DNA from: Candidatus Fermentithermobacillaceae bacterium
GTDB taxonomy: Bacteria; Bacillota; Sulfobacillia; Fermentithermobacillales; Fermentithermobacillaceae
Assembly: GCA_012837895.1 (NCBI GenBank)
Contig: DUQH01000144.1
Span: 1-49,367, forward strand
Direction of reading: 5' to 3'
Length of the DNA stretch: 49,367 nucleotides
The position numbers were made by a program, and so were the translations under genes. Below are positions 1 through 49,367 of the stretch, piece after piece (position 1 is the stretch's first letter; the number at the start of each line of letters is the position of its first letter). The notes below the pieces were generated by a model, which did no database searches, was not told the origin of the DNA, and saw only the letters and a list, made by a program, of their open reading frames with translations.

Positions 1-341
1 CCTATGATCCACTCGCCGGGCTCGGCCTGGGCAGCCTTGGCAGCCACCGCTGCCTTGAGTTCGTCTATGGTCTTCAAGCCGAAACAGTTTACCCCTTCCA
101 GGAGGGTCGCTGCTGACAACACATGGTTGTGGGAATCGACGAAGCCCGGAATGGCGGTACGCCCGCCCAAGTCAACCACATAGGCTGAACCGGACTCACG
201 CCCGCCGATGGCGTCCAATATCCTAGAGTCGCTTCCGATTTCGCAGATCCTGCCGTCTTCATAAAGAAGGGCCTGGACTTCGTCCTGGCCTTCCAGCGCC
301 GTGGATATCTTGCCGTTTACGAGAGCAACCCGCTTGGCCAT
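1..341 (-). CDS. Amidohydrolase family protein, N-terminal part (runs off the window)
   Basis: About 113 N-terminal residues are present; the gene continues past the left edge. The start is ATG at 341 behind an AGGAGG site. The visible part opens with a short beta-strand domain, then reads GFVDSHNHV at about residues 68-76, the first metal-binding HxH of the amidohydrolase superfamily (written NHV here with the preceding SH). This layout fits the YtcJ/imidazolonepropionase-like branch, metal-dependent hydrolases of C-N or ester bonds. The catalytic lysine and later histidines are outside the window, so the substrate cannot be inferred. It lies downstream of and co-directional with the GH26-like gene, across a gap of about 107 bases. 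Confidence 0.8.
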   Translation of the reverse strand, partial: MAKRVALVNGKISTALEGQDEVQALLYEDGRICEIGSDSRILDAIGGRESGSAYVVDLGGRTAIPGFVDSHNHVLSAATLLEGVNCFGLKTIDELKAAVAAKAAQAEPGEWII

Positions 342-448
342 CTTGCAAAACCTCCTAACCATGTCTCGCAAAGAGCGTAATGACCTTGTTACATTCTCAC
401 TCACCTTGACTTCGCTGAAGGGGCGCGGCATACCTCTTGGAGTCCTTG

Positions 449-2218
449 TCATGGGAATAGCTTCGCCTGCTTACCGGCCAGCCCCCGCCTGAATGCCGCT
501 ATTGTCTCTTCTGTTTCATCCAGCCAGTACGGCCGCGATTCAGTCTTGTTGTCCTTGGGATCGAAGTCGGCGTAGCTGAACCACACCGCAGCCTTGATAT
601 TGGAGTACTTGTCAATGCATCCGAACATGCGGTCAATCCACTTAACTTTGTCGCCGCCGATTGAACTTGAGGCAAACTCGGTTATCATCCACGGGAATCT
701 GCCGAACACACCGTGCATTTCGTTGTGTATCCGGTCGTATATCTCCTCGAACTCCCGCCATCTTTCGCCCGTTACGTACTGGTAATACGTGCCGTTGTTG
801 TACCCGGTTATCCCAAATATGTGGACATACCCGTTACCGGGGTAGTACGCAGCCTGGCCGTTCCACGCGTTTGGCGGGCAATCCCTGTCGTTGGGGTTAA
901 ATATCCAGATGGCGTTGTTCACGCCCTCTTCCTCAAAGATCCTGTAGACCGTCCGCCAGTTCTCTATGAAAATATCCGGGTCAAGCAGGTTGTTCACTCC
1001 GCCGTAGCTCACCCAATCGGAGTTCATCTCGTTGTTCAACCGGAACAGGAAGGGCTTGCCGAATTCCCGCGCCGCCCGGGCGAACTCGCGGATGCGCTCG
1101 TCATCTCCCGTCCTGTAAAGCTCAAGCCACGGTGACCGGCCGAACAGGTCCAGGTTGTTGCTTTCAGTCGCCTGCAGGGTCATCTGCACTACCCTGCCCT
1201 CCTTGTAGCACCTCTCCATGAACTCCGTGGGAAACCCTCCGTCCAGCCCGGTATAAGCCAGGATTATGGGGAACTTGTAGCCTATCTTGTCCTCAATCTC
1301 CGGTATGAGCCGCTCTATACCCTCGCCCATAACATCTTTGGTGAAGATACCCCAGATGACTTCCTCAGTCCCAGCCAGCCTTTCGTAGAGCGAGCGCGTT
1401 TCCGGGGTCCAGTTGTCTGGAAGCACCGGGTAGAAGTCGGTTGAATACCGGGCAACGCCTTCGGGGTTGAAGTAGATAAAGGTATCCAAAACAAGTTGTG
1501 CAAGGGCTGCCGCTTCCTTGTCGTCATATGGGTATTTGAGGCGGGCAAAATAGAAGTTCCGCGTACCCGTCTTTATCACCAAGTATGTATATGTGTCAAA
1601 ACGCCCGGGATAGTCATTCAGGCGCACGGTCAATCGTTCGAAACCGCGTTCCCTGGTATGCTCGATGAGCTCGATGCCGTTCTTTTCCCTGTATGATTCG
1701 TCCAGCAAGAACCTGAAGAAGTAGTGTTCTATGTATCCGGACACATCCCTGTCGTACGTCCAGTCCTTGCTTATGATAAGTCTGGCGTTATGGCTTTCGA
1801 AGGCAACAAACCGGGGACTTAAGCTGAGGTCAAACCTCATGCTTGCCGGCAGGGACACAGCAAAGCCGTTGGCACAATCGCAGAATCTGATACCGTTAGA
1901 CGTCTCATACACCACTTTCACATCGCGATCGCCGATATTCTCGGGCATTGAACCCTCAACACCGTCTACGTACACCGTTTCTCTGGTGATGACGAGCCCT
2001 CGGGTTAAGTCAGGCCTGTTTGGGAGGGAACCGGTCTGTATGTAACGCTTTACCATAGCCCTGAAACTGACTGCAAACCGGGATGTCGACGTCCTGAGAT
2101 AGTAGAGCGCCGGTATGCCCGCAAGCAAACAGCCCACCAGGACTATCAACAGAGCGCGCTTGTGTCTCTTGAAAGCCCCCAAACCTGATCCCCCCGTTGC
2201 GGCTTGTACACTGCACAT
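449..2218 (-). CDS. Membrane-anchored GH26-like glycoside hydrolase with an unknown N-terminal domain
   Basis: 589 residues. A basic N-terminus (KRHKR) is followed by one hydrophobic segment at about 22-42, a signal anchor or uncleaved signal. Residues about 50-260 match no domain I recognise. The C-terminal third resembles family 26 beta-mannanases: RLNNEMN carries the candidate acid/base Glu at about 397, YYPGNGYV and GITGYN follow, and ITEFASS carries the candidate nucleophile Glu at about 514, then GGDK and AVWFSYAD. The likely role is extracellular cleavage of a beta-linked polysaccharide; the substrate is unknown. The ATG at 2218 has poor ribosome-site spacing. A TTG at 2182 behind a G-rich run would give a cleaner signal-anchor start, so the N-terminus is uncertain. 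Confidence 0.72.
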   Translation of the reverse strand: MCSVQAATGGSGLGAFKRHKRALLIVLVGCLLAGIPALYYLRTSTSRFAVSFRAMVKRYIQTGSLPNRPDLTRGLVITRETVYVDGVEGSMPENIGDRDVKVVYETSNGIRFCDCANGFAVSLPASMRFDLSLSPRFVAFESHNARLIISKDWTYDRDVSGYIEHYFFRFLLDESYREKNGIELIEHTRERGFERLTVRLNDYPGRFDTYTYLVIKTGTRNFYFARLKYPYDDKEAAALAQLVLDTFIYFNPEGVARYSTDFYPVLPDNWTPETRSLYERLAGTEEVIWGIFTKDVMGEGIERLIPEIEDKIGYKFPIILAYTGLDGGFPTEFMERCYKEGRVVQMTLQATESNNLDLFGRSPWLELYRTGDDERIREFARAAREFGKPFLFRLNNEMNSDWVSYGGVNNLLDPDIFIENWRTVYRIFEEEGVNNAIWIFNPNDRDCPPNAWNGQAAYYPGNGYVHIFGITGYNNGTYYQYVTGERWREFEEIYDRIHNEMHGVFGRFPWMITEFASSSIGGDKVKWIDRMFGCIDKYSNIKAAVWFSYADFDPKDNKTESRPYWLDETEETIAAFRRGLAGKQAKLFP

Positions 2219-2303
2219 CCCTGGTAAATTATTCTACGCAAACATGACGGGAATTCCTGCCGTTTCGGTTGATCTTTCATGAGCTTTTCATTGCCGGTTC
2301 ATC

Positions 2304-2396
2304 CTGCTGCAACCGCCCTACCCAACTCAAACGCCAGAGCGAAGATAAGGGTTGGCTTCAGGAAATGGATCCTATGAGCTATGGCTGCTGCAACCG
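2304..2396. repeat. Pair of 12-base direct repeats upstream of the GH26-like gene
   Basis: CTGCTGCAACCG occurs exactly at 2304-2315 and 2385-2396, about 81 bases apart start to start, in the 211-base gap between the GH26-like gene and the next minus-strand gene. It could be a pair of operator half sites or chance. I see no clear sigma-A promoter in the gap. Confidence 0.35.
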
Positions 2397-2429
2397 GCCA
2401 TCCCATTTGGCTGACTCATTATATCGCTT

Positions 2430-3014
2430 TTACCGGAACTCCCTGGGAAACTGCCTCACGATCCCTTCTGTCATCACATCGGCCATCATCAAGGCCTGGC
2501 GTTCAGTTTGACCGAATATCATGATGCCTTGCTCGAAGTTCATGTTCAGGATCGCCACCGCCTCGCTCTTGGTAAGATCAAGGTGTTCGTGGAGCATCGC
2601 CCTCCATTCCCGCCGCGACCAGAAGGGGTTAATGCGTGCCAGGAAACGGGCTATTTGATCTGCGTTCATGTACCACCGCCGTTCTGCGTCTGCTGCTGCC
2701 ATTGTATCCCCGGCCTTGGCAGCTTGCACCAGTTCAGCGGCGATTGTGAGATGCTCTGTGAACAACCTGGCAAACTCCCCGGCTATCTGAGGGCCATACA
2801 AAGGCTCCAGCGCTGCTTGGAAGTCCCTCGGGTTCCGCAGAAGCCTTTCAGTAACAACATCAAGGTCAGGGAGGTCAGCCGCAACGCTTATGATAAAGGA
2901 CCTTGTCCACCAAACATGCTGCTCCCACAAGAGACGCAGTGTATTATTAAGTTCCAAATGGGCCCGGCTTATGCTTCCCCGGCGCCGGCCTAAGGCTGTC
3001 GAAGACGCTTCCAT
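2430..3014 (-). CDS. Conserved all-helical protein of unknown function
   Basis: 194 residues, soluble, rich in predicted helix, with no signal peptide. The pattern WEQHVWWTR, then LLRNPRDF, LFTEHL, WYMNAD, INPFW, EHLDLTK and QALMMAD recalls a family of roughly 180-residue Bacillota proteins that databases often mislabel as acetylglutamate kinase; no kinase motif is visible. Two halves each carry a similar TEHL/HEHL helix, so an internal duplication is possible. The ATG start has a GAGGGA site five bases upstream. It is divergent from the ABC exporter. Function is not known and I do not assign one. Confidence 0.65.
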   Translation of the reverse strand: MEASSTALGRRRGSISRAHLELNNTLRLLWEQHVWWTRSFIISVAADLPDLDVVTERLLRNPRDFQAALEPLYGPQIAGEFARLFTEHLTIAAELVQAAKAGDTMAAADAERRWYMNADQIARFLARINPFWSRREWRAMLHEHLDLTKSEAVAILNMNFEQGIMIFGQTERQALMMADVMTEGIVRQFPREFR

Positions 3015-3195
3015 TTGTATCCCTCGCTTTCTCCTTTTGTCCAGATTATGTTAAGGAGTGGTAGATGGTGACGCCCTAGGTCATGCCGGAGCTGTAAAGT
3101 GGCCTGCAGGAAAAGGGAGTAGCTATGTCGTAGTATTCGCTTCGTGTATAAAACTATTGTTGCAGAATACTTGTAGCTTATCCGAGGTGAATCTC

Positions 3196-4968
3196 TTGCA
3201 CCACATTACGCGTTTGCTGATTATCTCACAGCCATACTGGGGCTGGATGGTGCTGGCATTCCTCGCAATGCTGGGAGTAACCGCAACTACCCTGGCCGGT
3301 CCATGGCTTCAAAGGTCCCTCATATCAATAATTGAAACGGGAGCGGGAACAGGCACCCTTGCAACAGATCAGATTCTCCGGGTAGCCCTTATGCTGCTCG
3401 CAGTGTACGTATTGCGGCCTGCGCTGAGAGCGGTCCAGACATGGACAGCTCATATAGCCGGTTGGGGGAGCGTTGCCTCAGCCAGGCAGGCGATTTACGA
3501 TCATCTCCAGAAGCTTTCGCCCAAGTATTACTCAGACACCCAGACCGGCCAGATCATGTCCAGAGTGGTGAATGATACGGCGAGTTTTGAGCTCTTGATG
3601 GCCCATGCCATCCCTGAGATTACAGTTGCAGTGCTCAGGCTTGCCGGGACTACGGCGCTGCTTTTCTACATAAACAAGGAACTGGCGCTTTACACTCTTA
3701 TCCCCATACCCATCATTACTGTAGTGATGTATTATTACCAGAAAATAGTGAGGCCCCTGTTCCGCCAAGCCCAGGCCAAACTGGGCGATCTTAACGCCAT
3801 TCTCCAGGACAACTTAAGCGGCATCCGCGAGATCCAGGTGTTCACCCAGGAGGAACGGGAATACAAGAGGGTTTCTGAGCGGATCTACGACCACGCGTGG
3901 GCAATCGCAAAGGCCGTATCCATAAGCAGTGTGTTCTCAGGTGGCGTAGACTTTTTTGCCGGGCTTGGCACTGTGTTCGTCGTGTTCTTTGGAGGCATAA
4001 TGGCTGTCAACAAGGGGTTGTCAATCGCAGATATCACCGGTTTCCTACTATATGTCGCGTCATTCTACGAACCTGTGATCCAGCTTAACAGGATAAACGA
4101 GTCACTCCAGCAGTCTCTTGCAGCGGGTGACAGGTACTTCGAAGTACTCGACTCGATCCCTGAAATCAAGGACACGCCCGGGGCGCTTGAATTGCCTCAG
4201 GTGAAGGGCCACATTGTTTTCGAGAACGTGTGCTTCCAGTACGGCGAAGACGTGCCGGTACTCAGCAACATAAACCTTGAGATAAAGCCTGGACAGATGA
4301 TCGCGCTAGTAGGGCCCACGGGTGTGGGTAAGACCACCATGGCCAACCTCATACCCAGGTTCTACGATCCTACAGAAGGCCGGCTTCTGATAGACGGGGT
4401 TGATGTAAGACAAGTCAAGCTCGCGTCCCTTCGTAGGAATATCAGCATGGTCTTACAGGATGTGTTCTTGTTCAACGGTACCGTGGCGGAAAACATTGCT
4501 TACGGCAGCCCCCATGCCTCAAGAGAGGAAATCGAGGAAGCAGCCAAAATGGCCGGTGCTGACGAGTTTATCAGGGAACTGCCAGACGGTTACGACACCC
4601 ACATCGGCGAACGGGGAGTCAGGCTGTCAGGCGGCCAGAAGCAGAGGCTCGCCATAGCCAGGGCGCTCCTGTACAATGCGCCTATCCTCATCCTGGATGA
4701 GGCCACCTCATCGGTGGACACCCAGACCGAAGCCAAAATCAGCTCGGCTTTACGTAAGCTCATGGAAGGCCGCACAACAGTTGTAATAGCCCACAGGTTG
4801 TCCACAATCCGCAACGCCGATAAGATCGTGGTATTGAGCGAAGGCGAGATAGTCGAAGAAGGCCGGCACGAAGAACTCCTTGAGAAAGACGGCCTTTACG
4901 CAAGACTTGTGAAGATTGACGCTGACCCGGCAGGCGCCGGCAGCGAAATGCTAGCTTTGGAGCAGTAA
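3196..4968 (+). CDS. ABC exporter half-transporter (fused membrane and ATPase domains)
   Basis: 590 residues from a TTG at 3196, chosen because GAGGTG lies six bases upstream; the frame stays open back to 3058 but that extension looks non-coding. Residues 1-330 form the six-helix type I exporter domain (starting at the LLIISQPYWGW segment). The ATPase domain follows: Walker A GPTGVGKT near 373, signature LSGGQ near 477, Walker B ILILDEATS near 496, and the switch histidine in AHRLS near 532. All catalytic elements are intact. It should work as a homodimer or pair with another half-transporter exporting a lipid, drug or peptide; the substrate cannot be told. It is the only plus-strand gene in the left arm, opposed to the direction of replication. 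Confidence 0.88.
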   Translation: MHHITRLLIISQPYWGWMVLAFLAMLGVTATTLAGPWLQRSLISIIETGAGTGTLATDQILRVALMLLAVYVLRPALRAVQTWTAHIAGWGSVASARQAIYDHLQKLSPKYYSDTQTGQIMSRVVNDTASFELLMAHAIPEITVAVLRLAGTTALLFYINKELALYTLIPIPIITVVMYYYQKIVRPLFRQAQAKLGDLNAILQDNLSGIREIQVFTQEEREYKRVSERIYDHAWAIAKAVSISSVFSGGVDFFAGLGTVFVVFFGGIMAVNKGLSIADITGFLLYVASFYEPVIQLNRINESLQQSLAAGDRYFEVLDSIPEIKDTPGALELPQVKGHIVFENVCFQYGEDVPVLSNINLEIKPGQMIALVGPTGVGKTTMANLIPRFYDPTEGRLLIDGVDVRQVKLASLRRNISMVLQDVFLFNGTVAENIAYGSPHASREEIEEAAKMAGADEFIRELPDGYDTHIGERGVRLSGGQKQRLAIARALLYNAPILILDEATSSVDTQTEAKISSALRKLMEGRTTVVIAHRLSTIRNADKIVVLSEGEIVEEGRHEELLEKDGLYARLVKIDADPAGAGSEMLALEQ

Positions 4969-4986
4969 CTGCAAACAAGAAACAAG

Positions 4987-5045
4987 GCCTGCAGAGGCGG
5001 GTTTCGGGAGGTTTGCCCTCACTCCAATTTCCGCCTGCTGCAGGC
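4987..5045. terminator. Candidate bidirectional hairpin between convergent genes
   Basis: GCCTGCAGAGGCGG at 4987-5000 pairs, with one bulged base, with CCGCCTGCTGCAGGC at 5031-5045, across a 30-base loop. It sits between the ends of the ABC exporter and the nitroreductase, which converge. There is no T-run on either side, so intrinsic termination is uncertain. Confidence 0.35.
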
Positions 5046-5075
5046 TGCTTGATTATTACACCGGACTACTTGTGG

Positions 5076-5594
5076 TTATATCTCCCTCACGACCATTTCA
5101 AATGGCCTTAAGTTCCTGACAGGCTCCCGTTCCTGGGCAGAATAGCCTACAGGTATCATTGCAACCGGACGCAAATTGGGGGGCAGTTCAAGTGCCTGGC
5201 GCACCATGGTTTCCCGGAAAGCTCCTACCCAGCAAGTTCCCAGCCCGAAGGAGGTGGCAGCCAAAAGGATGTTCTCCACCGCTGCAGCTGTATCTTGTAT
5301 GAAGTATAAGGTCCGTCCCCTGTCTTCGTACCGTGAAGCTGACACTTCAGGGTCTGCGCACACTACTATTACCACCGGAGCTTGGCTTATGAACTCCTGT
5401 TTCAAGGCGGCTTCCACCAGTTTCTGCTTTACATCAGGATCCTTTACTACACAAAACACCCAGGGTTGCCTGTTGCCCGCGCTTGGAGCCAGCCTGGCAC
5501 AGTCCAGAATCTCCTTTAGGACATCTTCAGGAACAGCTTGATCCTTGAACCTCCTTATGCTGCGCCTTTTCTTTATGGCTTCGATAACATCCAC
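5076..5594 (-). CDS. Nitroreductase family FMN protein
   Basis: 172 residues from a GTG start with AAGGAGG ten bases upstream. The N-terminal KKRRSIRRF motif (about 8-16) is the flavin-phosphate contact of the nitroreductase fold. SAGNRQPW (about 38-45) and a late GLGTCW segment (about 117-122) are typical of the short nitroreductase subfamily seen in anaerobes. Expected role: FMN-dependent NAD(P)H reduction of nitro compounds, quinones or flavin-like substrates in the cytosol as a homodimer. The physiological substrate is unknown. It follows gltX by about 58 bases on the same strand and may be cotranscribed. Confidence 0.85.
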   Translation of the reverse strand: MDVIEAIKKRRSIRRFKDQAVPEDVLKEILDCARLAPSAGNRQPWVFCVVKDPDVKQKLVEAALKQEFISQAPVVIVVCADPEVSASRYEDRGRTLYFIQDTAAAVENILLAATSFGLGTCWVGAFRETMVRQALELPPNLRPVAMIPVGYSAQEREPVRNLRPFEMVVREI

Positions 5595-5652
5595 AGCACA
5601 ATCGCCTCCTTACATTGGGTTTCACCAACAGAGACAACATAGAGCTGGGCCT

Positions 5653-7125
5653 CTACTCCAACGTGTTTATGAACTTGATCGCATCCTTGAGTCTGGAAAT
5701 GGTTTCGTCCTTACCCAGCACATACATGATGTCAAACAGACCCGGCCCAAAAGTTTTCCCGCTCAAAGCAAGCCTGGTCGGGTGAATCAGCTTGCCTCGG
5801 CCGACACCTTCCCTCTGGGCCAGCTCGGTGTACGCCCGGTCGCAAGCTTCAATGGTCCATTCAGGAATACTCGACAGTACTTCCACGCACTTTTCAAGTA
5901 ATCCTGCAACACCCGGTTTGGCGAAGTGCTTCCTGACACCTTCCTCATCGTAGCTGTCGGGAGGCCTGAAGTAAAACGCCATACTCTCTGCCAGTTCCTC
6001 CAGGGTCTTGGCCCGCTCTTGCATTGTGATTATTGCTTGCTTAAACCAATCCTTCCTCTCCTCAAGCCGTTCCCTGGTAGCCAAGCCTGCTGCCTCGATA
6101 AACGGGGTGACTCTTTCAATCAGGTCTTCGGGGTCAAGTGCTTTGATGTACTGCCCGTTCATCCAGGTGAGTTTCTTAACATCATACACAGCAGCAGTCG
6201 ACGAAACCCTTGACAGGTCGAACAGCTCAATCATTTCTTCAAGGGACATGATCTCCTGGGTGGCATCAGGAGGCGTCCATCCTAGAAGCGCTAGGTAATT
6301 GACAATAGCTTCAGGCAAGTATCCTTTGTCCCGGAACTCCTCCACAGTCTGTGCGCCGTGCCGCTTTGAAAGTTTAGACCTGTCAGGCGCAAGGATCATT
6401 GGCACGTGGGCGAACTTAGGCATTGGCGCCATGAGCGCACGGTAAAGCATCATCTGCCTAGGAGTGTTTGACAGATGCTCGTCAGCCCTCATTACGTGGG
6501 TGATCCCCATGAGCCAATCGTCAATAACGCAAGCAAAATTGTACGTAGGAAGGCCGTCGGATTTCATTATTATGAAGTCTGCAATTTCTTCGTTGGCGAA
6601 GGACACTTCGCCGCGGATACGATCGTCTACAACCGTGTAGCCTTCGCCGGGGGTACGGAACCTGATGGCGCACTTTCTGCCTTCAGCTTCAAACCTACTG
6701 ATTTGTTCCTGGGTTAGGTTTCTGCATCTTCCGCTGTATCTAGGCGCTTTTTTCGCCTGTCTTGCCTGTTCCCTTTCTGCCTCAAGTTCTTCCGGAGTGC
6801 AATAGCACTTGTACGCCAGGCCCTTATCCATCAGCGTCAGGGCATATTTTCTGTACAACTCCTGCCTCTGGGATTGCTGATACGGGCCGGCCGGGCCGCC
6901 TACAACGGGTCCTTCATCCCAAGTCAGGCCTAGCCACTTTAGGCTTTCCATCATCTTTTCGGCCGAATCCTCAATAGTGCGTTCCACATCGGTGTCTTCA
7001 ATCCGCAGCACAAATTTCCCCCCGTTGTGCTTGGCAAACAGGTAATTAAAAAGAGCTGTCCGGGCTCCGCCGATATGGAGATATCCAGTCGGGGATGGAG
7101 CAAATCTCACACGTAACTCGCCCAC
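5653..7125 (-). CDS. gltX: Glutamate-tRNA ligase
   Basis: 490 residues from a GTG at 7125, with GAGGTG seven bases upstream; the open frame extends to 7173 but without a plausible site. Class I synthetase signatures are intact: HIGG near residue 17 (in APSPTGYLHIGG) and KLSKR near 250. CYCTPEE with a later SGRCRNL gives the Cys ligands of the zinc-binding insertion found in many bacterial GluRS. It charges tRNA-Glu, and tRNA-Gln as well if the organism uses the GatCAB route, which is usual in Bacillota but cannot be seen here. It lies downstream of the por terminator, so it probably has its own promoter. Confidence 0.96.
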   Translation of the reverse strand: MGELRVRFAPSPTGYLHIGGARTALFNYLFAKHNGGKFVLRIEDTDVERTIEDSAEKMMESLKWLGLTWDEGPVVGGPAGPYQQSQRQELYRKYALTLMDKGLAYKCYCTPEELEAEREQARQAKKAPRYSGRCRNLTQEQISRFEAEGRKCAIRFRTPGEGYTVVDDRIRGEVSFANEEIADFIIMKSDGLPTYNFACVIDDWLMGITHVMRADEHLSNTPRQMMLYRALMAPMPKFAHVPMILAPDRSKLSKRHGAQTVEEFRDKGYLPEAIVNYLALLGWTPPDATQEIMSLEEMIELFDLSRVSSTAAVYDVKKLTWMNGQYIKALDPEDLIERVTPFIEAAGLATRERLEERKDWFKQAIITMQERAKTLEELAESMAFYFRPPDSYDEEGVRKHFAKPGVAGLLEKCVEVLSSIPEWTIEACDRAYTELAQREGVGRGKLIHPTRLALSGKTFGPGLFDIMYVLGKDETISRLKDAIKFINTLE

Positions 7126-7171
7126 CTGACAACACCTCGTATTCCAGCATCCATTACTTTTTCCATTGTCC

Positions 7172-7199
7172 AAAAGGGCGGGACAAAATGCCCGCCCTT
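7172..7199 (-). terminator. Rho-independent terminator of the por operon
   Basis: On the minus strand AAGGGCGGG and CCCGCCCTT form a perfect 9-bp stem (7174-7199) with an 8-base loop, followed by TTTT-rich sequence. It begins about 30 bases after the porB stop and precedes gltX. Confidence 0.85.
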
Positions 7200-7229
7200 A
7201 AGTATTGCCCAACCTGCATGCTTCATACA

Positions 7230-8171
7230 TTACTCAGCAGCTTGTTCCTGGCCCAACCGCTCCAAGGCAAGAAGTTCTTCCCATTCCCTGTCAACTTCAG
7301 CCTGAATCTGTTCAATAATGCCTTCGTTCCCAGGCCTGAACAGGTGGCGGAACCTGCCTTGAGCTTTCAGGAATTCCACAACGGGCTTCTTATTTCTAGG
7401 TTTATACGTTACCCTGACCTTGCCGTCAACCACTTCGAACAGTGGCCAGAAGCACGTATCCACTGCCAGCTTGGTCATCTGAATGGTGTCGGCAGCGTCG
7501 TGACGCCATCCCCTGGGACAGGGTGCCAGTGCGTTTATGAACGCAGGCCCTTTGACTGCAAACGCTTTTTCGGCCTTCTGGTACAGGTCATTCCAATGGG
7601 AAGGCGAAACCTGTGCCACATACGGAATCTCGTGGGCCATCATTATCTTTGTCAGGTTCTTACGCTTGTGGGGTTTACCAGGCATTTCACTACCTACAGG
7701 TGTAGTTGTAGTGTCTGCGCCCATAGGTGTAGCTGACGAGCGCTGGATGCCTGTATTCATGTAAGCACCGTTGTCATAGCACACATAGACCATGTCATGG
7801 CCGCGTTCCATTGCACCGGACAAGCTTTGCAGGCCTATGTCATAGGTTCCCCCGTCTCCGCCGAAAGCAACGAACTTTATTTCATCTGTGATTTTCCCTT
7901 GACGCTTGAAAGACTGATATGCAGCTTCAACGCCCGAAAGGCTTGCCGAAGCATTCTCAAATGCCACGTGGATAAAGGGAGAATTCCAAGACGTGTACGG
8001 GTAGATGGTAGTGGAGACCTCGAGACAACCGGTTGCGTTTGCTACCACCACAGGCGCCTTAGCTCCACGCAACACCTGTCTCACCACGATCGGCGCACCA
8101 CATCCGGCACACATCCGGTGACCCGGGGCTAGCACTTCCGGAACGCGAGAGAGTTCTTTCAACGTAGCCAC
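7230..8171 (-). CDS. porB: Pyruvate:ferredoxin oxidoreductase, beta (thiamine diphosphate) subunit
   Basis: 313 residues; GTG start behind AGGAGGGG. The N-terminal CAGCGAP (about 22-28) supplies part of the proximal iron-sulfur cluster of beta subunits. GGDGGTYDIG near 104 with a later YDNGAYMNTG is the thiamine-diphosphate/Mg motif. WNSPFIHVAFENASAS and GWRH also match PorB. Together with PorA, PorD and PorG it catalyses CoA-dependent oxidative decarboxylation of pyruvate (or the reverse), reducing ferredoxin. It is the last gene of porGDAB, 11 bases after porA. A related 2-oxoacid specificity is possible, but PorA and PorB look most like the pyruvate enzyme. Confidence 0.93.
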   Translation of the reverse strand: MATLKELSRVPEVLAPGHRMCAGCGAPIVVRQVLRGAKAPVVVANATGCLEVSTTIYPYTSWNSPFIHVAFENASASLSGVEAAYQSFKRQGKITDEIKFVAFGGDGGTYDIGLQSLSGAMERGHDMVYVCYDNGAYMNTGIQRSSATPMGADTTTTPVGSEMPGKPHKRKNLTKIMMAHEIPYVAQVSPSHWNDLYQKAEKAFAVKGPAFINALAPCPRGWRHDAADTIQMTKLAVDTCFWPLFEVVDGKVRVTYKPRNKKPVVEFLKAQGRFRHLFRPGNEGIIEQIQAEVDREWEELLALERLGQEQAAE

Positions 8172-8182
8172 ATTTACCCCTC

Positions 8183-9373
8183 CTATTCTCTGACGTCCAG
8201 ATGCGTAATGAGTTCGTCAACCCGGCCTTTTTCAAGGGCGGCTGCAAGATCTGCATATACCCTGCTAATCTCCCGGGTTGTGGTGTCTCTTCCGCCCAGA
8301 CCGAAAATGTAGTTCTTCATAAGCGGGCGCTTATCAGATTCATAGAAAGCTGAACGGATTTCTACAAAGAGCTGGCCACCTGCAGTGGAGAAGGTCTCAG
8401 CCCTGTCCATGATAGCTATTGCCTGTACTGAAGACAGAGCATCCACCAGTTCCTTTGCGGGGAAAGGCCTGAGCACCCTGGGCTTGAGGAGACCGACTTT
8501 TTCTCCCTTAGCCCTCAAGTTGTCCACCACGGCCTTTGCAGTACCTGCAGTGGAGCTGAGGACTACGATTGCCCTTTCGGCATCTTCCATCTTGTAAGCT
8601 TCGAAAAGCCCGTACTTGCGGCCTGATATTTTCTCGTATTCAGCGGCAATATCAAGTATAACCTGTTTGGCGTTTTCCATGGCTTTAGCCTGCTGGTACT
8701 TTACCTCGGTATAGGAATCCTGCAGTGCCAAAGGCCCGACGGTAATCGGGTTTTCAAGGTTCAACAGGTAATGCTCAGGCTTGTACTCGCCTACGAACTC
8801 TTTCACTACTTCATCAGGCAAAAGGTTCAGGTTTTCAATTCCGTGGCTGGTAATGAAACCGTCCTGGCACACCATTACCGGAAGCAAGACATCAGGATGT
8901 TCTGCAATCCTTACGGCCTGGATGAGGTTATCGTAAGCTTCCTGTGCACTTTCTGCATAGATCTGAATCCATCCTGTGGTCAGGGATCCCATGGTATCTG
9001 AATGGTCGCAGTGGATGTTGATCGGCCCTGAAAGTGCCCTGTTAACCACAGGCATTACTATCGGCGCCCTATACGATGACGTAATGTGGAGTATTTCCCA
9101 CATCAGAGCAAGACCCTGGGATGATGTTGCAGTCATCGCCCTGGCACCGGCCATAGATGCACCGACAGTGGCGGACATGGCTGAATGTTCACTTTCAACT
9201 GTGGCCAATTCAGTCTTAACTTGACCATTTGAAACGAAACTCGCGAAGAACTGGACAATGTCGGTCTGAGGCGTAATCGGATATGCGGCAACTACATCAG
9301 GGTCAATCTGACGCATGCCGTGTGCCACTGCCTCGTTACCGGTCATAGCAACTCTTTTTTGCTCAGCAGCCAC
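8183..9373 (-). CDS. porA: Pyruvate:ferredoxin oxidoreductase, alpha subunit
   Basis: 396 residues; GTG start with AAGGAGG upstream. MTGNEAVAHGMRQ at about 10-22 and AAYPITPQTDIV at about 29-40 are the hallmark of the alpha subunit. TVESEHSAMSA near 58 holds the Glu that activates the thiamine cofactor. It binds pyruvate and the pyrimidine side of the cofactor at the interface with PorB, and lacks iron-sulfur ligands of its own, as expected when the ferredoxin domain is the separate PorD. It sits between porD and porB in one operon with short gaps. Confidence 0.94.
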   Translation of the reverse strand: MAAEQKRVAMTGNEAVAHGMRQIDPDVVAAYPITPQTDIVQFFASFVSNGQVKTELATVESEHSAMSATVGASMAGARAMTATSSQGLALMWEILHITSSYRAPIVMPVVNRALSGPINIHCDHSDTMGSLTTGWIQIYAESAQEAYDNLIQAVRIAEHPDVLLPVMVCQDGFITSHGIENLNLLPDEVVKEFVGEYKPEHYLLNLENPITVGPLALQDSYTEVKYQQAKAMENAKQVILDIAAEYEKISGRKYGLFEAYKMEDAERAIVVLSSTAGTAKAVVDNLRAKGEKVGLLKPRVLRPFPAKELVDALSSVQAIAIMDRAETFSTAGGQLFVEIRSAFYESDKRPLMKNYIFGLGGRDTTTREISRVYADLAAALEKGRVDELITHLDVRE

Positions 9374-9405
9374 TTTTATGCCTCCTTAGCACGAAGATTT
9401 CGCCG

Positions 9406-9693
9406 TTATTCCTCTTTCACCATTTGCAAGGCTTTTTCTTTTCTCGGGCATTCCCGGGCACAAATACCACAGCCCTTGCAGTGGTCGTAGTTTATGCCCA
9501 CCATTTTGCCGTCTTCTGTCTTAATGGCATTGTCCGGGCAGAAAACCCAGCACATGAGGCAGTGAACGCATCCTTCTTCGTTCCAAATGGGTTTGAAGCT
9601 TCTCCAATCCCCTGTCTTATATTTTGCTGAATTGCCTGCTTCCGTGATTATGCCGCCAACAGGGATTTTCTTGTACCCTTTCGAGTTGGTCAT
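9406..9693 (-). CDS. porD: Pyruvate:ferredoxin oxidoreductase, delta (2x[4Fe-4S]) subunit
   Basis: 95 residues with two ferredoxin-type motifs: CVHCLMCWVFCP and CKGCGICARECP, each CxxCxxCxxxC(P). The N-terminal TKSKGY-to-WRSFKP region with PVGGII is typical of PorD. It passes electrons from the PorAB active site to external ferredoxin. The ATG overlaps the end of porG by four bases (ATGA), indicating translational coupling. Confidence 0.93.
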   Translation of the reverse strand: MTNSKGYKKIPVGGIITEAGNSAKYKTGDWRSFKPIWNEEGCVHCLMCWVFCPDNAIKTEDGKMVGINYDHCKGCGICARECPRKEKALQMVKEE

Positions 9694-10268
9694 GCCAACT
9701 TCACCTCCTCAAAGGCGCGGCGCATAGCTTCAATGTTTCCTTCAACTATGTTTTCCCGTCCGCGGAACTTAACCGAAAGATCTTCTCTCATTCTTGCAAG
9801 AAATTCATCAAATGGAAGGATTTCGACTAACTTAAGAAGTGCTCCCATCATCGGGGTATTGGGAATGTCACGCCCTATGCACTCGGTAGATATACCACTT
9901 GCATCCACTGTGGCAACCTTAAACTCGTCGCTGCCCAGCTTCTGCTTTGCCTCTTCAGGCGACAAAGTAGTGTTGATGATAATGATCCCGTCTGGCTTAA
10001 GGCCTTCAGTTACATCAACCGGGCCTACTAGCGTAGGATCCAAAACCATGACAACATCGGGGCTCTCAACGTTGGAATGAATCGTAATCGGAGCATCGCC
10101 TATCCTGTTGTAAGCTTTGATAGGCGCACCCATACGCTCAGGACCATATTCGGGAAACCCCTGCACATATTTCCCGGCAGCCATAGAGGATTCAGCGAGC
10201 AATGTTGAAGCTGTCTTAGCTCCTTGTCCACCCCTGGCGTGCCAGCGTATCTCTAAAAGATTTGACAC
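9690..10268 (-). CDS. porG: Pyruvate:ferredoxin oxidoreductase, gamma subunit
   Basis: 192 residues from a GTG at 10268; AGGAGG lies eight bases upstream, which favours it over the longer frame to 10328. The N-terminal IRWHARGGQGAKTA motif is the family signature (CoA-binding gamma subunit). PEYGPERMGAP and later IPNTPMMGALL also match. It is the first gene of porGDAB, the separate-subunit arrangement best known from archaea and Thermotoga, rather than the single-chain enzyme common in clostridia. Confidence 0.93.
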   Translation of the reverse strand: MSNLLEIRWHARGGQGAKTASTLLAESSMAAGKYVQGFPEYGPERMGAPIKAYNRIGDAPITIHSNVESPDVVMVLDPTLVGPVDVTEGLKPDGIIIINTTLSPEEAKQKLGSDEFKVATVDASGISTECIGRDIPNTPMMGALLKLVEILPFDEFLARMREDLSVKFRGRENIVEGNIEAMRRAFEEVKLA

Positions 10269-10319
10269 GGGCCCTGCCTCCTTCGAAGGTGATTTCGTAA
10301 TGTGTTGATGACTAGAATT

Positions 10320-10348
10320 CTTATACATGCTTATCGTGAATACGTTAA
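10320..10348 (-). promoter_or_regulatory. Candidate promoter of porGDAB
   Basis: On the minus strand TTAACG (10343-10348) and TATAAG (10320-10325) are 17 bases apart. A second option, TTGACT (10365-10370) with TAACGT (10342-10347), is also spaced 17. Either would start transcription roughly 40-60 bases before porG. The 255-base gap between tRNA-Thr and porG holds nothing else I can call except two copies of GGGCGACG near 10438-10453. Confidence 0.5.
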
Positions 10349-10523
10349 CAAACTAACACCGTACAGTCAAGAAGCCCTGGGAATCACCTCCAATCCAAAA
10401 CTCGCCTTGAGAATGATTTCCCGGCATGACGGTGATCGGGCGACGATTGGGCGACGGTTTGACGGCGGTTCTCTACTTCCGCCGGAAGAAACTTGGTGGT
10501 GAAGACTTGCAGCAGGGATCTAA

Positions 10524-10598
10524 TGGAGCCGGCGAAGGGAATCGAACCCTTAACCTACGGTTTACGAAACCGTTGCTCTGCCCTTGAGCTACGCCGGC
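10524..10598 (-). tRNA. tRNA-Thr (CGT anticodon)
   Basis: 75 bases including an encoded CCA. Acceptor GCCGGCG pairs with CGCCGGC, the D stem is GCTC/GAGC, the anticodon stem ACGGT/ACCGT encloses TTCGTAA, and the T arm has AAGGG-TTCGATT-CCCTT. The anticodon CGT reads ACG. It lies 11 bases downstream of tRNA-Gly and is probably cotranscribed with it. Confidence 0.95.
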
Positions 10599-10609
10599 CC
10601 TAAAGATTT

Positions 10610-10684
10610 TGGAGCGAGAGACGGGATTCGAACCCGCGACCCTCGGCTTGGGAAGCCGATGTTCTACCACTAAACTACTCTCGC
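10610..10684 (-). tRNA. tRNA-Gly (CCC anticodon)
   Basis: 75 bases including an encoded CCA. Acceptor GCGAGAG pairs with CTCTCGC; the anticodon stem TCGGC/GCCGA encloses TTCCCAA; the T arm is GCGGG-TTCGAAT-CCCGT. The anticodon CCC reads GGG. It is the first of the two-tRNA unit with tRNA-Thr. Confidence 0.95.
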
Positions 10685-10697
10685 TCGGTCATTCATT

Positions 10698-10726
10698 ATT
10701 ATATCCCGGAGGTGCCCTGTGCGCAA
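10698..10726 (-). promoter_or_regulatory. Promoter of the tRNA-Gly/tRNA-Thr unit
   Basis: On the minus strand TTGCGC (10721-10726) and a perfect TATAAT (10698-10703) are separated by 17 bases, ending 13 bases before tRNA-Gly. It lies just after the end of the AbrB-like gene. Confidence 0.75.
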
Positions 10727-10742
10727 CAACCCAGGGAACGAA

Positions 10743-11210
10743 TCAGCCTTGCGCCTCGCGGCGCCTGGCCACTGCCATTTCCACATACCGGTTCCAGCAT
10801 TGAGTGCACAGGAAAAGATTGTCTATCACTTCAGACACGTCATACAAATTCCCGCACGAACGGCAACGATCTCTCCTGCAGCAAGGGGTCAGCACAACCC
10901 CCTGGGACCCGTTCCTGATTGCAATACGTTCACCCAGCGACCATCCAGTCTTTTCCCTTACCTCAGCGGGTATGATTATCTTACCGCCGGAACCGAGGTA
11001 GCATATCATTTCATCGCTCTGGCCGCCCGCATCAACCAGGATGATGCTTTCCCCTGCAATCTGAGCCCTGAGCACGGTACCTTCATCCCATCCACGGGCT
11101 TCCCTGATCTGGGAAGGAAGGGTGAACCTCCACCCGGTTGTAACTGTGCGCACATATTGCCTTTCTTTTTGGCTGCCTGTCGACACACTCACTCCAGCAT
11201 CCCGCCTCAT
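10743..11210 (-). CDS. AbrB/SpoVT-like regulator with two swapped-hairpin domains and a zinc ribbon (copy 1)
   Basis: 155 residues. Two AbrB-type DNA-binding domains follow each other: about 22-60 (TTGWRFTLPSQIRE, then a short strand-rich tail) and about 72-108 (GSGGKIIIPAEVRE). After them come C116-C119 and C135-C138, a C4 zinc ribbon. This should be a cytosolic DNA-binding protein acting as a dimer, with the ribbon adding DNA, RNA or protein contact. The gene overlaps the preceding paralogue by four bases (ATGA), so the two are made together. The AbrB domains support a regulatory role; targets are unknown. The ATG has a weak ribosome site, consistent with coupling. Confidence 0.75.
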   Translation of the reverse strand: MRRDAGVSVSTGSQKERQYVRTVTTGWRFTLPSQIREARGWDEGTVLRAQIAGESIILVDAGGQSDEMICYLGSGGKIIIPAEVREKTGWSLGERIAIRNGSQGVVLTPCCRRDRCRSCGNLYDVSEVIDNLFLCTQCWNRYVEMAVARRREAQG

Positions 11211-11653
11211 TTTCCCTGCGCCACCCGGTATTCTGCTCCCTTGACGCTCTGTAGTGCTGCCGCTTCAAGCTTTTGGGTGCAAAGCTTGCACAAGTGTACG
11301 TTGGGGAGCACTTGCCTCACTTCGTGCTCTGAACCACATGCACTGCACCGGAATTGCTGTTCTTCAGGCTTCACAATGATCTGGTTGCCCGGGAATGTAA
11401 AGGACAACACCTGCCCAGGATACAATCTGGCTTCTTCTCTCACTCTGGGAGGAATCAGCACTTTCCCAAGGGCGCCTACACGGCTTATATCCGGGCATTT
11501 GACGCAACCGATTTTGGGACAGCAAATGGTTATCTCAAACCCGTCCCAGTGGGCGCATACCTCTGTGCCGTTTTTCCACCCAAGTGTCCGGCGAATGGGT
11601 TTTGGAATAGTGACCCGCCAGCCGGAATCAATGAAGCGCCTCCAAGTTTTCAT
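11207..11653 (-). CDS. AbrB/SpoVT-like regulator with two swapped-hairpin domains and a zinc ribbon (copy 2)
   Basis: 148 residues with the same order of parts as its neighbour: AbrB domain at about 8-44 (DSGWRVTIPKPIRR), a second at about 59-96 (GALGKVLIPPRVRE), then C103-C106 and C122-C125. It also has a CC...C..C group at 44, 45, 50 and 53 between the two AbrB domains, which may hold a second metal and is absent from copy 1. Sequence identity between the copies looks low outside the motifs, so the duplication is old. It follows mtnA by 31 bases and may be the distal part of the gyrase-rtcB-mtn unit. Confidence 0.75.
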   Translation of the reverse strand: MKTWRRFIDSGWRVTIPKPIRRTLGWKNGTEVCAHWDGFEITICCPKIGCVKCPDISRVGALGKVLIPPRVREEARLYPGQVLSFTFPGNQIIVKPEEQQFRCSACGSEHEVRQVLPNVHLCKLCTQKLEAAALQSVKGAEYRVAQGK

Positions 11654-11684
11654 AATTGCTTCTCCCGGTCCTGCTCTTTCTCTT

Positions 11685-12749
11685 TCACTTTACCACTGAA
11701 GCTATGTTCTTCTCCAGAGGAGGAAACACTGTTCCGTTTTCTGTAATGATTGCAGAGATGAGTTCTGCAGGCGTGATGTCAAACGACGGGTTAAACGCCC
11801 GGGCACCTGGCGGCGCTACCGCCTTGCCCATGAACTCCAGGATCTCTTTTTCAGACCGTTCCTCGACTTTTATCCCGCTACCGCTGGTCAAACTCAGGTC
11901 AAAAGTTGACACCGGCGCGGCCACGTAAAACGGGATATTGTGGTGCTTGCACAAGCATGCCAGGCTGTATGTACCGATCTTGTTGGCCACGTCGCCGTTA
12001 GCGGCAATCCTGTCTGCGCCCACCACAACAGCGCCTACCTTCCCGAGAGACATGACATAGCCTGCAGCGCTGTCTGCCAGCAAGGTTACACTGATCCCGT
12101 CTTGCATAAGCTCCCATGCAGTAAGACGCGCCCCTTGAAGCCACGGCCTGGTTTCATTAGCGTAAACCATGGCAACTTTGTTCTCTGCCCACGCCTGCCT
12201 TATCACTCCCAGGGCCGTTCCCCATCCGCCGGTGGCCAGGGCTCCTGCATTGCAATGGGTCATAATGGTTGAACCCGCTCTTATGAGAGCTGCCCCGTTT
12301 ACCCCGATTTTGCGGTTTGCCTCTATGTCTTCCAGCTCTATGCGGCGGGCTTCTGTCAGGGCAGCTTCAGCTGCGCCTGTTATTCCCTCCTGTGGGAGTA
12401 CCAGAAGTGCCCTATCAAGCACCCGCTCAACAGCCCAGGAGAGGTTAACTGCAGTAGGCCTCGCAGAAGCCAGCATTGATGCAGCTTCCCTTAGAAATTG
12501 CGTTGCTGCCGCCAGGGTTTGACTGCTGTCGCCCGTGGAGCCAAACTCACCGGCCGCTTCAAATGCTGCCAAAGCCAGCCCGTAGCCCCCGCTTATGCCA
12601 ATTGCCGGGGCCCCGCGCACCACCATGTCAGTGATAGCTTGGGCAGTCTGCCTGTGATCGGTACACGTTACGTACTTCGCGTCCCCGGGCAAAAGCCGCT
12701 GGTCCAAGAGGGACAATACACCTTCATCCCACTTTACGGCCTGTAACAT
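11685..12749 (-). CDS. mtnA: S-methyl-5-thioribose-1-phosphate isomerase
   Basis: 354 residues from ATG at 12749, chosen because AAAGGTGG lies seven bases upstream; an ATG two codons earlier is too close to that site. MVVRGAPAIGISGGYGLAL near the N-terminus, MTHCNAGALATGGWGTALG in the middle with the catalytic Cys, and VVVGADRIAANGDVANKIGTY with the catalytic Asp match MtnA, an eIF2B-fold enzyme. It converts methylthioribose-1-phosphate to methylthioribulose-1-phosphate in methionine salvage. It follows mtnP almost without a gap. The later salvage enzymes are not in the window, so the product may feed a different shunt. Confidence 0.94.
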   Translation of the reverse strand: MLQAVKWDEGVLSLLDQRLLPGDAKYVTCTDHRQTAQAITDMVVRGAPAIGISGGYGLALAAFEAAGEFGSTGDSSQTLAAATQFLREAASMLASARPTAVNLSWAVERVLDRALLVLPQEGITGAAEAALTEARRIELEDIEANRKIGVNGAALIRAGSTIMTHCNAGALATGGWGTALGVIRQAWAENKVAMVYANETRPWLQGARLTAWELMQDGISVTLLADSAAGYVMSLGKVGAVVVGADRIAANGDVANKIGTYSLACLCKHHNIPFYVAAPVSTFDLSLTSGSGIKVEERSEKEILEFMGKAVAPPGARAFNPSFDITPAELISAIITENGTVFPPLEKNIASVVK

Positions 12750-12763
12750 ATCCATGCCACCTT

Positions 12764-13573
12764 TCAAGACAACACTCTTTCCAGTTCTTCATGGCAAGAG
12801 CATTGAGCCTTGGCGGGGATGTTCTCTATAATCTTCCGCATGAGATCTTTGAGTTTCTCATTGTGCTCCATGAACACCTTTGTGACTTCTTCAGCCGTTA
12901 CCGGCTTTATGTCAGGCCTACCTTCAAGCCCCACATCGTAATCGGTCACCAGCGACACGTTCAGGTAGCACATTCCAAGCTCCCGGGCAAGCATCACTTC
13001 AGGGTACCCGGTCATGTTGATAACTTTCCACCCCAATGACGAAAACCATTTGGACTCAGCCCTGGTTGAGAACCTGGGGCCTTGGATTACCACCATGGTT
13101 CCGTCCTGATGGTAGCGTAAACCTAACTCCCCGGCTGCAGCGATACCTAGCTTCCGCAATTCATCGCAGTAGGGGTCTGCCGAGCTCAGGTGAACCGTCT
13201 TAGGTCCGTCATAGTACGTGTCTTTTCTGCCTGTAGTCCTGTCGACAAACTGGTCGCAGAACACAAAGTCGCCTGGATGCACGTCAGGCTGGAGGCTGCC
13301 CACTGCACACGGGCCCAGCACCCGCGATACCCCTAGCTGCTTCAGTGCCCACAAGTTAGCCCTGTAGTTTACCATGTGGGGTGGATACTGGTGCTTCTTG
13401 CCGTGCCTGGGCAGGAACGCGATTTTCCTCCCTGCGATTGATCCAAGGGAAATCGCATCAGATGGATGCCCGTAAGGAGTGTTCACCGTTATTTCAGTTG
13501 CGTTATCAAGGAACTCATAAAACCCTGTGCCGCCTATTACAGCTATCTCAGCCCTTTTGTCTGTGCAAGCCAT
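12764..13573 (-). CDS. mtnP: S-methyl-5'-thioadenosine phosphorylase
   Basis: 269 residues; ATG with GGGGAAG upstream. IGGTGFY at the N-terminus is the phosphate-binding loop, LPRHGKKHQYPPHMVNYRAN the conserved central motif, QGPRFSTRAES and NMTGYPEVMLARE the substrate-side motifs of the MTAP/PNP family. It splits methylthioadenosine, a by-product of polyamine and SAM chemistry, to adenine and methylthioribose-1-phosphate, the substrate of MtnA encoded next. Some members also act on inosine or adenosine, so purine specificity is inferred mainly from the mtnA partner. Confidence 0.93.
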   Translation of the reverse strand: MACTDKRAEIAVIGGTGFYEFLDNATEITVNTPYGHPSDAISLGSIAGRKIAFLPRHGKKHQYPPHMVNYRANLWALKQLGVSRVLGPCAVGSLQPDVHPGDFVFCDQFVDRTTGRKDTYYDGPKTVHLSSADPYCDELRKLGIAAAGELGLRYHQDGTMVVIQGPRFSTRAESKWFSSLGWKVINMTGYPEVMLARELGMCYLNVSLVTDYDVGLEGRPDIKPVTAEEVTKVFMEHNEKLKDLMRKIIENIPAKAQCSCHEELERVLS

Positions 13574-13593
13574 ACCCGCTTCCCCTTTCTGGT

Positions 13594-15039
13594 TTAACCC
13601 TTGATGACCCCTAAAGGCCTTACCCTTGCCACTTTGGCCGCCAATCCGGCACGATGGGTGGCTTCAACTACGGTGCTTACATCTTTGTATGCGTCAGGAG
13701 CTTCTTCAACCAGCCCCTTCATGGTGGCGGATCTCACGAAAACACCCCTGCTTGCCAGCTCTTCCCTGAGTTCACCGGCAGTAATCGCCTTTCTCGCCTG
13801 TGTCCTTGAAAGCGCCCGGCCGGCTCCATGGCACGCAGACCCGAAGGAAAGCTTCATGGCAGTCTCGGTGCCCCTGAGAATGTAAGAAGCCCGGCCCATA
13901 TCTCCGGGGATCAACACAGGCTGCCCCACTTGCCGGTATTTCCCAGGCACATGTTGGTGCCCTGGCCCAAACGCCCTGGTAGCGCCCTTCCTGTGGACCA
14001 ACACTTTCCGGCTGTTCCCATCGACCACGTGTTCCTCGATCTTGCCGATGTTGTGGGCCACATCGTAGAGCATGTACATCCCCAGGCTTTCAGGCGTCTT
14101 TCCAAAGGTCTGACTCACCGACTCCCTCACATAGTGGGCGAGGATCTGCCTGTTGGCCCAGGCGTAGTTAGCTGCGCTTGCCATGGCGGCGAAGTACTGC
14201 TTGCCTTCGTCAGATGCGATGGGAGCGCAATCAAGCTGGCGGTCAGGGAGGGAAATACCGTATTTGGAGATTGCCCGGCGCATCACACGCAGGTAGTCGC
14301 TGCACACCTGGTGCCCAAGGCCCCTTGAGCCTGAGTGAACCCAGAACACCGCCTGGTCCTTGAAAAGCCCAAAGGTACGGGCCGCTTCTTCGTCAAAAAT
14401 CTCCTCTACATAGCTCACTTCTATGAAGTGGTTTCCCGAGCCCAAAGTGCCCAAACCATCGCTTCCGCGCTTAAGCGCCCTGTCGGACACATGGCCGGGG
14501 TCTGCACCGTCCATACACCCGTTTTCCTCGCAGTGCTCCAGGTCCGAATCCCAGCCGTAGCCGTTTCTTACCGCCCAGCCCGCCCCTTCTGTCAGCACTT
14601 GGGCAAGTTGTTTCCGGGAAAGGCGGATCGATCCTGTCTTGCCTACACCTGTGGGGATATTGGCAAACAGCTTGTTCACCAGCTCTTCCTGGCGCTTCAT
14701 CACATCGTCCCGGGTCAGGTTTGACACCATTATCCTTACGCCGCAGTTGATGTCGTAACCTATCCCGCCTGGGCTCACAACCCCGCTGCTCATGTCAGTT
14801 GCCGCAACCCCGCCTATGGGAAAGCCATATCCTTCATGGATATCAGGCATTGCCAATGATGCCTGCAAGATACCTGGGAGATGAGCTACGTTCCTCACCT
14901 GATCTATGGCCTTTGTCCCTTCTAAATCCTTAAGTATCTCTTCAGTGGCAAAAATAGCGCCGTCTACCTTCATGCCCCCTGACTTGGGCATAATCCACTG
15001 GCATTCCCGCCCTTGAACCATCTTGAGGTTTGTTGCCAT
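13594..15039 (-). CDS. rtcB: RNA-splicing ligase RtcB
   Basis: 481 residues, the usual length. GIGYDINCGVRIM holds the metal-binding Asp and Cys; HSGSRGLGHQV and GSGNHFIEV hold further Mn ligands; GSACHGAGRALSR contains the His that accepts GMP. RtcB joins 2',3'-cyclic phosphate or 3'-phosphate RNA ends to 5'-hydroxyl ends using GTP and Mn, repairing cleaved tRNA or rRNA in bacteria. Archease, its activator, is encoded 42 bases upstream. I see no RtcR-type sigma-54 regulator nearby, and the gene appears tied to the gyrase transcript instead. Confidence 0.95.
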   Translation of the reverse strand: MATNLKMVQGRECQWIMPKSGGMKVDGAIFATEEILKDLEGTKAIDQVRNVAHLPGILQASLAMPDIHEGYGFPIGGVAATDMSSGVVSPGGIGYDINCGVRIMVSNLTRDDVMKRQEELVNKLFANIPTGVGKTGSIRLSRKQLAQVLTEGAGWAVRNGYGWDSDLEHCEENGCMDGADPGHVSDRALKRGSDGLGTLGSGNHFIEVSYVEEIFDEEAARTFGLFKDQAVFWVHSGSRGLGHQVCSDYLRVMRRAISKYGISLPDRQLDCAPIASDEGKQYFAAMASAANYAWANRQILAHYVRESVSQTFGKTPESLGMYMLYDVAHNIGKIEEHVVDGNSRKVLVHRKGATRAFGPGHQHVPGKYRQVGQPVLIPGDMGRASYILRGTETAMKLSFGSACHGAGRALSRTQARKAITAGELREELASRGVFVRSATMKGLVEEAPDAYKDVSTVVEATHRAGLAAKVARVRPLGVIKG

Positions 15040-15081
15040 TCAAATCACGCCCCTTTGACAGCTTGGCCCTGTAATACATTC

Positions 15082-15507
15082 TCAAACATCGAAAGTAACC
15101 CAGGCTTCTGCGGGAGTGAGATGCAATCCGTGAAACGTAGCAGCCTTTATCTGGAGGTTCACCCTTGCCTGCACGTGGGATACGTGCGCCCCGCATAGCA
15201 CCGAATCGAGGCGCACCTCTTCCCCATCCTGGCCTGGTTCAACCCTAATCTGCTCTATTCCCGCCATCACCAGGCCATCTGTGTCAAACAGGACCAGTTG
15301 TTCGTTGAGGAAAGCTACCAGAAGGTCTTCCATATCCATGCCTGTTACTTCGATGTGCCATTTATGTAAAGCAGGGATTTGGGCTTCGCCAAACATCAGA
15401 AACCACATTGCCTTGGACATTTCTGAAAACACATCTTCGAAGCCTGAGCCCCACGCCTTTACCCTTACGTCTGCAACATGATCGGCAACCAGGAATCCCC
15501 GGGACAC
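15082..15507 (-). CDS. Archease (RtcB activator)
   Basis: 141 residues from a GTG at 15507; GAGGGTG, inside the end of gyrA, lies seven bases upstream. DHVADVRVKAWG at the N-terminus, EDLLVAFLNEQLVLFDT in the middle, and KAATFHGL ending in TFDV match archease, including the acidic metal-binding residues at the N-terminus and the C-terminal Asp. It speeds RtcB guanylylation and turnover. It begins two bases after the gyrA stop, so translation may be coupled to gyrase subunit A. Confidence 0.9.
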   Translation of the reverse strand: MSRGFLVADHVADVRVKAWGSGFEDVFSEMSKAMWFLMFGEAQIPALHKWHIEVTGMDMEDLLVAFLNEQLVLFDTDGLVMAGIEQIRVEPGQDGEEVRLDSVLCGAHVSHVQARVNLQIKAATFHGLHLTPAEAWVTFDV

Positions 15508-15509
15508 AC

Positions 15510-17939
15510 TCAATCACCCTCAATAATGCTGCATGCTGACAGCCGGTCATTCTCCTCTATTTTCATTAGCCTTACGCCCAGGGTATTCCTCCGGGCAACC
15601 TTGACCTCTGACAGCTTTATCCGTATGGCTATGCCTTCAGCCGTTATGAGCAGCGCTTCTTCATCTTCCGGGTTGACAACACGCATGATTGCCAGGTTCC
15701 CGCCTTTTGCAGACTTCTTGATAGCCAGGACGCCTTTCCCGCCCCTTCCCTGGAGAGGGAAATCGCTTACTTCACTTAGTTTCCCGTAACCCTGTTCAGT
15801 CACGAGCAGCACCCTGGAATCAGGTGCAACAGGGTCGGCACCGATGACGAAGTCACCTTTATCAAGCCTGATAGCTATTACCCCTGTAGCTGTCCTGCCC
15901 ATAGGCCTTACATCATCGACCTTCATTCTTATGGCCTTTCCGAAATGGGTACCTATGAGGATTTCATCCCCGTCCTGGGCAAGCCTTGCAAGGATCAAAG
16001 CATCCCCTTGGCGGAGGCTAATAGCTCTCAGCCCGGTTTTCCTCCGGCTTAAGTATTCAGAAAACGGGGTCCGCTTGCACATTCCCTTCTTTGTGACGAA
16101 GAAAAGATCCCCTGCCTCTTCCACGTTTTCAGGGGCAGGAATGAGTGCTGTAACCCGCTCGTCTTTCTCGAGGGAAACCAGTTTGGACACGAGATGGCCT
16201 TTGGCCTGCTTGCTTGCTTCAGGTATATCAAATACCCTTAGCCAATATGCTTTGCCGTGTGTGGTGAACAAGACCAAGGAATCCCGGGTGGTAACGGACA
16301 CAACCTTTTCAACCCAGTCTTCGTCCCGCGTCTGCATGGCTGTGGCGCCTAATCCGCCTCTCCGCTGGCTCCTGTACGCGTTAAGAGGCATTCTCTTGAT
16401 GTATCCCATGCCTGTGAGAATCACGGAAACTTCCTGTTCAATTATGAGTTCCTCATCTGAAATCTCAACTGCCTTGGCCACGATCTTGGTGCGTCTTGGG
16501 TCTGCATAAGCCGCTTTGACATCTTCCAGGTCTTTCTTGATTATGCCTAATATCATTTTCTCAGAGCTTAAGACAGCCCTTAAGTACTCGATTTCCTTAA
16601 GCAGCGCCTGGCGCTCTTCCAGGATTTTTTCCCTTTCCAAGCTTGTAAGCCGCTCGAGCCTCATATCCAAGATCGCCTTAGCCTGGATCTCGTCCAGCAG
16701 GAATCTTTCCATCAGCCTGGTGCGGGCTTCCGCCCCGTTCTGTGAACTCCTGATAATGGCGATCACTTCATCGAGGTTGGCCAGGGCGATTTCCAAGCCT
16801 GCAAGGATATGTTCCCGTTCTTCAGCTTTTCTCAGTTCGTACCTGGTCCGCCTTGCAATGACCTCTTCCCGGTGCATGATGTAGTGGGAAAGCATGCCCT
16901 TGAGGTCGAGCACTCTAGGACGCCCGTCAACCAAAGCGAGCATTATGCCTCCGAAACTTGTCTCCAGGGTCGTGTACTTGAAAAGTTGGTTAAGCACCAC
17001 TTCTGCCTCTACATCTTTTCTTACCTCGATAACTACTCTGAGACCGCTCTTGTCGCTTTCATCCCTCAGGTCTGTTATTCCCTGGATCTTCCTGTCCCTC
17101 ACCAGATCAGCAATGGTCTTGATAAGCTTAGACTTGTTCACCTGGTAGGGCAGCTCATCTATTACAATGCGCTGCCTTCCGTTCTTTTGCGTTTCTATCT
17201 TGGTCTTTGCCCTGACTTTCATTACGCCCCTGCCTGTGGTGTACATGGATTTAATGGGCTCCAGGCCGACAATGATACCGCCTGTGGGAAAGTCAGGCCC
17301 CTTGATGTATTCCATGAGGTCAAGGGAACTGAGATCAGGGTTGTCAATCAGAGCTATCAGCGCATCCACTGTTTCCCCAAGGTTATGGGGAGGGATATTG
17401 GTGGCCATTCCGACTGCAATCCCTGAAGATCCGTTAATCATGAGATTCGGGACCCTCGACGGCAGCACAACCGGTTCTTTGAGTGAGTCGTCAAAGTTAG
17501 GCGCAAAATCAACTGTTTCCTTATCAAGGTCCCTGAGAAGTTCGCCGGCAATCTTAGTTAACCTGGCTTCAGTGTACCTCATAGCCGCCGGCGGGTCGCC
17601 GTCTATTGAGCCGAAGTTACCGTGGCCATCAACAAGAGGATAACGCATGTTAAACGGCTGGGCCATTCTGGCAAGGGCATCGTATATGGCTTGGTCGCCG
17701 TGGGGATGATACTTACCCATGGTCTCGCCCACCAAGCGCGCGCACTTTTTGTGAGGCTTGTCATGGCGCGTGCCCAGCTCATCCATGGAGTAGATTATCC
17801 TTCTCTGGGCCGGTTTGAGCCCGTCACGCACATCTGGAAGGGCGCGGGACACTATGACGCTCATTGAGTAGTCGATGTACGATCGTTTCATCTCGTCTTC
17901 TATAGGCGCGGGTACGAGTCTCTGGGCAATGTCTGTCAT
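15510..17939 (-). CDS. gyrA: DNA gyrase subunit A
   Basis: 809 residues from ATG at 17939, with GAGGAGGG seven bases upstream. The catalytic Tyr is Y122 in AMRYTEAR, the same number as in E. coli. The quinolone region reads [10 protein letters not shown]: Gln at 83 where Ser or Ala is usual, with Asp87 kept. The C-terminal wrapping domain has a GyrA box reading QRRGGLG, where the sixth residue is normally Lys or Arg. The enzyme introduces negative supercoils with GyrB. gyrB lies 18 bases upstream; archease begins two bases after the stop. No topoisomerase IV genes are in the window. Confidence 0.97.
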
Positions 17940-17957
17940 GCGCAAACCCTCCTCTTG

Positions 17958-19901
<1,944 letters not shown>

Positions 19902-19949
19902 CTAGCACAATTTCTATATCGAATCGATGTTCGGCTGCCGGCAAGGCCG

Positions 19950-20864
19950 TTACCTTCTGCCCGCCCGCACTTTTACCAGGCCCGAAAACCTTTTCCCAAT
20001 CACCCTGTCAAGATCTTCTTGCGTTAACTCGTGGCCAGGTTGTCCAGTGCGCAAGCTCGCCAGTTTCTTGATTACTTCGCCCAGCCGGGCCCGTTCATCT
20101 TTGGCCAGTTTTCTGGTAGATGCAGTGAAATGAGCGCGCCGGAGCTCCCGGTGCCACCTTGAATCAAGGGTTTGCCTGGCCTTTGCAAATATCTCTTTTT
20201 GCTTTATGCCTGTCATCACAGCCAAAGTGAGGTCAGACGTTTCAGGGTGTTGCTCAAGCACGGTAAGCACACGATAGTAATCATTACGTTCTTTCTTTGC
20301 TTTGCAGTAAGGACACATCCGTTCCGGTTGGTAGAGGTACCCGCACGTGTCACACTTATTGAATCCTTGTTTGAGCAAATATTTCTTCCGCTTTTCCATG
20401 GTAGCAGCAAACCTCTGGAAAACGGAACCAAGGGGTGAATCATCAGCTGTGATTGCCAGGGAACTAATCCGCTGCTTTTCATCTGGCGTCAATACATCCT
20501 GAGACATGAATCGCTTATATTCCTTATCAACCCGGCCGTGTTTATCAGGATCACCAAAGTCCTGGGTGGTACCCCATAGGTGCTCGGAAAAACGTATATC
20601 GTTAATGTAATTCCCGCCCAAGTGCGCGTTTATCCGCGAGATAATGCTCTTCCGCATAAGGGTGAGTTCCTGGGCCCATGCAGATGAGGTGGCAGCTACG
20701 TACAATACGTCACCGTCTATCCGCCTGGGCCTGGCGTTCCTGGCAATGTCCCCTACGATCCTGGCCCACGACCAAAACACCAGAAACCGCTTAGCTTTCG
20801 GCAGTAGGCCCATTTTGTCAAGGGATTGCTGTATTAGGTTGCCCACAAGTTCAGGACGCGCCAT
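19950..20864 (-). CDS. DciA-like (DUF721) protein with a C4 zinc ribbon
   Basis: 304 residues; ATG behind AGGAGG. Residues 1-95 match the DUF721/DciA domain (IQQSLDKMGL, FWSWARIVG, DGDVLYVAATSSAWAQEL). DciA is the ancestral bacterial loader of replicative helicase DnaB. Unlike ordinary DciA, the protein continues with a linker, a C4 zinc ribbon (C171, C174, C184, C187) and a basic helical tail of about 110 residues. It sits between recF and gyrB in the replication cluster, a position where clostridia often carry a DUF721 gene. A role in helicase loading is inferred, not shown. Confidence 0.75.
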   Translation of the reverse strand: MARPELVGNLIQQSLDKMGLLPKAKRFLVFWSWARIVGDIARNARPRRIDGDVLYVAATSSAWAQELTLMRKSIISRINAHLGGNYINDIRFSEHLWGTTQDFGDPDKHGRVDKEYKRFMSQDVLTPDEKQRISSLAITADDSPLGSVFQRFAATMEKRKKYLLKQGFNKCDTCGYLYQPERMCPYCKAKKERNDYYRVLTVLEQHPETSDLTLAVMTGIKQKEIFAKARQTLDSRWHRELRRAHFTASTRKLAKDERARLGEVIKKLASLRTGQPGHELTQEDLDRVIGKRFSGLVKVRAGRR

Positions 20865-20908
20865 CGTATCCTCCTGTCATGAATCCGGTTAATACATTTG
20901 CCCGCCTA

Positions 20909-22024
20909 TCACTGACTCCCGTTTCCCCAGGGCTGTACCTCGTTGTTCTCGACACGAAACAGCGAAAACCTCGGTCCTGTGTGTTTCGGCAACTCTGTTG
21001 ACGTCATCAGCACCTGGTACCCGAAATCGCACAATGACAGCACTTTCGACTTTTTCTCCGCATCAAGTTCAGAAAACACATCGTCCAAGAGCAGCACAGG
21101 CTTGGTCCCGAAACTCTGCTGGAGGCAGCGCGCCTCGGCCATTTTCAGCGCCAACATCACGCTTCTTTGCTGCCCCTGGGAACCAAAATACCTGAAACTC
21201 TTGCCGTTCAGTGAGATCGCTAAGTCATCCCTGTGAGGACCGGCAAGGGTTACACCCCTCGCAAGTTCTTCGCGCCTTACTTCGCGGAGCCTATTCGTGA
21301 ACCGAGACCTGATCTCATCTAAGTCAGGCACGATCTCCCCTACTGTGGACGTGTATGCCACGGTGCAACTGCCGTTTGCTATGAACTTGTATGTAGATTG
21401 TGTGTACCCTGACAGCTCCTCCACAAGCCCCAGGCGCTTGTAAAGCAGGCGGGATCCAAGGTTTACCAGTAGTTCATCCAGTGTTTCAAGAGTGCTTTTC
21501 CATGAATTATCCAAACCGGCTTTCTTGAGAGCATTATTGCGCCTGGCGACCGTATCATTGTACCTCTGCAGGGTCTTGGCGTAAACCGGATCCTGCCTGG
21601 ACAAGATCGAGTCGATTAACTTCCTCCTGAGGCTTGAACTCCCTTTCACAATGTATAAGTCGTCAGGGGAAAAATAGACACAGGGGAACAAGGCCAGAAG
21701 TTCTTGCCTTGTCACACGCCTGTCGTTGACCTGGAGCTTCCGTCTCACAGAAGGCGCCACTACAGTATCTATCTTCACAGTTGTGACCTTGTCAGTGTCT
21801 TCAAGCCTGGCCGCCAGTGAAAACGAGTCTGTGCCCCACCGGGCCAAATCAGACTCTCTTTCAGCCCTGGGTGAACTCAGAGAAGAAATGTAATAGCAGG
21901 CTTCGAGCAGGTTTGTCTTTCCCTGTGCGTTTGGCCCCATGAACAATGACGCACCTGGAGGGATCTCAAGCTCCAGGTAAGGATAATTGCGGAAATCCCT
22001 TAGAACCACAAAAGCAAATCGCAC
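20909..22024 (-). CDS. recF: DNA replication and repair protein RecF
   Basis: 371 residues; GTG start three bases after the dnaN stop, with AAGGGAG inside the end of dnaN. Walker A is GPNAQGKTNLLEA near residue 30; LRDFRNYPYLE precedes it; FGSQGQQRSVMLALKMAE is the ABC-type signature; VLLLDDVFSELD is Walker B. RecF helps load RecA at gaps with RecO and RecR. The order dnaA-dnaN-recF is the standard origin cluster. Confidence 0.96.
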   Translation of the reverse strand: MRFAFVVLRDFRNYPYLELEIPPGASLFMGPNAQGKTNLLEACYYISSLSSPRAERESDLARWGTDSFSLAARLEDTDKVTTVKIDTVVAPSVRRKLQVNDRRVTRQELLALFPCVYFSPDDLYIVKGSSSLRRKLIDSILSRQDPVYAKTLQRYNDTVARRNNALKKAGLDNSWKSTLETLDELLVNLGSRLLYKRLGLVEELSGYTQSTYKFIANGSCTVAYTSTVGEIVPDLDEIRSRFTNRLREVRREELARGVTLAGPHRDDLAISLNGKSFRYFGSQGQQRSVMLALKMAEARCLQQSFGTKPVLLLDDVFSELDAEKKSKVLSLCDFGYQVLMTSTELPKHTGPRFSLFRVENNEVQPWGNGSQ

Positions 22025-22027
22025 GTA

Positions 22028-23176
22028 TTAGAATGCTCCCTTAGGGCTCATGGGCATTATCACAAAGGTAGATTTCACAGCACCGCCAGCTGGTTCATCA
22101 TGGACAGGCTCGATAACCATCTGGCTCACCTGGCCTGTCATCCCAAACATGGTGTCTTCTGAATCTATCTTGCTCAGAGCCTGAAGCACATAACGGTGCT
22201 GCACCCAGATTTCAATGTCTTCCCCTTCCACCTGTGCAGGCAGGGCCTCTTCCATTTTGCCTTTCTCAGCAGAACCGGCCCTTATGGTGAGCGTCTGGCT
22301 CTTGTTGTCAAGAATAATCCTCATAGCCCTGTCTTCTTCACTGGCCACAATAGACGCCCTGGAAGCCGCGCCGGCCATAGCTTCCGTCGAAACCTTTGCC
22401 GTGGAAGAGAATGTCTTTGGGATCACCTGTTCGTATGCATAATATTGCCCCTCAATCAGGCGGGTGAAGCACGATATGTTGTTCGATGTGAAGTAAAGGT
22501 ACCCGTCACACAACTCCAAGCTCACTTGTTCCTCATCGTCCTCAGTATCCTTATCCTTGAGGTTCAGCCGCGCCAGGTCCTGCAACACATTGGCAGGCAC
22601 AATCGCCCTGGCTTCCGCGGTTTCCATGGAGGCCTTGGCCCTGGAAAGCGCAAACTGGTCAGTACTTACCATGACCAATTCGCCTCCAAGCAGATCGATC
22701 AGGCATGCCCCCCACAAAGGCCGTGCTGGGTTCGAAACGGCACAGGTTGCACCTATCCTGACCAGCTCCCGGAAAGTGCTGGCTGCCAAAGATATCTTGT
22801 GTCCGCCTGCAGGTTCTGGCCACTTGGGGAAATCATCTGCGGGTACAGCGTTGAGTACCATTTGCGAGCTCCCGGCCTTGACTATGAGGGCCCAAGCTGA
22901 TTCATCAAGGGAAAGGGTGACTTCCCCTGGAGGCAACGTCCTGACTACGTCTGATAGGATCTTGGCCGACACAACCAGCGACCCTGACGAAGAGACCTTT
23001 GCAGGCAAAGATGCTCTTACGCCCCAATCCAGATTGGTACCTGAAAGAACAACCCTGTCTGAAAGCGCTTCTATGAGACACCCCTGGATAGCCGGTAAAG
23101 TGCTCCGTGCAGGTATAGGACGGGATGCTGTTTGTACTAGCCAGGCAAGATCGTGTGTTGGTATTGACAGGTACAT
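22028..23176 (-). CDS. dnaN: DNA polymerase III beta subunit (sliding clamp)
   Basis: 382 residues; ATG with GGGAGG upstream. Three repeated clamp domains are visible by spacing of similar strands; the C-terminus ends in VIMPMSPKGAF, close to the usual MPMR-x-x ending. The dimeric ring tethers polymerase and other partners to DNA. It lies downstream of the dnaN-proximal half of oriC. Its leader carries a short perfect inverted repeat (TGATCT and AGATCA, 23196-23210). Confidence 0.97.
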   Translation of the reverse strand: MYLSIPTHDLAWLVQTASRPIPARSTLPAIQGCLIEALSDRVVLSGTNLDWGVRASLPAKVSSSGSLVVSAKILSDVVRTLPPGEVTLSLDESAWALIVKAGSSQMVLNAVPADDFPKWPEPAGGHKISLAASTFRELVRIGATCAVSNPARPLWGACLIDLLGGELVMVSTDQFALSRAKASMETAEARAIVPANVLQDLARLNLKDKDTEDDEEQVSLELCDGYLYFTSNNISCFTRLIEGQYYAYEQVIPKTFSSTAKVSTEAMAGAASRASIVASEEDRAMRIILDNKSQTLTIRAGSAEKGKMEEALPAQVEGEDIEIWVQHRYVLQALSKIDSEDTMFGMTGQVSQMVIEPVHDEPAGGAVKSTFVIMPMSPKGAF

Positions 23177-23195
23177 ATGATACGCCTCCCTGTAT

Positions 23196-23210
23196 TGATC
23201 TGTGAGATCA
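23196..23210. repeat. Short inverted repeat in the dnaN leader
   Basis: TGATCT-gtg-AGATCA is a perfect 6-bp arm palindrome 20-odd bases upstream of the dnaN start. It could be a protein site or a small RNA hairpin. Confidence 0.45.
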
Positions 23211-23220
23211 CGTTCATTCC

Positions 23221-23433
23221 TTATCTATATCGGTTGTGTATATTCTAAAAGCAGTAGGAGTAGTAGTTTGTGTGAATTTGTGTAAAACACCCTCCTATTC
23301 CACAGCAAACGCCATTTTTTCGTGTGGAAACTGCTGTGGAGAAAAAGTGGATGATTGTGCATAACTTGTGCATACGGCTAAACCGTCATGGTTATCCACA
23401 ATTCCTCAACAAGCAATCCAAACCTCATCCACA
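23221..23433. other. Replication origin oriC, dnaA-dnaN half (DnaA boxes, DnaA-trio-like tract, A+T-rich unwinding region)
   Basis: DnaA boxes (TTATNCACA): perfect TTATCCACA at 23392-23400 (+) and TTATGCACA at 23356-23364 (-); one-mismatch copies at 23367-23375 (-), 23425-23433 (+), 23335-23343 (-) and 23279-23287 (-). Beyond the last box, the plus strand has GCAGTAGGAGTAGTAG at 23251-23266, which reads on the other strand in dnaA sense as CTACTACTCCTACTGC: that is repeated 3'-GAT-5' steps, in the orientation of the Bacillus DnaA-trio. A+T-rich sequence at 23221-23250 follows. The layout implies melting between the trio and dnaN. Confidence 0.85.
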
Positions 23434-23453
23434 GAATTCTTCACAACCGCAAG

Positions 23454-24845
23454 CTAACCCTTTTTGACGCGCTCAATCAGTTCCTCGATGGCGTGATTCA
23501 GATCGGAATTAGTCTTCCTCTCCTCCTCAATTTTGGAACATGCGTGAAGCACTGTGGTATGGTCCCTGCCACCAAAACTCTGGCCTATCTGGGGCAAGGA
23601 AGCGTCTGTCAAAGTCCGGCACAGGTACATTGCTACCTGCCTAGGGAACGCGATGTTTCGCGTACGCCGCTTAGCAGACAGGGCGGCAACGGGAATGTTA
23701 TAATAGTCGGCAACCGTCTTCTGGATGGATTCAGTGGTAACGGGAACCACTCTTCGTTCGGGTAGCAGGTCTTTGAGCACCTCTTGGGTGACGTCAAGGG
23801 TGACATCGTACTTGTGCAGCGCCGTATACGCAAGCACCCTGATTAACGCGCCCTCAAGTTCCCTGATGTTGCTTGGAATCCTTTCGGCGATGTATTGACA
23901 CACTGAAAGAGGAACCATCCTGCCCTCAAGTTCGGCTTTCTTCCGCAAAATCGCAATCCGTGTCTCTATGTCAGGCGGCTGGATATCAGCTATGAGCCCC
24001 CATTCAAACCTTGTCCTCAGCCTTTCTTCAAGGGTGGAAATCTCCTTGGGAGGCCTGTCCGATGAAATCACAATCTGTTTTGAGGCCTGGTGCAGGGCGT
24101 CAAAAGTGTGGAAAAACTCTTCCTGGGTTGCATCTTTACCTGCGACAAACTGGATGTCGTCTACAAGCAACACGTCTGCGCTCCGGTAACGGTTCCTGAA
24201 TTCCTGGGTGTTGCCTTCCTGGATCGCCAGGATGAGCTCGTTGGTAAATGTCTCAGAAGATACATAAGACACCTTAAGGCGTTGGTGGTTGGCAAATACA
24301 TGATGGGCAATAGCTTGCATCAGATGGGTCTTCCCCAGGCCTACACCCCCGTACAGGAAAAGGGGGTTGTACGCTTTCGATGGGCTCTCAGCTACTGCAA
24401 GGCAAGCAGCATGGGCAAACCTGTTGGAAGCGCCGACGATAAAATTATCAAACACGTAGCGCGGGTTCAGATTCCTTAACTGCTGGTACCTGTCGTTGGA
24501 CGGGCGCTTTCTCCTCGGGCTTGCCGCCTGCCCATCCTGGGGAAACAAAGCAGGCGCCTCAGATACGGGTTTTTCAGGCCTGGAAACTGAGAACACAAGC
24601 TCGCACCGGGCGCCGTAAGCTTCTTTCCATGCTTCGGCCAACTCATTTTTGTATCTTGTTTCAATCCACGTCTTGGCAAATTCGCTGGGCACTGCAATAG
24701 TGAGGACGTCATCATCAAGGCTGACCGGCTTTGTATCTTTGAGCCAGTTTTGTATGATTCCAGGGTTTGAGATTCTCATTGATGCTCTGGATAATGTATC
24801 GTTCCAGAGATCTTCAAGCTTTCTGAGCATATCGAAGACCACCAT
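23454..24845 (-). CDS. dnaA: Chromosomal replication initiator DnaA
   Basis: 463 residues from ATG at 24845; another in-frame ATG at 24830 has GGTGG eight bases upstream and may be the true start (458 residues). Domain I is residues about 1-90, a linker about 90-130, then the AAA+ domain with GGVGLGKTH (Walker A), LLVDDIQF (Walker B) and the box VII arginine region ERLRTRFEWG. Domain IV ends with FGGRDHTTVLHA, the DnaA-box recognition helix. It binds boxes on both sides of the gene, and so probably represses itself. Confidence 0.97.
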   Translation of the reverse strand: MVVFDMLRKLEDLWNDTLSRASMRISNPGIIQNWLKDTKPVSLDDDVLTIAVPSEFAKTWIETRYKNELAEAWKEAYGARCELVFSVSRPEKPVSEAPALFPQDGQAASPRRKRPSNDRYQQLRNLNPRYVFDNFIVGASNRFAHAACLAVAESPSKAYNPLFLYGGVGLGKTHLMQAIAHHVFANHQRLKVSYVSSETFTNELILAIQEGNTQEFRNRYRSADVLLVDDIQFVAGKDATQEEFFHTFDALHQASKQIVISSDRPPKEISTLEERLRTRFEWGLIADIQPPDIETRIAILRKKAELEGRMVPLSVCQYIAERIPSNIRELEGALIRVLAYTALHKYDVTLDVTQEVLKDLLPERRVVPVTTESIQKTVADYYNIPVAALSAKRRTRNIAFPRQVAMYLCRTLTDASLPQIGQSFGGRDHTTVLHACSKIEEERKTNSDLNHAIEELIERVKKG

Positions 24846-25031
24846 TCCTAAGAATTATGAAACCCTATAAAAGTACGAGCTGCGCTACATCTTAGAACAT
24901 CCTGCCCGGCGGAGGCAAACAACTTATCTCAACAGGCCTTATTCAGTAGTGAATGAGTTCCACCCTAGCAAGATGGTGTTTCCTGTTGATGAAAATCCTG
25001 AGAATAGAGAAAAGCCTATGCTCACAATGTG

Positions 25032-25060
25032 CGTATAATAAGCTCACAGGTTATGCACAA
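25032..25060 (-). promoter_or_regulatory. Candidate dnaA promoter overlapping DnaA boxes
   Basis: On the minus strand TTGTGC (25055-25060) and TATACG (25032-25037) are 17 bases apart. The -35 lies within the TTATGCACA box at 25051-25059, which would allow DnaA to shut off its own transcription. The transcript would have a leader of about 180 bases (24846-25025), in which I see no other feature. Confidence 0.4.
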
Positions 25061-25082
25061 GGTTATCCACAGGTGTGGATAA
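25051..25082. other. Replication origin oriC, upstream-of-dnaA half (three perfect DnaA boxes)
   Basis: TTATGCACA at 25051-25059 (+), TTATCCACA at 25063-25071 (+), and TTATCCACA at 25074-25082 (-). The last two face each other with two bases between, giving a near-palindrome. They lie between dnaA and rpmH. With the cluster past the 3' end of dnaA, this makes a bipartite origin around dnaA. Confidence 0.85.
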
Positions 25083-25147
25083 TGTTAGCCTAGAATAACC
25101 ACATCATGCCTCTCTAATGAATATATCAAGGCATGGGGGACGTGGCA

Positions 25148-25234
25148 ATGAAAAACCTGGTGCGCTGCTGCGGGGAAGCACGGCCGGTGCAAAGCCCGGT
25201 TCAGCAAACTACCAGCAAGAGATGCGTTTATTGA
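25148..25234 (+). CDS. Possible 28-residue small ORF between oriC and rpmH
   Basis: ATG at 25148 has GGGGG eight bases upstream and reads 28 codons to TGA, which overlaps the -35 of the rpmH promoter. It has three cysteines (CC near 7-8, and C near 26) and no homologue I recognise. It may be chance; no promoter is evident before it. Confidence 0.2.
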   Translation: MKNLVRCCGEARPVQSPVQQTTSKRCVY

Positions 25235-25260
25235 CACTTTAAGCCATGCTAGGATATAAT
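25231..25260 (+). promoter_or_regulatory. Strong sigma-A promoter of the rpmH operon
   Basis: Perfect TTGACA (25231-25236) and perfect TATAAT (25255-25260), spacer 18. It gives a leader of about 50 bases before rpmH and should drive rpmH-rnpA-yidD-yidC-jag. Confidence 0.88.
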
Positions 25261-25276
25261 TCGTTGGATTCAAGGA

Positions 25277-25299
25277 GGATATTAGTTCCAATAATATCC
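25277..25299 (+). promoter_or_regulatory. Hairpin in the rpmH leader
   Basis: GGATATTA and TAATATCC form a perfect 8-bp stem with a 7-base loop. The 5' arm joins onto AAGGAGG (25272-25278), a strong ribosome-binding sequence with no start codon at proper distance; the real site for rpmH appears to be the later TAGGGGG. This may be a control element for L34 or a decoy site. Confidence 0.5.
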
Positions 25300-25318
25300 G
25301 TAGGGGGAACAAACTAAG

Positions 25319-25453
25319 ATGAAACGCACATACCAGCCGAAGCGCAGAAAAAGAAAGAAGACCCACGGTTTTCTGGTAAGGATGAGGAGCAAAGGCGGGC
25401 GTAGGATAATCGCCAGACGCCGGGCCAGAGGAAGGAAACGCCTGAGTGTTTAA
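25319..25453 (+). CDS. rpmH: Large ribosomal subunit protein bL34
   Basis: 44 residues: begins [14 protein letters not shown] and ends in GRKRLSV, the standard L34 sequence with HGF and MRSKGGR. It sits on the far side of oriC from dnaA, as in nearly all bacteria, and starts the rnpA-yidD-yidC-jag unit. Ribosome site TAGGGGG is about 11 bases upstream of the ATG. Confidence 0.97.
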
Positions 25454-25483
25454 GTCCCGCGAGGACGAAAGTGAGGCTTTTTT

Positions 25484-25810
25484 GTGGTATCAGGAAGGAT
25501 ACCTAGACCATCCTATGGTAGAGTATACGAGGAAGGCCGTTCGGTAGCTAACAAGTACTTGGTGATGTATTACCGGGAGGATCCGCTTCCTGTCAGGCTG
25601 GGGATTGTAACATCCAAGCGGTTGGGCAAAGCATGTGTCCGTAACCGGGTAAAACGCCGGATCAGGGAATGCTTCCGGCATGTTTTGCCTCTCATAAAAG
25701 CGAGAGGTGAATTTGTTTTTATTGCCCGGCGGCGGGCAGCCCTGTGCTCCTATCAAGAGCTGTTGGGCTCAGTCAAACACTTGCTTAAGAGGATGGATTT
25801 GTTGGAATGA
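25484..25810 (+). CDS. rnpA: Ribonuclease P protein component
   Basis: 108 residues from a GTG with GTGAGG seven bases upstream; an in-frame stop closes the frame just before. GRVYEEGRS precedes [27 protein letters not shown], which contains the RNR motif contacting P RNA. The N-terminus is slightly shorter than usual. It assists the RNA subunit in removing 5' leaders from pre-tRNA. The end overlaps yidD by four bases. Confidence 0.95.
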
Positions 25811-26064
25811 TATCGAAGGGTTTGCTGTTCTTGATAAAAATCTATCAGAAATACATTTCTCCAGCGAAAGGCCGGGTCTGTAAGTATTACCCCACGTGTT
25901 CAGAATATGCCCGGCAAGCTATCATAGCTCATGGGCCCCTTAAAGGTGTGGTCTTAGCTGTGTGGCGGCTTCTGCGCTGCAACCCGTTTTCCCGCGGTGG
26001 TTATGATCCGGTGCCCAAAGGACGGTTTACGGAGCCAGGGAGGTTTAAGCAATGTCACACATAG
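25807..26064 (+). CDS. yidD: Membrane protein insertion efficiency factor YidD
   Basis: 85 residues. Family motifs YQKYISP, C[10 protein letters not shown] and [17 protein letters not shown] are all present. It is a small membrane-associated protein that helps YidC-dependent insertion. It overlaps rnpA by four bases and yidC by 13, so translation is coupled. Confidence 0.94.
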
Positions 26065-26711
26065 TCAACTTAATGCTGGCCGTGATGGATTTTATTTACG
26101 GTGTGGTTGGAAACTGGGGCGTAACAATAATGGGTTTGACAATCCTTGTGCGTCTCGTTGTTTTGCCTTTGACGATTCTGCAAGGGCGTTCGGCCAGCCG
26201 GATGGCGTTAATACAACCGGAACTTGACAAGTTACAGAAAAAGTACGCGGACGATCCTGAAAGGCTGAATCTGGAGATCATGGATTTGTACCGCCGCCAC
26301 AAAGTCAACCCCGCTTCAAGCTGCCTTTTGCCCTTTATACAGCTACCTATACTATGGGCAATGATCCGCGCACTGGAAGCTCATGAACAGATGAAGGGCG
26401 CGTCATTTTTCGGCCTTATCCTGGGAGAACCAGCTATGAAACAGGGTACCGGATACGGCGTGGTTGTGGTCGGCTTTACAGTATTAACTACATACCTTGC
26501 TATGCGGCTGTCACCTGCCATGGCTACAGGCCAGCAGCAAGAGGGCCAGAATGCAATGCTCCTTGGAATGCTTGCATTTATGGCTTACTTTTCAATTAGG
26601 TTCGCTACAGCAGTTTCTGTGTACATCATAACTGCCAACTTATTCGGTTTGGTGGAACGGCTTGCGATACCGCGAGGTGAAACTACCGGGGAGGGAGCTC
26701 GGTCCAAGTGA
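26052..26711 (+). CDS. yidC: Membrane protein insertase YidC/SpoIIIJ
   Basis: 219 residues, the short Gram-positive type with about five membrane segments. It lacks a lipoprotein signal; the N-terminus begins directly at the first conserved helix. The groove arginine is in the segment [11 protein letters not shown] (about 31-41). The cytosolic hairpin reads [20 protein letters not shown], then [14 protein letters not shown]. It inserts membrane proteins, alone or with Sec; in spore formers the SpoIIIJ paralogue is needed for forespore development. No second copy is in the window. Confidence 0.92.
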
Positions 26712-27355
26712 CGAGTATTGAAACAACAGGACGTAGTGTAGAAGAGGCTTTGGAAAGTGCCCTCAGAGAGCTTGGGGTATCAGAAGATGATGTGATTGTT
26801 GAGGTAATTGAGGAGCCCAGCCGTGGATTCCTGGGCATCATCGGAAGCAAAGACGCGAGGATCAGAGTTACCCTGAAAAAGGACAAGGCAGAACTTGCAT
26901 ACGAATTTCTCACAGGGTTACTCCACCGCATGGACCTTCACGGGGTTGTTGAAAGCCGTGGCCAGGGGGATACCCGCTTGCTTACTGTAGACGGTGAGGA
27001 TCTGGGCGTTCTAATCGGCCGCCACGGCCAAACCCTGAAGCACCTGGAGTTTCTTACGAACGTAGTATCCTCGAGAGGCATTGGAAACATCAAAAGGATT
27101 TTTGTGGATGTAGCCGGGTACAGGAAAAGAAAAGAGAAAATCCTCGAAGACCTGGCGAGAAATGCCGCCCGGCGGGTTGAGAGAACCGGGAGAAGCACTA
27201 CCTTGCGGCCTATGGAAGCAAGGGACCGCCGTATTGTCCACCTGGCCTTGCAGAAAAACGGAAGAGTGACTACCCACAGCGAAGGTGATGAACCGTTCAG
27301 GAGGGTGGTTATTTCCCCGCGCAAAAACGCAGGGGCGGTTTCAAGGCAGAGGTAG
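26708..27355 (+). CDS. jag: RNA-binding protein Jag/KhpB
   Basis: 215 residues from a GTG overlapping the yidC stop. Jag-N domain about 1-55 (GRSVEEALESAL, EEPSRGFLGIIG), KH domain about 75-150 (LIGRHGQTLKHLEFL, with the GxxG loop RHGQ), R3H domain about 150-212 (MEARDRRIVHLALQ, then GDEPFRRVVISP). KhpB pairs with KhpA to bind many RNAs and affects cell division and envelope growth. It is the last gene of the rpmH unit. Confidence 0.93.
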   Translation: MTSIETTGRSVEEALESALRELGVSEDDVIVEVIEEPSRGFLGIIGSKDARIRVTLKKDKAELAYEFLTGLLHRMDLHGVVESRGQGDTRLLTVDGEDLGVLIGRHGQTLKHLEFLTNVVSSRGIGNIKRIFVDVAGYRKRKEKILEDLARNAARRVERTGRSTTLRPMEARDRRIVHLALQKNGRVTTHSEGDEPFRRVVISPRKNAGAVSRQR

Positions 27356-27381
27356 TTATAGGCGGCAAAGCAGGATATCTT

Positions 27382-27412
27382 GGGGCTCTGTATTGCAGGG
27401 CCCCTTATCTGT
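27382..27412 (+). terminator. Candidate terminator after jag, with a -10-like box behind it
   Basis: GGGGCTCTG and CAGGGCCCC form a 9-bp stem (one G-T pair) with a 5-base loop, followed by TTATCTGTTT. The T-run is imperfect. A TATAAT at 27432-27437, with only a weak -35, may then start mnmE transcription. Confidence 0.5.
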
Positions 27413-27487
27413 TTGGCCTTGCTGTGTGGGGTATAATTTAGGCGTAAAGAGCCGGTTGAGGCGTTGATACTCCGGGGGTGAAAAGCC

Positions 27488-28873
27488 GTGGACGTAAACC
27501 ATGGGTTGATGGACACCATAGCTGCCATTGCTACCCCTGTTGGCACAGGTGGTATTGCAATTGTCAGGCTCAGCGGCCCAGATGCGTTCGCCATTGCAGG
27601 CAGGATGATAAAGCTCAGGAAAGGCACTGCCCTTGAAGAGATGAAGAGTTGGTCCATGGCTTTAGGTGATGTGCTGGAACAAGCAAGCGGCCGGCTAATC
27701 GACGAATGCATAGTGCTGGTCATGAAGGCATGTAGGTCGTACACAGGAGAACACGTGGTGGAGATCCAGTGCCACGGGGGCACGGTGGTTGCTGAGAAGG
27801 TGCTGAGCCTGGCGTTTAAGCTTGGTGCAAGGCCGGCCGGGCCCGGGGAGTTCACCAAGCGAGCTTTCATCAACGGCAGGATAACCCTTGATGAAGCAGA
27901 AGCGGTGCTGGACATTGTGACATCTTCGTCGGAAGCTGCCCTGTTCCAGGCGGGCAGGCGGCTTAAAGGCGAGCTTGGAGCCATGGTAAGCCGGTGGGAA
28001 GGGCAGATAGTTGACTTGCTGGCTCTGCTTCAAGGCGCCATTGATTTCCCGGAAACAATAGAAGCGGAGAGGTCTGAGATCCAGGGCATGCTTGAGGGCT
28101 TGAAGAACGATATAACTGCCGTACTCGAAAGGGCGCCGTTAGGGCTTGCGCTTTCACAAGGGGTGGAAGTGTGTCTTGTGGGCAGGCCCAATGTGGGCAA
28201 ATCATCCCTGTTTAACGCGCTATTATCCAGGGACAGGGCAATAGTGACAGATGTCCCCGGCACCACACGGGACGTACTCAGGGAAACCACAGAATGGTAC
28301 GGGCTGCCTGTGGTGTTGCTTGACACTGCTGGCCTTAGGGAAACCGGCGAAGTGGTGGAGGCACTTGGGGTTGAGCGGGCCCAAACTGCTGCAACAGAGT
28401 CAAATGTGATACTTTACGTGCTCGATGACACCCAGGGGATTTGCGCCGAAGACGTGAAATGGCTGGACAAGTGGCAAGGGAGAAATTGCCTGGCGGTGGT
28501 TACCAAGACAGACTTAAATAAGAGCCAGGTAGACATAGAGCAGTTAGAGCAGATTTGCGGCGACAGCTGGGTATACGTGTCAGGAGCTACCCGGTTTGGG
28601 GTAGAGGACCTGAAAAAGAAGGTCCAGTCTATGTTTGCTGGCGTGGGCGACCCTGAAGCCCTGGCGCCTGGCTCAGCCAGGCAGGTTGATTGCCTTGAGC
28701 GGGCACTTGATGAAATCGAGGCAGCTATCGAGTACCTGAACCAGGGATGGACAGACGATGTGATAGCATTAGCTCTTGAGGCTGCAGCAGGGGCGCTGAT
28801 GGAGCTTACCGGCAAGCAAGTGAGCGGCGAAACCCTGGACAGGATATTTTCGCGTTTCTGTGTAGGCAAGTAA
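27488..28873 (+). CDS. mnmE: tRNA modification GTPase MnmE
   Basis: 461 residues; GTG start. N-terminal folate-binding domain ([22 protein letters not shown], then [12 protein letters not shown]), central G domain with [17 protein letters not shown] and DTAGLRET, and the invariant C-terminal FCVGK with the catalytic Cys. With MnmG it makes the cmnm5 or nm5 modification on U34 of certain tRNAs. The gene is followed by mnmG after 49 bases. Confidence 0.96.
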
Positions 28874-28922
28874 GTATGCCGGTCAACATGGATTCTTGTC
28901 TTTGAAGGGGGCTAACTCCAGT

Positions 28923-30755
28923 TTGGCAGGAAACGCCTTTGATTTCGATGTGCTGGTTGTAGGCAGCGGGCATGCAGGATGTGAAGCTGCGTTTGCCGCT
29001 GCAAGGTTGGGCATGAAAACGGCCATGGTCACAATGGATGCGCGCAATATCGCAGGCATGCCCTGCAACCCTTCTATAGGCGGGCCTGGGAAAGCGCAGA
29101 TAGTGGCTGAAATCGATGCCCTGGGCGGCGAGATCGCGCTTGCCACTGACAAGACGGCAATTGAGATGAGGCTTCTTAACGCATCAAAGGGGCCTGCGGT
29201 GCAATCGTTGAGAGCACAGGTGGACAAACACGCCTATTCAGCTTACATGCGCAACAAGATCAACGAGCTAGGGATTACGCTGGTAGAAGGCATGGTTACA
29301 GAAGTGATGGTGCGCCACGGGCGGGCTTATGGTGTGGCCCTCGGAGACGGCAGCGTGATCCGCTCCAGGACGGTGGTGCTTTGCACCGGGGTTTACCTTG
29401 AGAGTAGGATTTTCATAGGGTCTGAGGTAATCGAATCAGGGCCTATAGGAGAACCCAGCGCCAAGGGCCTTTCGGCATGCCTGGCGGATCTCGGGTTTCA
29501 ACTGGGGAGGTTTAAGACAGGCACGTCCCCGCGGATCCTGAAAAGCAGCATCGACTGGGACAGGCTTGTACGAGAAAAGGGAGTCGACAAGCCGGTTGCG
29601 CTCTCGTTCATGTCCGTTCCCAAACTGTGGGATAAGGACGTGTGCTATTCGACTTACACCAACGAACGTACCCATGAAGTCATAAGGGAGAATATTGACC
29701 GGGCGCCGCTTTTTGACGGCACCATAAAAGGCGTGGGTCCCAGATACTGCCCTTCGATTGAAGATAAAGTGATGAGGTTCCCTGACAGGAAGCGTCACCA
29801 GCTATACTTTGAAATTGAGTCTGAAGAAAGCGACGATGTGTACATCCTGGGGCTTTCAACCAGCCTGCCTGAAGACGTCCAGTACCAGATGCTTTACACT
29901 ATCCCGGGGCTTTCCAGGGCGAAGATCACCAGGCCCGGATATGCCATTGAATATGATTACATGGTTCCGTCTCAGATCAGCACCACTTTTGAAGTACAAG
30001 GGCTTGAAGGGCTCTTTACTGCAGGCCAGATCAACGGCACGTCAGGCTATGAGGAAGCGGCTGCCCAAGGGCTACTAGCAGGAGTTAACGCGGTCATGAA
30101 GCTGAAAGAAGAGGAGCCCCTGATCCTGGGCAGGAAAGAAGCATATATCGGCGTGCTGCTGGACGACCTGGTGAGCACCGTGATTGAAGAGCCTTACAGG
30201 ATGCTCACGTCAAGGGCAGAGCACAGGCTGTTCTTGAGGCATTCAAACGCAGATATGAGGCTGACTCCTGCAGGCAGAAGGGTTGGACTGGTTTCAGATG
30301 AGAGGTGGCAGGCATTTTGCCGCAAGGCTGAACTCATGGACAAAGGCAGGACTTTGCTGGAACATACAGTATCAGGCAAGGCGGTAAAGGATTTGCTAAG
30401 GAGCCCTGACAAACGTATAGAGGATTTCTTTGATGCAGTTCCAGAACTAGGCATCTTACCTGATGAAGTCCTGTCTGAGATCGAGATTGAAGCTAAGTAT
30501 GCAGGATTTATAGAAAGGCAGGACAGGGAGGCCAGGCGGCTCAGGCGCCACCTTGACAAGAAACTGCCTGAAGGAGTGGACTGGCGCCGGGTCAGGAGTT
30601 TGTCCCGTGAGACCATTGACAAACTGGTAAGATACCGCCCCCGGACCATAGGTAAAGCCCTGTCTGTGGGGGTTTCCCCTTCTGATGCCCTGGTGATACT
30701 GGCCATGCTCAGGGGAGGCAAACTAGGGCGGGGACCTGCAGGCAGGAAGGCGTGA
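28923..30755 (+). CDS. mnmG: tRNA uridine-5-carboxymethylaminomethyl modification enzyme MnmG
   Basis: 610 residues from a TTG at 28923, which has GAAGGGGG 11 bases upstream; the frame is open to 28896 but that TTG has no site. FAD-binding [12 protein letters not shown] at about 10-21; [10 protein letters not shown]-like [19 protein letters not shown]-type GTSPRIL; C-terminal RAEHRL and ANAxxR-like motifs are present. It forms a heterotetramer with MnmE. The stop is close to the rsmG start. Confidence 0.95.
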
Positions 30756-30766
30756 GGAGGTTAACA

Positions 30767-31513
30767 GTGGGTCAGAACAAGTTTCACCCAGAGGCATATG
30801 TCGCCGAAGCGCTTGGTACATTTGACAAAGCCATCCGTGCCATGGGGATACAAGTGCCTGAAGCTGGCCGCCTCCTGGTTGAGGGATGGCTAGAGTTTTT
30901 CGTCACCTGGAAAGGAAGGCGAGTTGCAGGGTTTGATGACCCTTGCGAGTTGGCTGTGAAACTCCTTGCCGATTCGTTTGCGATTGGCCTGGTCGAGGAC
31001 GTGTGCCGTGGGGGTACTGCGGTTGATCTCGGCAGCGGCAACGGCTGGCCCGGGCTTGTGTTGAGCGCCATGAGAAGGTGCCCGCAGGTAAGCTTGCTTG
31101 ACTCAAGGGAAGGTGCGTGCGACTTCCTCAGGGGTTTTGTGCGCAGCAGCGGAATTCCTGGGGTTGATGTGGTGCAGGTCAGGGCTGAAGAAGCCGGCCG
31201 TGATAAGCTATTCAGGGAAAAATACTCCCTTGCTGTGTCCAGGGCAATGGCCATGCCCGGGATTGTACTGGAACTGTGTTCAGGTTTGGTCTCAGTTGGC
31301 GGAAAAGCTGCGCTCTGGATCGGGCCCGGGCAAGAAATACCCCAAGCAGGGCCTGGTTTAGCCCTCACAGGCATGGAACTGGAAACTGAGATAGGATACA
31401 CCTTGCCTTGGGGCATGGGAGACAGGGTCCTGGCAGTGTACAAGAAAGTCAAGGGTTTGGGGGACGGCTATCCCAGGAGGTATGCCGCAATAAGAAAAAA
31501 GCCCCTGGTATGA
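30767..31513 (+). CDS. rsmG: 16S rRNA (guanine527-N7)-methyltransferase RsmG
   Basis: 248 residues from a GTG at 30767, with GAGGAGG six bases upstream and 11 bases past the mnmG stop. The SAM loop is AVDLGSGNGWPGLVLS, which differs from the common DIGSGAGFPG; SRAMAMP follows. It methylates G527 of 16S rRNA in the 530 loop; loss gives low-level streptomycin resistance in other bacteria. The mnmE-mnmG-rsmG order is the classic origin-side arrangement. Confidence 0.93.
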   Translation: MGQNKFHPEAYVAEALGTFDKAIRAMGIQVPEAGRLLVEGWLEFFVTWKGRRVAGFDDPCELAVKLLADSFAIGLVEDVCRGGTAVDLGSGNGWPGLVLSAMRRCPQVSLLDSREGACDFLRGFVRSSGIPGVDVVQVRAEEAGRDKLFREKYSLAVSRAMAMPGIVLELCSGLVSVGGKAALWIGPGQEIPQAGPGLALTGMELETEIGYTLPWGMGDRVLAVYKKVKGLGDGYPRRYAAIRKKPLV

Positions 31514-31573
31514 CAAAAATAGGCAGGGAATAACTGGGAATCAGTCGAACAGTCACCGTGGAGGTGGTTTTTT

Positions 31574-32371
31574 ATGTCTACGGTGGCTGCCGGCAAGTTC
31601 GAGAGCATAGAAGTACCTATCAGCGCTATAGATTTGAGGGAAGGGTCGTTCCTACCAGGGGGCGAAGAGGCAGTATCCCGTGCTGTGCTGGTTTCTCTTA
31701 TAAAAGGAACCGGCCAACCTGTGTTGGTAAGGCCGTTAGGAAACAGGTACGAACTGGTGGCAGGCGATCTGGAATACTGGGTTGCCAGGGCTAGGGGTGA
31801 GGAGGTCATCACCTGCTGGGTCCAAGAAATGGACGACGTCACCGCGCTGCTAACCCGGATAGCTGAAGGTGCCAGGCGGAAAGACATTAACCCTGTGGAA
31901 GAAGCCAAACTCATATCTCGACTTGTCCACGACTACGGGATGAGCCATCAGGAAATCGCCATCAGGTGCGGCAGGAGGCAGTGCACTATTTCCAACAAGC
32001 TAAGGTTGCTCAGACTACCAGATAAGATCCTCGACGCCCTTAAATCCGGCCAGATCGGCGAAAGGCAAGCCAGAGCTTTATTGACTGTTCCCGGAGAGAG
32101 CAAACAGCTAGAACTGTTTCGCAGGTGTGTTAGAATGAAACTGACCGCAGGGCAAATGGAAGAACTATGCAAGCTGTCTTCGGGTAAAGCAACTTTGAGG
32201 GGGATGTTGCCCCCGCGGAAACACAAGTTGGTTTTCAAAGATCCCAGGATATTTCAGAACACTCTGCGGAGAATCGTAGCTGAAATGAAAAAGGCAGGAC
32301 TTGATGTTGTATACAGAGAAGAAGTGAAGGAAAAATCGTGGGAGTTTAGGGTGTTGTGTCGAAAGTCGTAG
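31574..32371 (+). CDS. noc: Noc-like ParB-family nucleoid protein with degenerate CTP-binding motifs
   Basis: 265 residues; ATG with GGAGGTGG. The helix-turn-helix at about 125-160 reads SHQEIAIRCGRRQCTISNKLRLLRLP, very close to the Noc version, and the C-terminal dimer domain (KDPRIFQNTLRRI) also matches Noc. The N-terminal nucleotide domain has lost its landmarks: the usual GERRWRA is AGDLEYWVA, and ENLQR is replaced by EGARR. The membrane-binding amphipathic helix of Bacillus Noc is not apparent. Position between rsmG and parA is that of noc. DNA binding is likely; CTP-clamp or membrane functions are doubtful. Confidence 0.75.
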   Translation: MSTVAAGKFESIEVPISAIDLREGSFLPGGEEAVSRAVLVSLIKGTGQPVLVRPLGNRYELVAGDLEYWVARARGEEVITCWVQEMDDVTALLTRIAEGARRKDINPVEEAKLISRLVHDYGMSHQEIAIRCGRRQCTISNKLRLLRLPDKILDALKSGQIGERQARALLTVPGESKQLELFRRCVRMKLTAGQMEELCKLSSGKATLRGMLPPRKHKLVFKDPRIFQNTLRRIVAEMKKAGLDVVYREEVKEKSWEFRVLCRKS

Positions 32372-33141
32372 CTATTGCTAACCAAAAAGGCGGAGTAGGT
32401 AAAACCACCACAGCTATTAACCTTGGAGCTTGTCTGGGTGAACTTGGCCGGACCATATTGATCGTAGACGCGGATCCGCAGGGGAATGCCACAAGCGGCC
32501 TTGGCATTGACAGGAGCAAGCTTGACTATTCTTTGTACGATTGCCTTGTCCGGGATGTGGAACCCATAGAAGCTCTCAGGGCTACAGAATACCCTGGATT
32601 GTGGCTGTTGCCTTCTTCGCTGGACCTGGCCGGGGCTGAAATCGAACTGGTCGGGATGGAGCAGAGGGAACATAGGTTGAAGAGAGTGGTCGGTAAGATA
32701 AGGGACAATTATGACTATGTGTTCATCGACTGCCCGCCGTCCCTTGGTTTGCTCACAGTCAACGCGTTGGCAGCTGCCGATTCGGTGTTGATTCCTATCC
32801 AATGCGAATACTACGCCCTGGAAGGACTGACCCAGCTCCTAAGTACTATCAAGCTGATAAGGAACAGGCTTAACTCAAGCTTGGAGCTGGAAGGCGTGCT
32901 GCTCACCATGTTCGACGGCCGCACAAACCTGGCTCTACAGGTAGCTGAAGAAGTTAAGCGGTATTTCCGCGATCAGGTGTTTTCAACCATAATCCCCAGG
33001 AACGTCAGGTTGTCTGAAGCACCGTCCCACGGTAAACCCATTACGATTTACGATAAGAGATCAAGGGGAGCAGAAGTGTACCGGGAACTTGCAGAGGAGG
33101 TGTTGCGCCGTGGCCAGGAGAGGTCTTGGAAGGGGCATTGA
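32356..33141 (+). CDS. parA: Chromosome partitioning ATPase ParA (Soj)
   Basis: 261 residues from a GTG that overlaps noc by 16 bases. The deviant Walker A is KGGVGKTTTA at the N-terminus; DADPQGNATSG and DCPPSLGLLTVNAL follow. It is the ATP-dependent partner of ParB in origin segregation and, in Bacillus, also regulates DnaA. The end overlaps the start of parB by 32 bases. Confidence 0.95.
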   Translation: MSKVVAIANQKGGVGKTTTAINLGACLGELGRTILIVDADPQGNATSGLGIDRSKLDYSLYDCLVRDVEPIEALRATEYPGLWLLPSSLDLAGAEIELVGMEQREHRLKRVVGKIRDNYDYVFIDCPPSLGLLTVNALAAADSVLIPIQCEYYALEGLTQLLSTIKLIRNRLNSSLELEGVLLTMFDGRTNLALQVAEEVKRYFRDQVFSTIIPRNVRLSEAPSHGKPITIYDKRSRGAEVYRELAEEVLRRGQERSWKGH

Positions 33142-33964
33142 CTCGTTGATCCCGGCAGTGCTTGAAGACCAGGGCGAAGAGATTTTGCAGGTGGATCCAA
33201 AGGACATTAGAGCTAACCCGTATCAACCCAGGCAGGTTTTTGACGACGCAGCTATTGAAGAATTAGCTGCCTCCATGGTGGAACACGGAATAATCCAACC
33301 CTTAATAGTGAGACGGTATGACGCCGGGTACCAGTTGGTTGCAGGCGAACGGCGGCTGAGGGCTGCGATGCGGGCAGGGCTGGACAAGGTACCTGTGGTG
33401 GTCAAGAGCTTGAGCGACCGGGAAGCCATGGAGCTTTCCCTGGTTGAAAACTTGCAGAGAGAAGACTTAGGGCCCCTTGAGGAAGCTGAAGCTTATAGGA
33501 GATTGTCTGAAGAGTTCGGGCTAACCCAGGAGCAGATAGCCCAACGGGTAGGAAAGAGCAGGTCTGACATTGCTAACACTCTACGGTTGCTGAGGCTGGA
33601 GCCTGAAGTCAAACAACTGATTAACGAAGGGAAGATATCAGGCGGACATGGCCGTGCGCTCGTTGGCCTTCCAAGAGAGCAGCAGCTATCAATTGCCAGG
33701 AGCATAGTCGAAAGAGGGCTTTCTGTGAGAAGCACTGAGGAGACTGTTGCATCCAAGGTGGCCAACAAGAAACCCAGACAGAAGAAGTCACAAGCCATGC
33801 GCATCAGAGAAGCTGAAGAGCTCCTTGCAGCTGCCCTTGGCAGCCCGGTTGTGGTGAAAAGGCAGGGTACAAAAGGCACGATTAGCATTAGTTTTTTTGG
33901 GCCTGAAGATCTAGAACGGTTGATTGAGGTCATAAGCGGGAACAATCCAAGATCCCAGCCATGA
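33110..33964 (+). CDS. parB: Chromosome partitioning protein ParB (Spo0J)
   Basis: 284 residues from a GTG at 33110 (MARRGLGRGID after start conversion), GAGGAGG nine bases upstream. The N-terminal RGLGRGIDSLIP contacts ParA; NPYQPRQ, GERRLRA and VENLQREDL are intact CTP-binding motifs, unlike the Noc-like neighbour; the helix-turn-helix is LTQEQIAQRVGKSRSDIANTL. It should load at parS, slide as a CTP clamp and recruit SMC. A perfect parS site begins at the base after its stop. Confidence 0.95.
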   Translation: MARRGLGRGIDSLIPAVLEDQGEEILQVDPKDIRANPYQPRQVFDDAAIEELAASMVEHGIIQPLIVRRYDAGYQLVAGERRLRAAMRAGLDKVPVVVKSLSDREAMELSLVENLQREDLGPLEEAEAYRRLSEEFGLTQEQIAQRVGKSRSDIANTLRLLRLEPEVKQLINEGKISGGHGRALVGLPREQQLSIARSIVERGLSVRSTEETVASKVANKKPRQKKSQAMRIREAEELLAAALGSPVVVKRQGTKGTISISFFGPEDLERLIEVISGNNPRSQP

Positions 33965-33980
33965 TGTTTCACGTGAAACA
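33965..33980. promoter_or_regulatory. parS centromere site
   Basis: TGTTTCACGTGAAACA is a perfect 16-base palindrome matching the ParB-binding consensus. It lies between parB and alr, about 10 kb from oriC. I found no second exact copy in the window. Confidence 0.95.
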
Positions 33981-34007
33981 TTGGGTAACATAGGAGGAAC
34001 CGTAATA

Positions 34008-35135
34008 ATGGCAGAACCCCTAAGGCCGGTATGGGCTGAAGTAAACCTTGGCAACTTCAAGAAGAATTTGCATGCAGTGAGGGAACTTGTATCGCCACAG
34101 GCACAAGTCCTGGCTGTGGTCAAAGCCAACGCCTATGGTATCGGAGCGGTGCCTGCCTCCAAAGCTGCCATGGAGGTGCCAGGCGTAGTAGGCCTGGCTG
34201 TAGCTACGCCGGAAGAAGCGGTAGAACTCAGGGAAGCAGGCTTGAGCGATATGATCCTGGTGCTCGGCCCTGTCACAAGTGATGCCGCCCGGGTGCTGGC
34301 GCAACTCGGGATTTCAATCACTGTGACTTCCGTTGCAGGAGTGCTTGACGCAGAGCTGGCAGGCCAAGCCGCAGGTAAGAAGAGCAAGATCCACATTAAA
34401 GTTGAAACCGGAATGGGAAGAGTAGGGTTCCTTCCCGGTGAAGACTTGGGACAAGTTCTTGAACTTATATCAAGATCCAGCCACATTGAAGTAGAAGGAG
34501 TGTTTTCTCACTTCTCAGCTGCCGATACTGACCCGGAATACACCGGTTTGCAGCTTAGGAACTTTGAGAACGCACGTAAGCAGGTAGAAGCGGCGGGTAT
34601 CAAGCCGCGCTTCGTCCACCTGTCAAATTCAGCGGCAATCCTGGACTTGCCTGAGGCACATTTCGATTTGGTGCGCCCGGGAATCATGATTTACGGATGC
34701 TACCCGCATCCTTCCCTGGCAGACAAGGCACAACTGTATCCGGTGGTTTCGCTCAAGGCACGGATATCCCATGTGAAGCGTGTCGGGCCGGGGGCCTCCA
34801 TCGGCTACGGCAGGACCTACACAATCTCACAGCCGGCGGAAATAGCCACAATCCCCATTGGTTATGCAGACGGGTATCCCAGGTCGCTATCGAACAAAGC
34901 TTCGGTCCTGATAAGGGGCAGGAGATATCCCATAGCGGGCAGGATATGCATGGACCAGTCAATGATCGATATTACAGGAGAACCGGGAATAACCCCAGGC
35001 GAAGTGGTTACTCTTATCGGCACTGACGGAGATGAAACCATAACCCTGGACGAGATAGCGGAGCTCGCAGGCACCATTTCACACGAAATCCTCACAGGGA
35101 TGAGTTCAAGGGTGCCCCGCATTTACATTGAATGA
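34008..35135 (+). CDS. alr: Alanine racemase
   Basis: 375 residues from ATG at 34008, TAGGAGG ten bases upstream, rather than the TTG at 33981. The PLP lysine is K39 in AVVKANAYGIG; the second catalytic base is Y267 in SIGYGRTY. It supplies D-alanine for peptidoglycan. It follows parS directly, so ParB spreading could influence it; that is inference. Spore formers often have two alanine racemases; only this one is seen here. Confidence 0.95.
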   Translation: MAEPLRPVWAEVNLGNFKKNLHAVRELVSPQAQVLAVVKANAYGIGAVPASKAAMEVPGVVGLAVATPEEAVELREAGLSDMILVLGPVTSDAARVLAQLGISITVTSVAGVLDAELAGQAAGKKSKIHIKVETGMGRVGFLPGEDLGQVLELISRSSHIEVEGVFSHFSAADTDPEYTGLQLRNFENARKQVEAAGIKPRFVHLSNSAAILDLPEAHFDLVRPGIMIYGCYPHPSLADKAQLYPVVSLKARISHVKRVGPGASIGYGRTYTISQPAEIATIPIGYADGYPRSLSNKASVLIRGRRYPIAGRICMDQSMIDITGEPGITPGEVVTLIGTDGDETITLDEIAELAGTISHEILTGMSSRVPRIYIE

Positions 35136-35324
35136 TAGGATCTGACTTGTGCTGTCGCACTTAGGCGGGACACAAAACTCTCACCTGGAAAGATCCTGGC
35201 AGGATTACCGTGAGAAACGTCGAATGTTATACCGATGGTGTCGCTTTATCCCTTTGGCACCGCGATCTTGGCGGAACAGATCAAAGGGTACATATCTTGG
35301 AGAAGTCTCGGAGGAGTTTCACGT

Positions 35325-36317
35325 TTGTTAGCGAACATTTTTGGCGGGGAATCAAGACCTGGTAGGAAACCAGCTATCAGCAGCCGTGAGCGCAGGTTTA
35401 CCTTCTTGGTGGTCTACTCACACGGCAAGACACATAGGATGAGCCTGAGTCTGACTACGCTCATGTCTGTGCTCACTTTGGCTTGCATTTCTCTGGTTGC
35501 GCTTGGAGCATTTGTGAACTCATATATTCAAACCTCCAGGGAAAATGAAGAACTCAACTATCTCTATGACGTAGCCGGCATCCAGGAGATGCAAATCCAG
35601 CATCTTCAAGAACGTATCAGGGACATGGCAGAAAGGCTGCGCCAGGCCGAACTGGTTGAGAGTGAGACCAGGACCATGCTTCTTGAAGAGGGCCTGATTC
35701 AAGAAGGCGCTTCAGAGATGGCAGTTACGGTTGCAGCCAGGCAGGTCATGGCAGAGACTACGTCCCGATCCGGCAGGAGCATCAACAGAATCCCACCCCG
35801 CGATATTGCTTTGGTCCTAGAGTCTTTGGGACAAGCAGCTTTTGACTTGGACGGTGAGATTGCCTCACTGGAGCAACGCCTGGCAGACCTCCGTGGAAAG
35901 GCTGAAAAGGCTGTGGCATTTTCCAGGGCGCGGCCTAGCATATGGCCTGTATACGGCAATATTACCTCTATCTACGGATGGAGGAGGCATCCAATCACAG
36001 GCAGGCAGCAATTCCATGAGGGGCTCGATATTGGTGCCTCGTACCGTACACCTATACGGGCTACCGCCGACGGAACAGTAAAGTTTGCTGGGTATCAAGC
36101 GGGCTATGGCTGGTCTGTGAGGATAAGCCATGGATACGGGTTTGAAACCGTGTATTGCCATTGCAGTTCCGTGAGCGTTACCGCAGGACAAAAAGTCGAG
36201 CGCGGGGATGTTATAGCCTACGTCGGTTCCTCAGGCACATCCACAGGGCCCCACCTGCACTACGAAGTTTTGAAAGACGGAAAAAAACAAAATCCTATGG
36301 ACTATCTTCCTAAGTGA
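35325..36317 (+). CDS. Membrane-anchored M23 (LytM) peptidase
   Basis: 330 residues from a TTG at 35325, GAGGAG eight bases upstream. A basic cytosolic N-terminus leads to one membrane segment at about 48-68, then a coiled coil (about 75-130), a linker, and the M23 domain: FHEGLDIG holds the zinc His and Asp, GPHLHYEV the second His pair. It should cut peptidoglycan peptides outside the membrane. The next gene is a bactofilin, a common pairing in which the bactofilin scaffolds the hydrolase. About 190 bases separate it from alr with no feature beyond a possible weak promoter. Confidence 0.85.
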   Translation: MLANIFGGESRPGRKPAISSRERRFTFLVVYSHGKTHRMSLSLTTLMSVLTLACISLVALGAFVNSYIQTSRENEELNYLYDVAGIQEMQIQHLQERIRDMAERLRQAELVESETRTMLLEEGLIQEGASEMAVTVAARQVMAETTSRSGRSINRIPPRDIALVLESLGQAAFDLDGEIASLEQRLADLRGKAEKAVAFSRARPSIWPVYGNITSIYGWRRHPITGRQQFHEGLDIGASYRTPIRATADGTVKFAGYQAGYGWSVRISHGYGFETVYCHCSSVSVTAGQKVERGDVIAYVGSSGTSTGPHLHYEVLKDGKKQNPMDYLPK

Positions 36318-36336
36318 ACCTGGGAGGCATACATCC

Positions 36337-36735
36337 ATGTTTAGGTCTAAAGAACCTGTTAGCCGGGGCGGCGCCTTTGAGAGCCTGCTCGGCAAAGGCA
36401 TTGAGATCCAAGGCACCCTGGCATCAAAAGGCAGTCTGAGAGTAGACGGGAAGCTTCAGGGTAAACTCTACTCTGATTGCGATATTATGATTGGACATGG
36501 CGCGGTTGTAAAAGCTGATATAGACGCGGCTAACGTGACTATCGCCGGAGACGTTGTCGGCAACGTAAAGTGTACCGGCCGGCTGGAACTCTTGTCTTCA
36601 GGCAAGCTGAGGGGTGACATTACTGTCGGCAGCCTGGTCATATCAGAAGGCGCTGTGTTTTCAGGGGTGGCAGAGATGACCAAGCCTATGGAAATCAAGG
36701 GAAAGGTGGCCCCTGACAAGCAGAGGGAGAATTGA
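36337..36735 (+). CDS. Bactofilin family cytoskeletal protein
   Basis: 132 residues; ATG with GGGAGG nine bases upstream. The core is a run of short, glycine-rich strands: GIEIQGTLASKGSLRVDGKL, then repeats of about 17 residues with I/V-x-GxV spacing, as in the right-handed beta-helix of bactofilins (DUF583). It polymerises without nucleotide and often positions an M23 peptidase, here encoded 19 bases upstream. The stop overlaps the start of the phosphoribosyltransferase. Confidence 0.88.
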   Translation: MFRSKEPVSRGGAFESLLGKGIEIQGTLASKGSLRVDGKLQGKLYSDCDIMIGHGAVVKADIDAANVTIAGDVVGNVKCTGRLELLSSGKLRGDITVGSLVISEGAVFSGVAEMTKPMEIKGKVAPDKQREN

Positions 36736-37364
36736 TGTTCAAAGACAGGCAACATGCCGGACAGGAACTTGCCAGACTCTTGAAACCCCTAGAACTCAAA
36801 AGGCCACTTGTACTCGCCATCCCAAGAGGAGGTGTGGTGGTCGGGCAGCAGGTGGCCTTTGAATTGAAGGCAGATTTGGATATCGTGATTGCCAAGAAGA
36901 TAGGAGCCCCCTTCAACCAGGAATTTGCAGTAGCAGCAGTAGATCAGGACGGCCACGTAACCCTCCCACCCGGAGGCAGCATGTACGCCTCCCATGACTA
37001 CATACAGAGCCGCGCAGTAGAGGTAAGTGAGAAAATAGCTGAGCAGCTCGCTGATTTCCGCCAAGGCCGTAAAGCCATGAAGATCAAGGGCAGGGACGTT
37101 GTGGTGGTAGATGACGGCTTGGCCACAGGTCTTACGGCCCTTGCCGCCGTCAAGTATGTACGCCGCCTTAACCCTGAAACCTTGGTGCTTGCAGTGCCGG
37201 TTTCCCCGCAAGAAACCCTGCATACCCTTGGTGAGTATGTTGACCAAGTGGTATGTCCACTTACCCCTTTCCCCTTCTACGCAGTAGGGCAATGGTATGC
37301 CGTATTTGATCAGGTTACAGACGAGACTGTGCGCCACATCCTTGCCACAGCCCGATCCCGCTAA
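36735..37364 (+). CDS. Phosphoribosyltransferase-fold protein
   Basis: 209 residues; ATG shares bases with the bactofilin stop (TGATG). The PRPP loop is VVVVDDGLATGLTA near 121-134; IPRGGVVVG near 29 and KKIGAPFNQEFAVAAV near 53 match the stand-alone PRT family common beside hydrolases or dienelactone hydrolases in other bacteria. The substrate base is unknown; a role in nucleotide salvage is a guess from the fold. Confidence 0.75.
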   Translation: MFKDRQHAGQELARLLKPLELKRPLVLAIPRGGVVVGQQVAFELKADLDIVIAKKIGAPFNQEFAVAAVDQDGHVTLPPGGSMYASHDYIQSRAVEVSEKIAEQLADFRQGRKAMKIKGRDVVVVDDGLATGLTALAAVKYVRRLNPETLVLAVPVSPQETLHTLGEYVDQVVCPLTPFPFYAVGQWYAVFDQVTDETVRHILATARSR

Positions 37365-37375
37365 AGTCCCTCCAG

Positions 37376-37405
37376 GTATTATTTGACGCCTTCCTGTGCA
37401 TATTT
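37376..37405 (+). promoter_or_regulatory. Candidate forespore (sigma-G-like) promoter before yyaC
   Basis: GTATT (37376-37380), spacer 18, CATATTT (37399-37405) nearly fits the sigma-G consensus; each element has one mismatch. TTGACG at 37384 could instead serve sigma-A but lacks a good -10. It ends 17 bases before the yyaC start. Confidence 0.3.
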
Positions 37406-37422
37406 TCCTAACAGGGGTACAT

Positions 37423-38082
37423 ATGTCACAGGTGTGCTTTTCCATTCCAATATCAAAGCCAGACCCGGGCAGGCGGGTAGCTGTGGCGCTGCAGTCGGTT
37501 TTGTCCAGCTTGAAACCAGGTCCGACCTCAGCGCCTACAGTGCTTTGCGTGGGCAGCGACAGGGCAACAGGGGACAGCTTAGGCCCACTGGTTGGAAGCA
37601 TGCTCAGTTGGAACGGCTTTTCAGGCATGGTGTTTGGCACCTTGGAGCAACCTGTGCACGCAGCCAACTTGGAACAAACCCTCATGCTCCTGGACGGCCG
37701 CTGCACCACAATCCTGGGCGTCGACGCATGCCTGGGGACCAAGAAAGAAGTGGGCACGATTATAGTCAGCAAGGGCCCCCTCAGGCCTGGACTTGGCGTA
37801 AATAAGGAACTGCCCCCAGTGGGTCACCTGCATATTGCAGGAGTGGTCAACATAGGCGGGTTTATGGAGCACCTGGTGTTGCAGAGCACCAGGCTGAACC
37901 TGGTAGTCAAGATGGCCCAGGCAATAGCATGGGGCATTATCCTTGCTGCAAAGTGTCTAGAGGATCCATGCCCTGGCACAAATCCTGGGCCACTGCATCC
38001 AGAAAACGGCGCTATTCGACCGGCCCTAACGACCGCCGGACTTCCGCTACAACTTCTTCCGGTGTCCGGCCGGCAGCGGTGA
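37423..38082 (+). CDS. yyaC: Spore-associated protein YyaC (DUF1256)
   Basis: 219 residues from ATG at 37423, AGGGG five bases upstream. CVGSDRATGDSLGPLVG and FGTLEQPVHAANL match YyaC, a family related in fold to the spore germination protease Gpr and found mainly in spore formers. GVDACLGTKKEVG and LGVNKELPPVG follow. A role in spore formation is established by association; the substrate is not known. The last 71 bases overlap ykuS on the other strand, and the tail after about residue 185 is low in conservation. Confidence 0.85.
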   Translation: MSQVCFSIPISKPDPGRRVAVALQSVLSSLKPGPTSAPTVLCVGSDRATGDSLGPLVGSMLSWNGFSGMVFGTLEQPVHAANLEQTLMLLDGRCTTILGVDACLGTKKEVGTIIVSKGPLRPGLGVNKELPPVGHLHIAGVVNIGGFMEHLVLQSTRLNLVVKMAQAIAWGIILAAKCLEDPCPGTNPGPLHPENGAIRPALTTAGLPLQLLPVSGRQR

Positions 38083-38266
38083 TAACAGGCGAACGCCTTG
38101 AGTCATGTATTCCGAGGAAATCGCGATCCATCCCTGAAACTACTACTGCCTGGGCTCCGGACCGGTGCACTTCGTCTGGTTCCTTGACTTCCACCACAAG
38201 AAATCCTGCGGTTTTGAGCGCTTGTTGGAAAGGCCTGAGGCCTTCTTCCACTGCAATCTTGGTCAA
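38012..38266 (-). CDS. UPF0180 family protein (YkuS-like)
   Basis: 84 residues from a TTG at 38266, AGGAGG eight bases upstream. TKIAVEEGLRPFQQALK, then GMDRDFLGIHD and VITAAGRTPEEVV match the small YkuS family of unknown function. It is the only minus-strand gene in the right arm and overlaps the 3' end of yyaC by 71 bases, tail to tail. Confidence 0.8.
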   Translation of the reverse strand: MTKIAVEEGLRPFQQALKTAGFLVVEVKEPDEVHRSGAQAVVVSGMDRDFLGIHDSRRSPVITAAGRTPEEVVAEVRRSLGPVE

Positions 38267-38408
38267 CCGCAACACCTCCTTATCACATACTCTTCACATG
38301 GGCCCTGAGCCCTATACACACATTAGACCCGGGAGTACCTGAAAGCTTGGAAGGAACCACGGTAGGTCTCCTAGAATCTTTTGGCAACAGGAATGGGGAG
38401 TGAGTTCA

Positions 38409-38894
38409 GTGGGCTTAAGCCTGGAAACGAGGGTTGCGCGGATGGTCAAACGCGGCCAGTATGCCCAAGCGGCAACGATGCTTACCGCCAGCATAGGCTC
38501 TGCCGGCAAGGGGTCTGTTGCCAGGCAAAATCTGCTGGCCGTGTGTAAGGCCAGAATGGGCCGGCTAAGTGACGCGAAGCTAATCTTGCTGCAGCTGGAG
38601 CTTGAGCGTCCCGGGAACCCCAGGGTGCTTAACAACCTGGGAAACGTGGCACTCCTTGAAGATGATGCCCGGACTGCAGTCAAATTGTACAAAGAAGCAG
38701 CGAGGCTAAGCCCCTGGGCGCCAGAACCAAAGTTCAACATGTTCTTGGCTTACCGCCGGCTAGGGGAAATCGAGAACTCCCTCTATTCATATCACGAGTT
38801 TGTTCTGACTAAGCGAATAAGTCTCCTGGGCAAGGCGCTGGCATTCGCAGCCCTGATGGCAGCTGTTACAGCGCTTCTCCGCGCCTTGCTTTAG
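38409..38894 (+). CDS. Tail-anchored TPR protein
   Basis: 161 residues from a GTG at 38409, GGGGAG eight bases upstream. Residues about 5-120 form three or so TPR-like helix pairs (GQYAQAATML, MGRLSDAKLILL, NNLGNVALLEDDARTAVKLYKEAARLSP). The C-terminal AFAALMAAVTALLRALL is a membrane tail. It probably acts as a scaffold at the cytosolic face of the membrane. It begins a run of four poorly known envelope genes. Confidence 0.7.
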   Translation: MGLSLETRVARMVKRGQYAQAATMLTASIGSAGKGSVARQNLLAVCKARMGRLSDAKLILLQLELERPGNPRVLNNLGNVALLEDDARTAVKLYKEAARLSPWAPEPKFNMFLAYRRLGEIENSLYSYHEFVLTKRISLLGKALAFAALMAAVTALLRALL

Positions 38895-38913
38895 CCGATG
38901 TAGGGGCTTGGGT

Positions 38914-40080
38914 ATGAGTCTAAGTTTTCCCACTGTGAGAAAAGCAAAGCATGACGGGACGCTTCCAGAATGGGAGCCTGAGCGTCAACAGCGGAAACGC
39001 ATTTCCCGGAAACATGTGATGTTTGCAGCCTGCGCCATGATCGTGGGAATAGCGCTGTCCCTGCTACACATGATCCAAACAGGCACAACACGCCCAAAGG
39101 TCATTGCGTCAGTACCAGGCGGCGAACTAAGGGCAAGCTGCGACTCAGGTTTTGTGATAGCCAGGGACGGCAGTTTGATCTTTCTGGATACAGACGGCAT
39201 TACAGGCCCTCTACCCGGAGACTATGAGACGGTTATCAATTCAGGCGCTTGGCTAGTCGGACTGGAGCCTCCTTTTATGCACCTAATCCGCCCGGACCTT
39301 CCCGGCTCCCAGGTGCTCACCGTACGGTTGGCGCCAGGCGAGAGGCCTGTGCCAGTGTTACAAGGAGATGCGGTGATAACCTACCGGCCGCAACAGGATA
39401 TCAAGTTTGGCGAGCCCTGGTACCTGCGGGCGGTTTCAGGTGAAGGTGCGGTAATGTGGGACAGGCAGCTTCCATACGCTCCTCTCTTCGGGACATCAGA
39501 CGGGCGCCACCTGGTTATGGCAGCTGTGGATATTTCAGGCGGGGGAACACCCTGGGCGCTGTGTGTGTCAATCAATACAGGAGAACTCATGTGGCAGCAA
39601 CCCCTTGGGCCCGGCGCATGGCGCTACCTGGCAATCAGTCCTGACGGAAATGTCAGGGCTGTGCTTGATTCGTGTGCGTACTGCCTCACGGCTGACGGCC
39701 AGGTGGCATGGGCATACCGTCCTGCAGGAATGATAGCGTCTGCCGCGGAACACTCAGGTATCCTTGCTGTATCGGTATCCAACGAGCCAAGCGGGGCAAG
39801 AACCGGGCTGTTTGGAAATGCCCAGGTGATGGCACTTAGCAAAGATGGGGAGGTACTGTGGGAAATGAAAACCACGGAAGCGCTCCCCAGGCTGTTTGTA
39901 TCGGCAGGCCGCCTGATCGTGCTCGAAGCAGGGAAGGTGCTGTGTGTACAACCGGATACAGGAGATGTATTTTTTTGGGCCAAGGTGGATGGATATCCCA
40001 TAACATGTGCAAAAGATGTTATCCTTGTATACAAAGACGACGGCTTTGCCCTTGTTGACCCTGGAATTTCTAGTCCGTAA
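38914..40080 (+). CDS. Membrane-anchored PQQ-like beta-propeller protein
   Basis: 388 residues from ATG at 38914, TAGGGG upstream. A basic N-terminus (QQRKRISRKHV) and one membrane segment at about 35-53 are followed by an extracytoplasmic domain with repeated strands such as SGEGAVMWDRQLP, NTGELMWQQPLG, ADGQVAWAYRP, KDGEVLWEMKT: G-x-(V/L)-x-W signatures of PQQ/BamB-type propellers. It has no visible enzyme site. A role in envelope protein assembly or sensing is inferred only from fold and neighbours. Confidence 0.7.
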   Translation: MSLSFPTVRKAKHDGTLPEWEPERQQRKRISRKHVMFAACAMIVGIALSLLHMIQTGTTRPKVIASVPGGELRASCDSGFVIARDGSLIFLDTDGITGPLPGDYETVINSGAWLVGLEPPFMHLIRPDLPGSQVLTVRLAPGERPVPVLQGDAVITYRPQQDIKFGEPWYLRAVSGEGAVMWDRQLPYAPLFGTSDGRHLVMAAVDISGGGTPWALCVSINTGELMWQQPLGPGAWRYLAISPDGNVRAVLDSCAYCLTADGQVAWAYRPAGMIASAAEHSGILAVSVSNEPSGARTGLFGNAQVMALSKDGEVLWEMKTTEALPRLFVSAGRLIVLEAGKVLCVQPDTGDVFFWAKVDGYPITCAKDVILVYKDDGFALVDPGISSP

Positions 40081-40091
40081 GGTGATGCGGC

Positions 40092-40424
40092 GTGGTGTCC
40101 AATACCAGTCGGGGTGTGATAGTGACCCTGGTATCCGCTTTCGTCTTAGAAAAGGCGTTGGAACCTCTCAAGGGCCCGTTTTGGTTCGTTGGAGTATTCC
40201 TGGGAGTTTACATAATTGCGGTGTTCTGCTTTCGAAGCAATAACGTACAACTTACGGCGTACTTCGAGGATGCGCTTTTCAAGCTGGCGGTGTGCATCGG
40301 TCTTGGATTACTGGCTTGGTACGCAGACGGGCAGATTTCAATGTACACAGGGAAACACGGCAGCCCTGGGATCCCAGCAGTTATATTTGCATTGGTAGAC
40401 AGGCTAACCACAGAAGCGCATTAG
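40092..40424 (+). CDS. Small membrane protein with three membrane segments
   Basis: 110 residues from a GTG 12 bases after the previous stop. Hydrophobic segments at about 8-22, 30-47 and 63-77. A short tail ends in RLTTEAH. I do not recognise the family. Position inside the TPR-propeller-CvpA run suggests a joint role at the membrane. Confidence 0.65.
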   Translation: MVSNTSRGVIVTLVSAFVLEKALEPLKGPFWFVGVFLGVYIIAVFCFRSNNVQLTAYFEDALFKLAVCIGLGLLAWYADGQISMYTGKHGSPGIPAVIFALVDRLTTEAH

Positions 40425-40446
40425 TCCTGCCGGAGGAGGGATGTTC

Positions 40447-41160
40447 TTGGACTTGAACTTGAACTACGCAGACCTTGCCATAGGAGTCATGCTTGCCCTT
40501 GGCTTCATCAGAGGTTTTCTGGCCGGTTTTTGGGCATCGGTACTGAACCTTGCAGGCACATTCGCAAGCTTCATAGGCGCCTACTTCCTCACAGCACCAG
40601 CTGTAAACTACCTGGAGAGAGCAAGCGGTTGGGTTACCCGTGTTACAGCATGGTGGGACGACATTTTCCTACTCATCCCAAACTATTCGAAAGCCTACGA
40701 TCCCAATGCCGTAGCTGACTTTTTCGCGGGCATTGACTCAACTCCATGGCTCAGGCCGATTTCAGCCCTTATCAAAGATCGTTTCCTGGAAATCGAGGCC
40801 ACTGCAGGGCCCGGCGCAAGCTGGGGGTCCATCCTGTCTTCCTTAATGGCGCAGATTCTAGTGTCAGGTGTGGTGTTTTTCATTCTCCTGACTGTGCTCA
40901 GGTTCGCCTGGTCCCTGTTTTCCAGGACCATTGCGTTTGCCACTGCATTGTCGCTCACCCAAAGGATACTTGGGGGGCTGCTTCAAACAGGCCTCTCCCT
41001 CGTATGGTTGTCCCTGGTTATAGGGGCACTCTATCCTCTGGTGGGGCTGGAGATTCTAGGGCCAGTAAGGGACGTAGTAGCGTCGTCGCACCTTGTTGAG
41101 ATACTCTTAGGCATATATCAAGCGTTGATTCCAGCTGTGCTGTTAAAGATTAGTCCGTAA
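40447..41160 (+). CDS. CvpA family membrane protein
   Basis: 237 residues from a TTG at 40447, GGAGGAGG seven bases upstream; the ATG at 40441 abuts that site and is less likely. LNYADLAIGVMLALGFIRGFLAGF at the N-terminus is the CvpA pattern; about four membrane segments in all. CvpA proteins are linked to colicin V production and envelope stress in other bacteria, without a defined activity. It closes the four-gene envelope run. Confidence 0.75.
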   Translation: MDLNLNYADLAIGVMLALGFIRGFLAGFWASVLNLAGTFASFIGAYFLTAPAVNYLERASGWVTRVTAWWDDIFLLIPNYSKAYDPNAVADFFAGIDSTPWLRPISALIKDRFLEIEATAGPGASWGSILSSLMAQILVSGVVFFILLTVLRFAWSLFSRTIAFATALSLTQRILGGLLQTGLSLVWLSLVIGALYPLVGLEILGPVRDVVASSHLVEILLGIYQALIPAVLLKISP

Positions 41161-41187
41161 TGGTGATGGGTAAGGAGGTCCGGTAGC

Positions 41188-41394
41188 ATGCTCTTAAACC
41201 CTCCACTCAGGGCGGGGGATGTGGTACAGCTCAAAAAGCGCCATGCATGCGGCAATGACCTGTGGAAAGTGCTGTTTGCAGGCGCAGATGTGAGGCTCAA
41301 ATGCGAGCTATGCGGCCGGGTAATCTTCATTGACAGGGGTAAGTTTGCATCGAGGTTCAAGAAACGGATTGAGATAGCAGAAGATGGAAACTAA
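41188..41394 (+). CDS. DUF951 (YyzM-like) zinc-ribbon protein
   Basis: 68 residues; ATG with AAGGAGG nine bases upstream. Reads GDVVQLKKRHACGNDLWKV with LKCELCGR later: the H-x-C and CxxC may bind zinc. The family is small, widespread in Bacillota and lies near rpsF in Bacillus, as here. Function is unknown. Confidence 0.85.
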   Translation: MLLNPPLRAGDVVQLKKRHACGNDLWKVLFAGADVRLKCELCGRVIFIDRGKFASRFKKRIEIAEDGN

Positions 41395-41406
41395 CCGCGG
41401 CGGCCC

Positions 41407-41435
41407 TTGAGCTTGGAGATACAGAAGGCTATAAT
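41407..41435 (+). promoter_or_regulatory. Promoter of rpsF-ssb-rpsR
   Basis: TTGAGC (41407-41412) and a perfect TATAAT (41430-41435), spacer 17. Transcription should begin near 41442, at the first base of the folded leader. Confidence 0.82.
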
Positions 41436-41440
41436 ATTCC

Positions 41441-41514
41441 TTGCGCCGGTGAGGCGCCGGTTGAGCGACGCGGAGCCAAGTCTCCGGTTACTCCCGCCCC
41501 GGAAGGGGCCGCAA
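41441..41514 (+). promoter_or_regulatory. Structured rpsF leader RNA, candidate S6:S18 control element
   Basis: Four helices can form together: a closing TTGCG/CGCAA (41441-41445 with 41510-41514), GCGCC/GGCGC (41443-41456), CGGAG/CTCCG (41471-41486) and GCCCC-GGAA-GGGGC (41496-41509), the last with a GNRA loop. The first two share bases at GCG, so one may replace the other. The operon encodes S6 and S18, which in other bacteria bind their own mRNA leader. Whether the known motif is present has not been checked. Confidence 0.5.
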
Positions 41515-41540
41515 AAGTCCATGGGAGGAGGTATAGAGTG

Positions 41541-41969
41541 ATGCGTACTTATGAACTGCTGATCCTTGTGCGTCCCGATTACGACGATGAGAAGATTACT
41601 TCTGTCATTGCCAGGTACACGGACGTCATAACCAATTTGCAAGGTTCAGTCACCACCGCTGAAAAATGGGCCAAACGCAGGCTCGCTTACGAGATCGACC
41701 GTGTAAGGGAAGGAATCTACCTCATTATTGTCTTCAAGGGCACTGCACAGTTGGCAGACGAATTGGACCGCCTGCTGAAGATCGACCAAGAAGTTATGAG
41801 GCACATGATTTGCAGGATCGATCACATTGAAGAAGTGGAGCAGAAGTTCAGGCAGAAAAGGACGCGTGGCCAGGAACGCAGGCGTGAGCCGGATGCAAAA
41901 GGCCAGGCAGCCCCTGAATCTGCCGTCGTGAGCGACGATACCGGCAACGAAGGTTCAAACGGGAATTAG
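41541..41969 (+). CDS. rpsF: Small ribosomal subunit protein bS6
   Basis: 142 residues from ATG at 41541 (MRTYELLIL, standard start); a GTG at 41538 is also possible; GGAGGAGG upstream. The S6 domain fills about 1-95 (YEIDRVREGIYLIIVF). The C-terminus is a charged, low-complexity tail (RRREPDAKGQAAPE), longer than in many species. S6 binds the central 16S domain with S18 and may repress the operon via the leader. Confidence 0.95.
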   Translation: MRTYELLILVRPDYDDEKITSVIARYTDVITNLQGSVTTAEKWAKRRLAYEIDRVREGIYLIIVFKGTAQLADELDRLLKIDQEVMRHMICRIDHIEEVEQKFRQKRTRGQERRREPDAKGQAAPESAVVSDDTGNEGSNGN

Positions 41970-42002
41970 GTTGGGTCAAGAAAGTGTTTTGGAGGGGAGA
42001 TA

Positions 42003-42398
42003 GTGCTCAACCGGATAGTGTTAATAGGAAGACTAACCAGGCAACCGGAACTCAGGATAACCCCCAGCGGGGTGTCTGTTACCACCATAACCCTGGCAGT
42101 CGACCGCAGGCCAACCCAAACCGGCCAGAAAGAGACAGATTTCATCGATGTGGTACTGTTTGGGAAACTAGCCGAGGTCACTTGCAGGTACATGGACAAG
42201 GGGCGGTTGGTAGCAGTTGAAGGAAGGCTCCAGAGCCGCAGCTATGAAACAAAAGACGGCCAGCGGCGCAGGGTCTGGGAAGTTGTTGCCGACCTAATCC
42301 AGTTCCTTGACAGACCCAGGAATCAGGAACAGGTGCCTTCTGATGTTGTCAGCGGGTCCGGGCCTGATGACGAGGACATACCGACATTCACAGAGTGA
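42003..42398 (+). CDS. ssb: Single-stranded DNA-binding protein
   Basis: 131 residues from GTG, GGAGGGG upstream. OB fold starts LNRIVLIGRLTRQPELR and continues FIDVVLFGKLAEV and LVAVEGRLQSRSYE. The acidic tail ends DDEDIPTFTE: close to the DDDIPF partner-binding tip but with TFTE in place of PF, a departure. Placement between rpsF and rpsR is universal in Bacillota. Confidence 0.95.
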   Translation: MLNRIVLIGRLTRQPELRITPSGVSVTTITLAVDRRPTQTGQKETDFIDVVLFGKLAEVTCRYMDKGRLVAVEGRLQSRSYETKDGQRRRVWEVVADLIQFLDRPRNQEQVPSDVVSGSGPDDEDIPTFTE

Positions 42399-42437
42399 TA
42401 AAGATCCCAAGCTTTTGTTGTTGAAGGGGGTTTATGG

Positions 42438-42665
42438 GTGCGAAGAGACGGGCGTAGATCGCGCAGGCGCGTTTGCAATTTCTGCGCAGACGGTATCGCA
42501 TATATTGACTACAAAGATACAAATAGGATGCGCAGGTACATTACAGAGCGGGGCAAGATTTTGCCCAGGAGAATCACCGGTAACTGTGCCAGGCACCAGC
42601 GCATGCTTACAAAGGCGATTAAGAGAGCAAGGGTAATGGCACTCATGCCATACACTATCGAGTAA
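42438..42665 (+). CDS. rpsR: Small ribosomal subunit protein bS18
   Basis: 75 residues from GTG, AAGGGGG seven bases upstream. CNFCADG near 13 and NCARHQR near 49 give the four ligands of the zinc-binding (C+) form of S18. [23 protein letters not shown] is standard. It ends the rpsF unit, followed by a terminator. Confidence 0.96.
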
Positions 42666-42672
42666 AGAGAAG

Positions 42673-42713
42673 CGTCAGGCCGGGTGATTCCACATTGCCT
42701 GGCCTGACGTTTG
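42673..42713 (+). terminator. Rho-independent terminator of rpsF-ssb-rpsR
   Basis: CGTCAGGCC (42673-42681) and GGCCTGACG (42701-42709) form a perfect 9-bp stem, extendable by CC/GG pairs, then TTTG. The T-run is short. Confidence 0.65.
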
Positions 42714-42737
42714 AACATCTTATTTGGGGGGCATCAG

Positions 42738-43694
42738 TTGACCCGGTACAATACGAGAGCTCTGGTGGAAAGCGCACTTCTGGCCGTTATCGGAATGGTG
42801 CTGGTGTTGCTCGGGCAGTACGTACCGTTCCTGGGCATCGCCGCCTTGTTTCTGTGGCCTTTGCCGTCAGCTCTTGTAGTCCTCCGCCACGGCATGCGCT
42901 GGGGAGTAATGGCGTCTATCATCACAGCGCTGTGCCTATCGTTGTTCATGAATTGGATAACCGCTTTGAGCCTTTGGGTTTTGTTCGGCCTTACAGGGCT
43001 CACCTTTGGTTATGCAGTGCTCAAGCAGTTTTCCCCTGCCAAGATCATAGTAGTCACAAGCGCCGCTTTTCTTATGGGAATTCTCAGCGAATTCTTGTTA
43101 GCTTATCTCTTGACAGGGTCACCCGTGAGATACCTTGATGAAATGCTCAGGGCAATGCAAGCTTCAGCCGGGCTTACAGAGAAGGCCTTAGGCCCGAGCC
43201 CGTTTACAGATATGTTCAAAGATTTTGACCTATTGAAAGATCAAATACTTAAGGTGTTGCCGTTTACCTTGGTTTTTTCGGCGATGCTACAATCTTACAT
43301 AAACTTTGAAGTATTAAGGCGGGTCTTGGACAGGTTTGGCCATCACCTTGACCCGCTCCCACCGTTTTCCAGGCGGATTTTCCCTGAATATATTGCCCAT
43401 GGAGCTATCATCAGCTACACGGCAGCTGTATTAGGGATACGCTACAAGCTGCCTGTTGTTGAGCAGGTTGGCCAGAACATATTCGCCGGCGTGTCATTCT
43501 TGTTGTTGATCGAAACAGCTTCAGTGGTTTCATACTACATATCACGGCAGGGATTGCCGAAGGTCTTCTCGGTGCTTACAGTCTTCTACATTGTTGCCAA
43601 TCCTGTTCTTAACGTGTTGGCGGTGTTTTTTGGTATGATAGATATACTTTTCGATTTCCGCCGTTTGAGATATGGTTACCTGAATGATATGTGA
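42738..43694 (+). CDS. YybS-like membrane protein (DUF2232)
   Basis: 318 residues from a TTG at 42738 with a G-run five bases upstream; no good site supports 42711. About eight hydrophobic segments, starting ALVESALLAVIGMVLVLLG. The family neighbours rpsR-rplI in Bacillus (YybS) and has an ECF-transporter-like look in its first half, but no transport role is shown. Confidence 0.8.
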   Translation: MTRYNTRALVESALLAVIGMVLVLLGQYVPFLGIAALFLWPLPSALVVLRHGMRWGVMASIITALCLSLFMNWITALSLWVLFGLTGLTFGYAVLKQFSPAKIIVVTSAAFLMGILSEFLLAYLLTGSPVRYLDEMLRAMQASAGLTEKALGPSPFTDMFKDFDLLKDQILKVLPFTLVFSAMLQSYINFEVLRRVLDRFGHHLDPLPPFSRRIFPEYIAHGAIISYTAAVLGIRYKLPVVEQVGQNIFAGVSFLLLIETASVVSYYISRQGLPKVFSVLTVFYIVANPVLNVLAVFFGMIDILFDFRRLRYGYLNDM

Positions 43695-43798
43695 CCGCAA
43701 CGGTACTTGACCGCAAAATATTGCCTTGGAATTGCAGCCAAAGGCTGAGAAACAGGGCAGCCGCTTCGCGGCGGCGCTGTGGGGAAGGAGGAACAAAG

Positions 43799-44251
43799 AT
43801 GGACGTCGTTCTCAAACAAGACGTGGCCGGCCTGGGGGAAGCCGGGGATTTGGTGAGGGTTAAAGACGGCTATGCCCGCAACTACCTCATCCCAAGGGGA
43901 CTAGCGGTACCCGCCACTGATGGCGCGCTAAAGCAGAGGCGGACCTTGAAAGATGCCCAACTAAAGAAGGAAGAAAGGCTTAAGGCTGAAGCCGAAAGGA
44001 ACGCTGAAAAACTTAGGGGAAAAACACTGGTATTTCATGCGAAAACAGGGAACGGCAGGATTTTCGGCTCTATAACTTCACAGGATATCGCCAAAAAGAT
44101 AGGGTCTGCCTTCAAAATTCAAGTAGACAAAAGAAAAGTGTTGCTCTCTGAAAACCTAAAAGAACTGGGTGCCCACATGGTACAGATCCAACTCCATCCT
44201 GAAGTGAGGGTTGAAGTTACCGTTGAGATACGACCGGAAGGAGGCAAATAG
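43799..44251 (+). CDS. rplI: Large ribosomal subunit protein bL9
   Basis: 150 residues from ATG at 43799, GGAAGGAGG upstream; the frame extends to 43691 but that stretch lacks coding character. VVLKQDVAGLGEAGDLVRVKDGYARNYLIP is the N-terminal domain, a long helix of charged residues links to the C-terminal RNA-binding domain. The gap before it has a small GC-rich hairpin near 43760-43777. Confidence 0.96.
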   Translation: MDVVLKQDVAGLGEAGDLVRVKDGYARNYLIPRGLAVPATDGALKQRRTLKDAQLKKEERLKAEAERNAEKLRGKTLVFHAKTGNGRIFGSITSQDIAKKIGSAFKIQVDKRKVLLSENLKELGAHMVQIQLHPEVRVEVTVEIRPEGGK

Positions 44252-44252
44252 G

Positions 44253-46169
44253 GTGGCCCGGAAAGCTGAGAGTCTCATGGGAGTAAACAGTGAAGATTCG
44301 CTGAAAAAGCGCGTCGGCGCTATGTTCAATTTTCTTGCGTCTGTGTACGGGCCTGAAGGGCTTGTGCTCAAAGCCGGCAAGCTCGGGGCTCTCAAGGGGA
44401 TGAAATCCCAGGACCTCCTCCAACAAGTGGTTGCGCTCCAAAAGGTTGTTTACGAGGATCCTACAATCGGGGCTTATCCTTCGCTAGACGAGATTCCGGG
44501 CATTCTTGATGAATGCCAGGAAGAGATTGCGGAACACATTGCACGCCATTCAATTGAGCAGGAAATCGAAGATCTGGTCACCAGGAAAATGCAGGAGAAG
44601 CATGAAGAATACCTGAGAGAGATTAAGAAGGAGATTCTCCTGGACAACAGCAGCCCTGAAACAGAGCAGACACAAGAGAAACTCAAGAACCTCTTGAAAC
44701 TGGAACAACGTTCCCTTTCCAAGTCAGCCTTGACGATTCTAAGGCCAAGGTCGCTTAAGCAGATAATAGGGCAGGACAGGGCAATAGAAGCGCTGCTTGC
44801 AAAGATAGCCAGCCCGTATCCCCAGCACGTTATCTTGTACGGGCCGCCAGGGGTGGGCAAGACTTCTGCCGCAAGGCTTGTGCTTCAAGAGGCTAAGAGA
44901 ATGCCGTTTTCGCCCTTTGCCAAGAATGCTCCTTTCATAGAGACTGATGGTGCTACCTTGCGCTGGGATCCGAGGGAAATAACAAACCCGCTTCTAGGGT
45001 CTGTGCACGATCCAATTTACCAAGGCGCCAAGCAGGACTTTGCCGACGGAGGCGTGCCTGAACCCAAGCTGGGGCTAGTCACTGCGGCAACCGGCGGGAT
45101 CCTTTTCATAGACGAGATAGGCGAAATGGACCCAATCCTTCAAAACAAGTTGCTCAAAGTGCTTGAGGACAAGAGGGTGTTTTTCGACTCGTCGTACTAC
45201 GATCCTGATGACCCAAGGGTGCCTGAGTACGTGAGGCGTTTGTTCAGCCACGGGGCACCGGCAGACTTTGTGCTGGTTGCCGCAACTACCAGGGATCCTG
45301 AGGAAATCAGCCCTGCCCTCAGGTCAAGGTGTGCCGAAGTGTTTTTTGACGCGCTTACTCCCGATCATATAGTAGACATAGTGAAAGGTGCTGCAAGAAG
45401 GCTCAGGGCCAAAACTAGCCGTGAAGCTTCTCAGCTCATTGCAGACCATACCATTGAAGCCAGGAGGGCTGTGGGGCTGCTGGCTGATGCTTATGCAGTG
45501 GCGCTTCACAAGGCAGGCGGATTCCCTGAGCGGGGCTTCCTTTCCATTTCAGCCACAGATGTAGAGTCTGTGATCGAGTCAGGCAGGGTTCAGCCAAGCA
45601 TAACCGCAAAGGCAAGCGGCACCCTTGAGACAGGCAAGGTTTTCGGCCTTGGGGTGCTCGGCTATCTTGGCTCAGTTATCGAGATTGAGACTGTGACCTT
45701 CCCTGCCAGGCAACAGGGCAAAGGTACGATGAGAATGAATGAGACGGCAGGCTCCATGGTTAAAGATTCACTGTTTAATGCCGCATCTGCGTTGCGGAAG
45801 TGTTTTGACATAGACCTCTACAATTGGGATATTCACGTAAATATAATCGGGGGTGCAAGGATAGACGGACCTTCAGCAGGATTAGCCATAACCCTGGCGG
45901 TATTTTCAGCAATAACGGGCTTGCCCATCCGCCAGGATGTGGCAGTTACCGGCGAGGTGTCCCTTACGGGACAGATAAAGCCTATTGGCGGGGTGTACGA
46001 AAAGATTTACGGCGCAAAGCAAGCAGGGATGAAATCGATTGTTGTACCTTACGATAACTCCCGGGGGATAAAGCAGGTCCGGGGGATAGAGGTCGTGTAT
46101 GCAAGAGACCTCAAAGATGCCCTTGACCACATATGCCCAGGCTGGAGAGAGTCGTATTCTTGCGCCTAA
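44253..46169 (+). CDS. lonC: Spore-type Lon protease LonC
   Basis: 638 residues from a GTG one base after the rplI stop; AAGGAGG eight bases upstream. It lacks the N-terminal substrate domain of LonA; a helical region (about 1-160) precedes the AAA+ domain with Walker A GPPGVGKT (197-204) and Walker B GGILFIDEIGE. The protease domain has the Ser-Lys dyad S541 (in GPSAGLAIT) and K584. It belongs to the LonB/LonC group of endospore formers. Meiothermus LonC is described as ATP-independent with damaged Walker motifs; here both motifs are intact, so it should hydrolyse ATP. Confidence 0.85.
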   Translation: MARKAESLMGVNSEDSLKKRVGAMFNFLASVYGPEGLVLKAGKLGALKGMKSQDLLQQVVALQKVVYEDPTIGAYPSLDEIPGILDECQEEIAEHIARHSIEQEIEDLVTRKMQEKHEEYLREIKKEILLDNSSPETEQTQEKLKNLLKLEQRSLSKSALTILRPRSLKQIIGQDRAIEALLAKIASPYPQHVILYGPPGVGKTSAARLVLQEAKRMPFSPFAKNAPFIETDGATLRWDPREITNPLLGSVHDPIYQGAKQDFADGGVPEPKLGLVTAATGGILFIDEIGEMDPILQNKLLKVLEDKRVFFDSSYYDPDDPRVPEYVRRLFSHGAPADFVLVAATTRDPEEISPALRSRCAEVFFDALTPDHIVDIVKGAARRLRAKTSREASQLIADHTIEARRAVGLLADAYAVALHKAGGFPERGFLSISATDVESVIESGRVQPSITAKASGTLETGKVFGLGVLGYLGSVIEIETVTFPARQQGKGTMRMNETAGSMVKDSLFNAASALRKCFDIDLYNWDIHVNIIGGARIDGPSAGLAITLAVFSAITGLPIRQDVAVTGEVSLTGQIKPIGGVYEKIYGAKQAGMKSIVVPYDNSRGIKQVRGIEVVYARDLKDALDHICPGWRESYSCA

Positions 46170-46187
46170 ATACGGGGAGGAATTAGC

Positions 46188-47528
46188 TTGTCTCAGGCGC
46201 CACAAAGGGTACCGCCTCAGAACATAGAGGCGGAAGAAGCTGTCATAGGTTCCATGCTGATAGAGCAAAGCGCTGTAATCCTGGCCCTTGAGATGCTCAC
46301 GCCCGACGATTTCTACAAAGAAGACCACAGGATCATTTTCAGGGCTATGGCTGAAATCGCCAACAGGCTGGACCCTGTTGATCTGGTCACTGTATCAGAT
46401 ACTTTAAGGGCTCAAGGTGATTTGGACAGAATTGGCGGGGCTGCAGAGCTGGCAAGGCTGGCCAATTTCGTGCCTACGGCAGCCAACGTTGAGCATTATG
46501 CGAGAATCGTTGCAGAAAAAGCGACCTTAAGGCGGCTGATTGGGGCTGCCACCCAGATTGCAGCCACGGCATACAACTCCCAGCATGATGTTGATGAGAT
46601 CCTTGACATGGCCGAGGAGAGCATCTTCAAAGTTTCCCGGGGGCGGGGCCAGCAAGGATACGTACAACTCAAAGACGTGTTGGTTGAAACAATGGAGAAG
46701 CTGGAGTACCTTGCTTCCAACAGGGGCGATGTGATCGGTCTCGCAAGCGGCCTTAGCGACCTTGATTCGCTCACTCTAGGTTTCCAGCCGTCTGACCTGA
46801 TAATCCTTGCAGCCCGCCCTTCAGTAGGGAAGACCTCCCTGGGGCTCAATATTGCAAGGAATGCAGCGATAAAGGGCGGGTGTACCGTGGTGGTTTTCAG
46901 CCTGGAGATGTCTAGGGAGCAGGTAGCTCAGAGGCTTTTGTGCTCAGAGTCGGCCATCAACAGCCAGAAGCTCCGCAGCGGCTTCATAAGCAGCGACGAT
47001 GAGTGGCGCAGGCTGTCGATTGCCCTGGGCAGGCTCGGTGAAGCCAAGATTTTTATCGATGATACCCCTGGGATTTCAGTCATGGAGCTAAGGGCTAAGG
47101 CCCGGCGCGTCAAAGCTGAACACGGGCTTGGCTTGATCGTTATCGACTACCTGCAACTCATGAGAGGCAGGAAGCTTGAAAACAGGCAGCAAGAGATCTC
47201 AGAGATATCCAGATCGCTGAAAGGTCTTGCGCGGGAACTTGATGTACCTGTTATCGCCATGTCCCAGCTGTCAAGGGCTGTGGAACAGCGGCAGGACAGG
47301 AGGCCCATGTTGTCTGACCTCAGGGAATCAGGGGCTATCGAGCAGGATGCAGACGTAGTGATGTTTTTGTACACAGATCCGGAACTTGAACAGAACAACG
47401 CCATCGAACTCATCATCGCCAAACAGCGCAACGGCCCTACAGCGTCGATCAAGCTGTTCTTCTCGCGCGAGGTTTGCCGGTTCGGCGATCTTGACGTGAT
47501 ACACACTCCCGGGGCAACAGGAGCATAA
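46188..47528 (+). CDS. dnaB: Replicative DNA helicase DnaB
   Basis: 446 residues from TTG, GGGGAGG seven bases upstream. N-terminal collar QNIEAEEAVIGSML; RecA-like core with ARPSVGKTSLGLN (Walker A), VIDYLQLM (Walker B) and SQLSRAVEQRQDRRPMLSDLRESG. It unwinds DNA at the fork. Its loader in this organism may be the DciA-like protein near recF; no Bacillus DnaB, DnaD or DnaI gene is in the window. Confidence 0.96.
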   Translation: MSQAPQRVPPQNIEAEEAVIGSMLIEQSAVILALEMLTPDDFYKEDHRIIFRAMAEIANRLDPVDLVTVSDTLRAQGDLDRIGGAAELARLANFVPTAANVEHYARIVAEKATLRRLIGAATQIAATAYNSQHDVDEILDMAEESIFKVSRGRGQQGYVQLKDVLVETMEKLEYLASNRGDVIGLASGLSDLDSLTLGFQPSDLIILAARPSVGKTSLGLNIARNAAIKGGCTVVVFSLEMSREQVAQRLLCSESAINSQKLRSGFISSDDEWRRLSIALGRLGEAKIFIDDTPGISVMELRAKARRVKAEHGLGLIVIDYLQLMRGRKLENRQQEISEISRSLKGLARELDVPVIAMSQLSRAVEQRQDRRPMLSDLRESGAIEQDADVVMFLYTDPELEQNNAIELIIAKQRNGPTASIKLFFSREVCRFGDLDVIHTPGATGA

Positions 47529-47533
47529 TAGAC

Positions 47534-47552
47534 TCAGGTTGCCGGCACCTGA
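47534..47552 (+). repeat. Small hairpin after dnaB
   Basis: TCAGGT and ACCTGA form a perfect 6-bp stem with a 7-base loop, a few bases after the dnaB stop. There is no T-run, so it is unlikely to terminate alone. Confidence 0.4.
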
Positions 47553-47605
47553 CTCACGGGTATGCCATATGTATAAGGTGTTCCAAATGTATAGGAGGTT
47601 GGCCT

Positions 47606-48985
47606 TTGACCGTATGGGATGTGATCATCATAGGTGCAGGGCCTGCAGGGATTTTTGCGGCTTTGGAGCTGTCCAGGAAAGCCCCTGGGCTGTCAGTGTT
47701 AATCCTGGACAAAGGGCATGACCTGGAAAAGCGTAAATGCCCTGGGCGCGGCATAATCGGCGGTTGCCTCAACTGCGACCTGTGTTCAATCACCTCAGGA
47801 TGGGGCGGAGCAGGGGCTTTCAGTGACGGTAAACTCACACTGACCAACCGGTTCGGCGGATTTTTGCACCAATACCTCTCACAGGGCCAGCTCATGGACC
47901 TCATACAGTACATGGATGGCATCTGGCTGGAATTCGGGGCCACAGACAGGATATTCGGCACTGAGAAACCTGCGATACAAGAACTCGTACGCAGGGCAGC
48001 TACTGCCGGCCTGGAACTGATACCTGCGCCTATCAGGCATTTGGGCAGCGATAACAGCCCGAGGATTCTCAAGAACATGTACGCGTACCTCAAGCCGCGG
48101 GTTGAGATCAGGATGCTGTCTGAAGTGAAAGAGATCATTGTTCGCGACAACAAGGTGCAAGGGGTGCTTATGGCAGACGGCAGCGAGGAAAGTTGCCGCT
48201 ACCTGATAGCAGCTCCCGGGCGCGAGGGCTCATCGTGGTTTTCCCAGGAAGCCATGCGGCTGGGGCTTACCCAGGAGATAAACCCGGTGGATATCGGCGT
48301 AAGGGTTGAGATACCTGCTGTGGTAGCTGATGACATAACCGAAAAAGTGTGGGAACCTAAGATCCATTACTACTCCCGGGCATTTGATGACCTGATCAGG
48401 ACGTTTTGCGTCTGCCCAAGGGGCGAGGTAGTGGTTGAGAACACAGGAGGGGTCACCACTGTCAACGGGCACTCGTGGAGTGGTTACACTACAGAAAACA
48501 CCAACTTCGCGCTCTTGGTTTCCAAGACGTTTACCCAGCCTTTCAGAAAACCCATAAGTTACGGCAAGTATATCGCCAGCCTTGCCAATATGCTCGGTGG
48601 AGGGGCTATCGTCCAGAGGCTTGGAGACCTGTGGGAAGGGCGGAGGTCAACTGAGAAGCGCCTGGCCAAGAGTATGGTTGAACCAACCCTCAAAGACGCA
48701 ACTCCCGGCGACCTCACCCTGGTACTGCCGTACAGGTACATCCAGAATATCCTTGAGATGCTTGAGGCGCTCAACAACCTTATGCCGGGCATATGGGCGA
48801 AACACACCTTGCTCTACGGGGTAGAAGTGAAATTCTACTCTGCCAGGGTAAAAGTGTCAGAGGATATGAGTACGGAAATAGAAGGTTTATACGCTATAGG
48901 CGACGGTGCAGGGATAACCAGGAGCTTGGCCCAGGCATCTGTTTCAGGCGTGATCGCAGCAGATTCGATACTGGCCAAGGAATAG
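47606..48985 (+). CDS. FAD-dependent oxidoreductase with a four-cysteine cluster near the N-terminus
   Basis: 459 residues from TTG, TAGGAGG eight bases upstream. DVIIIGAGPAGIFAALEL is the FAD dinucleotide loop; GLYAIGDGAGITRSL near the C-terminus is the second FAD motif. C45, C54, C57 and C60 (spacing CX8CX2CX2C) come before SGWGGAGAFSDGKL, a conserved feature of a group of uncharacterised FAD dehydrogenases. The cysteines may hold a metal or cluster. The reaction is unknown. Confidence 0.78.
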   Translation: MTVWDVIIIGAGPAGIFAALELSRKAPGLSVLILDKGHDLEKRKCPGRGIIGGCLNCDLCSITSGWGGAGAFSDGKLTLTNRFGGFLHQYLSQGQLMDLIQYMDGIWLEFGATDRIFGTEKPAIQELVRRAATAGLELIPAPIRHLGSDNSPRILKNMYAYLKPRVEIRMLSEVKEIIVRDNKVQGVLMADGSEESCRYLIAAPGREGSSWFSQEAMRLGLTQEINPVDIGVRVEIPAVVADDITEKVWEPKIHYYSRAFDDLIRTFCVCPRGEVVVENTGGVTTVNGHSWSGYTTENTNFALLVSKTFTQPFRKPISYGKYIASLANMLGGGAIVQRLGDLWEGRRSTEKRLAKSMVEPTLKDATPGDLTLVLPYRYIQNILEMLEALNNLMPGIWAKHTLLYGVEVKFYSARVKVSEDMSTEIEGLYAIGDGAGITRSLAQASVSGVIAADSILAKE

Positions 48986-49037
48986 CATCTCTTGCGTTAA
49001 CCTTGCGTTATCATACAGTTACAGTGGCGCGACCTCG

Positions 49038-49066
49038 TTGATTTTGGGTGTCAGATGTGATAATAT
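49038..49066 (+). promoter_or_regulatory. Candidate promoter of the tRNA-Ser genes
   Basis: TTGATT (49038-49043), spacer 17, TAATAT (49061-49066). The start would fall near 49073, just before the hairpins described next. Confidence 0.45.
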
Positions 49067-49070
49067 TTGC

Positions 49071-49112
49071 ATCCGGAAGCCGGATATGAGGTGCCCGGCT
49101 TTTTGTATCCGG
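49071..49112 (+). terminator. Terminator-like hairpin with a competing hairpin before tRNA-Ser
   Basis: AGCCGG (49078-49083) and CCGGCT (49095-49100) form a 6-bp stem followed by TTTTTG: an intrinsic terminator in form, perhaps ending the FAD gene transcript. ATCCGG (49071-49076) and CCGGAT (49080-49085) form an alternative hairpin that would break it, and another ATCCGG lies at 49107-49112. Confidence 0.55.
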
Positions 49113-49113
49113 T

Positions 49114-49203
49114 GGAGGGGTGGCAGAGCGGTTGAATGCGGCGGTCTTGAAAACCGTTGAGGGTTCACGCCCTCCGTGGGTTCGAATCCCACCCCCTCCG
49201 CCA
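49114..49203 (+). tRNA. tRNA-Ser (TGA anticodon)
   Basis: 90 bases including CCA; class II with a long variable arm (GAGGG/CCCTC). Acceptor GGAGGGG pairs with CCCCTCC; the anticodon loop is CTTGAAA, reading TCA and related UCN codons. Confidence 0.95.
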
Positions 49204-49274
49204 CTAGCATGAAACATCAAGACATGTTAATATATCTGTGCGGCAAATGCCGTAAGTGCAATGCGGTAAATTGC

Positions 49275-49365
49275 GGAGAGGTCGCCTAGAGGCCGAGGGC
49301 GACGGTTTGCTAAACCGTTAAGGGGGCACACCCCTTCGAGGGTTCGAATCCCTCCCTCTCCGCCA
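49275..49365 (+). tRNA. tRNA-Ser (GCT anticodon)
   Basis: 91 bases including CCA; long variable arm (AAGGGG/CCCCTT). Acceptor GGAGAGG pairs with CCTCTCC; the anticodon loop TTGCTAA gives GCT, reading AGC and AGT. It ends two bases before the window edge and follows the first tRNA-Ser by 71 bases. Confidence 0.95.
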
Positions 49366-49367
49366 TC

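Follow-up and report, generated by a model that had tools for sequence, protein, structure and literature searches.

We have identified a pair of adjacent genes, A and B, whose products each carry two AbrB-type halves and a C-terminal C4 ribbon in a single chain, and we consider it reasonably likely that these proteins are bivalent DNA-binding regulators in which single-chain barrels are joined through the ribbon and a terminal helix, with A-B as the most likely pairing. The design is unusual and is built from known parts; the combination of a double AbrB with a ribbon, the retention of two paralogues and the presence of further invariant cysteines are new and were not found elsewhere. The window (the whole 49,367-nucleotide stretch of DNA that was analyzed) carries both genes, as a sequence-only reading of it had noted; they lie on the minus strand, A is transcribed first, and the pair spans exactly 10743-11653. 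The features discussed below are as follows.

11685..12767, minus strand: mtnA, the upstream neighbor, 31 nt from A (synteny)
11207..11653, minus strand: gene A, 148 aa, ATG start (ORF translation, AbrB profiles, alignment, AlphaFold model)
11495..11506, minus strand: C50xxC53 codons in the linker of A (translation and alignment of A)
11279..11347, minus strand: C4 ribbon codons of A, C103xxC106 ... C122xxC125 (translation and alignment)
10743..11210, minus strand: gene B, 155 aa, ATG start (ORF translation, AbrB profiles, alignment, AlphaFold model)
10797..10883, minus strand: cysteine cluster and ribbon codons of B, C110 C111, C116xxC119 and C135xxC138 (translation and alignment)
10610..10684, minus strand: tRNA-Gly(CCC), a conserved downstream neighbor
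10524..10598, minus strand: tRNA-Thr(CGT), a conserved downstream neighbor
Protein A, in order: AbrB half 1, about 5-46; C50xxC53 linker; half 2, about 55-97; C4 ribbon; C-terminal helix, 123-145
Protein B, in order: AbrB half 1, about 18-60; linker; half 2, about 68-109; CC and C4 ribbon; C-terminal helix, 136-154

The two genes had been described as overlapping, and in the window genome they do so by 4 nt, given the chosen ATG of B; however, the overlap depends on that start and is not conserved, the A-B spacing varying from -4 to about +89 nt across the family. Alignment of the products (30% identity over 142 residues; E = 3e-17) identifies A and B as paralogues. Within the genus, dN/dS ratios of 0.05 to 0.20 for A and 0.13 to 0.31 for B indicate that both are under purifying selection, and these low values mark them as real, constrained genes. 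A 326-aa antisense open frame (window 10719-11699, plus strand) lies opposite A and B; it bears no sign of genehood and is probably a by-product of codon composition.

Both proteins belong to the AbrB family by profile. Pfam PF04014 (cutoff, 24.7 bits) was found twice per chain, with whole-protein scores of 41.4 bits (E = 1.4e-10) for A and 31.0 bits (E = 2.5e-7) for B, and NCBIfam TIGR01439 ("AbrB family"; cutoff, 28.3 bits) gave 43.0 and 41.7 bits, respectively, again over two stretches in each. The earlier proposal of two AbrB halves and a C4 ribbon per chain was thus borne out; failure in AbrB profile searches had been named as an outcome that would speak against it, and both proteins pass TIGR01439 and PF04014. 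Residues R8, R15, R23 and R24 of AbrB have been proposed to contact DNA (PMC4022651), and R23/R24 mutants lose DNA binding (PMC9598496). In every half of both proteins, all 14 sequences have R/K at the position of R15 and R at that of R23. At the position of R8, R was seen only in first halves (14/14 sequences of A and 9/14 of B), and the second half of both chains lacks R8-type and D11-type residues, so that DNA contact may be limited to a part of the barrel surface. The first half carries GWR and the second half GK in both proteins, which gives the predicted barrels of A and B the same asymmetry. A and B are probably DNA-binding regulators of the AbrB superfamily.

In ordinary AbrB, two chains that contribute one half each build a swapped-hairpin barrel, and the C-terminal part of the protein is a multimerization domain. 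MraZ is a well-known regulator with a double AbrB in a single chain, and it forms a ring-shaped octamer on repeated promoter boxes. AlphaFold models of A and B (pLDDT, 87.5 and 85.1) both found MraZ as their best structural match (9r4j_C; Z, 11.7), with both halves aligned and root mean square deviations of 2.9 Å over 93 residues for A and 2.4 Å over 91 residues for B; these matches concern the AbrB halves, the ribbon and helix being barely covered. Foldseek TM-scores to MraZ were moderate, at about 0.5, and the MraZ matches include promoter complexes released in 2026. The single-chain barrel of PhS018 was matched with Z scores of 6.6 (A) and 6.8 (B), plant B3 domains were weaker matches, and isolated AbrB-N aligned with one half only (49 to 52 residues). 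A sequence search against solved structures returned nothing significant. On these models, each chain is predicted to form a single-chain pseudo-dimer barrel, in agreement with the suggestion that two domains in one chain could form a pseudo-symmetric binder.

One AbrB domain per chain had been taken as the only ordinary case; this does not hold, since both MraZ, of which the genome has its own copy, and a free-standing ribbon-less protein described below have two. MraZ (PF02381; 1n0e, 9qlg, 9r4j) resembles A and B in that two AbrB-type halves are fused in one chain; however, it lacks the ribbon and helix, and its genome position also differs. PhS018 of Pyrococcus horikoshii (2glw) is likewise a single-chain barrel of two AbrB-like halves, but it consists of 92 aa and has no ribbon. 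SpoVT (TIGR02851) has the N-terminal AbrB half in common with the pair, and A scores 20.2 bits against a cutoff of 235.9; SpoVT combines one AbrB half with a GAF-type sensor domain, whereas the C terminus of A and B is a cysteine ribbon and a helix. The genome's own SpoVT lies at C56:27206. The clostridial-type AbrB proteins of about 85 aa (e.g., G000 C56:8778-9026) share the DNA-contact arginines with A and B and have a homologous C-terminal C4 ribbon of nearly equal spacing. They differ in having one half per chain, so that a homodimer is needed for the barrel, and they have no second half, extra cysteine groups or paired paralogue. The window genome carries a separate canonical single-domain protein of this type.

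Each chain closes with CxxC-(15)-CxxC followed by the helix. Pfam ribbon models gave no match to A or B at cutoff; the ribbon was called from the invariant CxxC...CxxC and from the matching ribbon in clostridial-type AbrB, and the bound metal is probably zinc. Among the 14 genomes, C33, C50, C53, C103, C106, C122 and C125 of A are invariant, as are C110, C111, C116, C119, C135 and C138 of B, whose C70 is present in 13/14; overall identity among the 14 sequences is 50 to 87% for A and 41 to 81% for B. An extra cysteine group between the AbrB domains had been placed in the second protein. It is in fact in A, the first transcribed (C50xxC53); B instead has CC (C110, C111) directly ahead of the ribbon. 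Compared with A, B shows faster evolution, and its linker varies across the family; its role might therefore be an accessory one.

The search for the AbrB-AbrB-ribbon architecture across genomes, which had been suggested as a check, confined full-length matches to 14 genomes of one family. Two peptide patterns of A, which reach close relatives only, were run against about 85,000 species genomes and hit 13 loci, 12 labeled Candidatus Fermentithermobacillaceae and 1 labeled only Bacillota bacterium; the 12 include Ca. Fermentithermobacillus carboniphilus Bu02, whose genome is closed. A and B are adjacent and codirectional in 14/14 genomes examined of Ca. Fermentithermobacillaceae (class DTU015), the window genome included. 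When 154 genomes of the class were searched by profile, full-length matches occurred in those 14 only; the other 140, including 3 of the same order, gave single-AbrB matches at best, and about 520 other genomes that were searched yielded no full pair. A joint A and B profile was run against 398 genomes of the phylum, 3 of them from the family, and only those 3 gave full-length matches; among the matches listed outside the family, nearly all span positions of about 45 to 145 only, that is, one AbrB half and the ribbon. Most of those that were read are ordinary AbrB proteins of about 80 to 100 aa (MKSTGIVRKVDELGRVVIP...CxFCG...CxxC), and none of the eight long open frames read among them was a double-AbrB-ribbon protein. 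An origin from a mobile element was rejected because the viral contigs and plasmids searched held no relative of A or B, and the open-access literature contained no paper on a tandem AbrB plus ribbon. Given the reach of the pattern scan, other phyla may hold a more distant protein of this double-AbrB-ribbon design.

Related architectures were also seen in these searches. In another genome of the phylum (G412), a 113-aa protein (L102:418-759; 46.9 bits) has two PF04014 stretches, as A and B do, but no ribbon and no cysteines; it is a free-standing tandem AbrB outside MraZ. Two proteins of about 155 aa, in genomes of 6.4 Mb (L096:465-929; G365) and 6.8 Mb (L097:193-666; G174), join an AbrB half and a C4 ribbon to a C-terminal stretch resembling a helix-turn-helix (ELAGVLGISQARVSQLKR) and represent another AbrB-ribbon fusion.

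The order in the window and the 13 related loci, as far as they extend, is gyrA-(archease-rtcB)-MTAP-mtnA-A-B-tRNA-Gly(CCC)-tRNA-Thr(CGT)-porGDAB, and the pair always sits between mtnA (or serS) and tRNA-Gly/tRNA-Thr. Exceptions are few: archease and rtcB were not found at L070, the two tRNAs were not called at L068, Bu02 has serS (serine-tRNA ligase by its sequence) between mtnA and A, and some loci have 2 to 4 kb inserted before por. It is probable that mtnA lies in the same transcript as A. The mtnA-A stretches read by eye in nine loci were mostly too short (about 30 to 90 nt) to support a shared operator.

Three genomes from the sister family, which belongs to the same order, have the arrangement gyrA-archease-rtcB-MTAP-mtnA-tRNA-Gly-tRNA-Thr-por, and in them mtnA is followed by tRNA-Gly without A and B in between. 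The simplest reading of this order is that the pair was gained once on the branch to Fermentithermobacillaceae and then kept; loss in the sister family is less likely, since the rest of the class holds no full-length match. In a half-domain tree, which rests on 44 columns, the first halves of A and B group together (92/79), and the second halves lie near canonical AbrB. AU tests in which the halves of A or of B were made each other's sisters gave p values of 0.067 and 0.27. With so few columns and such p values, the tree only leans against independent fusion in A and B and toward one double-half ancestor followed by tandem duplication.

We propose that, with both halves in one chain, each protein would fold by itself, in the manner of MraZ, into a full pseudo-dimeric DNA-binding barrel. 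The C4 ribbon (probably a zinc site) and the long helix would replace the AbrB multimerization domain and join two barrels, most likely as an A-B heteromer, and this bivalent complex would bind two neighboring sites. In favor of ribbon-joined barrels, we count the likeness of the ribbon to that of clostridial-type AbrB, whose C-terminal part multimerizes. Family membership suggests a broad regulator of the transition-state type, which would act beside the genome's own AbrB, SpoVT and MraZ. Bu02 is a predicted spore-former (PMC10215811), which makes transition-state control a reasonable guess, but only that.

The co-retention of A and B in 14/14 genomes is compatible with the heteromer; however, two genes that act separately would be expected to be retained as well. 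It can be envisioned that the two are independent homodimeric regulators with different targets, adjacent by tandem duplication alone, which would by itself account for their position. The divergence of their linkers and cysteine patterns and an identity of just 30% fit such an arrangement, which we hold to be possible but doubtful, since the genes are never split and neither is lost in the 14 genomes, even though the neighborhood changes (serS in Bu02; the 2 to 4 kb before por). The extra cysteines suggest another explanation, in which C33, C50 and C53 of A and C110, C111 and C70 of B form a second, oxidant- or metal-sensing site that alters DNA binding. They are invariant or nearly so against the much lower overall identity of both proteins, the organisms are predicted to be fermentative anaerobes (PMC10215811), and mutation of C54 in Bacillus subtilis AbrB abolishes DNA binding (PMC9598496); on the other hand, these cysteines may be purely structural, and we consider a switch of this kind unlikely. 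A more specific form, in which C50xxC53 of A and C110-C111 of B make up a second, inter-subunit four-cysteine metal site of an obligate heteromer that assembles and binds DNA only when loaded, is decidedly improbable. If it were true, Fermentithermobacillaceae would have an AbrB relative of their own, with a single-chain barrel and gated by metal or redox state.

The fold comparison raises the question of whether A and B are divergent MraZ proteins that regulate cell division genes, given that MraZ is the best fold match and that PF02381 weakly matched 3/14 A proteins. Against this very improbable reading, the pair lies outside any cell division cluster, and its ribbon and helix are absent from MraZ. 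Membership in MraZ was rejected, as A scored 11.9 bits against the PF02381 cutoff of 23 and B gave no match, and a true MraZ is present elsewhere in the genome (72 and 66 bits). The name of PF04014, MazE antitoxin, would imply that A and B neutralize a toxin, which is barely credible: TIGR01439 and the ribbon indicate AbrB, and the antitoxin role was rejected because no toxin-like gene stands beside the pair in the window or related loci, where the neighbors are mtnA/serS and tRNAs.

A and B represent a datable step from a homodimeric to a predicted single-chain DNA-binding fold, with a visible series consisting of the clostridial-type AbrB ribbon protein, its double-half version, the retained duplicate and, in the sister family, the empty site. 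Halves 1 and 2 have diverged alike in the two proteins, which makes the pair a natural setting in which to test the effect of pseudo-symmetry on DNA recognition. For an uncultured class of thermophilic spore-formers, the pair also provides a regulator that marks the whole family.

Several observations were made on the surrounding genes. Between the B stop and tRNA-Gly (window 10685-10742, minus strand), TTGCGC and TATAAT are separated by 17 nt, by eye a good promoter for both tRNAs; with this candidate in place, the pair transcript need not run into the tRNAs. Upstream (window 11685-17945), mtnA, MTAP, rtcB (RNA ligase) and archease follow gyrA directly and in its orientation; nearly all family genomes and the sister family keep this arrangement, which ties methionine salvage and RNA repair to the gyrase operon. 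In a sister-family genome (L119:4491-6089; G015), tRNA-Gly and tRNA-Thr are separated by three tandem ORFs of about 170 to 180 aa that carry NLVxNGGFExG-like repeats; the window family has nothing at this place, and a related ORF occurs in G016 (L118:8205-8573). Finally, one genome (L071:7315-8581; G013) has an insert that separates the tRNAs from porG and encodes what is by eye a Dam-type adenine DNA methyltransferase (WAGGKRW...ADPPY), and the 147-aa ORF that follows it is possibly its restriction partner.
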